Below are positions 1 through 40,717 of a stretch of DNA of 40,717 bases, one piece after another. The position numbers and the translations under genes were made by a program. The stretch comes from Prevotella sp. (GTDB taxonomy: Bacteria; Bacteroidota; Bacteroidia; Bacteroidales; Bacteroidaceae): contig JAFSYY010000011.1 of the NCBI GenBank assembly GCA_017455845.1, positions 1 through 40,717 on the forward strand, given 5' to 3'. Within the stretch, counting starts at the first letter, position 1; every line of letters begins with the position of its first letter. Below the pieces are notes generated by a model, which had not been told where the DNA came from, did not search any database, and saw nothing but the letters and a program-made list of their open reading frames with translations.

Positions 1-21
1 GTTTCTCTCTTTCTCTGTCAT
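1..21 (-). CDS. Left-edge start of a leftward gene (partial)
   Basis: An ATG at position 21 on the minus strand opens a frame reading M-T-E-K-E-R-N before the window ends. It lies about 20 bp downstream of a good Bacteroidetes promoter on the same strand, which is the only reason to call it. The product cannot be identified from seven residues. Confidence 0.4.
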
Positions 22-40
22 ACCTTTATAGAATATGGTG

Positions 41-72
41 CAAAGGTACAACATTTTTGGCAGAAACACAAA
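41..72 (-). promoter_or_regulatory. Bacteroidetes promoter for the left-edge gene
   Basis: On the minus strand the -7 element TACCTTTG lies at 48-41 and a -33 TTTG at 72-69, 20 bp apart. This matches the TTTG/TAnnTTTG pattern recognised by the Bacteroidetes primary sigma factor. It fires leftward out of the window. Confidence 0.6.
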
Positions 73-185
73 TCAACCCCCTTGCTTATGGAGTCATGCA
101 TGGTCTGTGGAGGTCTGCCACGGAAAAATCCGGGTGCGCCGGAGAATATTTTCGCACAATGAATCAAAAACAGTTTATTTATAGA

Positions 186-506
186 TTAGTTGACTATCTT
201 CCTCAGTTTGCTTGGATGCATTCTCATGTCCCAGATAGCGTCAATATACACGACATCTTCTATTTCATCATAATAATGAATCAATTTAAAATGCTTCATT
301 AATATGGCACCACGATAGCCCTTCCCTCTATCCGCTAACAGCGGCTCGCGTGTATATGAGGTTGGGAGAAGAGATAGGCGGGATTCTATATGCCTGATGT
401 CTTTGTACCAGTTGTTAACAGCCTTACGTCCAAACTCCATAAGAGCATAGTCAATATGAGCTTCCAACTGCTGTGTGGCTCTTTCGTTCCAAATCACCTG
501 AGCCAT
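186..506 (-). CDS. ParE/RelE-family toxin of a type II toxin-antitoxin system
   Basis: This 106-residue protein has the layout of the ParE/RelE (plasmid stabilisation) toxin fold: an N-terminal strand followed by a helical hairpin around residues 8-45, then a beta-sheet ending in the family-typical I-W-D-M-R-M-H-P segment near residues 91-98. Family members inhibit gyrase (ParE) or cleave ribosome-bound mRNA (RelE); the sequence alone does not decide which. It overlaps the upstream small gene by 13 bp, the usual antitoxin-toxin coupling. Length is normal for the family and the frame is intact. The fold assignment is good, the target is unknown. Confidence 0.8.
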   Translation of the reverse strand: MAQVIWNERATQQLEAHIDYALMEFGRKAVNNWYKDIRHIESRLSLLPTSYTREPLLADRGKGYRGAILMKHFKLIHYYDEIEDVVYIDAIWDMRMHPSKLRKIVN

Positions 507-745
507 GGATATTTCTGTTCCAGTCGATTATGAAATTCAATACTCGTTATCCACTTTGTCGAATCATTACGTTCGTCATCGGCTTTATCAAGAGCCGCAT
601 TTACTTCTTCAAGTGTGCGGGGATAGCCAAAATCAACATGTCCAAAATTGTAGTCAATTTCTGACCAAATATTCACAGAATCATAGCCATGAACTACTGC
701 TTCACAGGCAACGTTGTTTTGAGTTTTGATTATTTCTTCTTCCAT
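494..745 (-). CDS. Small acidic protein, probable antitoxin partner of the ParE-like toxin
   Basis: The 83-residue product is acidic and I do not recognise a standard DNA-binding domain such as ribbon-helix-helix, HTH or PhD. The call rests on position: it is first in a two-gene leftward operon, has its own promoter at 843-873, and its end overlaps the toxin start by 13 bp. The C-terminal half (about residues 43-83) is predicted helical with W-I-T-S-I-E-F-H-N and Y-P-W-L-R motifs that may wrap the toxin. It could represent an antitoxin family with an unusual DNA-binding mode, or one that does not autoregulate through DNA. Confidence 0.6.
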   Translation of the reverse strand: MEEEIIKTQNNVACEAVVHGYDSVNIWSEIDYNFGHVDFGYPRTLEEVNAALDKADDERNDSTKWITSIEFHNRLEQKYPWLR

Positions 746-795
746 AATAAATAGCGATTGAGCAAATGAAATCCGTGCGTCCTACCCAGTTTAGG

Positions 796-831
796 GGCTG
801 CAACGCTTGGAAGCGTAGCCCACTATGGGCG
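796..831 (-). promoter_or_regulatory. Two mutually exclusive hairpins in the TA operon leader
   Basis: In the roughly 90-nt leader of the toxin-antitoxin operon, one hairpin pairs 796-800 with 818-822 and 804-809 with 812-817 (GGGCT/AGCCC around ACGCTTGGAAGCGT). A second pairs 819-822 with 828-831 (GCCC ACTAT GGGC). They share the GCCC at 819-822, so only one can form at a time, as in attenuator-like leaders. No U-run follows either, so a terminator role is not supported. Confidence 0.35.
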
Positions 832-842
832 GTGGCACGGTG

Positions 843-873
843 CAAAAGTACGAATAATTCTGAAAACGGCAAA
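843..873 (-). promoter_or_regulatory. Promoter of the toxin-antitoxin operon
   Basis: Minus-strand TACTTTTG at 850-843 with TTTG at 873-870, spaced 19 bp. It points leftward into the antitoxin gene about 95 bp away. Confidence 0.65.
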
Positions 874-909
874 GAAAAAGGCAGAAAAATTAGTCAGTTA
901 CAGTAATAA

Positions 910-997
910 AAGTCAATGGAGGCTGTTTGTTAAGTCAAAACATACTCGTTGCCAAGTCAAAACAGGCTCGTTTGAAGTTCAAAACAGGCTCCTTGCT
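910..997. repeat. Four degenerate 22-bp units
   Basis: Units at 910-931, 932-953, 954-975 and 976-997 share an AAGTCAAAAC-like first half and a GGCTCGTT-like second half. The 22-bp period equals that of the palindromic array that starts 7 bp further on. They lie between the divergent TA and rarA promoters. Confidence 0.75.
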
Positions 998-1004
998 AAG
1001 TTGT

Positions 1005-1136
1005 CGACCTAGGTCAATCGATCTGCCGACCTAGGTCAATCGATCTGCCGACCTAGGTCAATCGATCTGCCGACCTAGGTCAATCGATCTGCCGACCTAG
1101 GTCAATCGATCTGTTGACCTAGGTCACTTGGTCGCG
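1005..1136. repeat. Palindromic 22-bp tandem repeat, five full copies plus one degenerate
   Basis: Units start at 1005, 1027, 1049, 1071 and 1093, with a diverged sixth at 1115. Each carries the perfect 10-bp palindrome GACCTAGGTC (six copies at exactly 22-bp spacing, first at 1006-1015), and five also carry ATCGAT. There are no spacers, so it is not a CRISPR array. Two helical turns per unit would place every palindrome on the same DNA face. Confidence 0.9.
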
Positions 1137-1184
1137 TGACAGCCGTCATATATTTCGGATTGAGCAAATAAAAGTGCGGAAATA

Positions 1185-1215
1185 TTTGCAAGTTACGGAA
1201 AAATCCTTACCTTTG
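1185..1215 (+). promoter_or_regulatory. Promoter of rarA
   Basis: TTTG at 1185-1188, 19 bp, then TACCTTTG at 1208-1215, followed by a 5' leader of about 22 nt before the ATG at 1245. A textbook Bacteroidetes promoter. Confidence 0.75.
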
Positions 1216-1244
1216 CACAAAAAATAAATGCATTAGGAAATAAA

Positions 1245-2516
1245 ATGTCAGAACCGTTAGCAGAAAGACTAAGACCCCGCACGCTGGACGATTATATTGG
1301 CCAGCAACACCTGGTTGGAGAGGGTGCCGTGCTCCGTAGGATGATAGACTCCGGACGTATCTCGTCGTTTATCCTCTGGGGGCCGCCCGGCGTGGGCAAG
1401 ACCACACTGGCTCAGATCATAGCCCACAGGCTGGAGACGCCCTTCTATACGCTCTCGGCGGTGACCAGCGGCGTGAAGGATGTTCGCGATGTCATAGAGA
1501 AGGCCCAGAAGGGCCGTTTCTTCAACGAGGCTTCACCTATCTTATTTATAGACGAGATACACCGTTTCTCAAAATCACAGCAAGACTCGCTGCTGGGAGC
1601 CGTGGAGCGCGGCATCGTGACGCTGATAGGTGCCACGACAGAGAACCCGTCGTTCGAGGTCATCCGGCCCCTGCTCTCGCGCTGTCAGTTGTACGTGCTG
1701 AAATCACTGGAGAAGGACGACCTGCTGAAACTGCTGGAGCGAGCCGTCACGAAAGACCTGATACTCAAGGAGCGGCATATAGACCTGAAGGAGACGGGTG
1801 CCATGCTGCGCTATAGCGGCGGCGACGCACGCAAACTGCTGAACATCCTGGAGTTGGTGGTGGAGTCAGAGAGCGGCGATGTGGTTGTCACAGACGAACT
1901 GGTGGTGGCACGCCTGCAGCAGAACCCGCTGGCCTACGACAAGGACGGCGAGATGCACTACGACATCATCTCGGCCTTTATCAAGAGCATTCGCGGCAGC
2001 GATCCCGACGCGGCGCTCTACTGGATGGCCCGCATGATTGAGGGTGGCGAAGACCCTCAGTTTATTGCCCGCCGGATGGTTATCTCCGCCTCTGAGGACA
2101 TTGGTCTTGCCAACCCCAACGCCCTGCTTCTGGCCAATGCCGCGTTCGACACGGTGATGAAGATAGGCTGGCCGGAGGCGAGGATTGCGCTGGCCGAGTG
2201 TGCCGTCTACCTCGCCACGTCGGCCAAGAGCAACTCGGCCTATCTGGGCATCGACGCGGCATTGGCCCTGGTTCGTGAGACCGGCAACCAGCCCGTGCCG
2301 CTTCACATCAGGAACGCACCCACGCAGTTGATGAAGCAGTTGGGCTATCATGACGGCTACAAATATCCGCACGACTACCCTGGTCATTTCACACCACAGC
2401 AGTATCTGCCCGATGCACTGACAGACAAGCGTCTGTGGCACGGGCAGCATAATCCTGCTGAGGAAAAGTTATGGCAGCGTATGATCAACTACTGGGGCAA
2501 ACGATTCGAGGAGTAG
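1245..2516 (+). CDS. rarA: Replication-associated recombination protein A (RarA/MgsA AAA+ ATPase)
   Basis: A clamp-loader-like AAA+ ATPase that acts at stalled replication forks and single-strand gaps. The 423-residue protein carries Walker A G-P-P-G-V-G-K-T at residues 46-53, Walker B with catalytic D-E at 103-104, sensor 1 T-T-E-N-P-S-F at 131-137 and an S-R-C arginine-finger motif at 145-147. The C-terminal half, with N-P-L-A-Y-D-K and later Y-K-Y-P-H-D-Y-P, is the MgsA/RarA tetramerisation domain. Length and residues are normal. It is monocistronic and convergent with the peptidase gene, whose end is only 8 bp away. Confidence 0.95.
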   Translation: MSEPLAERLRPRTLDDYIGQQHLVGEGAVLRRMIDSGRISSFILWGPPGVGKTTLAQIIAHRLETPFYTLSAVTSGVKDVRDVIEKAQKGRFFNEASPILFIDEIHRFSKSQQDSLLGAVERGIVTLIGATTENPSFEVIRPLLSRCQLYVLKSLEKDDLLKLLERAVTKDLILKERHIDLKETGAMLRYSGGDARKLLNILELVVESESGDVVVTDELVVARLQQNPLAYDKDGEMHYDIISAFIKSIRGSDPDAALYWMARMIEGGEDPQFIARRMVISASEDIGLANPNALLLANAAFDTVMKIGWPEARIALAECAVYLATSAKSNSAYLGIDAALALVRETGNQPVPLHIRNAPTQLMKQLGYHDGYKYPHDYPGHFTPQQYLPDALTDKRLWHGQHNPAEEKLWQRMINYWGKRFEE

Positions 2517-2524
2517 TTCCTGCA

Positions 2525-4564
2525 TTACCATAGAGGCAAACGCTGCTCCTTGGGGATGTACATCTTATTGTCAGACGTCACGCCGAAGGCCTCGTACCAG
2601 GCATCGATATGGGGCAGTGCACCGTTGACGCGCCAGCGTCCCAGGGCGTGGGGGTCGCTCTTGGTGCGGTTGCGTATCTCCTCATCGGTGATATTGCCAG
2701 CCCATACGCCGGCGTATGCCAGGAAGAAGCGCTGGGCGGGCGTGAAGCCGTCGGCATCGGCCAGCGGCCGCCCGCTGGTGGCGTTCTGGAAAGCCGTCCA
2801 TGCTACCTGCAGACCGCCGTGGTCGGCCAGGTTCTCACCCAGGGTGAGGCGGCCGTTGGCATTGAGGTCGGGCAGCACCTTGATAGCCGAGAAGAAATCA
2901 GCGTATTTGTCGGTGCGCTCCTTGAAGTTCTCGGCATCCTGTTCCGTCCACCAGTCGTGCATATTACCATCCTTGTCGTACTGCCGGCCCTGGTCGTCAA
3001 AGCCGTGGGTCATCTCATGACCGATCACCACGCCGATGGCACCATAGTTGAAGGCATCGTCGGCCTCCATGTCGAAGAAGGGGCGCTGCAGGATGCCGGC
3101 GGGGAAGCAAATCTCGTTGGTCGTGGGGTTGTAGTAGGCGTTCACCGTCTGCGGGTACATGTGCCAGTCGTCACGGTCAACGGGTTTGCCGGCCTTATGC
3201 TCAATGTCCCATTTGGTCCAGAAGCGGCTGCACTCCTGCATGTTCTCGTAGTAACTCTTGCTGGGGTCTATCTGCAGGTCGGAGATGTCGGTCCACTTGT
3301 CAGGATAGCCCACCTTCACATAGAAGGCATCCAGTTTGTCGAGGGCGTTCTGCCGGGTGGAGTCGCTCATCCATTCCTGTGCCTTGATGCGCTCGGCCAG
3401 GGCCGTCTGCAGGTTCTTCACAAGGTTGACCATGCGTTCCTTGGCCTCGGCGGGGAAATATTTCTTCACGTAGATCTGGCCGAGGGTCTCGCCCATGACT
3501 CGCTCCAGTTGCTGGGTGGAGCGGCGCCACAGCGGATGATCCTCCTTGCGGCCAGACATCACCTTGCCGAAGAACTCGAAGTTGGCTTTCTGCACCTGGT
3601 CACTCAACCTGCCGGCAGAACCAAGTATCACACCACACTCCATATAGTCGCGGTATTCGGCAGGCGTGAGCGCAGCCACCACCTTGTCGGCACCAGCCAG
3701 AAACTCGGGCTGGCCCACAACCAGTTCCTGCAGGTACTGCGTCTCTATGCCACGGGCATTCATCACCTTTTCGAGTTGCAGGTGGGGGTACTGCGTGTCA
3801 AACTCCTTCAGCGTTGTCTTGTTGTAGTTGCGCTGCGGGTCGCGGAGTTCTGTATTAGAGCGCGACACCTTGGCCAGTGCCGTCTCCACCTTCATGATGT
3901 TGTCGCGCTTGACCTGGGCGGCCTCTTCGCTGAAGCCGAAGAGTTTGAACATACGCACAAGGTGCTTCTTGTACTCCTCACGGATGTTGGCCGTGGCAGA
4001 GTCGTTCTCCAGATAGTAGTCTTTCTGCCCCAGTGTCAGACCGCCCTGCATGATGTTCAGTATGTTTTCAGTGGAGTTCTTCTCGTCGGCACCCAGGTAG
4101 GGCGACCAGAACTCCGCATCGCCATAGGGCGCCATCTCCAGTTGTATGGCAAACAACTCGTCAATGGTCTGTGCCTGCTCCATACGGTTGATGAGTCCCA
4201 TAACAGGTGCCACGCCGTCTTGCTCACGTTTCACGGAGTCCATTGCCAGTTTGTAGAGGTCGCTCAGTTTCTGCTCTATGGTGCCCTGCTCGAAACTGCC
4301 CTTCAGCAACTCGTCGAGGATGCCGTTGATACGTTTGGTGTTCTCCTCGCCCAGCACATCGAATGAACCATAGCGTGAATAGGCGGCAGGCAGAGGATTT
4401 TTCTCCATCCAGCCACCGCAGGCATACTGATAGAAGTCGTCGCCGGCAACGGCGGTAGTGTCGAGATTGCCCATGTCGATGCCCGACGTGAGCGGTGCAT
4501 TGCCACTCCCGCATCCCACGAGGGTAGCCATTGATGCTACTGCAATCATAAGTTTAATGTTCAT
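2525..4564 (-). CDS. M13 (neprilysin/PepO) family zinc metallopeptidase, lipoprotein
   Basis: A 679-residue endopeptidase. The N-terminus is a lipoprotein signal with lipobox L-V-G-C (Cys18), so the enzyme should be anchored in a cell-envelope membrane. The M13 N-domain covers roughly residues 40-420. The catalytic domain carries the zinc motif H-E-M-T-H at 516-520 and the third ligand in E-N-L-A-D (Glu577), plus N-A-Y-Y at 475-478, which binds the substrate backbone. It ends in Trp, as M13 enzymes do, but without the usual nearby Cys. It lies 11 bp downstream of the ABC-F gene and is probably cotranscribed. Role inferred: oligopeptide breakdown in the periplasm or at the surface. Confidence 0.93.
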   Translation of the reverse strand: MNIKLMIAVASMATLVGCGSGNAPLTSGIDMGNLDTTAVAGDDFYQYACGGWMEKNPLPAAYSRYGSFDVLGEENTKRINGILDELLKGSFEQGTIEQKLSDLYKLAMDSVKREQDGVAPVMGLINRMEQAQTIDELFAIQLEMAPYGDAEFWSPYLGADEKNSTENILNIMQGGLTLGQKDYYLENDSATANIREEYKKHLVRMFKLFGFSEEAAQVKRDNIMKVETALAKVSRSNTELRDPQRNYNKTTLKEFDTQYPHLQLEKVMNARGIETQYLQELVVGQPEFLAGADKVVAALTPAEYRDYMECGVILGSAGRLSDQVQKANFEFFGKVMSGRKEDHPLWRRSTQQLERVMGETLGQIYVKKYFPAEAKERMVNLVKNLQTALAERIKAQEWMSDSTRQNALDKLDAFYVKVGYPDKWTDISDLQIDPSKSYYENMQECSRFWTKWDIEHKAGKPVDRDDWHMYPQTVNAYYNPTTNEICFPAGILQRPFFDMEADDAFNYGAIGVVIGHEMTHGFDDQGRQYDKDGNMHDWWTEQDAENFKERTDKYADFFSAIKVLPDLNANGRLTLGENLADHGGLQVAWTAFQNATSGRPLADADGFTPAQRFFLAYAGVWAGNITDEEIRNRTKSDPHALGRWRVNGALPHIDAWYEAFGVTSDNKMYIPKEQRLPLW

Positions 4565-4575
4565 AATACAAATAT

Positions 4576-6579
4576 TTAATTATCAGTTATTTTATCAAGT
4601 TCTTCTGATAGTTCTCCCCAGCGTTCCATCTCCTCGTCCAGTTGTCGCTTGGTGTCGGTGTACTCCGTGACGAGCGTCATGTCCGAGGCGTTCTTCGGAT
4701 CGCAGAGCAGGGTGTCGAGTTCTTTGAGGCGCTGCTCCATGCGGGCAATCTTCTTCTCACACTCTTCCACGGCTTTCTCCGCCCTTTTCTGGCGTTTCTG
4801 CTGTTCCTTGTGCTCGGTGTAGGATTCTTTGGAGGTGAGAGGTGAGGGGTGAGGGGTGAGAGGTGAGGGGTGAGGGGTGAGAGAATAGTTTTGCTGTTCT
4901 GGCTTCTCACCTCTCACCTCTATCCTCTCACCTCTCACCTCTATCCTCTCACCTCTGTCACGCAGATAGTCATAGATACCGCCGATGTGCTCTCTGACCT
5001 TGCCGCCGCCAAACTCAAACACCTTGGTCACCAGGCCGTCGAGGAACTCACGGTCGTGAGAGACGATGATGGCGGTGCCGTCGAAAGCACGGATAGCCTC
5101 TTTCAGCACGTCCTTTGAAGGCATGTCGAGGTGGTTGGTAGGCTCGTCGAGTATCAGCAGGTTGACAGGCTCCAGGAGCAGGCGTATCATCGCCAGACGG
5201 CTGCGCTCACCGCCGCTGAGCACCTTGACTTTCTTTTCCGACGCCTCGCCGCCGAACATAAAGGCACCCAGGATGTCGTTGATGCGCAGGCGGATATCGC
5301 CCGTGGCCACGTTGTCGATGGTCTGGAACACCGTGAGCGACTCGTCAAGCAACTGTGCCTGGTTCTGGGCAAAATAGCCTATCTGCACGTTATGTCCTAT
5401 CTTCAGGTTGCCTTCAAAGGGTATCTCGCCCATGATACATTTCACCAGCGTAGACTTTCCCTCGCCGTTCTTGCCGACGAAGGCCACCTTCTCGCCTCGC
5501 TTGATAGTCAGGTTAACGTGGTCGAAGACCAGGTGAGAGGCGAGGGGTGAGGGGTGAGAGGTGAGAGGATACTCTTTTTTCACTTCGTCGCAAATCACCG
5601 GGTAGTCGCCTGAGCGCAGACAGGGCGGGAACTTCAGGTGCATGGCCGAGTTGTCCACCTCGTCGACCTCGATAATCTCCATCTTCTCCAACTGACGCAA
5701 ACGCTGCTGAACCTGAACGGCCTTGGTGGCCTTATAACGGAAACGCTCCACAAACTCACGGATGTCGGCCATCTCCTTCTGCTGGTTCTCATAGGCACGC
5801 AGTTGCTGTTCGCGGCGCTCCTTGCGCAGCGTTACATACTCGTCGTATTTCACACGATAGTCTATCACCTGTCCGCATGAAATCTCCAGCGTGCGGTTCG
5901 ACACATTATTTATAAATGCACGGTCGTGGCTCACCAGCACAACGGCACCGCTCCAGGTGGCCAGCAGTTGCTCCAGCCATTGTATGGACTCGATGTCGAG
6001 GTGGTTGGTAGGCTCGTCGAGCAACAGCACGTCAGGCCGGCGCAGCAGTATCTTGGCCAGTTCTATTCGCATGCGCCAGCCGCCGGAGAACTCACTGGTA
6101 GGGCGCCCGAAGTCGCTACGCTCGAAGCCCAGGCCCATCAGCGTTCGCTCTAACTCAGCCTCATAGCCCTCGGCTCCCAGCATCTGATAGCGGTCATGCT
6201 CATTAGTAAACCTTTCCACTAACGCCATATACTCTTCGCTCTCATAATCAGTACGTTCCGACAACTGTCGCTCCATCCTTTTTATGCGGTCGGCCATCTT
6301 CTGGATGTCGGCAAAGGCTTTCTGAGCCTCCTGCCTCACGGTGGTGTCGTCTTGCAGAATCATCACCTGAGGCAGATAGCCTATGGTCGTTTCACTTGCC
6401 ACACTCACCGTGCCTGCCGTAGGCCGTTCCATGCCACAGAGTATCTTCAGCAAGGTAGACTTGCCGGCACCGTTTTTACCAACGAGCGCAATGCGCTCCT
6501 TGTTGTTGATGACAAAGGTCGCATCGCTGAACAGGGGCTTCACCCCGAACTCCACTTTCAGTCCTTCTACAGAAATCAT
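4576..6579 (-). CDS. ABC-F family ATPase (Uup/YheS-like translation factor)
   Basis: A soluble protein with two ABC domains and no membrane segment, of the ribosome-associated ABC-F class. Walker A motifs are G-K-N-G-A-G-K-S-T (residues 34-42) and G-K-N-G-E-G-K-S-T in the second half; both halves have an S-G-G signature and L-D-E-P-T-N-H-L-D. A charged C-terminal coiled coil (about residues 585-667) is Uup-like. I set the start at the ATG at 6579 because a longer frame to 6627 would run through the promoter at 6617-6624. Heptanucleotide arrays lie in frame at residues 339-350, just before the second ABC domain, and at 543-583, in the linker before the coiled coil, giving low-complexity R-G-E-R-I-E-V and L-T-P-H-P-S-P repeats. 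Confidence 0.92.
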   Translation of the reverse strand: MISVEGLKVEFGVKPLFSDATFVINNKERIALVGKNGAGKSTLLKILCGMERPTAGTVSVASETTIGYLPQVMILQDDTTVRQEAQKAFADIQKMADRIKRMERQLSERTDYESEEYMALVERFTNEHDRYQMLGAEGYEAELERTLMGLGFERSDFGRPTSEFSGGWRMRIELAKILLRRPDVLLLDEPTNHLDIESIQWLEQLLATWSGAVVLVSHDRAFINNVSNRTLEISCGQVIDYRVKYDEYVTLRKERREQQLRAYENQQKEMADIREFVERFRYKATKAVQVQQRLRQLEKMEIIEVDEVDNSAMHLKFPPCLRSGDYPVICDEVKKEYPLTSHPSPLASHLVFDHVNLTIKRGEKVAFVGKNGEGKSTLVKCIMGEIPFEGNLKIGHNVQIGYFAQNQAQLLDESLTVFQTIDNVATGDIRLRINDILGAFMFGGEASEKKVKVLSGGERSRLAMIRLLLEPVNLLILDEPTNHLDMPSKDVLKEAIRAFDGTAIIVSHDREFLDGLVTKVFEFGGGKVREHIGGIYDYLRDRGERIEVRGERIEVRGEKPEQQNYSLTPHPSPLTPHPSPLTSKESYTEHKEQQKRQKRAEKAVEECEKKIARMEQRLKELDTLLCDPKNASDMTLVTEYTDTKRQLDEEMERWGELSEELDKITDN
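4832..4953. repeat. Two opposed heptad arrays inside the ABC-F gene
   Basis: Seven GAGGTGA/GGGGTGA heptads (4832-4880) face seven TCTCACC-type heptads (4905-4953) across a 24-bp core, forming a large imperfect inverted repeat in frame in the coding sequence. In the right array every third heptad is TCTATCC; on the coding strand this turns what would be in-frame TGA into ATA. Confidence 0.9.
5531..5565. repeat. Heptad array inside the ABC-F gene
   Basis: Five heptads (AGGTGAG, AGGCGAG, GGGTGAG twice, AGGTGAG). The coding strand reads them in the stop-free orientation as L-T-S-H-P-S-P-L-A-S-H, immediately before the second ABC domain. Confidence 0.88.
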
Positions 6580-6616
6580 ATTAATCGCTGTCGCTGCTAT
6601 CAATGCTATTTTGCCG

Positions 6617-6648
6617 CAAAGGTACAATGAAAATCCGTCTCAACCAAA
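6617..6648 (-). promoter_or_regulatory. Promoter of the ABC-F / M13 peptidase pair
   Basis: Minus-strand TACCTTTG at 6624-6617 with TTTG at 6648-6645, spaced 20 bp. It lies about 38 bp upstream of the ATG chosen at 6579. Confidence 0.65.
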
Positions 6649-6684
6649 AAAAATGAAAAAAAACATTTCTTATACTGGAAAAGA

Positions 6685-6716
6685 TTTGCATATTTCAACG
6701 ATTCTTTATACCTTTG
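6685..6716 (+). promoter_or_regulatory. Promoter of the HTCS-like regulator
   Basis: TTTG at 6685-6688, 20 bp, TACCTTTG at 6709-6716, with a leader of about 20 nt to the ATG at 6743. It diverges from the ABC-F promoter. Confidence 0.7.
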
Positions 6717-6742
6717 CACGAAAATAACGAGTAATAAAACCT

Positions 6743-9700
6743 ATGCAACCTGAATTGAAGCCATCAACAAGATATTATCTACAACGCATAGCCGTAGCCT
6801 TCACAATGCTGCTGGGCTATACGTCACTGCATGCACAACTGCTACAGGCCACCCGCCAACACTACTCCACCGACGACGGACTGGCCAGCAACGCCATAGC
6901 ACAACTGGAGCAGGACGACTATGGCTATATCTGGCTTGCCACATGGAACGGCCTCTCGCGATTCGACGGCTACAACTTCTATAACTACAAGACAGGTGCC
7001 GCCAGCCACATACCCAATCTCCACAACCGCATATCCCAGATAGCGATAGACAACCAGCAGAACGTTTGGATGCGAATGTATGACTCCAGGGTGTTTGTCA
7101 TGAAACGCTCTACCGACTGCATCATCAACCCCTTTGAGAACGTCAGCGGCAGCGAGGAATACCGCACGTCGCACCCCATCACCGTGACAAGCAGCGGCGA
7201 CGTGCTTGTAAACATCAAGGACGTGGGACTCTACAGGATGAGGATGAAGCCCGAAGGTATCTCCAGCCAACTGATTACCATTGGCGACCTGTCTATCTCA
7301 TCAATGGCCGAAGGCTATCAGGACGACATCTGGCTCGGCACCAACCAGGGTGTACACCGTCTGGATGCCAGCAACCTGACCATTGAGCGCAAAGGCCTGT
7401 TCCTGGATGAGTCTATCACATGTCTCTTCTCTAATGGCTATAACATCTTCGCCGGCACAGAGAGCGGCAAGATTCTCTCTTTCTCTTACGGCCAGGAGCC
7501 GCAAACCATCCGTTCATCAGGCAGTGCCATCGCCAACCTCTTTGTCGACAGCCACGGCATCGTGTGGTTCACCGACCCCCGCATGGGCGTGAGCCGGATA
7601 GACCCCACGACCCACGAAGAGAAGTTCTTCACACACAATGTCAAGACGCCCGACTATGACGGCTATGGCGGTCTGTTTACCGAAAGCAACGGCGTGGTAT
7701 GGGTGGCCATGAACCGTGGTGGCTTCGGTTACTACAACCGTGAGCGCGACGAGATGGAGTATTTCCATAACGACCCGTCGAACCCATGGAACCTGTGCAA
7801 CACCATCAACGCCATGTATATCACCAACGACGGCGTGGTGTTTGAGTCTACCGTGCTCAGAGGCCTGGAGAAACTGGAGATTATGAATAAGAACATCGAG
7901 CGCATACGGCTGACGGAACAACCACAGTCAACGCTCGATAACGAAGTAAGAGGCATCTACTATGACAAGGCCAAAAAAGACCTGCTCATCAGCAACAAGT
8001 CAGGCAATCTGTATATCTTACATAACGACAGTTCAAAGACCGTCATCTCGAAAGCCAGCGACGGCAATCCCCTGGGGCGCATCTATGGCATCTCGAAAGA
8101 CTCGAAAGGCAACTACTGGCTGTCGTCAAAGGATAACGGCCTGTTCAAGATGACACCTTCAGCCAGTGGCTATAACATTGTCAACTACAAGCATGACAAC
8201 GGCAACGAGAACTCATTGAGCGACAACCGAGCCTACTATTGCATCGAAGACAAGAACGGCAATTTATGGATTGCCACATACGGAGGCGGTGTCAACCTGC
8301 TGCCCAAGGGACAGTCCGTATTCCTCAATCCGAAGAAAGGCATGCGCAATTATCCCATCAACGCCTACCAGAAAGTGCGCACCGTGGCACTCGACAAGGA
8401 CGGCAAGATATGGGCAGGCACCACCGACGGCGTGTTGATTTTGTCGTACAAAGACGGAGAGGTGGAGGTGCAGAAACTCAAAGAGTCGGAAGAGGAACCG
8501 GAAAAGATCCTGATGTCTAACGACATTGTATGCATCGACCGCGATATGCATGGCATGATGTGGGTGGGCACCAACGGCGGCGGACTGGCCCACACCATCG
8601 GACAAGACTCAGAGGGCAACTGGCTGTTTGAGCAGTTCGGCGCTGGCGACGGCCTGCCCTCGGAAGAGATCAAGAGCCTCACATTCGACAACAAGGGCAA
8701 CGTATGGTTCTCTACCGACCATAATATTTGCTCATACGACATCGGCAAGCGCATCTTCGCCACCTACTCCAGCCTCGAAGGTGTCGACGAGACCATCTGC
8801 TCAGAGGCTTCGGCCGTATCGCTGTCAAACGGGCATCTGCTCTTCGGCACCATCGACGGCTACTATCATGTGGACCTGCAGAAACTCATCACAGCGACGG
8901 GCTCGACACTGAAACTGCGCATCACCGACTTCTGGGTCAACGACATACTGCAGAGCCCGCGGCTCACCGACCTCTACGACTGCTATATACCCGACACGAA
9001 GAAAGTGGAACTGCCCGCCCACGACTCAAAGATGGCTTTCCGCTTTGCAGCGCTCAACTATCAACTGCAGCATCGCGTACATTATCAATATATGCTAGAG
9101 GGCTATGACGACGACTGGATCAATGCCGACCACTCGAGGACGGCCACCTATGAGGATATTCCCTCAGGAACCTATAAGTTCAAGGTAAAAGCCTTCCTTA
9201 TCAACTCGCCCGACAAATACGACATGAGGGAGATAGAGGTCGTTGTGCCGCCACCATTCTTCCTGTCGTTCAATTCCATCTGGCTCTATCTCATCATCCT
9301 GGCCGTCGCTGCCATCGCCTTCATGTTCTGGCTGCAAAAACGCCGCAGCCAGCATGAAAGGACACGGAGGAAGAAGAGCAGCAAATCAAACATCAACATC
9401 GATGAAAAAGAAGACCTGGAGTTCATGCATGGCGTACAGACGTGGATGGAAGCCAACTACAGCAATCCCACCCTCAACGTCAACGCGCTCATCTCGCAAC
9501 TGTCTGTCAGCCTGGCCGACTTCGAAAGCCAGTTGAAACGCATCACCAATATGACACCCAAGGAATATGTCACCTACTACCGCATCAGGAAAGCCCAGGA
9601 GATGCTCGAGCAAACCAATGACTCGATAGCCGACATCTCGTTTAACACAGGATTCCCCAATGCCGTGCAGTTCAACAGGCTGTTCCTTGAGAAGACTGGT

Positions 9701-9784
9701 GTCACCCCGTCGCAATATCGCGACAAGCGGAAAGAAGAACTATCGGGCAACAGCGACACGGCTGAATACGAAATTATTGAATAA
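6743..9784 (+). CDS. Membrane-anchored propeller/Y_Y_Y/AraC regulator (HTCS-like, no kinase or receiver)
   Basis: A 1013-residue sensor-regulator. Order: signal peptide or anchor (about 1-31), two-component-regulator beta-propeller repeats (about 36-740, with recurring W-x-G-T and G-x-I-W blades), Y_Y_Y domain (about 760-820), one transmembrane helix (about 846-866), then a basic linker and an AraC-type double HTH (about 894-1003). Canonical hybrid two-component systems of Bacteroidetes have a histidine kinase and receiver between the membrane helix and AraC domain and reach about 1300-1400 residues. Here only about 28 residues separate them, with no H-box, N/G-boxes or receiver aspartate. 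It should therefore act as a one-component membrane regulator. HTCS proteins usually control polysaccharide utilisation genes, but no SusC/SusD pair or glycoside hydrolase lies in the window, so the target is unknown. Confidence 0.88.
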   Translation: MQPELKPSTRYYLQRIAVAFTMLLGYTSLHAQLLQATRQHYSTDDGLASNAIAQLEQDDYGYIWLATWNGLSRFDGYNFYNYKTGAASHIPNLHNRISQIAIDNQQNVWMRMYDSRVFVMKRSTDCIINPFENVSGSEEYRTSHPITVTSSGDVLVNIKDVGLYRMRMKPEGISSQLITIGDLSISSMAEGYQDDIWLGTNQGVHRLDASNLTIERKGLFLDESITCLFSNGYNIFAGTESGKILSFSYGQEPQTIRSSGSAIANLFVDSHGIVWFTDPRMGVSRIDPTTHEEKFFTHNVKTPDYDGYGGLFTESNGVVWVAMNRGGFGYYNRERDEMEYFHNDPSNPWNLCNTINAMYITNDGVVFESTVLRGLEKLEIMNKNIERIRLTEQPQSTLDNEVRGIYYDKAKKDLLISNKSGNLYILHNDSSKTVISKASDGNPLGRIYGISKDSKGNYWLSSKDNGLFKMTPSASGYNIVNYKHDNGNENSLSDNRAYYCIEDKNGNLWIATYGGGVNLLPKGQSVFLNPKKGMRNYPINAYQKVRTVALDKDGKIWAGTTDGVLILSYKDGEVEVQKLKESEEEPEKILMSNDIVCIDRDMHGMMWVGTNGGGLAHTIGQDSEGNWLFEQFGAGDGLPSEEIKSLTFDNKGNVWFSTDHNICSYDIGKRIFATYSSLEGVDETICSEASAVSLSNGHLLFGTIDGYYHVDLQKLITATGSTLKLRITDFWVNDILQSPRLTDLYDCYIPDTKKVELPAHDSKMAFRFAALNYQLQHRVHYQYMLEGYDDDWINADHSRTATYEDIPSGTYKFKVKAFLINSPDKYDMREIEVVVPPPFFLSFNSIWLYLIILAVAAIAFMFWLQKRRSQHERTRRKKSSKSNINIDEKEDLEFMHGVQTWMEANYSNPTLNVNALISQLSVSLADFESQLKRITNMTPKEYVTYYRIRKAQEMLEQTNDSIADISFNTGFPNAVQFNRLFLEKTGVTPSQYRDKRKEELSGNSDTAEYEIIE

Positions 9785-9795
9785 TGAAGAGAAAC

Positions 9796-9982
9796 AGGGA
9801 CCGTCTCGGTTCGATCGGGATACTCATCAAATAACGTTGAAAACCGGGCTGTCTTCTCTTGTCAATGGCGGGCCACTATCCAAGCGTTCACAAAATGCCG
9901 GTGGATTACAAAGACAGAGAGCACCCACAACCTGTGATAAAGGAGTTTTCATCACATCACCCTGGCGGTCCCTTTCTTTTTT
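9796..9982 (+). ncRNA. Candidate structured RNA with 8-bp closing stem and U-tract
   Basis: AGGGACCG at 9796-9803 pairs perfectly with CGGTCCCT at 9966-9973, and the latter runs directly into TTCTTTTTT. Inside are a 5-bp hairpin with a 7-nt GTTCGAT loop (9804-9820, one G-U pair), a 7-bp helix CTGTCTT/AAGACAG (9849-9855 with 9911-9917) enclosing a small hairpin (GCGTT/AATGC), and a 6-bp hairpin TGTGAT/ATCACA (9933-9938 with 9951-9956): a closed multibranch fold. It begins 12 bp after the regulator stop codon and lies upstream of ribE. It lacks the FMN-riboswitch conserved boxes and I cannot assign a family. It could be a leader element, a 3'-UTR-derived sRNA or an elaborate terminator. Confidence 0.45.
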
Positions 9983-9984
9983 AG

Positions 9985-10019
9985 TTTAGAGTTTAGAGTT
10001 TAGAGTTTAGAGTTTAGAG
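9985..10019. repeat. Intergenic heptad array, five TTTAGAG units
   Basis: Five perfect TTTAGAG heptads directly after the candidate RNA's U-tract and before ribE. Same unit length as the arrays found inside genes elsewhere in the window. Confidence 0.9.
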
Positions 10020-10065
10020 TTTAAAAGTATCGGCTACGCCGAGTAAAAATTTAAAGTTAAGAATT

Positions 10066-10665
10066 ATGTTTTCCGGAATAATTGAAGAATTTGCAACCGT
10101 CGTGGACATCAAGCACGACAGAGACAATATAGATTTCACACTCACCTGCTCGTTTACCAGTGAGTTGAAGATAGACCAGAGCGTGGCTCACAATGGCGTA
10201 TGCCTTACCGTGGTCAGCATCGACGGCGACAACTATGTCGTAACGGCGATGAAGGAGACGCTCGACCGCACAAACCTCGGACTGCTGAAGGTGGGCGACA
10301 AAGTGAATGTAGAACGCTCCATGCTGATGAATGGTCGCCTGGACGGGCATATCGTGCAGGGACACGTAGACCAGACCGCCACCTGCACACAGATGGAGGA
10401 TGCCAATGGCTCCACCTATTTTACGTTCGAATATCCTGAAGACCGCGAGATGGCCCGCCATGGCTATTTCACCGTAGACAAAGGCTCGGTATCTGTCAAT
10501 GGCGTCTCGCTCACCGTCTGTAACCCCACAGCCAACTCGTTCCAGGTGGCCATCATCCCCTATACAATGGAGCATACAAACTTCTGTGACATCCGCGTAG
10601 GAACAGTGGTCAATCTGGAGTTCGACATCCTGGGCAAGTATATCGCCCGACTGCAGGAGTTGTAG
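10066..10665 (+). CDS. ribE: Riboflavin synthase alpha chain
   Basis: Catalyses dismutation of two 6,7-dimethyl-8-ribityllumazine molecules to riboflavin in the last step of riboflavin synthesis. The 199-residue protein has the two tandem lumazine-binding barrels of the family (about 1-97 and 98-192), begins with the invariant M-F-S-G-I-I-E, and shows V-x-G-V-C-L-T-V in the first repeat mirrored by V-N-G-V-S-L-T-V in the second, plus G-H-V-D-Q. Full length, no defects. No other rib gene is nearby and no standard FMN riboswitch precedes it; the upstream leader holds a heptad array and the candidate structured RNA. Confidence 0.95.
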   Translation: MFSGIIEEFATVVDIKHDRDNIDFTLTCSFTSELKIDQSVAHNGVCLTVVSIDGDNYVVTAMKETLDRTNLGLLKVGDKVNVERSMLMNGRLDGHIVQGHVDQTATCTQMEDANGSTYFTFEYPEDREMARHGYFTVDKGSVSVNGVSLTVCNPTANSFQVAIIPYTMEHTNFCDIRVGTVVNLEFDILGKYIARLQEL

Positions 10666-10677
10666 ATCATTAGATAA

Positions 10678-10701
10678 TTTGAAAATTTGAAAATTTGAAA
10701 A
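10678..10701. repeat. Three 8-bp TTTGAAAA units
   Basis: Short AT-rich tandem repeat in the 78-bp ribE-serS gap. No recognisable TAnnTTTG promoter is seen in this gap, so serS may be read through from ribE. Confidence 0.7.
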
Positions 10702-10743
10702 TTAAAAAATAAATCGTAAATAGTTAAATAGTAAATACCAAAG

Positions 10744-12063
10744 ATGCTTACACTGAAACTCATTACAGAGGAAACCGAGCGCGTGATTCGCGGCTTGGAG
10801 AAGAAACACTTCAAAGGTGCAAAAGAGGCTATCGACGAAGTGCTGGCCGTTGACAAACGTCGCCGCGAGGCACAGCAGGAACTTGACAAGAACCTGAGTG
10901 AAGCCAAGAAGATGGCCGCACAGATTGGTGCCTTGATGAAGGAAGGCAAGAAAGACGAGGCTAATGCCATCAAGGAGTCGGTAGCCAAGATGAAGGACAC
11001 CAACAAGCAACTGGAGGACACGATGAACCAGGCACAGGAGGAGATGACACGCCTGCTCTGCCAGATTCCAAACATCCCCTACGACGAGGTGCCCGAGGGT
11101 GCTGCCGCAGAGGACAACCGTGTGGTGAAGTCGAACCTCAAGGAATGTACGCCCGACGATACCGTGGGCAACTGGAACGTCAATCCCTCGCTGGGACTCG
11201 CCAATCCATTGCCTCACTGGGAACTGGCCAAGAAATACAACCTCATCGACTTCGACCTCGGTGTGAAGATTACGGGTGCGGGCTTCCCCGTCTATATAGG
11301 CAAGGGCGCACAGTTGCAACGCGCACTTATCAACTTCTTCCTGGCCGAGGCCAATAAGAGCGGCTATACCGAGATAATGCCGCCGACGGTGGTGAACGCC
11401 GCCTCGGGCTACGGCACAGGTCAGTTGCCCGACAAGGAAGGACAGATGTACCACTGCGAGGTCGATGACTTCTATCTCATCCCCACCGCCGAGGTGCCCG
11501 TCACTAATATCTACCGCGATGTGATCCTCGACGAGAAAGACCTGCCCATCAAGAACTGCGCCTATACCGAGTGCTTCCGTCGCGAAGCCGGCTCGTATGG
11601 CAAGGATGTGCGCGGTCTGAACCGCCTGCATGAGTTCTCGAAGATTGAGATTGTGCGTATCGACAAGCCCGAACACTCAAAGGAGAGCCACAAGGAGATG
11701 CTCGCCCACGTGGAGGGTCTGCTCCAGAAACTGGAACTGCCCTACCGCATCCTGCTGCTCTGCGGCGGCGACCAGAGTTTCACCTCAGCCATCTGCTACG
11801 ACTTCGAAGTCTATAGCGAGGCTCAGGGGCGCTGGCTCGAAGTGTCGTCGGTCAGCAATTTCGACACCTATCAGGCCAACCGCCTGAAGTGCCGCTATCG
11901 CCGCGAGGACACCAAGAAGACAGAACTCTGCCACACCCTCAACGGCTCGGCTCTCGCCCTGCCACGCATCGTGGCCGCTTTGCTGGAGAACAACCAGACG
12001 GAGAACGGCATACGTATTCCCGCCGCACTGGTTCCCTACACTGGTTTCGACATCATCGATTAA
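10744..12063 (+). CDS. serS: Seryl-tRNA synthetase
   Basis: Charges tRNA-Ser with serine (class II synthetase). The 439-residue protein has the long N-terminal tRNA-binding coiled coil (about residues 25-105), then the catalytic core with motif 2 C-F-R-R-E-A-G-S-Y-G and its continuation R-G-L-N-R-L-H-E-F, and motif 3 N-G-S-A-L-A-L-P-R near the C-terminus. Full length, all motifs present. Its stop codon overlaps that of the convergent HAD gene by 4 bp, leaving no room for a separate intergenic terminator. Confidence 0.97.
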   Translation: MLTLKLITEETERVIRGLEKKHFKGAKEAIDEVLAVDKRRREAQQELDKNLSEAKKMAAQIGALMKEGKKDEANAIKESVAKMKDTNKQLEDTMNQAQEEMTRLLCQIPNIPYDEVPEGAAAEDNRVVKSNLKECTPDDTVGNWNVNPSLGLANPLPHWELAKKYNLIDFDLGVKITGAGFPVYIGKGAQLQRALINFFLAEANKSGYTEIMPPTVVNAASGYGTGQLPDKEGQMYHCEVDDFYLIPTAEVPVTNIYRDVILDEKDLPIKNCAYTECFRREAGSYGKDVRGLNRLHEFSKIEIVRIDKPEHSKESHKEMLAHVEGLLQKLELPYRILLLCGGDQSFTSAICYDFEVYSEAQGRWLEVSSVSNFDTYQANRLKCRYRREDTKKTELCHTLNGSALALPRIVAALLENNQTENGIRIPAALVPYTGFDIID

Positions 12064-12752
12064 GCCAGTAAGATGGTGCTCAGATCATGGATGATTCGAT
12101 TGGGAATGGTAAGGTCTATGGGAGTATCGTCCCACTGTTCACCTTGATACCACACCGTGTGGCAGCCCGTCTGCTTGGCAGGGATAATGTCCTTCGTCAT
12201 GGAGTCGCCCACCACCACGGTTTCTTCCGGCCGGACGGCCAGAGCCTCTACACCTAAGGAGAAGATACGCGGGTCGGGCTTTCGGATGCCAACGACAGCC
12301 GACTCAATGACATCGCAGAAGAGGGTGTCAAGGCCGAATTCTTGCAACACGGTGTGGATATTTCCATAGAAATTGCTGACGAGCACAAGCGGATAGTCTT
12401 GTTTCAGAGTGAGCAAGACATCACGGCTGTGTGCTGTATGGGCTTGCGTCTGTTCGTAGGCTGCCTTGACAATGAAAGGCACATAGTTGGCGGCCACGAA
12501 TTGCGAGTCGTATGTATGGAGGCATTCCATCTGGAGCCGAACCTTGGCCTCTAAGGTCTGAAGGAAAGTAAAGTCCGGGCGAATGATGGGATGCCGTCCC
12601 AACGTCCGTTCAGCATAGACGTAGGCTTCACGAAACTGAGCCTCTGAAACAGGCACATGCAGACGCTGGTACAGATGCCAGAACACTTTGCCCCAGTGAC
12701 ACCCGCCCGTATCGAGCGTACCGCCGTAGTCGAAGATATAGCCTTTTATCAT
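12060..12752 (-). CDS. HAD-superfamily hydrolase with atypical motif I
   Basis: A 230-residue HAD protein with helical cap and Rossmann core: motif I F-D-Y-G-G-T-L (nucleophile Asp8), motif II in V-L-V-S-N, motif III Lys in R-K-P-D-P, motif IV G-D-S-M-T-K-D. The usual second aspartate (Asp+2, the general acid/base) is Gly10, as in some F-D-x-G-x-T-L subgroups, so the phosphatase mechanism or rate may differ. It is the last gene of the leftward operon starting at 16605, 21 bp after the CDP-alcohol phosphatidyltransferase, which suggests it dephosphorylates an intermediate or product of that pathway. Substrate unknown. Confidence 0.85.
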   Translation of the reverse strand: MIKGYIFDYGGTLDTGGCHWGKVFWHLYQRLHVPVSEAQFREAYVYAERTLGRHPIIRPDFTFLQTLEAKVRLQMECLHTYDSQFVAANYVPFIVKAAYEQTQAHTAHSRDVLLTLKQDYPLVLVSNFYGNIHTVLQEFGLDTLFCDVIESAVVGIRKPDPRIFSLGVEALAVRPEETVVVGDSMTKDIIPAKQTGCHTVWYQGEQWDDTPIDLTIPNRIIHDLSTILLA

Positions 12753-12773
12753 AGGGAATGGAGGAGGGATGAA

Positions 12774-13775
12774 CTATGAACTGTGCGCTTGGCTCTGCCG
12801 CTTCGCTCGTCGAAGAACTGTGAACTGTGTACACATCGTCTCGTGCCTGTACTTCATATAGTAATACAGGGCGGCAAGCACGGTGATCTCAAACACCGGC
12901 CATATCCACGGCAGGTTGACAAGGCAGGCAATATACAGTACGGTGGCGCGGGTGTTATGGGTCAGCACATTGGTCATCCACATCAGGGGCAGGCTCTTCT
13001 GCCTTACCTCTTCACGTAGCGACGCTGGCATATCGGCGGCATTGGGATACTTGGCCTTGACCTGAAGGAAGAACTTCTGGAACTCCGGCGTGTTTTTCTC
13101 CTGCTTGCGGCACCAGCCGATGTAGAAATAGTGAAAGGCGTATTCCCAGAAATAGCCTTCAGCACCAACAACGAATGGACCTATCTTACGCTTGGGAATG
13201 GCATCGATGATGCGTTGCTCCTGTGCGCTGCTGTTCAGTTCGCTGCCCGCCTCCCCTTTGATAAAATAAAGGTGTATCTGCCGATAGTAGTCAGCCAACT
13301 GACACTGACGGGCATGCCAGTAGAAGCCGGCATAGCCACACAGCAGAAAACTGCCAAAGCCCCAGGTGATGCCAGAAGTGAGAGGTATGGGCTCGTTCCA
13401 CAAACGCAAAGCAACACCCAGATAGCAGCAGAAGAACCACACATCGCTGGCAAAGCCGTCGAGCATGCGCCCTATCATTGTCTTATGGTTTGTAAGCCTG
13501 GCCATCTGACCATCGGTGGAATCACAGAAGTTAGCCAGCATGAGCAGGACCACTCCAGCAACGTTCCACCACAGTTCAGTATGATAGAAACAGAAGCCAG
13601 CCCCTGCCCCCAGAAACATGGAAAGGATGGTGACGAAATTAGGCGTCACGCCTATCTTAATCCACATCAGGGCAAACACCAGTCCGATGGGACGGGTGAA
13701 ATAGACATCGAGCGTCTCCTCGGTGTCGTTCGACTTGAATGATTCCTGCAATAACTGTCTGAATGTCTTCTCCAC
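12774..13775 (-). CDS. CDP-alcohol phosphatidyltransferase family membrane enzyme
   Basis: Family members move a phospho-alcohol between CDP and an acceptor to make phospholipids or phosphodiesters. The 333-residue protein has several hydrophobic helices and the family signature, starting C-D-S-T-D-G-Q-M-A-R and continuing to G-R-M-L-D-G-F-A-S-D. The canonical pattern is D-x2-D-G-x2-A-R-x8-G-x3-D-x3-D. Here the final position is Ser with Asp one residue later, so the catalytic base is shifted or replaced. The last residues (Q-A-H-S-S) come from a heptad-like repeat. It sits between the ATP-grasp and HAD genes and is the probable head-group transferase of the cassette. Acceptor and donor are unknown. 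Confidence 0.88.
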   Translation of the reverse strand: MEKTFRQLLQESFKSNDTEETLDVYFTRPIGLVFALMWIKIGVTPNFVTILSMFLGAGAGFCFYHTELWWNVAGVVLLMLANFCDSTDGQMARLTNHKTMIGRMLDGFASDVWFFCCYLGVALRLWNEPIPLTSGITWGFGSFLLCGYAGFYWHARQCQLADYYRQIHLYFIKGEAGSELNSSAQEQRIIDAIPKRKIGPFVVGAEGYFWEYAFHYFYIGWCRKQEKNTPEFQKFFLQVKAKYPNAADMPASLREEVRQKSLPLMWMTNVLTHNTRATVLYIACLVNLPWIWPVFEITVLAALYYYMKYRHETMCTQFTVLRRAKRQSQAHSS

Positions 13776-13781
13776 AACCTT

Positions 13782-13837
13782 AACTATGAACTATGAATTA
13801 TGAATTATGAACTATGAACTGTGAACTATGAACTGCA
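13782..13837. repeat. Heptad array of eight AACTATG-type units
   Basis: AACTATG and variants (AATTATG, AACTGTG) repeat eight times. The array fills the gap between the phosphatidyltransferase and ATP-grasp genes and runs into the 3' end of the latter, encoding its final V-Q-F-I-V-H-S-S. Confidence 0.92.
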
Positions 13838-14618
13838 CAACGGCTTCCGCCGCCTCCTCACGGCAACGCGAAAAACTGGGCCAGTCGTTGAAGTCAATAA
13901 TAAAAAACCTGCCGTCGGCAGTGACGATACAGTCGCCGCCATATACATCCAGCCCCACGGCATCGGCCAGACTCGACACGTCGGCCTGTAGTTTCCTTGC
14001 ATTAAAGGCATAGTGATGAACCGCCCCGTTGTAACGCTCACTGCCATACTTGGTGTCACCGTCGTCGGCAGGATAGAAAAAGCGGAAGAACGACGTACCG
14101 CGCACACCATAGAACTTCACCACGTCGCCTGGCACATGAGCCTGCACAACATAGTTGGTGACGCCCCGGTTTTTAAAACGCGACTGCTGTAACAAGAGTT
14201 CCTCGCGGTTGCAGCAATAGATCACGTCATCGGCCTTCTGAGCGCAGGCATCACCACGTTTCAGCCAATAGCCGTCGATGCCATCTTCAGGTGGAACAGG
14301 GATTCCGATATCTTTCATGATTGCCGTCAGGACACGACGCTTGGAGCAGCAGGCCACCGCCTCCGGACTATTGACCACAGGACACGGCTGGCAGCGCAGC
14401 CATTCAAGTGTTTGCGGCAGTCTTCCCATCGACAATATCAAAGCATAGGGCTTGGACGGTGCAACCCACAAGTTTGATTCATCCAAACTATAAGTTTGCA
14501 CCGTCCAAGCCCCATTTTTCTCCAGCCGATTGATAACCTCCTGAAGAATCAGGCGGTCTTTCTCCACTGAGTTAGGCGAGAACACAGGATTGCGAAATAT
14601 GGCCAACACATTCTTCAT
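13812..14618 (-). CDS. ATP-grasp family ligase, substrate unknown
   Basis: A 268-residue protein with an ATP-grasp outline: N-terminal Rossmann-like part with V-V-N-S-P-E-A-V (about residue 80), a nucleotide-binding strand Y-W-L-K-R-G-D, acceptor-side V-V-Q-A-H-V-P-G-D-V-V-K, and the metal-binding C-terminal I-I-D-F-N-D-W-P-S-F. I use the ATG at 14618 (M-K-N-V-L-A-I-F), 10 bp after the preceding gene, rather than a longer frame overlapping it by 56 bp. ATP-grasp enzymes join a carboxylate to an amine or other nucleophile through an acyl-phosphate. In this cassette it may build or modify the group carried by the nucleotide or lipid. The last eight residues derive from a heptad array. Confidence 0.8.
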   Translation of the reverse strand: MKNVLAIFRNPVFSPNSVEKDRLILQEVINRLEKNGAWTVQTYSLDESNLWVAPSKPYALILSMGRLPQTLEWLRCQPCPVVNSPEAVACCSKRRVLTAIMKDIGIPVPPEDGIDGYWLKRGDACAQKADDVIYCCNREELLLQQSRFKNRGVTNYVVQAHVPGDVVKFYGVRGTSFFRFFYPADDGDTKYGSERYNGAVHHYAFNARKLQADVSSLADAVGLDVYGGDCIVTADGRFFIIDFNDWPSFSRCREEAAEAVVQFIVHSS

Positions 14619-14628
14619 GGACAATTGC

Positions 14629-15345
14629 TCATTCGTCGATTTGAAGCAACGATTCGGCTTTATGGATGTCGCTCGCGTGGTCAATATCTATCACCATTGT
14701 AAAGGGGAAAGCCTTGAGACACAGTCCTTCGGCAATCAAGGCACGCTGGAAATTGCGCATACGGCTCTCTCCACGGTCAAGGCAGCGTTGGAGCGATTCC
14801 AATGCACGGGGGGTGAGGCCGTATATCCCACCACTTATATAATAAGGTGAAGGCGTTTTGTCGAGAAAGGCGGTGATATTCATTTGGTGGTCGGTCTCAA
14901 CATAGAGGGGACTCTCATCGTCGATATAGTCGGTAACGCCCATCAGACCATCTGCCTCACCAGAAGCCAAGAGCCTCTTAAACACCTTGACATAAAACGA
15001 AAAGTCCGACTCACTGAAGACAGTATCTACAGTGGTCAGGATAAAGGGTTCATCACCCAACAACGGACTCAGGGCCGCCAGGGTGTGCATGGAACTGGGC
15101 GTAGTCCTGACAACAACATGAAGGGGCACCCTACCCTGCTGCTGGATGTCATACAGATGGCTACTCACCTGCTCATTCAAGTCATTACACACCACCGCAA
15201 TGTCTGTTGCGCCATTGGCCATGAAAATCCTGATAAGGCGGTCGATAAGCGGCTCACCGCCTATCTCTACCAGCGGCTTGGGCACCTGGATGCCCTCCTG
15301 GGCCAGCCGCGAGCCCTCGCCTGCTGCAATGATGGCGTATCTCAT
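14629..15345 (-). CDS. Sugar/alcohol-phosphate nucleotidyltransferase
   Basis: A 238-residue GT-A-fold NTP transferase: N-terminal A-I-I-A-A-G-E-G-S-R-L followed by P-K-P-L-V-E-I, and T-T-V-D-T-V near residue 103 for metal binding. Such enzymes activate a phosphorylated sugar or polyol as its CDP, UDP or similar derivative. Co-location with a CDP-alcohol phosphatidyltransferase makes CTP and a polyol phosphate the most attractive guess (inference). It is second in the leftward operon, 9 bp after the histidine kinase gene and 10 bp before the ATP-grasp gene. Confidence 0.85.
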   Translation of the reverse strand: MRYAIIAAGEGSRLAQEGIQVPKPLVEIGGEPLIDRLIRIFMANGATDIAVVCNDLNEQVSSHLYDIQQQGRVPLHVVVRTTPSSMHTLAALSPLLGDEPFILTTVDTVFSESDFSFYVKVFKRLLASGEADGLMGVTDYIDDESPLYVETDHQMNITAFLDKTPSPYYISGGIYGLTPRALESLQRCLDRGESRMRNFQRALIAEGLCLKAFPFTMVIDIDHASDIHKAESLLQIDE

Positions 15346-15354
15346 AAATGAAAA

Positions 15355-16605
15355 TTACTGTATAGGTATTTCCACAATAAACTTCGACCCCTCGCCCAGT
15401 TTCGACTCTACAGTAACATTGCCGCCCAGACTGTAAGCCATCACACGACAGATGCTCAATCCAAGACCAGCACCGGGGATAAATTCGTCAACCTTGAAGA
15501 AGCGTTCAAACACACGCTCCTGGTTCTCCTCGGCAATACCCTTGCCAGTATCGCGCACCCAGATGACCACACGCCCGTCGGCAGGCTTGTGATATCCCAC
15601 TTCCACAACACCCTGCTGCGTAAATTTCACAGCGTTGGAAAGAAGATGCTTCAGGATTTCCTCCAGCCGGGAGTAGTCGGTAGTAATCACGAGCGAGTCC
15701 ATCGGCAAGACTGTAGTCATCTGTACCTCGGCATTGAGGTCTTTCTGATAACGCGACACATACTGGTCGAGCAGCAGATTAAGGTCGAAGGTCGTCATCA
15801 CCAGTTCTTCCTTACCCGACTCAATCTTGGAGATATTCACCACATCGTCAACGATACGCAGCAACTTCTGCGTATTCTCATGAATGAGGTCTAACAGGCT
15901 CTGACGCTCTGCAGCATCCTCGATATCGGGCAACACACTGGTGAAACCGACAATCGCATTCAACGGGGTACGTATCTCGTGACTGATATTAGCAATAAAC
16001 GACGTCTTCAGCCTGTCGCTCTCCTCAGCACGGTTACGGGCCTGGACCAAAGCCTCCTCCATGGCTTTGCGGTCGTCGATGCGCATGGTGGTGCCCACAA
16101 TCTTCACTGGCTTGCCGTCAGTATCACGCTCGGCTATGGTGGCGTAACTCTCTTCCCAATACACAGAATCGTTGTAAGGCACCTTCACACGATAAATCTC
16201 ATGATAATTATCCGTGCGGCCCTCAATCAAATCTGACAACGACTTGCCTACATGCTCTTCATCACGCGGGTCGAGGGCCGACACACTTTCGTTGACCGAC
16301 ATGCCGTCGACATTGGCAAAATATTTGTTACCCTTTTCACGGAAGTCCTGCTCAAAGGTAAACGTGCCCGTCTTGACATCGAAATGCCAGATAGACAGTC
16401 GCATGGCACCTAGCACAAACTCATACTCAATATTGTGCTTGCCTACCTTTTCCAACAACTGGAGTTCGGATTTCAGTTGCTTGCCATAACGAACCTGCAA
16501 CCATATAAAGACTATCAATATTATCACAAGGAGCAATAACAGCACTTGCGGTAACAACTCCAAATACTGCACTGCCAGGAAAATATGTGATAGTAACATG
16601 TTCAT
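15355..16605 (-). CDS. Membrane PAS-domain sensor histidine kinase
   Basis: A 416-residue kinase: one N-terminal membrane helix (about 16-36), a PAS/PAC domain (about 60-180), HisKA with phospho-acceptor His209 in N-I-S-H-E-I-R-T-P, then HATPase_c with N-box L-S-N-A-V-K-F-T, G1 D-T-G-K-G-I, F-box F-E-R-F-F and G2 G-A-G-L-G-L. All catalytic motifs are intact, but no response regulator is nearby. I place the start at the ATG at 16605; an upstream TTG at 16620 overlaps the promoter. It is first in the operon with the nucleotidyltransferase/ATP-grasp/phosphatidyltransferase/HAD cassette, with no promoter seen between, so it may sense envelope or lipid state. Confidence 0.92.
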   Translation of the reverse strand: MNMLLSHIFLAVQYLELLPQVLLLLLVIILIVFIWLQVRYGKQLKSELQLLEKVGKHNIEYEFVLGAMRLSIWHFDVKTGTFTFEQDFREKGNKYFANVDGMSVNESVSALDPRDEEHVGKSLSDLIEGRTDNYHEIYRVKVPYNDSVYWEESYATIAERDTDGKPVKIVGTTMRIDDRKAMEEALVQARNRAEESDRLKTSFIANISHEIRTPLNAIVGFTSVLPDIEDAAERQSLLDLIHENTQKLLRIVDDVVNISKIESGKEELVMTTFDLNLLLDQYVSRYQKDLNAEVQMTTVLPMDSLVITTDYSRLEEILKHLLSNAVKFTQQGVVEVGYHKPADGRVVIWVRDTGKGIAEENQERVFERFFKVDEFIPGAGLGLSICRVMAYSLGGNVTVESKLGEGSKFIVEIPIQ

Positions 16606-16617
16606 CGTTATTTTTTG

Positions 16618-16625
16618 CAAAAGTA
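16618..16625 (-). promoter_or_regulatory. -7 element of the kinase/head-group operon
   Basis: TACTTTTG on the minus strand, 12 bp before the chosen ATG, so the transcript should have a very short leader or be nearly leaderless. A clear -33 TTTG is not seen at the expected spacing. Confidence 0.55.
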
Positions 16626-16664
16626 CAAATTATTTTCGAAACGCGAAAATAAATCACGATTAAT

Positions 16665-16695
16665 TTTGTTTTTACACGCATTTGAAGTACCTTTG
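16665..16695 (+). promoter_or_regulatory. Promoter of the RlmL-like / S9 peptidase operon
   Basis: TTTG at 16665-16668, 19 bp, TACCTTTG at 16688-16695, with a leader of about 15 nt to the ATG at 16716. It diverges from the kinase promoter in a 110-bp gap. Confidence 0.72.
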
Positions 16696-16715
16696 CAGGC
16701 GAAATCAACAACAAT

Positions 16716-18236
16716 ATGGAAAACGAGTTCGAATTAATCGCCAAAACGTTCATGGGACTGGAACCTGTGCTGGCGAAAGAGTTGACCCAATTGGGAGCCA
16801 ACAACGTGGTAGTAGGTAGACGGATGGTGACGTTTACGGGTAACAAGGAAATGATGTACCGTGCCAACTTCTCGCTGCATACGGCCATCAAGATACTGAA
16901 GCCCATACAGCGCTTCAAGGCACAGAGTGCCGATGATGTCTACGAGGGAATCAAAGAGATTGACTGGAGTGAATATTTGGACAACAACAGCACGTTTGCT
17001 GTCGATGCTGTGGTGTTCTCGGAAGAGTTCCGCCATTCTAAGTTCGTGAGTTACAAGGTGAAGGATGCCATCGTCGACCAGTTCAAAGAACGAACAGGAG
17101 GCAGGCCAAACATCTCTGTGGCTAACCCTGACCTCAGACTACACATCCATATTGCCGACGTGGCACCCGGCAAGAGCGAGTGTACGCTATGCCTCGACTC
17201 CAGCGGTGAGTCGCTCCATAGGCGCGGCTACCGACAGGAGAGCGTAGAAGCCCCGCTCAACGAGGTACTGGCAGCCGGCATGATCCTGCTAACAGGATGG
17301 CAAGGAGACACCGACTTTATCGACCCCATGTGCGGCTCGGGCACTCTGCTTATAGAGGCAGCCCTCATAGCCCGCAACATGGCACCAGGATTGTTCCGCA
17401 AAGAGTATGCCTTCGAGAAATGGCCCGACTTCGATGCCGAACTCTTCGACCAGATATACAACGATGAATCCAAGGAGCGCGAGTTCAAGCACCATATCTA
17501 TGGCTATGACATCGATATGAAGGCTGTCAACACGGCACGCCTGAACATCAAGGCGGCAGGACTGACTGCCGACATCACCGTCGAGCAGCAGGACTTCAAG
17601 GACTTCCAACAGCCCAAGGAGAAGAGCATCCTCGTGTGCAACCCGCCCTACGGCGAGCGCATCTCCACGCCCGACCTGCTGGGCACTTACCGAATGATTG
17701 GAGAGCGTCTGAAGCACCAGTTCCTCAACAACGACGCATGGATTCTCTCCTATCGAGAGGAATGTTTCGACCAGATAGGCCTGAAGCCATCCATCAAGAT
17801 TCCCGTCTATAACGGTTCGCTGGAATGTGAGTTCCGCAAGTACCAGATCTTCGACGGCAAACTGAAGAACTTCCGCAGCGAAGGCGGCAGCATAAAGACT
17901 GATGAAGAAAAGCACCAGATGGCCGAGAAGCACCGCTTCAAGAAGAACCGCGAGTTTAAGCAACGGCTCGATGAACAAGAGGAGAATGAAAACAACGACA
18001 TTCGCTCGTTTACCTTCCATCGGCACGATCTGGAATCCAGGCCCACAAGAGAATCCAGACAATCCAGAGAATCCAGGAATCCTAAAGAGTCAAGAGAATT
18101 TAGAGAGTCAAGAGAATATAGAGAGTCAAGAAAACCCAGAGATTACAGAGACGCCAAAAACAACCGTGGCGGACACGAGCGTTTCGACCGCAGCGGAGGC
18201 AAGCGTAACAAACGATTCAATCATGATGATGAGTAA
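16716..18236 (+). CDS. rlmL: THUMP-domain 23S rRNA methyltransferase (RlmL-like)
   Basis: A SAM-dependent guanine-N2 methyltransferase of the RlmL type. It has an N-terminal THUMP RNA-binding domain (about 1-155), a SAM-binding D-P-M-C-G-S-G-T-L motif starting at Asp203 and the catalytic N-P-P-Y at 309-312. It corresponds to the RlmL half only; the RlmK half of E. coli RlmKL is absent. Beyond about residue 390 there is a 115-residue charged tail rich in R-E-S-R repeats and ending in an RGG-like G-G-K-R-N-K-R-F. The tail is low-complexity, encoded by roughly 9-bp AGAGAATCC-like repeats, and probably disordered and RNA-binding. The last codons overlap the start of the S9 peptidase, giving likely translational coupling. 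Confidence 0.88.
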   Translation: MENEFELIAKTFMGLEPVLAKELTQLGANNVVVGRRMVTFTGNKEMMYRANFSLHTAIKILKPIQRFKAQSADDVYEGIKEIDWSEYLDNNSTFAVDAVVFSEEFRHSKFVSYKVKDAIVDQFKERTGGRPNISVANPDLRLHIHIADVAPGKSECTLCLDSSGESLHRRGYRQESVEAPLNEVLAAGMILLTGWQGDTDFIDPMCGSGTLLIEAALIARNMAPGLFRKEYAFEKWPDFDAELFDQIYNDESKEREFKHHIYGYDIDMKAVNTARLNIKAAGLTADITVEQQDFKDFQQPKEKSILVCNPPYGERISTPDLLGTYRMIGERLKHQFLNNDAWILSYREECFDQIGLKPSIKIPVYNGSLECEFRKYQIFDGKLKNFRSEGGSIKTDEEKHQMAEKHRFKKNREFKQRLDEQEENENNDIRSFTFHRHDLESRPTRESRQSRESRNPKESREFRESREYRESRKPRDYRDAKNNRGGHERFDRSGGKRNKRFNHDDE

Positions 18237-20460
18237 CAACAGACTATGGACGCACTGCGTGGCGTCCATTTTGCTATTAACAGCAATAGCACTTCCTATG
18301 TCGGCACAGAAACTTTTCACGCTGGAAGACCTGAACTTCGGGGGCACCAACTACCATAACCTGAGGCCCAAGAACATGTTCCTCACATGGTGGGGCAACC
18401 AACTGGTGCGCACCGATGTAGAGGAGTGCAACCTCATTGATGCAAAGACAGGTAAGGAAACACCATTGTTCACACTCGACGACGTAAACAAATGGGCAGG
18501 CAGCGATGACGACCATTATGTGCGCCACCTGACAAATGCCACGTTCCCCTACCCCGACAAGCCACTCGTGCTGCTGGGATTCAAGAAGTCCATGATACTG
18601 CTCGACTTCAAGAAGCACCAGATAGTGTGGCAGGACAGCATCTCTGAACAGCAATGCAATGAATGGAACGCTGCCTCGAAAGCCACGGTCTATAAAGCCG
18701 ACCATCAACTCTACGTTGTTGATGCACAAGGCAACAAACAGCAACTGACCACCGACGGCTCACGCGAGATTGTCTATGGTGAGGCCGTCCACCGCAATGA
18801 GTTCGGAATCACCAAAGGCACGTTCTGGAGCCCCGACGGCATGCGCCTGGCTTTCTATCGTATGGACCAGTCGATGGTGAGCGACTATCCGCAGGTGAAT
18901 ATCGACCCGCGTGTGGCTGAACAGGAACCCGATAAATATCCCATGGCAGGGATGACCTCCCATGAGGTGACCATAGGCATCTACGACCTTCGCACCCACA
19001 AAACCACCTTCCTCCGCACTCCGTCTGTGGGCTGCGGTTTTCCCGCTGACACCCTCCCCTGCTATTTCACCAATATTGCATGGAGCCCCGATTCGAAAAC
19101 AATTTATATGTTCGAACTCAATCGCGACCAGAATGACTGCCGCCTCATTAGTTATGATGCAGAGACGGGCAAACGTCTGCAGGAACTCTATCGCGAGACC
19201 AGCGACAAATACGTGGAGCCCCAGCACCCCATCGTGTTCTTGCCTTGGGACAGCAATCTCTTCATCATGCAGAGCCAGCGCGACGGCTTCAACCATCTAT
19301 ACCTATATAATATAAGAGGTGAGTTAGTGAAGCAACTTACCAATGGTCCGTGGGTGGTGATGGACGTGCTCGGTTTCAATAAGAAGGACAAGAGCATCGT
19401 CATTGCCTCCAACGAGAAGCACCCACTACAGCGCAACCTCTATGCCGTCAGCATCAACACCCTGAAGCGCATGCCGCTCGACAACGGCGAGGGTGTGCAC
19501 CGAGGCGTACTCTCCACTACCGGCAACCTGCTATACGACAAATGGACTACCCCCACAACCCCCAACACCATCAACCTGACAGCCACCGCTGCTAAGCCAT
19601 CCTCTGGTTCCGTCCGTGCGGACGGGTTTCCCCCGTCCGTAGCCACCGTCACCCTGCTCAAGGCCGAAGATCCATGGAAAGACTACATCGTGCCGCAATT
19701 TGAGAGCGGCAGTATAAAGGCGGCCGACGGAACAACAGACCTCTACTGGCGTATGGTAAAACCACACGACTTCGACCCTGCCAAGAAATATCCCACGGTG
19801 GTCTATGTCTATGGCGGCCCTCATGCCCATAACGTGGAGGCATCATGGCACTGGTACAGCCGTTCTTGGGAAACGTATATGGCACAGAAGGGCTACATCG
19901 TCTTTATCCTCGACAACCGAGGCAGCGAGAACCGTGGACGAGACTTTGAGCAGGCCACCTTCCGCCAACTGGGACAGATAGAGATGCAAGACCAGATGAA
20001 GGGTGTTGAGTTCTTGAAGTCATTACCTTATGTCGATATGAACCGCCTTGGTGTTCACGGATGGTCGTTCGGCGGATTCATGACCATCTCGCTGATGACC
20101 AACTACCCCGACGTGTTCAAAGTTGGCGTGGCAGGTGGCCCTGTCATCGACTGGCAATGGTACGAGGTGATGTATGGCGAGCGTTATATGGACACACCAG
20201 AGACGAACCCAGAGGGATACAAAAAAACCAGCCTCGTCTCGAAGGCTGGCAATCTAAAAGGGAAACTGCAAATCATCATAGGCTATAACGATCCCACGGT
20301 AGTACCGCAGCATGCCTTGTCATTCCTCAAAGCCTGCAATGAAGCGGGCACCCAGCCCGACTTCTACGTCTATCCGGGCGAAGGTCACAACATGAAAGGT
20401 CATGCCAGCGTCCATCTCCATGAGCGCATCACGCAGTATTTCGAAGACTACTTAAAATGA
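18229..20460 (+). CDS. S9 family serine peptidase (DPP IV-like), exported
   Basis: A 743-residue enzyme with an N-terminal signal peptide ending near M-S-A-Q, an eight-bladed propeller domain (DPPIV_N) and a C-terminal alpha/beta hydrolase. Triad: Ser613 in G-W-S-F-G-G, Asp688 in G-Y-N-D-P, His720 in E-G-H-N-M. ATG codons at 18223, 18226 and 18229 are all possible starts and all overlap the rlmL end; a much longer frame inside rlmL is not credible. The paired glutamates that hold the substrate N-terminus in classical DPP IV are not obvious: the matching stretch reads V-H-R-N-E-F, so specificity may differ. Residues about 459-472 are encoded by a palindromic repeat (19611-19639) that enlarges a loop. 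Confidence 0.9.
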   Translation: MSNNRLWTHCVASILLLTAIALPMSAQKLFTLEDLNFGGTNYHNLRPKNMFLTWWGNQLVRTDVEECNLIDAKTGKETPLFTLDDVNKWAGSDDDHYVRHLTNATFPYPDKPLVLLGFKKSMILLDFKKHQIVWQDSISEQQCNEWNAASKATVYKADHQLYVVDAQGNKQQLTTDGSREIVYGEAVHRNEFGITKGTFWSPDGMRLAFYRMDQSMVSDYPQVNIDPRVAEQEPDKYPMAGMTSHEVTIGIYDLRTHKTTFLRTPSVGCGFPADTLPCYFTNIAWSPDSKTIYMFELNRDQNDCRLISYDAETGKRLQELYRETSDKYVEPQHPIVFLPWDSNLFIMQSQRDGFNHLYLYNIRGELVKQLTNGPWVVMDVLGFNKKDKSIVIASNEKHPLQRNLYAVSINTLKRMPLDNGEGVHRGVLSTTGNLLYDKWTTPTTPNTINLTATAAKPSSGSVRADGFPPSVATVTLLKAEDPWKDYIVPQFESGSIKAADGTTDLYWRMVKPHDFDPAKKYPTVVYVYGGPHAHNVEASWHWYSRSWETYMAQKGYIVFILDNRGSENRGRDFEQATFRQLGQIEMQDQMKGVEFLKSLPYVDMNRLGVHGWSFGGFMTISLMTNYPDVFKVGVAGGPVIDWQWYEVMYGERYMDTPETNPEGYKKTSLVSKAGNLKGKLQIIIGYNDPTVVPQHALSFLKACNEAGTQPDFYVYPGEGHNMKGHASVHLHERITQYFEDYLK
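19611..19639. repeat. Terminator-like palindromic repeat inside the S9 peptidase gene
   Basis: CGTCCGTGC followed by an 8-bp stem CGGACGGG/CCCGTCCG (19619-19626 with 19632-19639) around a TTTCC loop. It matches in order, spacing and loop the repeat at 20536-20564 just after the gene (CGTCCGTGC, then CCGGCGGG/CCCGCCGG around TTTTC). Here it is translated in frame. Confidence 0.8.
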
Positions 20461-20557
20461 AATAGCGTCCGTGCCGGCGGGTTTTCCAGTACGCCAATAG
20501 CGTCCGTGCCGGCGGGTTTTCCAGTACGCCAATAGCGTCCGTGCCGGCGGGTTTTCC
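20461..20557. repeat. Three 35-bp repeats downstream of the S9 peptidase
   Basis: Two complete copies (20461-20495, 20496-20530) and a third that starts at 20531 and runs, after the GGTTTTCC motif, into the closing arm of a terminator hairpin. The first two carry only the left arm CCGGCGGG with no matching right arm next to it, so they look like duplicated terminator halves. Confidence 0.9.
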
Positions 20558-20570
20558 CCGCCGGTTTTTT
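20544..20570 (+). terminator. Rho-independent terminator after the S9 peptidase
   Basis: Perfect 8-bp GC stem CCGGCGGG/CCCGCCGG (20544-20551 with 20557-20564), loop TTTTC, then six T (20565-20570). It touches the stop codon of convergent panB. Extra left arms upstream could compete for pairing with the right arm. Confidence 0.85.
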
Positions 20571-21391
20571 CAATACGATTCCCCCTCATTGGGGAAGTCG
20601 CCGCTCTTCACGTCGGTGATGTAATTCCCGATAGCATCCGTCATCACAGTATTCAAGTCGGCATAACGGCGAAGGAAACGGGGTGAGAAGCCCTGAGTCA
20701 TGCCCAGCATGTCAGCCACCACCAGTATCTGTCCGTCGCAGCGGTTGCCGGCACCGATGCCAATGGTAGGCACGCTGATTTCACGTGTCACCTGCTCGGC
20801 CAGTACGGCTGGCACTTTCTCCAGTGTCACAGCAAAACAGCCAGCCTCACTCAAGGCACGCGCATCGGACAGCAACTTCTGAGCCTCTTTCTCTTCCTTG
20901 GCACGAACGGCGTAGGTACCGAACTTATTGATGCTCTGTGGCGTCAGTCCCAGATGGGCCATCACGGGGATGCCTGCATCAAGAATAGCCTTGACGGTAT
21001 CGAGAATCTCAACGCCGCCTTCCATCTTCACGGCATCACAGCCGCTCTCCTTCATGATGCGGATAGCATTCACCACACCGTCGTGGACACCTGTCTGGTA
21101 TGAGCCGAACGGCATATCGCACACCACCAGGGCACGCTTCACGGCGTTTACCACCGCACGGGCATGATAGATCATCTGGTCAACGGTCATGGGCAGCGTC
21201 GTTGCATTACCCACCATCACATTCGAGGCAGAGTCGCCTATCAGTATGCCGTCAATACCGGCACGATCCACTATACCTGCCGTCGTAAAATCATACGAGG
21301 TGAGCATGGAAATCTTCTCACCCTTCTGCTTCATCTCAATAAACCGATGCGTCGTTACTTTACGCTGGTCACTAACTAAATATCCTGCCAT
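20570..21391 (-). CDS. panB: 3-methyl-2-oxobutanoate hydroxymethyltransferase
   Basis: First committed step of pantothenate and CoA synthesis: transfers a hydroxymethyl group from methylene-THF to alpha-ketoisovalerate to give ketopantoate. The 273-residue TIM barrel has L-T-S-Y-D-F near the N-terminus, metal-site [10 protein letters not shown], the substrate loop D-M-P-F-G-S-Y, and catalytic Glu in L-E-K-V-P. Complete and typical in length. It follows the HAD phosphatase gene by 16 bp with no promoter between, so it is probably read from the promoter at 22074-22081. panC and panD are not in the window. Confidence 0.96.
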
Positions 21392-21407
21392 CTTTCTATA
21401 TTAAAGA

Positions 21408-22064
21408 TTAAACATTAAATTCCTGTATCAGAGCATCATATGTAAAACCATCATAATCAGATATTTGTTTATCCGATAGCGGTTTGATGGCATCCACGCT
21501 GTTGGTGGTTGCCAGACCTACCACAAACATGCCTGCTGCCCTACCCGATTTCAGTCCATTAAAACTATCCTCCAGCACGACACACTCGCTGGGGTCTGCT
21601 CCAAATCGTGCTGCCCCACGCAGGTAGCAGTCGGGCGACGGCTTGCTTTCGGCAAAGTCCTCACTGGTGAGAATAGCATCGAAGAGGGTATGGAATTCAG
21701 GATGCGCACGATAAACGCTCTGCATCTTGGGGATATTGCTGCTCGTCACCACGGCCGTCTTCACACCATGACGGTGCAGGTCAGCAATGAAAGCCTCAAG
21801 ACCGTTGATATAGACATAATCCATTTGAGCCTCAAACTCATCAAGCCGCTTGGTCACGTTCTCACGCTCAGACTCCAGAGGTCCGCTCCACCAGCGGTCG
21901 TATATCTGCTGCAGAGTAGAACCCTTGATCTCATGTTCCAGACCCGGATGCTCCGGATGGTATTGTCGGCACTGGCTTCCCCAGAAAACGGAGTATTGTG
22001 GCTCGGTATCAAACACAACACCGTCGAGGTCGAAAAGTGCCGCTTTTAATTGCTTATCTTCCAT
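21408..22064 (-). CDS. HAD phosphatase, beta-phosphoglucomutase-like
   Basis: A 218-residue subfamily IA HAD protein with all four motifs: F-D-L-D-G-V-V (Asp12, Asp14), V-T-S-S-N, S-K-P-S-P-D and V-L-E-D-S-F-N-G. The cap between motifs I and II is the helical C1 type. E-D-S-x-N-G is typical of beta-phosphoglucomutase and related sugar-phosphate phosphatases. The start is the ATG at 22064; an upstream TTG at 22076 lies in the promoter. It heads a two-gene operon with panB, but a link to pantothenate is not evident. Substrate not predictable. Confidence 0.88.
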   Translation of the reverse strand: MEDKQLKAALFDLDGVVFDTEPQYSVFWGSQCRQYHPEHPGLEHEIKGSTLQQIYDRWWSGPLESERENVTKRLDEFEAQMDYVYINGLEAFIADLHRHGVKTAVVTSSNIPKMQSVYRAHPEFHTLFDAILTSEDFAESKPSPDCYLRGAARFGADPSECVVLEDSFNGLKSGRAAGMFVVGLATTNSVDAIKPLSDKQISDYDGFTYDALIQEFNV

Positions 22065-22073
22065 AATCGGGTG

Positions 22074-22081
22074 CAAAGGTA
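22074..22081 (-). promoter_or_regulatory. -7 element of the HAD/panB operon
   Basis: TACCTTTG on the minus strand, 9 bp before the ATG, implying a very short leader. No good -33 motif is seen; the upstream DNA is a T-rich tract shared with the divergent galE promoter. Confidence 0.55.
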
Positions 22082-22096
22082 CATATTATTTTCCTA

Positions 22097-22163
22097 CTTT
22101 TTTGCTTTTTTACTTTTTTTACCTTTTTACTTTTTCACCTTTTTACTTTTTTTATTATCTTTG
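22097..22163 (+). promoter_or_regulatory. T-tract repeat and galE promoter
   Basis: A pyrimidine tract of repeated CTTTTTA/CCTTTTT units (about 22097-22153) leads into TATCTTTG at 22156-22163, about 25 bp before the galE ATG. No TTTG is present at -33; a long T-tract may act as an upstream element. Its near-heptameric units resemble the other arrays in the window but are less regular. Confidence 0.5.
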
Positions 22164-22188
22164 CGCCAATATTTGTAAAACCATCATT

Positions 22189-23229
22189 ATGAAACAGACA
22201 ATTTTAGTTACTGGTGGCACTGGATTCATCGGCAGCCACACAACCGTAGAACTGCAGCAGGCAGGCTACAAAGTAGTCATTATCGACAATCTCTCCAACT
22301 CTAATGCCAACGTCATCGACGGCATCGAGAAGATTACGGGTGTCAGACCCGCTTTCGAAAAGGTGGACTGCTGTGACATGGAGGCCCTGGAGGGCGTGTT
22401 CAAGAAATACCCGAAGATCGAGGGTATCATCCATTTTGCCGCATCGAAAGCCGTGGGCGAGAGCGTGGAGAAGCCCCTGCTCTACTACCGCAACAACCTG
22501 ACGAGCCTTATCAACCTGCTTGAACTCATGCCGAAGTATGAGGTGAAAGGCATCATCTTCTCATCCAGTTGCACCGTCTATGGGCAGCCCACGGAAGAAA
22601 ATCTGCCCGTTACGGAGAATGCACCTATTCAGAAGGCTATGTCGCCCTACGGCAACACAAAGCAGATCAACGAGGAGATTATTCAGGACTATATCCATAG
22701 TGGTGCTCCCATCAAGAGCATTATCCTGCGTTACTTCAACCCCATCGGTGCTCACCCCTCTGCACTCATCGGCGAACTGCCCAACGGCGTGCCCATGAAC
22801 CTCATTCCCTTCGTCACGCAGACTGCCATCGGTATTCGCGGTCAACTGAAGATCTTCGGCAACGACTACGACACGCCCGACCATACCTGTATTCGTGACT
22901 ATATCTACGTGGTTGACCTTGCCAAGGCCCATGTGAAGGCTATGGAGCGTGTGCTCGACCAGCCGGACACCGATGCTGTCGAGGTATTTAATATCGGAAC
23001 AGGACGCGGACTCTCCACACTCGAAGTGGTAGAGGGCTTCGAGAAGGCTACGGGCGTGAAACTCAACTGGGCCTTTGCTCCTCGTCGCGAAGGCGACATT
23101 GAAAAGGTTTGGGGCAATGTGGACAAAGCCAACAAAGTGCTGGGATGGAAGGCTGAGACACCAACAGATGAAGTTTTGAAGACTGCATGGCGCTGGCAGC
23201 AGAAACTACGCGAAGACGGCATACAATAA
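22189..23229 (+). CDS. galE: UDP-glucose 4-epimerase
   Basis: Interconverts UDP-glucose and UDP-galactose (or the N-acetyl forms), supplying galactose for surface glycans and feeding the Leloir pathway. The 346-residue extended SDR has the NAD-binding G-G-T-G-F-I-G at 9-15, S-S-S-C-T-V-Y-G near 125-132 and the catalytic Y-x-x-x-K (Tyr154, Lys158), then the UDP-binding R-Y-F-N-P-I-G. The start is the ATG at 22189 giving M-K-Q-T-I-L-V-T; a longer frame extends into the divergent HAD gene and is rejected. No other gal genes are adjacent. Confidence 0.95.
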   Translation: MKQTILVTGGTGFIGSHTTVELQQAGYKVVIIDNLSNSNANVIDGIEKITGVRPAFEKVDCCDMEALEGVFKKYPKIEGIIHFAASKAVGESVEKPLLYYRNNLTSLINLLELMPKYEVKGIIFSSSCTVYGQPTEENLPVTENAPIQKAMSPYGNTKQINEEIIQDYIHSGAPIKSIILRYFNPIGAHPSALIGELPNGVPMNLIPFVTQTAIGIRGQLKIFGNDYDTPDHTCIRDYIYVVDLAKAHVKAMERVLDQPDTDAVEVFNIGTGRGLSTLEVVEGFEKATGVKLNWAFAPRREGDIEKVWGNVDKANKVLGWKAETPTDEVLKTAWRWQQKLREDGIQ

Positions 23230-23233
23230 TCCA

Positions 23234-24199
23234 TCAATGGTTCAATAAGAACCTGACTACGAGAGGTAAATGGTCGCTGAAGCCACGCTGAGAGGCATAG
23301 CCTTGGAAAGTGCGCCGCGGCCGTTTACCTCCGTATTTTGTCTCTTCCTCAAGCAAAAAGGGGGCATCGTTGATATAGGCAGTGTCCACCTTATTATATA
23401 ATATAGGCGACGCCAGCACATGATCCAGTGAATGCCAGTCACCCCGATAACGGTAGTTTCCCTTTGCACCGTTTCTTCCCTTGGCGTTGCGCGTCACATT
23501 CTTCAAACCGCTGCCGTAGAGCGTCAGCAAGGCCGGACTATCGTGATAGTCGTTGAAATCGCCCGTAACAAGTATCTGTGCATCATCACCGAGTGTGGTA
23601 ACATACCGCTGCAGTTGACGGGCTACCTGCATGCGGAAAGGCCGCGACTCACGTTCACCGCCATAGCGACTGGGACTGTGCACCACAAAGACATGAAGGG
23701 TGTCACCCGAAAGACAGCAGCCCTTGACATAGAGGATGTCACGCGTAGGACGCATACCCGGCAATGGCGGCACCTCCAGATAGTCATAGCACAGAGGACG
23801 AAAATGTACTGGCTGGTAAAGGAGCGCAACGTCTATCCCGCGCACATCGGCCGACTCAGTCATCAGATACTGATAACCGGCATGACGGAGCAAAGACCTG
23901 CGGGTGAGGTCGCGCAGCACGGAGTCGTTCTCTACCTCGACCAAAGCCACCAGGTCGGGCAACGCCTCGGCACACGACAGTATTTCCTGTCCTATGCGGT
24001 TTATCTTCCCCCAATATTTGCTGGTTGTCCAATGACGCGACCCGTCGGGCAGGAATTCCATGTCCTGCTTCGACGGGTCGTGGCGTGTATCAAACAGATT
24101 CTCGCAGTTCAACTCCACGAGAGTAATGATTGAGCCTGGACGAGCGGCTGCCGCACTGGAAAACACCAGTACCATCAGCACTGCACATCGCAAAAGCAT
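23234..24199 (-). CDS. Secreted endonuclease/exonuclease/phosphatase (EEP) family protein
   Basis: A 321-residue protein with an N-terminal signal peptide (M-L-L-R-C-A-V-L-M to about A-A-A-A at 19) and the EEP fold: L-N-C-E-N-L-F-D, metal ligand Glu in V-E-V-E-N, G-D-F-N-D-Y-H-D and terminal F-S-D-H-L-P. Such exported Bacteroidetes proteins may be nucleases or phosphodiesterases for extracellular DNA, RNA or phospholipid; the substrate is not predictable. The ATG at 24199 is preferred. A GTG at 24229 lies in a heptad array and would put a charged stretch before the signal peptide. It is the last gene of the leftward group starting at 27991 and ends 4 bp from convergent galE. Confidence 0.85.
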   Translation of the reverse strand: MLLRCAVLMVLVFSSAAAARPGSIITLVELNCENLFDTRHDPSKQDMEFLPDGSRHWTTSKYWGKINRIGQEILSCAEALPDLVALVEVENDSVLRDLTRRSLLRHAGYQYLMTESADVRGIDVALLYQPVHFRPLCYDYLEVPPLPGMRPTRDILYVKGCCLSGDTLHVFVVHSPSRYGGERESRPFRMQVARQLQRYVTTLGDDAQILVTGDFNDYHDSPALLTLYGSGLKNVTRNAKGRNGAKGNYRYRGDWHSLDHVLASPILYNKVDTAYINDAPFLLEEETKYGGKRPRRTFQGYASQRGFSDHLPLVVRFLLNH

Positions 24200-24213
24200 A
24201 GCAGCGGAAGCAA

Positions 24214-24234
24214 ATTCTTCACTCTTCACTTTTC
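24214..24234. repeat. Heptad array before the EEP gene
   Basis: Three heptads (ATTCTTC, ACTCTTC, ACTTTTC) between the peptide transporter and the EEP gene. Short, but the same AGTGAAG family as arrays inside purL. Confidence 0.65.
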
Positions 24235-24250
24235 ACTAGGGTGAAGTCCG

Positions 24251-25810
24251 CTACTTAGTGACGCGTTCCAGCCATTTCACCATGCCGAACATCACACCCA
24301 TGGAAATGAGACAGACGATGAGGAACACCGTCCAGCAAATCCATACAGGCCACTCGTTGTAGATCAGCGGACCTATCCACAGCAGTCCGTTGCCTACGGC
24401 AGTAGCACCCAGCCATAAGCCCTGACAGAGTCCCTGAAGGTTCTTGGGAGCCACCTTGGAAACGAACGAGAGACCCAGTGGGGAGATAAACAACTCGGCC
24501 ACCGTAAGGAAGAAATAGGTGACGATGAGCACCCAGGGACCTGCCTTCAGGCCAGCCTTGGCCGAGTCGGCCATCACAGTGAACTCGTTGGCCGAGGGAT
24601 AGCCCTGCATGGCCGAGTAAATGGCCAGGAAGAGATAAGCGATGCCCGCAATACCCATACCGTATGCAATCTTACGCGGCGTAGATATGGCACGTCCGGC
24701 CTTGGTCAGTGAAGCAAAGATCCACATGATGACGGGCGTAAGCACGATGACGAAGAAGGGGTTCACAGCCTGCCATATCTCCGGAGCGATAGAGTCGGTC
24801 TGCACAAAGTCGCGTGCGAAGAACGAGAGCGACTGTCCGTTCTGGTGGAACGAGAACCAAAAGAATACGGCGATACCCAGCACGGCAAACAGGGCATACA
24901 TGCGCTGCTTGATCTCCTTGGCCATAGCCTGTTTCTCGGCCTCGGTATAACCCTCGGATGCCACGGTCTCCTTCTTTCCCGGCGTGGGGAAGAGGTGCTT
25001 GGACATGAGGAAGATAACCAGCGAGATGAGCATGGTGACCACTGAGGCTATGAAGGAATAGTGGATGCCAGTGTTGAAGATGTCAAGATACTGGGTACAG
25101 AAGGCCGACAGGTCGGAGGCATCACCACCAACCTTGGCTACTAGTTCGTTGAGGTTGGCCAGGTGGCCGACAGGCATCTCTGCACCCTTGCTGATAAACT
25201 CATGACACAGTTTGGGCAGGTCGGCATTATACTCCAGTCCATGGCTGTTGAGCCACCAACTGCGCAGCATAGGTGCGATGAAGGGAGCCAGCAGGGCACC
25301 AATATTGATGAACACGTAGAAAATCTGGAAGCCGGCATCGCGCTGTCCCTGTGCCCACTTCAGACGCTCGGGGCTCTCTTTGGCTGCGCTAGCCTCAAAG
25401 TTATCGTACATCTGGCCAACGATAGCCTGCAGGTTACCCTTGAACAGACCGTTGCCACAGGCAATGAGGGCCAAGGCGAAGATGGTGAAGGGCAGCAGCC
25501 ACGAAATATTATCGGGTGTCGACAATACGGGTATGGACAGCAGCACATAGCCTAACGCCATAACGACCAGGCCCCAGGCAATGGTGGCCTTGTAGTTCTG
25601 GGTGCGGTCAGCAATGATACCGCCCACCAGGCTGAGCACATAGATAGCCGTGAGAAACATGGCTGCAATGAATCCACTCTGCCCGTCGCTGAGTCCGAAC
25701 TTGGAACAGAGGAACAGTGCCAGCACGGCATTCATGATGTAGTAGCCAAAACGCTCGCCCATGTTACTAAGGGCGGCAAGCAAGAGCCCTTTTGGATGAT
25801 TCTTGAACAT
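24251..25810 (-). CDS. POT/PTR2-family peptide MFS transporter
   Basis: A proton-coupled oligopeptide symporter of the inner membrane: 519 residues, about 12-14 hydrophobic helices, with the POT signature region L-S-N-M-G-E-R-F-G-Y-Y in helix 1 and G-G-I-I-A-D-R in the helix 2-3 loop. In the usual E-x-x-E-R-F motif the first glutamate is replaced (Asn16, with Glu19-Arg20 kept), which in studied POTs affects proton coupling. It starts 5 bp after the beta-barrel gene stop, so it is probably cotranscribed with the LysM protein and barrel. Exported M13 and S9 peptidases elsewhere in the window would generate suitable peptides, though they are not in the operon. Confidence 0.92.
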   Translation of the reverse strand: MFKNHPKGLLLAALSNMGERFGYYIMNAVLALFLCSKFGLSDGQSGFIAAMFLTAIYVLSLVGGIIADRTQNYKATIAWGLVVMALGYVLLSIPVLSTPDNISWLLPFTIFALALIACGNGLFKGNLQAIVGQMYDNFEASAAKESPERLKWAQGQRDAGFQIFYVFINIGALLAPFIAPMLRSWWLNSHGLEYNADLPKLCHEFISKGAEMPVGHLANLNELVAKVGGDASDLSAFCTQYLDIFNTGIHYSFIASVVTMLISLVIFLMSKHLFPTPGKKETVASEGYTEAEKQAMAKEIKQRMYALFAVLGIAVFFWFSFHQNGQSLSFFARDFVQTDSIAPEIWQAVNPFFVIVLTPVIMWIFASLTKAGRAISTPRKIAYGMGIAGIAYLFLAIYSAMQGYPSANEFTVMADSAKAGLKAGPWVLIVTYFFLTVAELFISPLGLSFVSKVAPKNLQGLCQGLWLGATAVGNGLLWIGPLIYNEWPVWICWTVFLIVCLISMGVMFGMVKWLERVTK

Positions 25811-25815
25811 AATGA

Positions 25816-26628
25816 TTATTTGATTTTAGAGTTTTTAGTACGTCGTACATCAAACAGGTATGTAAGTTTTACCGTGATATTGTTAAAGTTGGACCGAGCA
25901 AAGAAGTCGCGCTTGGAGTTGCCGTAGATATTTCCCAAACCATAATAGAAACGACCCTCGAGCATGAAATGGCCTACTTTGCGGAACGAGAACTCAATGC
26001 CCAGGCCGGCAGCGATGCCATAGTCTAACTTATTCTCAACGGCCATGGTGTCCTGTGCCACCACGCCAGAGGTACGGCCGGTGCCGTCGGAATAGGTCGG
26101 CGTACGCTTCTCCCAGGGGAAGTTCATCTTGGTATGCTCACCCAGCAGGATGCCCATCTGCGGACCGGCCTGGGCAAACACCTGCACGCCCTTGCGCTCA
26201 CGCCCCCACCCCATGCGTGCAAACACCGGAATCTGGATATAGGTAAGGTCGCGTTCATACTGTTCAGGCTCGCCGGTGACAGCGTTGATGACGGGCTCGT
26301 CCTGAGGTGTCAGGATATCCTCCTTCCAGCCTATATTGGCATAGTTGACCTCGGCAACAATGGCGCAGATGCTCTTGAAATACTTCTCTGACGTGAAGCG
26401 AAAGGTAAGGCCGCCAGTAAACCCCGTGTGCTGTAACTGAGGCACTTCGGGCACAAAGGCCAGACTGCTCATCACGTAGCCCCCATTAAAGCCCACGGCA
26501 AAGTCTTCACGGTGCTCGCCTACCTGAGCCATGACCAAAGAATGATTATTGAAGAAGGGCAACTGAAGGCAAATGCCCACAATCACCAGTATTCTCTTCC
26601 ATTCTCTCCTATGAATAAAAATATCCAT
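25816..26628 (-). CDS. Outer-membrane beta-barrel protein (PorT-like family)
   Basis: A 270-residue protein with a signal peptide (M-D-I-F-I-H to about V-M-A-Q) followed by alternating amphipathic strands ending in V-K-L-T-Y-L-F, typical of small Bacteroidetes OMP beta-barrels (OMP_b-brl_2/PorT-like). The ATG at 26628 lies 7 bp after the preceding gene; a longer frame overlaps that gene by 77 bp and is rejected. The PorT-like label is structural only, since no type IX secretion genes are present. It may be a small porin or structural barrel for the operon. Confidence 0.8.
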   Translation of the reverse strand: MDIFIHRREWKRILVIVGICLQLPFFNNHSLVMAQVGEHREDFAVGFNGGYVMSSLAFVPEVPQLQHTGFTGGLTFRFTSEKYFKSICAIVAEVNYANIGWKEDILTPQDEPVINAVTGEPEQYERDLTYIQIPVFARMGWGRERKGVQVFAQAGPQMGILLGEHTKMNFPWEKRTPTYSDGTGRTSGVVAQDTMAVENKLDYGIAAGLGIEFSFRKVGHFMLEGRFYYGLGNIYGNSKRDFFARSNFNNITVKLTYLFDVRRTKNSKIK

Positions 26629-26635
26629 TATCTCT

Positions 26636-27991
26636 TCAATAGTTAACAGCCTCGGCAGTCCTGTCGTCTTTATAATGAATAAACATAAAGGCTCGGTTTT
26701 GAAGCCCGCCATTACCTATGCGCTCAAACTTCAAGGGAGTCTGCAGAGGCTGATAGCCAAAGCGACCTGCCGCCCCATCGAAGGATGCACCGTATTTATG
26801 CAATCCACGGAGGAAGAACACGGCATGGTCGAAACCTGTCATGGCAAAACGCGGCAGGGCTGTCATCATGTCCTGATGGAAATGACGGCGGTACTGCTGC
26901 TGGAAGCGTTCGGTCTGAGGGGCATACATATTCGTGAAGAAGGGCGATGGGATGTAGACATTGTACTTGTAGAAGTTCTCCATCTGATACTGGGTGTACA
27001 TCATCCACTCGGTATAGCCGAACATGGAAATCTGCATGTCTGGGTTATTGACCTTGATGGCACTCAGACGGCCGAACACAGACAGCAACTCTGGTGACCG
27101 CGCCGTGTTGAGAACCACCAGATTGGGCTTGTCTTTCATGAAAGCGCTGGCAAAATTGGCATCGTTCGATTTCAGGCTGGTCAGGCTGTACTGTATGTCC
27201 TTCACCTCCAGTTGGCGGCGATAGGTGGCTGTGAAACTGCCCTTGGTGCTGGTAGTGTCGCCACAGTCCACAATGATGGGATGATAGCCTTTGAACCACT
27301 CTACGCAGCGGCGTGCCGTGGTCTCGGTCTGCTCATTGGGCATCTGATAAACCTGAAAGATATTTCGATTGAAGTAAATTTCTGGTGCTTTAATAGAAAA
27401 CGGTATGACCAACAGAATGTTATGCTTCTCAACAAACTCGGACAACTGAGATACGAAACGGGAATAAAGCGGACCGATAATCAAGTCGCACTTGGCAGCA
27501 GCAGGGTCGTTGAGCACCGTACTGACATCACCCGTCTCAGGCAGGTTCCACGCATGGATATCAACCGAGATACCCTCCTTCTTCAGTGAGTCGCAGGCCA
27601 TTAGAACCCCACGGTAATACTCCACCATGCGCTTGCCGTCGTTGTTTATCTTATGAAGCGGCAACATGATGCCCAGACGGATGGCCCGCTGGCGAACGTC
27701 GGTGACAGGAGGCGCTGACTGCGCACTACTGACAGCAGCAGTCTGCTGAGGTTTGACCGGCGTAATGACGGGAATAGTAATCGTGCTGCCCTTCTTCAAC
27801 TTATAGTCGGGCTTTTCCATGCCAGGGTTGGCCTGAACCAGTTGTTCAACGGTTAAGCCGTACATCCGCGCTATGCTATACATGGTCTCTTTCTTCTTCA
27901 CCTCATGGGTGAGTGTTTGCTGGGCTGCTACCGACAAAGGTAGCGCAAAGGCGCATAGATATATCAGGAAAGAATTTAATAATCGCTTCAT
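26636..27991 (-). CDS. LysM plus type-1 periplasmic-binding-fold protein
   Basis: A 451-residue exported protein: signal peptide 1-23, one LysM peptidoglycan-binding domain (about 26-75, with Y-S-I-A-R-M-Y-G and L-V-Q-A-N-P), a Pro/Thr linker, then a domain resembling Leu/Ile/Val-binding or receptor-ligand proteins (about 105-440, starting R-L-G-I-M-L-P-L). The LysM should hold it on peptidoglycan while the second domain binds a small ligand. No ABC permease is encoded nearby, so it may act as a sensor or capture protein rather than a transporter subunit. The ATG at 27991 is used; the frame open to 28165 runs across the promoter. Confidence 0.85.
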   Translation of the reverse strand: MKRLLNSFLIYLCAFALPLSVAAQQTLTHEVKKKETMYSIARMYGLTVEQLVQANPGMEKPDYKLKKGSTITIPVITPVKPQQTAAVSSAQSAPPVTDVRQRAIRLGIMLPLHKINNDGKRMVEYYRGVLMACDSLKKEGISVDIHAWNLPETGDVSTVLNDPAAAKCDLIIGPLYSRFVSQLSEFVEKHNILLVIPFSIKAPEIYFNRNIFQVYQMPNEQTETTARRCVEWFKGYHPIIVDCGDTTSTKGSFTATYRRQLEVKDIQYSLTSLKSNDANFASAFMKDKPNLVVLNTARSPELLSVFGRLSAIKVNNPDMQISMFGYTEWMMYTQYQMENFYKYNVYIPSPFFTNMYAPQTERFQQQYRRHFHQDMMTALPRFAMTGFDHAVFFLRGLHKYGASFDGAAGRFGYQPLQTPLKFERIGNGGLQNRAFMFIHYKDDRTAEAVNY

Positions 27992-28017
27992 AAATCTTGT
28001 TTTTCTGTTTTCGCCTA

Positions 28018-28025
28018 CAAAATTA
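28018..28025 (-). promoter_or_regulatory. -7 element of the LysM/barrel/POT operon
   Basis: TAATTTTG on the minus strand, about 26 bp before the ATG at 27991. A matching -33 is weak. Confidence 0.4.
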
Positions 28026-28090
28026 CAACTTTTTTTTGTAACTATATAAGAAATTACGGATTTTTCAGTCACCTTTTTGGAAAAACATGT

Positions 28091-28119
28091 TTTGAGTTCC
28101 ATTTTTTTTCGTACCTTTG
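28091..28119 (+). promoter_or_regulatory. Promoter of the GlsB-like gene
   Basis: TTTG at 28091-28094, 17 bp, TACCTTTG at 28112-28119; the ATG follows at 28165. Confidence 0.68.
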
Positions 28120-28164
28120 CCAACGTAAAAAGAACAAGACAACAAACTTTATAACATAAAAGCA

Positions 28165-28422
28165 ATGGAAAGTTACGGATTAATAGGTTCGATTATTATC
28201 GGAGGTATCGCCGGCCTGCTGGCTGGCAAGTTGATAAAAGGCGAAGGCTACGGCTGCTTCATCAATGTGCTGCTGGGACTTTTCGGCAGTGCCCTGTGCA
28301 GTTGGCTCTTCGGCTTATTGCATATTCCCGAGTGGGGCGGACTGCTGGGACATATCGGCACAGGCACCATCGGCGCAGTCATCATTGTCTACGTAGCCTC
28401 GCTGTTGAGGAAGGGCAAGTAA
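28165..28422 (+). CDS. GlsB/YeaQ/YmgE family small membrane protein
   Basis: An 85-residue, very hydrophobic protein with three membrane helices and glycine-zipper patterns (G-G-I-A-G-L-L-A-G-K, then V-L-L-G-L-F-G-S). This is the transglycosylase-associated/GlsB family, induced by general stress in other bacteria; the molecular role is not known. Monocistronic, with its own promoter. The usual fold and length are intact. Confidence 0.9.
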   Translation: MESYGLIGSIIIGGIAGLLAGKLIKGEGYGCFINVLLGLFGSALCSWLFGLLHIPEWGGLLGHIGTGTIGAVIIVYVASLLRKGK

Positions 28423-28436
28423 CTGAACGCCGAAAA

Positions 28437-28490
28437 ACATGGCCGGAGCCCTGCTGTAAACTACAAAATACATGGCCGGAGGCCTGCTGT
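28437..28490. repeat. Two 21-bp repeats between GlsB-like and chrA genes
   Basis: Near-identical copies at 28437-28457 and 28470-28490 (one mismatch), each with ACATGGCCGGAG and CCTGCTGT. The second contains the small palindrome GGCC-GGA-GGCC. They lie between convergent genes and may help termination, but no U-run follows. Confidence 0.75.
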
Positions 28491-28492
28491 TA

Positions 28493-29074
28493 TCAGTAGA
28501 GCAGCAACAGTCCGGCGAAGGCACTCATCAGAATCATCTTGATGGGGTTTATCTTGTAGACCTTCGTTCCGACAAAGGTGGCCATGAAGAGGGCGACGCT
28601 GATGCAGAACTGCCATGGGTTTTCACTGGGAGCGGAAAAATTCTCCTTGTTACACAGCAGCAGGGTCGCGGCAGCCAGCAAGCCTACGACAGCAGGGCGC
28701 AGACCAGCGAATACAGACTGCAACGCGGGGGTGTTCATATATTTTATGAACATCTTCGCGATGATAATCATCAGGATGAGCGACGGCAACACCATGGCGA
28801 AGGTAGCCACACAGGAGCCCAGCACCGAGGCGGCATGTCCCATGCCCGCATTGTGGCAGGCCATATAGCCGCAATAGGTGGCAGAGTTGATGCCGATAGG
28901 ACCTGGTGTCATCTGACTGATGGCCACGATATCGGTAAACTGCGCCGTTGTCATCCACACAGGCACCACCTTGGTCTGAATGAGCGACAGCATGCCATAG
29001 CCCCCACCAAACCCGAAGAGGCCTATCAGGAAGAACGTCCCGAACAACTGCAAGTATAACGAAACAATATCCAT
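28493..29074 (-). CDS. ChrA-type (chromate ion transporter) half-protein 1
   Basis: A 193-residue, single-domain (short-chain) CHR family membrane protein with F-G-F-G-G-G-Y-G near the N-terminus, T-P-G-P-I-G-I-N and P-S-L-I-L. Short CHR proteins work as pairs with opposite topology, and the partner is the next gene upstream. The ATG at 29074 (M-D-I-V-S-L-Y) is preferred to a frame starting in the repeat at 29101. Chromate export is the named family function, but in anaerobes the natural ion is unclear. Confidence 0.88.
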   Translation of the reverse strand: MDIVSLYLQLFGTFFLIGLFGFGGGYGMLSLIQTKVVPVWMTTAQFTDIVAISQMTPGPIGINSATYCGYMACHNAGMGHAASVLGSCVATFAMVLPSLILMIIIAKMFIKYMNTPALQSVFAGLRPAVVGLLAAATLLLCNKENFSAPSENPWQFCISVALFMATFVGTKVYKINPIKMILMSAFAGLLLLY

Positions 29075-29083
29075 TCTATCTTT

Positions 29084-29151
29084 AAACCACGAATTGCACA
29101 AATATTAAACCACGAATTGCACAAATATTAAACCACGAATTGCACAAATTT
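29084..29151. repeat. Three 23-bp repeats between the two chrA genes
   Basis: Copies start at 29084, 29107 and 29130, built on CCACGAATTGCACAAAT. Related CACGAATT sequence continues to the end of the upstream gene. The block separates the two halves of what is normally a tightly spaced gene pair. Confidence 0.9.
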
Positions 29152-29158
29152 CACGAAT

Positions 29159-29746
29159 CTACTCCGTGGGTTGAATATATTTACCATAGACCCAGCCGCC
29201 TAGGCCGGCCAGGATGATGATATATATTGGCGACACTCCCATAAGCCAGATGGCCAGTGCCCCCGCAACGGGTATCCAGCAGTTGGTCCATGAGATCTTG
29301 GCGCTCCGGGCCAAATTGAACGTCGGCACGGCGATGAGAGCCACCACAGCCGGACGTATGCCCCGGAACATGGCGGCCACCACGGGGTTGTCTTCAAACT
29401 GGCGGAAGAACATGGCAATAGCCAGGATGATGAGGAAGGAAGGCAGGGCGGTGCCAAAAGCCGCTGCGACAGCACCGCGAATCCTACACAGTTTATAGCC
29501 AATAAAGATGCTGATGTTGATGGCAAAGACACCAGGACAACTCTGGGCAATGGCGATAAGATCCAAGAACTCATCTTTCGCCACCCACTGCTTCTTGTTG
29601 ACCACCTCTTCCTCTATCAACGGTATCATGGCATATCCGCCACCGAGGGTGAACAGCCCCACCTTAAAGAAGGTTGTGAAAAGCCCACCCAAGCCCTCCC
29701 AAAGGGAGGGATGTTTAGTTACTTTTTCTGCTGACAACTCTTGCAT
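29159..29746 (-). CDS. ChrA-type half-protein 2, N-terminus partly repeat-derived
   Basis: A 195-residue CHR-family membrane protein with F-T-L-G-G-G-Y-A-M-I-P-L and S-C-P-G-V-F-A-I-N; partner of the gene downstream. Residues about 9-23 (V-T-K-H-P-S-L-W-E-G-L-G-G-L-F) are encoded by the palindromic repeat at 29680-29722, which also occurs as non-coding DNA at 39121-39163. Either the element was inserted in frame after the native first codons, or translation starts at a TTG inside the repeat. The membrane core from F-F-K-V-G onward is normal. It follows purL by 50 bp and may be cotranscribed with it. Confidence 0.85.
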   Translation of the reverse strand: MQELSAEKVTKHPSLWEGLGGLFTTFFKVGLFTLGGGYAMIPLIEEEVVNKKQWVAKDEFLDLIAIAQSCPGVFAINISIFIGYKLCRIRGAVAAAFGTALPSFLIILAIAMFFRQFEDNPVVAAMFRGIRPAVVALIAVPTFNLARSAKISWTNCWIPVAGALAIWLMGVSPIYIIILAGLGGWVYGKYIQPTE

Positions 29747-29796
29747 AACACTATCTATCTGAACATCCCCTCCTTGGGAGGGGCTTGGGGAGGCTT
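29680..29796. repeat. Inverted pair of palindromic REP-like elements
   Basis: Copy 1 at 29680-29714 is identical over 35 bp to 39008-39042 and includes CCTCCCAAAGGGAGG. A diverged copy at 29763-29796, in the opposite orientation (CCCCTCC TTGGGAGGGG), lies 48 bp away. The pair brackets the 5' end of the second chrA gene, so copy 1 is translated. Confidence 0.9.
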
Positions 29797-32700
29797 CTAC
29801 CTATTCATTTCCACCCACTTTCTCGCGTTCACGAAAGCCTCGATCCACGGGGTCACCTCGTCGCTCTTGCGATGGGCAGGATACCACGCACACTGCCAGG
29901 GGAACACGGCACGCTCCAGATGGGGCATCATGCACAGATGACGACCATCGGCAGAGCAGATACCGGCCACGTCGTAGTCAGAGCCGTTGGGGTTGGCAGG
30001 ATAGCCGTGGTAGTTGTACTTGGCAACCACGTTGTAGGCACTCTCCTTTTCCGGCAGAGAGAACTTTCCTTCTCCGTGAGCCACCCATAGTCCGAGTTTG
30101 CTGCCGCTCAGCGAGCCGAACATCACGCTGCTGTTCTGAGGTATCTGCAAGGTGATGAAGCCGCTCTCGAACTTGTGAGAATCATTATGAAGCATCTTGG
30201 CACGACGGGCGGTAGCAAATTCTTCATTCTTCATTCTTAATTCTTCATTTTCACAAAGCCCCAGTTCCACCATCAACTGACAACCGTTACAGATGCCCAG
30301 CGAGAGGGTGTTCTTACGGGCATAGAACTTGTCCAAGGCCTCCTGGGCCTTGGGGTTGAAGAGGAAGGCTCCTGCCCAGCCCTTGGCAGAGCCTAGCACA
30401 TCGGAATTTGAAAAACCACCGCAGAACACAATCATGTTGATATCCTCGAGGGTCTCGCGACCACTGATCAAGTCGGTCATCATCACATCCTTCACGTCGA
30501 AGCCTGCCAGATAGAGGCAGTAAGCCATCTCACGCTCACCGTTGGTTCCCTTCTCGCGGATGATGGCGGCCTTGGGAAGTGAAGAGTGAAGAGTGAAGGG
30601 TGAAGAATCTTTCCAGCGGTCGGGGTTGAGGCCGTACTGAGCCAGCGTGCCGGTGAAGCCCTTCGGGAACTTCATCTCCAGAGGCTGCTTCTTGTAGTTC
30701 TCGAAGCGCTCCTTGGCCTTGCCGTTGAAACTCTGCTTGCGGTCCAGCAGATAAGAGGTCTTATACCAGATATCGCGCAAGGCATCGATGTCGAATTTTA
30801 GAGGTGAGAGGTGAGAGGTGAGAGTTGAGAGGTCACAGACAATCTCGATGGTGCGGCTGTCCTCCACAGGATAACCTATCTTAGCATAGCCGATACCCTG
30901 CTCCTCCATGAACTCTTTGAATTCAAACTTATGCTCGTCGCTCACCTCGATGACCACGCCCGGATTCTCAGCGAAGAGGGTCTTCACGATGTCGCCATCC
31001 TTGGAGATGTCGTGCAGGTTGATATGCAGGCCGCCCATGGTATTGGCGAAGCACATCTCAAGCAGCGTCGTAATAAGGCCACCGGCCGAGATGTCGTGAC
31101 CAGCCAGGATCCAGCCCTTCTCTATCATCTGCTGAACAGCCACGAAAGCATCGGCAAAATACTCGGCGTTCTTTACCGTAGGCACATCGTCGCCTACCTT
31201 ACCCAGGCTTTGGGCGAAGGCAGAACCGCCAAGACGCTGCTCGTCGAACGAGAAGTCGATATGATAGAGCGATGCATGCTTGTCGTTCACCAGTACGGGC
31301 GATACCACCTTCTTTATATCGCTCACCTCGCCACCGGCACTGACAATCACCGTACCCGGAGAGATAATCTTCTCGCCGTTGGGATATTGCTGACTCAACG
31401 ACAGCGAGTCCTTACCCGTGGGTACGTTGATATGCAGGTCGCAGCAGAAATCGCTCAGTGCCTTCACGCCAGCATACAGACGGGCATCCTCTCCCTCCTG
31501 CGAACGGCAGGGCCACATCCAGTTGGCAGAGAGCGAGACAAAGTCGAGATAGTCACCCCTCTCATTCCTCACTTCTCCTTTCTCATTTCTTCCAAGCGGT
31601 GCCCAGACAAGATTCGTCAAAGCCTCGGCCACAGAGAGCACGCTTCCGGCGGCAGGATCTGCCAAACCAGCCTGAGGCGCATGACCGATGGCCGTGGCAA
31701 TACCCTTCACGCCACGATAGTCGAGGGCCACGACACCACAGTCGCTCAACGGCAACTGTATCTCACCCTGACACTGCTGACGGGCTATCTTACCCGTCAC
31801 TGAGCGGTCTACCTTGTTGGTCAGCCAGTCCTTACATGCTACAGCCTCCAACTGGAGCACGCGCTCCAGGTATTCATTCATCTTATCCTGCGTGTAGGTC
31901 ACGTCCTCATAATGACGCTCAACGGTGTTATCGCGCATGACGGTCTTGGGCGAGTGGCCGAACATCTGAGCCACATCGAGGTCGAAAGGCTTCACACCAT
32001 CGCCCTGCTTGAACGAGAAATGGGCATCGCCGGTGGTCTCGCCGACGACATACAGCGGTGCACGCTCACGCTCGGCAATACGGCGAACATGCTCAATATG
32101 CTTCTCATCAATAAGCAAGCCCATACGCTCCTGACTCTCGTTGGCAATAATCTCCTTGCTTGAAAGGGTCTTGTCGCCGATAGGCAGTTTGGTCATATCT
32201 ATCTCGCCGCCACACTCCTCAACGAGTTCCGACAAGCAGTTCAAATGACCGGCAGAGCCATGGTCGTGGATAGACACCACGGGGTTCACATCTTCCTCGC
32301 AGAGCGCACGCACCAGGTTGTAGGCACGCTTCTGCATCTCCGGATTGGCACGCTGCACGGCGTTCAACTCGATGCCGTTAGAGTAGCGGCCAGTATCAAC
32401 CGACGACACAGAGCCGCCGCCCAGTCCGATGCGGTAGTTGTCACCACCGACGACGACGACCTTATTACCCTTCTGAGGCTCCTTCTTCAGACAGTCGCGC
32501 TTGGTGCCGTAGCCCACGCCACCAGCCAGCATGATGACCTTGTCGTAGGCGTACTTTGTAGAGGCGAGAGGTGACAGATGAGAGGTGAGAGATTTCTCCT
32601 GGTGTTCGAAGGTAAGCACCGACCCGCAAATCAACGGCTGACCAAATTTGTTGCCGAAGTCAGAAGCACCGTTAGAGGCCTTTATCAGGATCTGCTCTGG

Positions 32701-33678
32701 TGTCTGATACAGCCACTGGCGAACAGGCAAAATATCTTCCCAGTCTCTTTCGGCGGTAACAAGTTCTTCACTCTTCACTCCTAACTCTTCACTTAATCTT
32801 GGATAGGCCGTCATATAAACAGCGGTACCTGCAATCGGCCATGAGCCGACACCGCCGCCCATACGGTCGCGAATCTCGCCACCAGTACCCGTGGCAGCGC
32901 CGTTGAAGGGCTCCACCGTCGTGGGGAAGTTATGTGTCTCAGCCTTCAACGAGATGACGCTCTCAATCTCCTTCACCTGGAAATAGTCGCTTGTGCTCTG
33001 GTCTTTCGGCGCAAACTGCTCCACGACAGGCCCCTCTGCAAAAGCCACATTATCCTTGTAGGCCGAGAGAATCTTGTTGGGGTTCTCCTGCGTGGTCTTC
33101 TTGATCATGGCAAAGAGGCTCGACTCCATCTCCTTGCCATCGATGATAAACGTACCACCGAAAATCTTATGACGGCAGTGCTCAGAGTTGATCTGGGCAA
33201 AACCGAAGATTTCTGAGTCCGTCAAGGGACGGCCGTTCTGCTTCTCCAATCCATGCAGATACTCTATCTCCTCGGGCGAGAGAGCCAGTCCTTCCTGCTC
33301 GTTGTATTCCTCCAGATTATCCACGTACTTGATGGGCTCCGGCTTAATATTAACAGTAAAAATGTCCTGGTTGATGCCGTTGTACATGCGCTGCAACATC
33401 GGGTCGTGGTCAGCATCCATGCTCGAAACAGGAAAGTATTCCTCTATACGCGAAATGCCGCTGAGTCCCATGTTCTGCGTAATCTCAACGGCATTGGTCG
33501 ACCATGGGGTCACCATCTCGCGGCGCGGACCGACGAAGAATCCGTCTAACGTCTGGGCATCGTGCAACGTGGCACCGCCGTAAAGCCAACAAAGTTCCTG
33601 TACTTCTGTCTGAGCGAGTTGATGGTCCACCTGCGTGGCAATCACGCTCTGCTGTGGGGTCTTGAAGAAAAGAATCAT
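29797..33678 (-). CDS. purL: Phosphoribosylformylglycinamidine synthase (single-chain PurL)
   Basis: Fourth step of purine synthesis: converts FGAR to FGAM with glutamine and ATP. The 1293-residue large-type enzyme has the N-terminal PurS-like part, two AIR-synthetase-like halves (A-Q-I-N-S-E-H-C-R-H near residue 165, F-G-G-T-F) and a C-terminal class I amidotransferase with Cys1133 in G-I-C-N-G-C-Q and the H-G-E-G segment. Six in-frame heptad arrays add low-complexity peptides near residues 296-305, 364-373, 695-706, 949-960, 1025-1034 and 1145-1154. Family motifs around them are intact, so they sit in loops. The gene has its own promoter at 33713-33743 and is probably functional, being the only purL seen. 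Confidence 0.96.
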   Translation of the reverse strand: MILFFKTPQQSVIATQVDHQLAQTEVQELCWLYGGATLHDAQTLDGFFVGPRREMVTPWSTNAVEITQNMGLSGISRIEEYFPVSSMDADHDPMLQRMYNGINQDIFTVNIKPEPIKYVDNLEEYNEQEGLALSPEEIEYLHGLEKQNGRPLTDSEIFGFAQINSEHCRHKIFGGTFIIDGKEMESSLFAMIKKTTQENPNKILSAYKDNVAFAEGPVVEQFAPKDQSTSDYFQVKEIESVISLKAETHNFPTTVEPFNGAATGTGGEIRDRMGGGVGSWPIAGTAVYMTAYPRLSEELGVKSEELVTAERDWEDILPVRQWLYQTPEQILIKASNGASDFGNKFGQPLICGSVLTFEHQEKSLTSHLSPLASTKYAYDKVIMLAGGVGYGTKRDCLKKEPQKGNKVVVVGGDNYRIGLGGGSVSSVDTGRYSNGIELNAVQRANPEMQKRAYNLVRALCEEDVNPVVSIHDHGSAGHLNCLSELVEECGGEIDMTKLPIGDKTLSSKEIIANESQERMGLLIDEKHIEHVRRIAERERAPLYVVGETTGDAHFSFKQGDGVKPFDLDVAQMFGHSPKTVMRDNTVERHYEDVTYTQDKMNEYLERVLQLEAVACKDWLTNKVDRSVTGKIARQQCQGEIQLPLSDCGVVALDYRGVKGIATAIGHAPQAGLADPAAGSVLSVAEALTNLVWAPLGRNEKGEVRNERGDYLDFVSLSANWMWPCRSQEGEDARLYAGVKALSDFCCDLHINVPTGKDSLSLSQQYPNGEKIISPGTVIVSAGGEVSDIKKVVSPVLVNDKHASLYHIDFSFDEQRLGGSAFAQSLGKVGDDVPTVKNAEYFADAFVAVQQMIEKGWILAGHDISAGGLITTLLEMCFANTMGGLHINLHDISKDGDIVKTLFAENPGVVIEVSDEHKFEFKEFMEEQGIGYAKIGYPVEDSRTIEIVCDLSTLTSHLSPLKFDIDALRDIWYKTSYLLDRKQSFNGKAKERFENYKKQPLEMKFPKGFTGTLAQYGLNPDRWKDSSPFTLHSSLPKAAIIREKGTNGEREMAYCLYLAGFDVKDVMMTDLISGRETLEDINMIVFCGGFSNSDVLGSAKGWAGAFLFNPKAQEALDKFYARKNTLSLGICNGCQLMVELGLCENEELRMKNEEFATARRAKMLHNDSHKFESGFITLQIPQNSSVMFGSLSGSKLGLWVAHGEGKFSLPEKESAYNVVAKYNYHGYPANPNGSDYDVAGICSADGRHLCMMPHLERAVFPWQCAWYPAHRKSDEVTPWIEAFVNARKWVEMNR
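30219..30246. repeat. Heptad array in purL (AATGAAG type)
   Basis: Four heptads read as E-N-E-E-L-R-M-K-N-E-E-F. The second unit is AATTAAG, which gives TTA where an unaltered unit would put TGA in frame. Confidence 0.9.
30577..30604. repeat. Heptad array in purL (AGTGAAG type)
   Basis: Four heptads on the plus strand. The coding strand reads the stop-free complement as S-P-F-T-L-H-S-S-L-P. Confidence 0.9.
30801..30835. repeat. Heptad array in purL (GAGGTGA type)
   Basis: Five heptads (three perfect GAGGTGA). The coding strand reads S-T-L-T-S-H-L-S-P-L, stop-free in every phase. Confidence 0.9.
31561..31588. repeat. Heptad array in purL (AATGAGA type)
   Basis: Four heptads read as R-N-E-K-G-E-V-R-N-E-R. 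The unit in the stop phase is AAAGGAG, giving GGA in place of TGA. Confidence 0.9.
32561..32588. repeat. Heptad array in purL (GAGGTGA type)
   Basis: Four heptads (GAGGCGA, GAGGTGA, CAGATGA, GAGGTGA). The coding strand reads S-L-T-S-H-L-S-P-L-A-S. Confidence 0.9.
32765..32792. repeat. Heptad array in purL (AGTGAAG type)
   Basis: Four heptads read as S-E-E-L-G-V-K-S-E-E-L. The stop-phase unit is AGTTAGG, giving TTA in place of TGA. Confidence 0.9.
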
Positions 33679-33712
33679 ACTACTAATGTATAAGTTTTTT
33701 TAATTTTATCTG

Positions 33713-33743
33713 CAAAGGTACTAAATAATACTGACTTGGCAAA
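33713..33743 (-). promoter_or_regulatory. Promoter of purL
   Basis: Minus-strand TACCTTTG at 33720-33713 with TTTG at 33743-33740, spaced 19 bp; leader about 27 nt. No purine riboswitch or operator is recognisable in the leader. Confidence 0.7.
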
Positions 33744-33763
33744 GATATTTCACTTTTTTTTCG

Positions 33764-33771
33764 TACCTTTG
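33764..33771 (+). promoter_or_regulatory. -7 element of murF-alr
   Basis: TACCTTTG, 28 bp before the ATG at 33800, preceded by a run of T. The -33 motif is weak. Confidence 0.6.
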
Positions 33772-33799
33772 CACCATCGACTTATAAAAACCAGATGCT

Positions 33800-36415
33800 A
33801 TGATTTATACGATAGAAAAGGTGGCGACCCTGATTGGGGCACGCCGCTATGGTGAGAAAGAGGCAACCATCGGCTGGCTGCTGACCGACAGCCGCTCGTT
33901 ATGTTTCCCTGAGCAGACCATGTTCTTTGCTCTGCGTACCAAGCGTAACGACGGACATAAATTCATCGATGAACTGTATCGCCGTGGCGTCCGCTCGTTT
34001 GTGGTGGAGCAGGTGCCTGACGACTATCAGACCAACTACTCCGATGCCAATTTCCTGCGTGTGCCCTCGCCGCTGGCTGCCCTGCAGCGACTGGCAGAGC
34101 GCCATCGCGACGAGTTTAATATCCCTGTGGTGGGCATCACAGGCTCTAACGGAAAGACCTGGGTGAAGGAGTGGCTGTACCAGATTCTGATGCCTTCGAT
34201 GAAGGTGACACGCTCGCCCAAGAGTTATAACTCGCAAATCGGCGTGCCCCTGTCCGTGTGGCTGCTGAACGAGCAGACAAAGGTGGCGCTGTTCGAGGCG
34301 GGCATCAGCGAGCCAGGCGAGATGCTGGCACTCCACGACATCATCCAGCCTACCATTGGCGTGCTGACATCGCTGGGCAGTGCCCATCAAGAGAACTTCC
34401 GTACCATGGACGAGAAATGCATGGAGAAACTGCAACTGTTTCGTGACACAAAGGTAATCATCTATCCCTCGGACGATGATACCGTGAGCCGTTGTGTGCG
34501 CCGTTCGCAGTATCAGGGTGAGCGTATCGGCTGGTCACGGTTCAACGAGAAGGCCCCGATGTATGTCAAGGTGGAAGGTCAGCATGTGTCTTATATATAT
34601 AAAGGTGAGACGGAGGGCTGTTACGAGATTCCTTTCAGCAGTGAGGCTTCCATAGAGAACTCTATCACATGTGCGGCCGTCGCTCTTTATCTTGGCTTGA
34701 CGCCAGAGGTGATTGCCGAACGGATGAAGCAGTTGGAGCCTATAGCCATGCGCCTGGAGGTGAAGGAGGGTCAGCGCGGGCTGACGCTCATCAACGACTC
34801 CTACAATAGCGACATCAACTCACTGGATATCGCCCTTGACTTCATGAACCGAAGAGTTGAAAACAAACATCAAACATCAAGCATCAAACATCAAATCAAT
34901 AAGACACTGATACTGAGCGATATATACCAGAGTGGCGAAGCAGCAGTAGAACTCTATAAGGATGTGGCCGACCTGATCCAGAAGCGTGGTATAGACCGCT
35001 TCATAGGCATTGGCCCGGAGATTTCCAGCCAGGCATCGGTACTTACCTCCTGCTCCGCTCCCGCTAATGCACCGGACCGAAGCCCTTCGCCTCTCACCTC
35101 TCATTTCTTCAATGATGTGGAACAGTTCCTGCAAAGCAGCCTCTTCCGCTCGCTTCACGACGAGGTGGTGCTGCTAAAGGGTGCACGTTCGTTTGGCTTC
35201 GAGCGTATCAGCGAGATGCTGGAACAGAAGGTGCACGAGACCATCCTCGAGGTTGACCTGAACGCGCTGATCAGCAACCTGAACCATTTTCGCTCGTTCC
35301 TGAAGCCGGAGACCAAGATGGTGTGCATGATCAAGGCCGATGCCTACGGTGCCGGTGCGGTAGAGATTGCCAAGAGCCTGCAGGACCATCGCGTGGACTA
35401 TCTCGCCGTGGCAGTAGCCGACGAGGGCGTGACGCTTCGCAAGGCCGGCATCACGCAGAATATCATCGTGATGAACCCGGAGATGTCATCGTTCAAGACG
35501 CTCTTCGACTACGACCTGGAGCCGGAGGTCTACTCCTTCCGACTGATGAACGCCCTTATCAAGGCGGCACGGCGACAGGGCATCACAGGATGGCCCGTCC
35601 ACATCAAACTCGATACGGGCATGCACCGCCTGGGCTTCGACCCCAAGCAAGACCTTGACGAACTTATCGACTTGCTGAAACATCAGTCGGCCATCATTCC
35701 TCGCTCCATATTCTCGCATTTTGTGGGCTCCGACAGCGACGACTTCGACAGTTTCTCGGCACTCCAGTTCCAACGTTTCGACGAGGCCAGCAAGAAGATA
35801 CAAGCCGCCTTCACGCATAAAATCCTGCGCCACATGGATAATTCAGCGGGAATAGAGCATTTCCCTGAGCGTCAACTGGATATGTGCAGACTGGGCATAG
35901 GGCTGTACGGGGTAGAACCCTACCAAATGAGAAATGAGAAAGGAGAAAGGAGAAATGCCGGCGGCAGCCATTTCTCATTTAACATTTCAAATTCCTCATT
36001 ACTCACTTCTCATTCCTCATTTCTTCAATGTGTCAGCACATTGAAGACCACCATCCTGCAACTGCGCCATGTGCCCAAGGAGGAGACCGTGGGCTACAGC
36101 CGCAAGGGTATACTGACACGCGACAGCATTATTGCCGCCATCCCCATAGGCTATGCCGATGGTCTTAACCGACGACTCGGCAACCGCCACTGCTACTGCC
36201 TGGTGAACGGACAGAAGGCGGAGTACGTGGGCAATATCTGTATGGACGTGGCACTGATAGACGTGACCGACATCCCCTGCCAGGAGGGCGACAGCGTGGA
36301 GATATTCGGCAAGAACCTGCCCGTCACGGTGTTGAGCGAGGTGCTGGAGACCATCCCCTACGAGGTGCTTACCAGTGTGAGCAACCGCGTGAAGCGTGTC
36401 TACTTCCAAGACTGA
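33800..36415 (+). CDS. Bifunctional MurF (D-Ala-D-Ala ligase to UDP-MurNAc-tripeptide) / alanine racemase
   Basis: A fusion known from Bacteroidetes that couples D-alanine supply to its addition to the peptidoglycan precursor. The MurF half (about 1-475) has the ATP loop G-S-N-G-K-T (115-120) and N-D-S-Y-N-S. The alanine racemase half (about 490-871) has PLP lysine Lys512 in I-K-A-D-A-Y-G and catalytic Tyr766 in V-G-Y-S-R-K-G. At 871 residues it is somewhat longer than expected, explained by in-frame heptad arrays at about residues 356-365, 429-438 (beside an extra A/P-rich stretch) and 709-743. Catalytic motifs are intact and the product is essential, so the inserts must be tolerated. Own promoter; divergent from purL. 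Confidence 0.95.
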   Translation: MIYTIEKVATLIGARRYGEKEATIGWLLTDSRSLCFPEQTMFFALRTKRNDGHKFIDELYRRGVRSFVVEQVPDDYQTNYSDANFLRVPSPLAALQRLAERHRDEFNIPVVGITGSNGKTWVKEWLYQILMPSMKVTRSPKSYNSQIGVPLSVWLLNEQTKVALFEAGISEPGEMLALHDIIQPTIGVLTSLGSAHQENFRTMDEKCMEKLQLFRDTKVIIYPSDDDTVSRCVRRSQYQGERIGWSRFNEKAPMYVKVEGQHVSYIYKGETEGCYEIPFSSEASIENSITCAAVALYLGLTPEVIAERMKQLEPIAMRLEVKEGQRGLTLINDSYNSDINSLDIALDFMNRRVENKHQTSSIKHQINKTLILSDIYQSGEAAVELYKDVADLIQKRGIDRFIGIGPEISSQASVLTSCSAPANAPDRSPSPLTSHFFNDVEQFLQSSLFRSLHDEVVLLKGARSFGFERISEMLEQKVHETILEVDLNALISNLNHFRSFLKPETKMVCMIKADAYGAGAVEIAKSLQDHRVDYLAVAVADEGVTLRKAGITQNIIVMNPEMSSFKTLFDYDLEPEVYSFRLMNALIKAARRQGITGWPVHIKLDTGMHRLGFDPKQDLDELIDLLKHQSAIIPRSIFSHFVGSDSDDFDSFSALQFQRFDEASKKIQAAFTHKILRHMDNSAGIEHFPERQLDMCRLGIGLYGVEPYQMRNEKGERRNAGGSHFSFNISNSSLLTSHSSFLQCVSTLKTTILQLRHVPKEETVGYSRKGILTRDSIIAAIPIGYADGLNRRLGNRHCYCLVNGQKAEYVGNICMDVALIDVTDIPCQEGDSVEIFGKNLPVTVLSEVLETIPYEVLTSVSNRVKRVYFQD
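34867..34894. repeat. Heptad array in murF-alr (ACATCAA type)
   Basis: Four heptads (ACATCAA three times, GCATCAA once) read as Q-T-S-S-I-K-H-Q within the MurF half. Confidence 0.9.
35085..35112. repeat. Heptad array in murF-alr (TCTCACC type)
   Basis: Four related heptads (CTTCGCC, TCTCACC, TCTCATT, TCTTCAA) read as S-P-L-T-S-H-F-F close to the MurF/racemase junction. More degenerate than the others. Confidence 0.75.
35925..36028. repeat. Opposed heptad arrays inside the racemase domain
   Basis: Left arm of five AAATGAG-type heptads (35925-35959), a short CGGCGGCAG core, then about eight CATTTCT/CATTCCT-type heptads (35969-36028). AAATGAGAAATG (35925-35936) and CATTTCTCATTT (35969-35980) are perfect inverted repeats. 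About 35 residues are added in frame between G-V-E-P-Y and C-V-S-T-L-K-T. Confidence 0.9.
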
Positions 36416-36417
36416 GG

Positions 36418-36452
36418 ATAGTTCATAGTTCATAATTCATAGTTGATAGTTT
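36418..36452. repeat. Intergenic heptad array, five ATAGTTC-type units
   Basis: ATAGTTC, ATAGTTC, ATAATTC, ATAGTTG, ATAGTTT directly after the murF-alr stop. It is the reverse complement of the AACTATG family at 13782-13837. Confidence 0.9.
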
Positions 36453-36499
36453 TTTTAAAAAAAAGAAGCAAGGCAAGCGTATAATTCAGAATTATTTTG

Positions 36500-36507
36500 T
36501 AATTTTG
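36500..36507 (+). promoter_or_regulatory. -7 element of the EIIC/kduI/MFS operon
   Basis: TAATTTTG about 38 bp before the ATG at 36545. No clear -33 TTTG, so activator dependence is possible. Confidence 0.45.
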
Positions 36508-36544
36508 CACCCAATCTACGCATAAAACAAACAAATCAATAACA

Positions 36545-37984
36545 ATGGAACAAATATTCAGTTACATTATCCAGTTGGGAGCGTCGGTCATGATGCCGAT
36601 ACTCTTCACCATCATCGGCCTGTGCATCGGTATGAAGTTCGGTAAGTCGCTCAAGAGCGGACTCTATGTGGGTGTCGGTTTCGTGGGACTAGGCATCGTC
36701 ACCGCCCTGCTCACCACCAATTTCAACACGCCGCTCGATGCCATCTCAAAAATCTTCAACCTTAATCTGGCGGTCTTCGACATGGGATGGCCGGCAGCGG
36801 CCGCAGTGGCCTACAACACGGCCGTAGGCGCACTGATCATCCCCATCTGCCTGGGCATCAACTTCCTGCTGCTCATCACCAAGTGCACACGCACGGTGAA
36901 CATCGACCTGTGGAACTACTGGCACTTCGCCTTCATAGGTGCCGTGGCCTACTTCGTCATGGACCAGAGCCTGCTGTGGGGCTATTTTGCCGCCATCGCC
37001 TGTTATATAGTGACGCTGGTCATGGCCGACCTCACCGCAGACCGCTTCCAGGGCTACTACGACAACATGGACGGCATCTCGATTCCGCAGCCTTTCTGCC
37101 AGAGTTTCACGCCCTTTGCCATCGCCATCAACTGGCTGCTCGACCGCATCCCAGGCTTTTCAAAACTCGACATCGACGCCGAGGGGCTGAAGCAGAAATT
37201 CGGCGTGCTGGGCGAACCGCTCGTGCTGGGTGTCATCGTGGGAGCACTGATAGGTGCTGCCGCCCATTTCGACCACTTCACCAATTTCGCTGCCTACGCC
37301 GCAGGCTTCGACTCTACCGCCGATGCCGTGATGAGCATCGTGAAGAGCGTGCTCTTCCTGGGTGTCACGATGGGTGCCGTCATGGAACTGATACCACGCA
37401 TCACACGCCTGTTCATCGACGGACTGATGCCCATCTCGGAGAAGACGCAGGAGGTGGTGAAGCGTAAGTTCAAGGGCAAGAAGGTGTATATCGGCATGTC
37501 GCCAGCACTCGTCATCGGCCATCCTACGACACTGGTCGTCTCGCTGCTGCTCATACCCGTCACCCTCATCCTCGCCATCGCCCTGTCACGGGCCGGCAAC
37601 CAGTTCCTGCCGCTGGCATCGCTGGCTGGCATGTTCTACGTCTTCGTGATGGTGCTGCCCTATACCAAGGGTAATGTGGTGAAGACATTCATCATCGGTC
37701 TCGTGGCAGTGACCATCGGCCTCTATTTCGTCACCGACATGGCACCGGCCTTCACGCTGGCCGCCAACACCGTGTTTGAGGCTACGCAGGACAAGGCCGC
37801 CCAGATTCCCGAGGGCTTCCAGGCTGGTGCCATGGACTTCGCCTCGTCGCTCTTCGGCTATGTCATCTATTCGTGTGTGAAATATCTCCAGTGGATAGGC
37901 ATGGGCCTCCTCACACTCATCACCATTGCCATGGTGGCGTGGAACCGCATGCGCATCACCCGCGAGGAACGCGAAAAGAAATGA
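36545..37984 (+). CDS. PTS galactitol-type EIIC-like membrane transporter (orphan)
   Basis: A 479-residue protein with about 10-12 hydrophobic helices matching the galactitol-family EIIC domain (GatC-like), with N-terminal Q-L-G-A-S-V-M-M-P and a later S-P-A-L-V-I-G-H-P. No EIIA, EIIB, HPr or enzyme I is encoded in the window, and Bacteroidetes in general have few or no PTS phosphocarriers. It probably moves its substrate without PTS phosphorylation. It leads an operon with kduI and an ExuT-like transporter, so a uronate, a deoxy-uronate or a related polyol is the likely substrate (inference). Confidence 0.85.
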   Translation: MEQIFSYIIQLGASVMMPILFTIIGLCIGMKFGKSLKSGLYVGVGFVGLGIVTALLTTNFNTPLDAISKIFNLNLAVFDMGWPAAAAVAYNTAVGALIIPICLGINFLLLITKCTRTVNIDLWNYWHFAFIGAVAYFVMDQSLLWGYFAAIACYIVTLVMADLTADRFQGYYDNMDGISIPQPFCQSFTPFAIAINWLLDRIPGFSKLDIDAEGLKQKFGVLGEPLVLGVIVGALIGAAAHFDHFTNFAAYAAGFDSTADAVMSIVKSVLFLGVTMGAVMELIPRITRLFIDGLMPISEKTQEVVKRKFKGKKVYIGMSPALVIGHPTTLVVSLLLIPVTLILAIALSRAGNQFLPLASLAGMFYVFVMVLPYTKGNVVKTFIIGLVAVTIGLYFVTDMAPAFTLAANTVFEATQDKAAQIPEGFQAGAMDFASSLFGYVIYSCVKYLQWIGMGLLTLITIAMVAWNRMRITREEREKK

Positions 37985-38028
37985 AATGGTTTATAGAAAA
38001 AGAGATTATTATTAAAACTGTATAAATA

Positions 38029-39006
38029 ATGAACAAGAACACTTTTTTAACATTAATGCTTATGGGCAATTTACTGACCGTTTCTGCTCAGCAGAGCGTG
38101 AATTTCCAGACGGCATGCCATCCGGAAGATGTGAAGCACTACGACACGAAGACACTCCGCGAGCGCTTCGTCATGGAGAAGGTGATGGAAGCCGACAAGA
38201 TCAACCTCACCTACTCCCACTACGACCGCTTTATCTTCGGCGGCGCCATGCCGGTGAACAAAACCCTGAAACTGGAGAACTTCCTAGAACTGGGACTCGA
38301 CGTAGACCCGGGCATCAAGGAGAAGTACTTCCTCTACAACCGCGAACTCGGCGTGGTGAACTGCGGCGAGGGCGACGGCTGGGTCATCGTCGACGGCAAA
38401 GAGTATGCTCTTGCTCCCAAAGAGGCCCTGTATATCGGTCGCGGACATATAGGCAAGGACAAGGACGTGAACAAGGAGGTGCTCTTCCGCTCGAAGGACG
38501 CAGCAAAGCCTGCGAAGTTCTACCTGAACAGCGCCACCGCCCACCAGCACTACAAGACGCAGTGGGTCACCCTCGACGGCCGTAAGGGTTCACTGAAGGC
38601 TGCCGTCTGGGGACCGGTAGGCTCACTGGAGGAGTGCAACAACCGCACCGTATATAAACTCATCGTCAACGATGTGCTCGAGGAAGGCCCCTGCCAGTTG
38701 CAACTCGGACTGACGCAGTTGAATCCCGGTGCCGCATGGAACACCATGCCGCCTCACACCCACGGCCGCCGCATCGAGGCCTACTACTACTTCAACCTGC
38801 CGCAGGAGCAGACCATCGCCCATATCATGGGTGAGCCGCAGGAGAGCCGCGTGGTATGGCTGCACAACGAGCAGGCCATCATGTCGCCAGAGTGGAGCAT
38901 GCACGCCGCCGCCGGCACCTACTACTACACCTTCATCTGGGGTATGGCCGGCGAGAACCTCTACTATAACGACAAGGACAACATTCCCGTGATAGACATA
39001 AAGTAA
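38029..39006 (+). CDS. kduI: 5-keto-4-deoxyuronate isomerase with apparent signal peptide
   Basis: Isomerises 5-keto-4-deoxyuronate (DKI) to 2,5-diketo-3-deoxygluconate in pectin and glycosaminoglycan breakdown. The 325-residue cupin-type enzyme keeps the zinc site: His243, His245, Glu250 (in P-H-T-H-G-R-R-I-E) and His292. These are each offset by 47 from the E. coli ligands His196, His198, Glu203 and His245 as I remember them. Unusually, residues 1-21 form a good signal peptide (M-N-K-N, a hydrophobic T-F-L-T-L-M-L-M-G core, V-S-A-Q), so the enzyme should act in the periplasm. KduI is normally cytoplasmic. It follows the EIIC gene by 44 bp in one operon with the transporter downstream. Confidence 0.93.
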
Positions 39007-39007
39007 C

Positions 39008-39163
39008 AAAGCCCACCCAAGCCCTCCCAAAGGGAGGGATGTCTGTATAGATAATTTGGACGGGCTATTATATAGCAAACATTCATTATAATTAATAACT
39101 AAAAAACGGAGCACCCTAATGTAACTAAACATCCCTCCCTTTGGGAGGGCTTGGGTGGGCTTT
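39008..39163. repeat. MITE-like element with perfect 35-bp inverted termini
   Basis: The left end 39008-39042 (AAAGCCCACCC...) and right end 39129-39163 are exact reverse complements over 35 bp, enclosing 86 bp without an ORF. Each terminus itself contains CCTCCC-AAAGGGAGG. The right end stops 5 bp before the transporter ATG. A clear target duplication is not visible. Confidence 0.85.
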
Positions 39164-39168
39164 CAATT

Positions 39169-40602
39169 ATGACTCCAATTCAAACCACCAAAATGTCCAA
39201 CTTCCGTTGGGTCATCTGTGCGTTGCTCTTCCTGGCAACCACCGTGAACTACATGGACCGTCAGGTCTTGTCACTAACCTGGAAAGACTTCATCGCCGTC
39301 GACTTCCACTGGAGCGATGCCGACTATGGCCTTATCACTGGCGCTTTCTCTCTGTTCTATGCCGTGGCTAACCTCTTCGCAGGTAAGTTCATCGACTGGA
39401 TGGGCACGAGGAAAGGCTACCTCATCGCCATCTTCGTGTGGTCGCTGGGTGCATGCCTCCATGCAGCCTGCGGCTGGGGGGCTGTAGGCATTGCCGGCTT
39501 CGTTTCCTTGTCGCTGACCACCATCTCGGTATGGCTGTTCCTCGCCTGCCGTCTGATATTGGCCGTCGGCGAGGCAGGCAACTTCCCTGCCGCCATCAAG
39601 GCCACCGCCGAGTATTTCCCGAAGAAAGACCGCGCCTTCTCCACCTCTATCTTCAATAGCGGTGCCAGCGTCGTCGCCCTCGCTGCTCCCGCCACCATTC
39701 CCCTGCTGGCTCGCGCCTGGGGCTGGGAGATGGCGTTCATCATCATCGGTGCACTGGGCTTCGTGTGGATGTTCCTCTGGGCATGGCTCTATGATAAGCC
39801 GCGCCACAACAAGCGCGTGAACCAGGCTGAACTGAACTATATCGAGCAGGACAACGACCTGGCCGAGGTGCAGGACCGCGACGCCGTGAAGGAAGAAAAG
39901 ACCATCCCCTTCTTCCAGTGCTTCACCTACAAGCAGACGTGGTCGTTCCTCGTGGGTAAGTTTATGACCGACGGCGTGTGGTGGTTCTTCCTCTTCTGGG
40001 CACCTGCCTATTTCAGCGACCAGTATGGCTACACCAGCGACAGCGCCATGGGCATCGCACTCATCTTCACCCTCTACGCCATCGTCACCGTCCTCTCCAT
40101 CGGCGGCGGATACCTGCCCAAGTATTTCGTGGAAAAACGCGGCATGAACCCCTACCTGGGACGTATGCGTGCCATGTTCATCTTCGCCTGCTTCCCCGTG
40201 CTCGGCCTCTTCGCACAGCCCCTTGGCACCATCAGCGCCTGGTGGCCCGCCATCCTCATCGGTCTGCTCGGCGCCGGTCATCAGGCATGGTCGGCCAACC
40301 TCTTCAGCACCGTGGGCGACATGTTCCCGAAGTCGACCATCGGCACGCTCGTAGGCCTGGGCACCATGGCCGGCGGTATCGGCTCCATGTCCATCAACTA
40401 TGGCTCGGGCATCTTCTTCAAGTGGGCTGCCGACCTCTCCATTGATAAGGTTGGTGCAGAGAATGCCTTCACCTTCTTCGGCTTCGACGGCAAGCCTGCC
40501 GCCTACATGGTGGTGTTCTGCATCTGTGCCGTGGCCTACCTCATCGGCTGGTTTATCATGAAGACCCTGGTGCCTAAGTACAAACCCATCGTGGTGGAGT
40601 AA
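39169..40602 (+). CDS. MFS transporter of the anion:cation symporter family (ExuT/hexuronate-like)
   Basis: A 477-residue 12-helix permease. N-Y-M-D-R-Q-V-L in helix 1 and the loop G-K-F-I-D-W-M-G-T-R-K-G are typical of the ACS family (hexuronate ExuT, galactonate, glucarate). The ATG at 39169 (M-T-P-I-Q-T-T-K) is chosen; a second ATG at 39193 (M-S-N-F-R-W) is also possible, and an open frame from a TTG at 39151 lies in the palindromic repeat. As the third gene after EIIC and KduI it probably imports a uronate or the KduI product into the cytoplasm. Confidence 0.92.
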   Translation: MTPIQTTKMSNFRWVICALLFLATTVNYMDRQVLSLTWKDFIAVDFHWSDADYGLITGAFSLFYAVANLFAGKFIDWMGTRKGYLIAIFVWSLGACLHAACGWGAVGIAGFVSLSLTTISVWLFLACRLILAVGEAGNFPAAIKATAEYFPKKDRAFSTSIFNSGASVVALAAPATIPLLARAWGWEMAFIIIGALGFVWMFLWAWLYDKPRHNKRVNQAELNYIEQDNDLAEVQDRDAVKEEKTIPFFQCFTYKQTWSFLVGKFMTDGVWWFFLFWAPAYFSDQYGYTSDSAMGIALIFTLYAIVTVLSIGGGYLPKYFVEKRGMNPYLGRMRAMFIFACFPVLGLFAQPLGTISAWWPAILIGLLGAGHQAWSANLFSTVGDMFPKSTIGTLVGLGTMAGGIGSMSINYGSGIFFKWAADLSIDKVGAENAFTFFGFDGKPAAYMVVFCICAVAYLIGWFIMKTLVPKYKPIVVE

Positions 40603-40628
40603 CGGCTCAGTCGATTTTCGGGTCAGCA

Positions 40629-40688
40629 TCACCATGGGTGACAGTTAATCACCCTGGGTGACAGTTAATCACCCTGGGTGACAATTAG
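40629..40688. repeat. Three 20-bp palindromic tandem repeats
   Basis: Units start at 40629, 40649 and 40669, each with an imperfect TCACCCTGGGTGA palindrome and a GTTAA spacer. Built like the 22-bp array at 1005-1136 (palindrome plus spacer, about two helical turns) but different in sequence. Lies downstream of the transporter. Confidence 0.88.
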
Positions 40689-40717
40689 TTAGTGACCCCA
40701 CCCCTGCCCCTCCCCTA

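Follow-up and report, generated by a model that had tools for sequence, protein, structure and literature searches.

The 23S rRNA intervening-sequence protein, S23p (PF05635), is a four-helix bundle. The elements described below are like the intervening sequences (IVSs) of 23S rRNA genes as portrayed in the cited passages, in that these are about 430 nt long, have complementary, stem-forming ends and enclose in their loop an ORF of PF05635 type, which lies on the transcript sense strand and has tandem TGANNNN-type heptamers 5' of it (PMC4990558). According to the same passages, the IVS of Coxiella burnetii is 428 nt long and carries an S23p ORF, a tandem GACAGAT repeat (a rotation of TGACAGA) lies just 5' of the S23p start, and the number of heptamers differs among strains (PMC4990558). 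Unlike rRNA IVSs, the copies studied here lie in intergenic DNA and in protein genes, are numerous and mostly carry no gene. Period-7 repeats are also known. TAACTGA repeats, whose unit is itself of the TGANNNN type, occur in Beggiatoaceae, Cyanobacteria and Bacteroidetes; like the arrays studied here, these and the heptameric repeats of cyanobacteria (STRRs) are mostly intergenic and patchily distributed, with some inside ORFs, but the cited passages treat them as free repeats, whereas a hairpin pairing rule, a head and a link to S23p were found here (PMC4679880). The GGGAATC heptamers of Xanthomonas and Nostoc also form period-7 arrays, some as inverted pairs; unlike the arrays here they are G-rich and intergenic, and the cited text discusses them as quadruplexes (PMC4692102). 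Rickettsia palindromic elements are, like our inserts, palindromic and in frame within unrelated protein genes, but they carry a conserved peptide whereas units, loops and peptides vary here, and the cited passages describe neither heptamer arms nor an S23p parent (PMC10969869). The kinship in spirit with Rickettsia elements and cyanobacterial heptamer repeats that a first-pass annotation of this DNA had seen is upheld. Both period-7 repeats and rRNA IVSs were already known; the tie between them appears new, in that none of the matches listed among open-licence PubMed Central titles and abstracts connects S23p genes located outside rRNA with heptamer arms.

The window, by which we mean the whole 40,717-nt stretch analysed, comes from a Prevotella sp. 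and contains heptamers as dispersed tandem 7-bp units. Arrays were called by TRF, and a separate strict self-match scan found 10 period-7 arrays against none in 50 first-order Markov shuffles, with 0–1 arrays for each of the periods 4–6 and 8–13. This confirms that the heptamer arrays are real, at 3.1–7.6 units each (TRF). TRF recovers all six arrays announced in PurL and all three in the ABC-F gene, the latter outside the coordinate span originally given; of the at least four proposed in MurF-Alr it recovers three, the fourth being a short insert (35057–35098) under the TRF threshold. The same unit families recur between genes, as had been noted, with arrays present at 9983, 13782, 24216 and 36418:

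9973..10029, no strand assigned: intergenic array of AGTTTAG units (TRF)
13778..13836, no strand assigned: array between genes, AACTATG units, equal to TGAACTA (TRF)
24203..24237, minus strand: TGAAGAR array and variant head, located at the 5' end of ORF 23234–24229 (TRF)
36414..36452, plus strand: array at the MurF-Alr stop codon (TRF)

Window copies lie in PurL, MurF-Alr, ABC-F and intergenic DNA, not in helix 9, 25 or 45 of 23S rRNA, and for this reason we call them IVS-type and not rRNA IVSs. A PF05635 ORF between the ends is found in relatives of the window copies and not in the window copies themselves.

The PurL inserts are as follows:

29797..33678, minus strand: PurL gene, 1293 codons, six heptameric inserts
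32749..32793 (TRF 32765–32793), minus strand: insert 1, TGAAGAG array, then a sequence that reads as a degenerate head (CTTGTTACCGCC); 8 aa absent from relatives
32560..32595 (TRF 32560–32593), minus strand: insert 2, TGAGAGG-family array (LTSHLSPL); 9–10 aa absent from relatives
31549..31590 (TRF 31560–31590), minus strand: insert 3, TGAGAAA-family array (EKGEVRNERGDY); 12 aa absent from relatives
30794..30838 (TRF 30800–30833), minus strand: insert 4, TGAGAGG-family array; 7 aa absent from relatives
30573..30609 (TRF 30578–30606), minus strand: insert 5, TGAAGAG array (PFTLHSSL); 8 aa absent from G013
30209..30255 (TRF 30219–30253), minus strand: insert 6, one-armed element, TGAAGAA array and phase-locked head TTTGCTACCGC

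All six are in frame and absent from the PurL of genome G013 (90.1% identical), at 7–13 aa each, and five of the six are absent from that of G022 (91.8% identical), in which a non-heptameric loop, shorter by a net 5 aa, stands opposite insert 5; residue changes also occur beside some inserts in these comparisons. Four partial PurL genes (L099, L100, L102, L105) were left out of a separate PurL alignment. Insert 6 has a nearly identical counterpart in L001, L052, L025 and L067. The named loci include four isolate genomes, and one of these, P. ruminicola KHT3 (L007), has a heptameric insert in its PurL. Invertible promoters were considered and rejected: the spacers within the PurL inserts belong to the insert. 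Breakage of the PurL frame by arrays was rejected as well, as the split matches in G007 and G017 have no heptamer array at either junction and resemble either minor deletions or errors of assembly. The reading frames of PurL, MurF-Alr and ABC-F are all uninterrupted across the inserts, which are probably translated, judging from these open frames; in PurL the open frames also speak against a requirement for excision.

Inserts of the same kind are found in the MurF-Alr fusion gene and in the ABC-F gene:

33800..36415, plus strand: MurF-Alr fusion gene with heptameric inserts
34859..34900 (TRF 34864–34895), plus strand: ACATCAA array (HQTSSIKHQIN)
35057..35098, plus strand: 14-aa, weakly heptameric insert (SPSPLT), under the TRF threshold
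35921..36024, plus strand: two-armed hairpin element with TGAGAAA-type arms, in frame (TRF 35925–35957 and 35970/35991–36022; RNA fold z −3.9)
4576..6627, minus strand: ABC-F gene
4828..4956, no strand assigned: two-armed hairpin in frame, arms 4828–4885 and 4905–4956, 19-nt loop (TRF 4832–4883 and 4905–4956; RNA fold −77.8 kcal/mol, z −9.8)
5530..5572 (TRF 5531–5568), minus strand: TGAGAGG-family array (PLTSHPSPL)

The MurF-Alr inserts are absent from L013, L040 and L073 (82–86% identical), except that the first does not appear in the list of inserts of at least 4 aa relative to L013. In-frame invasion of housekeeping genes, as originally proposed, is borne out in PurL and MurF-Alr by this presence and absence between species, and most relatives lack the loops there, so that the same-length non-repetitive counterparts considered in the first-pass annotation do not apply. 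For ABC-F the comparison is with the best 3 of 20 homologues. At its hairpin such counterparts may occur: L187, L188 and L189 have sequence of nearly equal length, and ours exceeds one of theirs by no more than 7 aa in a single stretch. The array at 5531–5568 is absent from L187 and L188 but not from L189, and insertion appears less clean in ABC-F than in the other two genes. Two of the three relatives suggest that the ABC-F start may lie 13–15 codons further in.

The arrays have polarity and, in one family, a conserved end. One boundary motif, TGNNNNN directly followed by TTTGCTACCGC, is phase-locked to the arrays on one side only, in an analysis that left out arrays of near-balanced purine content; the source genome has 67 copies of this head, 57 of them phase-locked. 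The phase-locked head occurs in 88 of 200 genomes of the genus, some with only one or two matches, which is within chance range (a control pattern never exceeds 2 per genome). The same head is found in gene-bearing elements (L300, L302, L305, L312, L318 and, in the source genome, L313), and TTATGATTA is common to another gene-bearing element of that genome (L319) and to short elements. Where either head is recognised, dispersed short copies have terminal inverted repeats in common with gene-bearing elements, as MITEs have with their parents; S23p is not known to be a transposase. About 27 distinct two-headed elements were seen in nine genomes, most regions having been chosen for two heads lying close. 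Stem-forming inverted ends characterize five short-loop elements (fold z −3.9 to −13.7), three of them additional to the hairpins of the window (z −9.5 to −13.7), whereas the single arrays of the window have none. Loops differ in almost every copy, a diversity that plain copy-and-paste does not account for. Exclusion of complete hairpins from coding DNA was rejected (coding/intergenic counts 23/23 for paired and 70/98 for single arrays, Fisher p 0.32). One empty site was found, L040 lacking an element common to L013 and L073, and no clear target-site duplication was seen at this single site.

Inverted arms of like unit flank PF05635 genes. Among the 25 full-length PF05635 genes of ten array-bearing genomes, some of them mutually orthologous (L302/L318), an array lies within 250 bp of 21, and 14 are flanked by arrays on both sides, against 7.9% and 0.2% of 4027 sham positions, which were random in the same loci and not intergenic-matched; without L289, L302 and L318, already examined before, the counts are 18 and 13 of 22. 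ORFs of the source genome gave 6/38 with any array and none with two at 300–450 bp, 23/98 with any, 5 with two and 0 with inverted arms of the same unit at 240–600 bp, and 140/304, 18 and 2, respectively, for longer ORFs; it follows that one neighbouring array is common and two inverted like arms are not. In all 17 two-armed gene-bearing elements the arms are inverted with a unit distance of 0–1 and the purine arm is 5' of the gene; the mean distance is 0.41 versus 2.25 for shuffled partners (0 of 2000). A tblastn search of loci taken for other reasons gave three PF05635 genes, all two-armed, two of them representing one shared insertion, and two of the four PF05635 genes of the source genome are two-armed. 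Among named plasmid and phage records 14 of 17 show an arm (sham 1.7%) and 10 show two. Cyanobacterial plasmids carry two-armed PF05635 elements, arms of this type accompany the four-helix-bundle genes of Nostoc and related plasmids, and the arms are also seen on complete plasmids from isolates. Across 199 genomes, PF05635 and array numbers correlate (rho 0.50, kinship ignored). Only part of the PF05635 family is tied to arrays, since arrays neighbour just 4 of the 30 best-scoring genes genus-wide, a share not far from the 6.4% seen for random windows. At E ≤ 0.001 no PF05635 was detected in the array-rich genomes G010 (near complete, 55 array matches), G018, G054, G101 and G128, no PF05635 relative was found in the window or in the sampled loci of the source genome, and a scan of viral contigs gave no relative of the L248 S23p.

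These observations lead us to propose, with a probability of roughly 0.7, that small selfish hairpin elements of IVS type gave rise to the arrays, which would be their arms or what remains of them, and that of these elements gene-less or one-armed copies lie in protein genes. The gene-bearing element spans 430–560 bp and consists of a heptamer arm, a PF05635 gene and the same arm inverted, the arm being purine-rich, mostly (TGANNNN)n, and often accompanied by a short family-specific head. Most copies would have lost the gene or never had it, and gene-less copies and single arrays would derive from gene-bearing elements, as short-loop two-armed hairpins or, more often, single arms; in protein genes they may persist, and then be translated, if the frame stays open and the site is tolerant. 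The moving unit may be the transcript hairpin, its RNA handled by the Avd-like S23p and a new copy made by an enzyme of the host, for instance a reverse transcriptase, while arm length would change by 7-nt slippage and the hairpin would keep both arms alike. For most arrays the link to an element comes from shared unit type and shared genomes, because most are single and their flanks mostly unmatched: about a fifth of the 214 arrays sampled in the source genome have an inverted partner, giving long hairpins, 168 have none within 200 bp, and only 98 of 424 flanks match elsewhere.

Among the short tandem repeats of the source genome, heptamers dominate (85 arrays in 255 kb sampled), and it could be supposed that they are independent period-7 microsatellites made by ordinary replication slippage, selection keeping the in-frame ones; reportedly, Mrazek et al. 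in 2007 had the idea that 7 nt suits the polymerase. Period 7 indeed outnumbers other short periods, units vary widely within and between genomes, most arrays are single with no recognised head, and a published paper ranks heptamers first among long SSR classes in most genomes. Slippage predicts neither a one-sided phase-locked head, nor inverted same-unit arms around PF05635 genes, nor zero versus hundreds of matches inside one genus, and we reject it as sole cause; it is unlikely as the general explanation and may still govern how many units an arm holds and produce some of the single arrays. The arrays do qualify as heptameric SSRs, as first thought, yet not simply so: many resemble the arms of hairpin elements that have a conserved end and whose gene-bearing relatives carry PF05635. 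Patchiness would also be accounted for by loss of hairpin surveillance (SbcCD), which would let inverted repeats accumulate in some lineages, but SbcD exceeds the family cut-off in 7/17 array-rich and 0/17 array-poor genomes, the reverse of the prediction, and we rejected this very improbable explanation. Assembly or binning faults, also raised in the first-pass annotation, could be invoked since contigs L151, L152 and L155 start within arrays; the KHT3 isolate insert and the arms on complete isolate plasmids make such an artefact scarcely credible, and several species share nearly the same PurL insert.

REP-associated tyrosine transposases (RAYTs), which are HUH enzymes, move hairpins, and REP elements with RAYTs are, like the present elements, dispersed hairpins that show co-occurrence across genomes. 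RAYTs might move our hairpins in trans, acting on single-stranded hairpin DNA with PF05635 as a passenger: a long RAYT-like family is present in 93/133 array-rich (at least 10 matches) versus 14/66 array-poor genomes of the genus (odds ratio 8.6, rho 0.55, kinship ignored). The hairpin sequence of REP elements differs, however, heptamer arrays are absent within 1 kb of all six long RAYT-like genes inspected, and four of these genes (L172, L173, L175, L176) have their own REP-like hairpins downstream, as judged by eye. Moreover, array-rich genomes G010, G077, G079, G096, G132 and G140 lack the family, and PF05635, too, correlates with the arrays and sits physically inside the arms. We rejected RAYT as the parent element and consider its involvement a shade less probable even than slippage alone.

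If IVS-type elements are the source of the arrays, their invasions reach ordinary genes as well and would explain many of the puzzling heptamers of bacteria, and three loose ends would be tied: the abundance of 7-bp repeats, the identity of S23p and IVSs outside rRNA, and in-frame repeats in essential enzymes. The elements also suggest a route by which selfish DNA could add loops and signal peptides to working proteins. Tentatively, and at somewhat less than even odds, S23p hairpin elements could be a cross-phylum selfish class explaining much of the bacterial heptamer repeats, cyanobacterial STRRs included, with 23S IVSs as rRNA-landed members, S23p, a relative of the Avd of diversity-generating retroelements (DGRs), driving their spread by way of a hairpin RNA and a reverse transcriptase that is borrowed, and loops and signal peptides being remodelled in rumen Prevotella. 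With an element definable by arms, head, gene and empty site, direct tests become possible of its mobility, its processing by RNase III and what S23p does.

The arrays are neither mainly a feature of essential enzymes nor special to this species or family. Of the 85 in the source genome, 56% fall between genes, where 13% would be expected, and 32% well within ORFs, where 71% would be; TGANNNN arrays occur in 161/200 genus and 147/247 Bacteroidales genomes, patchily within the genus, and the plasmid elements extend to cyanobacteria. TGA is present in 267 of 370 array consensus units, against 106 expected after unit shuffling, and absent from 103. Units lie within one mismatch in 20.7% of same-locus versus 10.9% of different-locus array pairs, a modest effect, and a weak period-21 excess distinguishes coding from intergenic arrays (22 vs 55 arrays, p 0.03).

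A self-match scan of the window gave 10 strict period-7 arrays in 40.7 kb; 50 Markov shuffles gave none, and the same scan found no array of periods 4-6. By TRF and self-match scan the arrays sit where the first-pass annotation had placed them, six in PurL and three in ABC-F as it claimed, while three of the "at least four" counted in MurF-Alr are clear and the fourth is a weak one. The genome from which the window comes (2.43 Mb in 124 contigs, 68% complete; the window is its contig 14) is close to those of rumen Prevotella. A sample of this genome picked blind to arrays (20 contig starts and the window, 255 kb) contains 85 period-7 arrays (33 per 100 kb; 12 of the 85 from the window) and 0, 0, 2, 8, 13 and 5 arrays at periods 4, 5, 6, 8, 9 and 10, and G016, a single-contig genome of the same genus, has 2 period-7 arrays in 400 kb. 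Arrays do occur inside coding sequences, as had been proposed, but gene interiors are avoided (32% observed vs 71% expected) and intergenic DNA is enriched (56% vs 13%), so that the tolerated in-frame arrays look like survivors of an invasion across the whole genome.

When 106 PurL proteins are aligned, with four partial genes excluded, insertion sites recur near core positions 299, 354, 580, 917, 990 and 1100. Inserts of at least 6 amino acids are present in 65 of 96 genus sequences and heptameric ones in 33 of 96, counts that comprise the window's own sequence and two near-identical sequence pairs; none of 10 sequences from other families has a heptameric insert. The heptamer unit at a given site differs between species, and in some species its place is taken by GC-rich palindromes of quite another kind; the sites therefore look protein-tolerant rather than sequence-targeted. 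The suggestion of clean insertion holds for PurL, since the G013 protein (90.1% identical) lacks all six inserts and the G022 protein (91.8%) lacks five, with a shorter non-heptameric loop opposite the sixth. It also holds, with one exception, for MurF-Alr, whose inserts are absent from the related loci L013, L040 and L073. It is less clear for ABC-F. Of the three nearest relatives, two lack the array at 5531-5568, but the comparison does not show a clean insertion for the hairpin at 4828-4956. Reading frames are open through all inserts of the three genes. The same PurL loops accept a second type of in-frame insert, short GC-rich palindromes (CCCTCC..GGAGGG and GTGGC..GCCAC types), found at core positions ~354, 864 and 917 in many relatives and also 3' of RAYT-like genes (REP-associated tyrosine transposases) at loci L172, L173 and L175; these are perhaps REP hairpins of such genes, a long multi-copy family of which is present in 108 of 200 genus genomes.

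The heptamer arrays are not simple repeats. When 315 arrays were oriented on the purine-rich strand, the motif TTTGCTACCGC (at most 2 mismatches) lay 3' of 39, which include one PurL site seen in several species, and 5' of one. This head is phase-locked to the array (TGNNNNN/TTTGCTACCGC): of its 67 copies in the window's genome, 57 are in phase, and phased copies occur in 88 of 200 genus genomes, some with only 1-2 matches, a control pattern giving at most 2 per genome. Some elements form inverted pairs in the order arm-head-loop-head-arm, the arm being the heptamer array, with loops of 11-115 nt that are unlike between copies. Two-head pairs, mostly from regions fetched for having two heads close together, fill 30 rows, of which ~27 are distinct and sound after removal of two re-pairings of one element and of L220, which pairs a chance PurL site. 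Among 214 arrays of the window's genome, a sample partly picked for GAGGTGA arrays, close neighbours form 23 inverted, 5 direct and 15 unlike pairs (random pairs, 9.1% and 8.8%), but 168 of the 214 lack any inverted partner at up to 200 bp. Two-armed elements fold as very stable hairpins (z -9.8 for the ABC-F hairpin alone). At locus L255, two hairpin elements ~640 bp apart (536-582 and 1220-1266) have loops that are mutual reverse complements with one mismatch, which would reflect either recent copying in the opposite orientation or conversion.

Some longer loops hold a gene. Three genomes share an orthologous locus, next to a gene read as LpxH-like, at which the same heads are separated by ~390 bp, and the loop there encodes PF05635 (S23p, the 23S rRNA intervening-sequence protein). 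We surveyed all PF05635 matches in ten array-bearing genomes (17-579 TGANNNN matches each), picked to give 30 loci. An array lies within 250 bp of 21 of the 25 full-length genes, on both sides for 14 (18 and 13 of 22 without three genes known beforehand), and near none of the five partial, different matches; random sham positions give 7.9% and, for both sides, 0.2%. Control ORFs of 300-450 bp from the window's genome have an array nearby in 6 of 38 cases and never on both sides; longer ORFs have one in 140 of 304, with 18 on both sides and only 2 with inverted like arms. PF05635-type genes in loci fetched for other purposes are two-armed in 3 of 3 cases, two being one shared insertion. In all 17 two-armed gene-bearing elements (427-560 bp) the arms are inverted and have a unit in common, and it is the purine arm that precedes the gene on its 5' side. 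All four full-length PF05635 genes of the window's genome have an arm on one side or on both; the two-armed ones are:

L313, two-armed PF05635 element, head TTTGCTACCGC
L319, two-armed PF05635 element, head TTATGATTA

Locus L040 provides an empty site, lacking the element common to L013 and L073. At the right end of the element in L013 (4562-4584), the flank CCGTCATCG-GATGT-CGATGACGG is an inverted copy of host flank, a single case that might be a trace of fold-back synthesis.

TGANNNN arrays were found in 161 of 200 genus genomes (0-579 matches each) and, among Bacteroidales, in 147 of 247 genomes, covering 112 of 167 genera. Of 17 array-rich genus genomes, 7 have an SbcD match above cut-off; none of 17 array-poor ones does. 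A tblastn search with the S23p protein of locus L248 matched 25 plasmids and 2 phage among named records; in the 17 of these 27 examined (16 plasmids, one phage), an array lies within 250 bp of the gene in 14 and on both sides in 10.

Arms beside S23p genes in named records (250-bp threshold)
Two-armed, Cyanobacteria: Nostoc (5, part of the Nostoc loci being near relatives of each other), Aulosira, Euhalothece, Dolichospermum, Planktothrix
Two-armed, other: Treponema saccharophilum, arms matching each other poorly
One-armed: Bernardetia, Chlorohelix, Pseudanabaena, Gloeocapsa
Without arm: Monoglobus, one Nostoc, a phage scaffold

The inverted fit of the arms beats the direct one in 9 of 10 pairs, with at most one mismatch in 7 of 10. 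Sham positions on six of these plasmids (120 kb) have an array in 1.7% and arrays on both sides in 0.19% of cases, and 4 of the 5 background arrays flank, or lie within, a further gene annotated as four-helix-bundle. Such plasmid genes often adjoin restriction-modification, DISARM-like, helicase or cas1 genes (L323, L331, L332, L334, L335, L336).

These data show the arm structure and its link to S23p genes. The 23S rRNA intervening sequence (IVS) of Coxiella is 428 nt long, with a 28-bp terminal stem and an S23p ORF directly preceded by tandem GACAGAT heptamers whose number differs among strains (PMC4990558). It has the same plan as the elements here, with a TGANNNN unit, and we therefore interpret the arrays of the window as copies of such elements that lie outside rRNA and have no gene or only one arm. 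Because the usual definition of an IVS includes location in 23S rRNA, and the window arrays lie elsewhere, we call them IVS-type. Counting against this reading, most arrays are single and headless; they would descend from the same elements. Among the open-licence literature matches listed, heptamer over-representation in bacteria, TAACTGA arrays (PMC4679880), GGGAATC arrays and inverted heptamer pairs (PMC4692102) and heptamers in one rRNA IVS (PMC4990558) are already in print, and none gives the rule that heptamer arms flank S23p genes and that gene-less copies lie in frame in protein genes.

The presence and absence of elements at orthologous sites supports their mobility. As PF05635 resembles Avd, a protein of diversity-generating retroelements, we favour a route in which an RNA hairpin would be carried to a host reverse transcriptase; one arm would template the other, as suggested by the unit common to both, and arm length would then be set by 7-nt slippage. 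The main rival is that a RAYT-type enzyme, not reverse transcriptase, performs the moving step. Across genus genomes, with kinship ignored, the correlation with arrays is 0.55 (rho) for RAYT and 0.50 for PF05635. Also speaking against the IVS-type reading, 26 of the 30 top-scoring PF05635 genes of the genus are unarmed, and at the cut-off used PF05635 is absent from some array-rich genomes.

Heptamer repeats also appear to be reused as export signals: judged by eye, arrays encode the hydrophobic core of apparent signal or lipoprotein signal peptides, such as MTVKLLGAAFFILHASCFISCSDWDD and MKMTVKLLGAALFILHSSFFISCADFF, at the following loci:

L151, 276-1971
L165, 14533-16453
L163, 9297-12609
L117, 12137-12169
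L128, 577-609
L129, 10107-10135

The window contains other repeats:

29681-29702, 39009-39030 and 39141-39162, repeats of the AAGCCCACCCC / GGGAGGG type; the N-terminus of an ORF read as ChrA-like contains one of them (KHPSLWEGLGG)
1005-1126, 932-1001, 20461-20557 and 29082-29149, minisatellites of 22-, 35- and 23-bp units
18033-18151, low-complexity 9/18-bp repeat

Period 22 is also common in relatives (28 arrays). The repeat at 18033-18151 encodes the C-terminal RESRESRE tail of an ORF read as an rRNA methyltransferase and overlaps, in another frame, the start of the next ORF.
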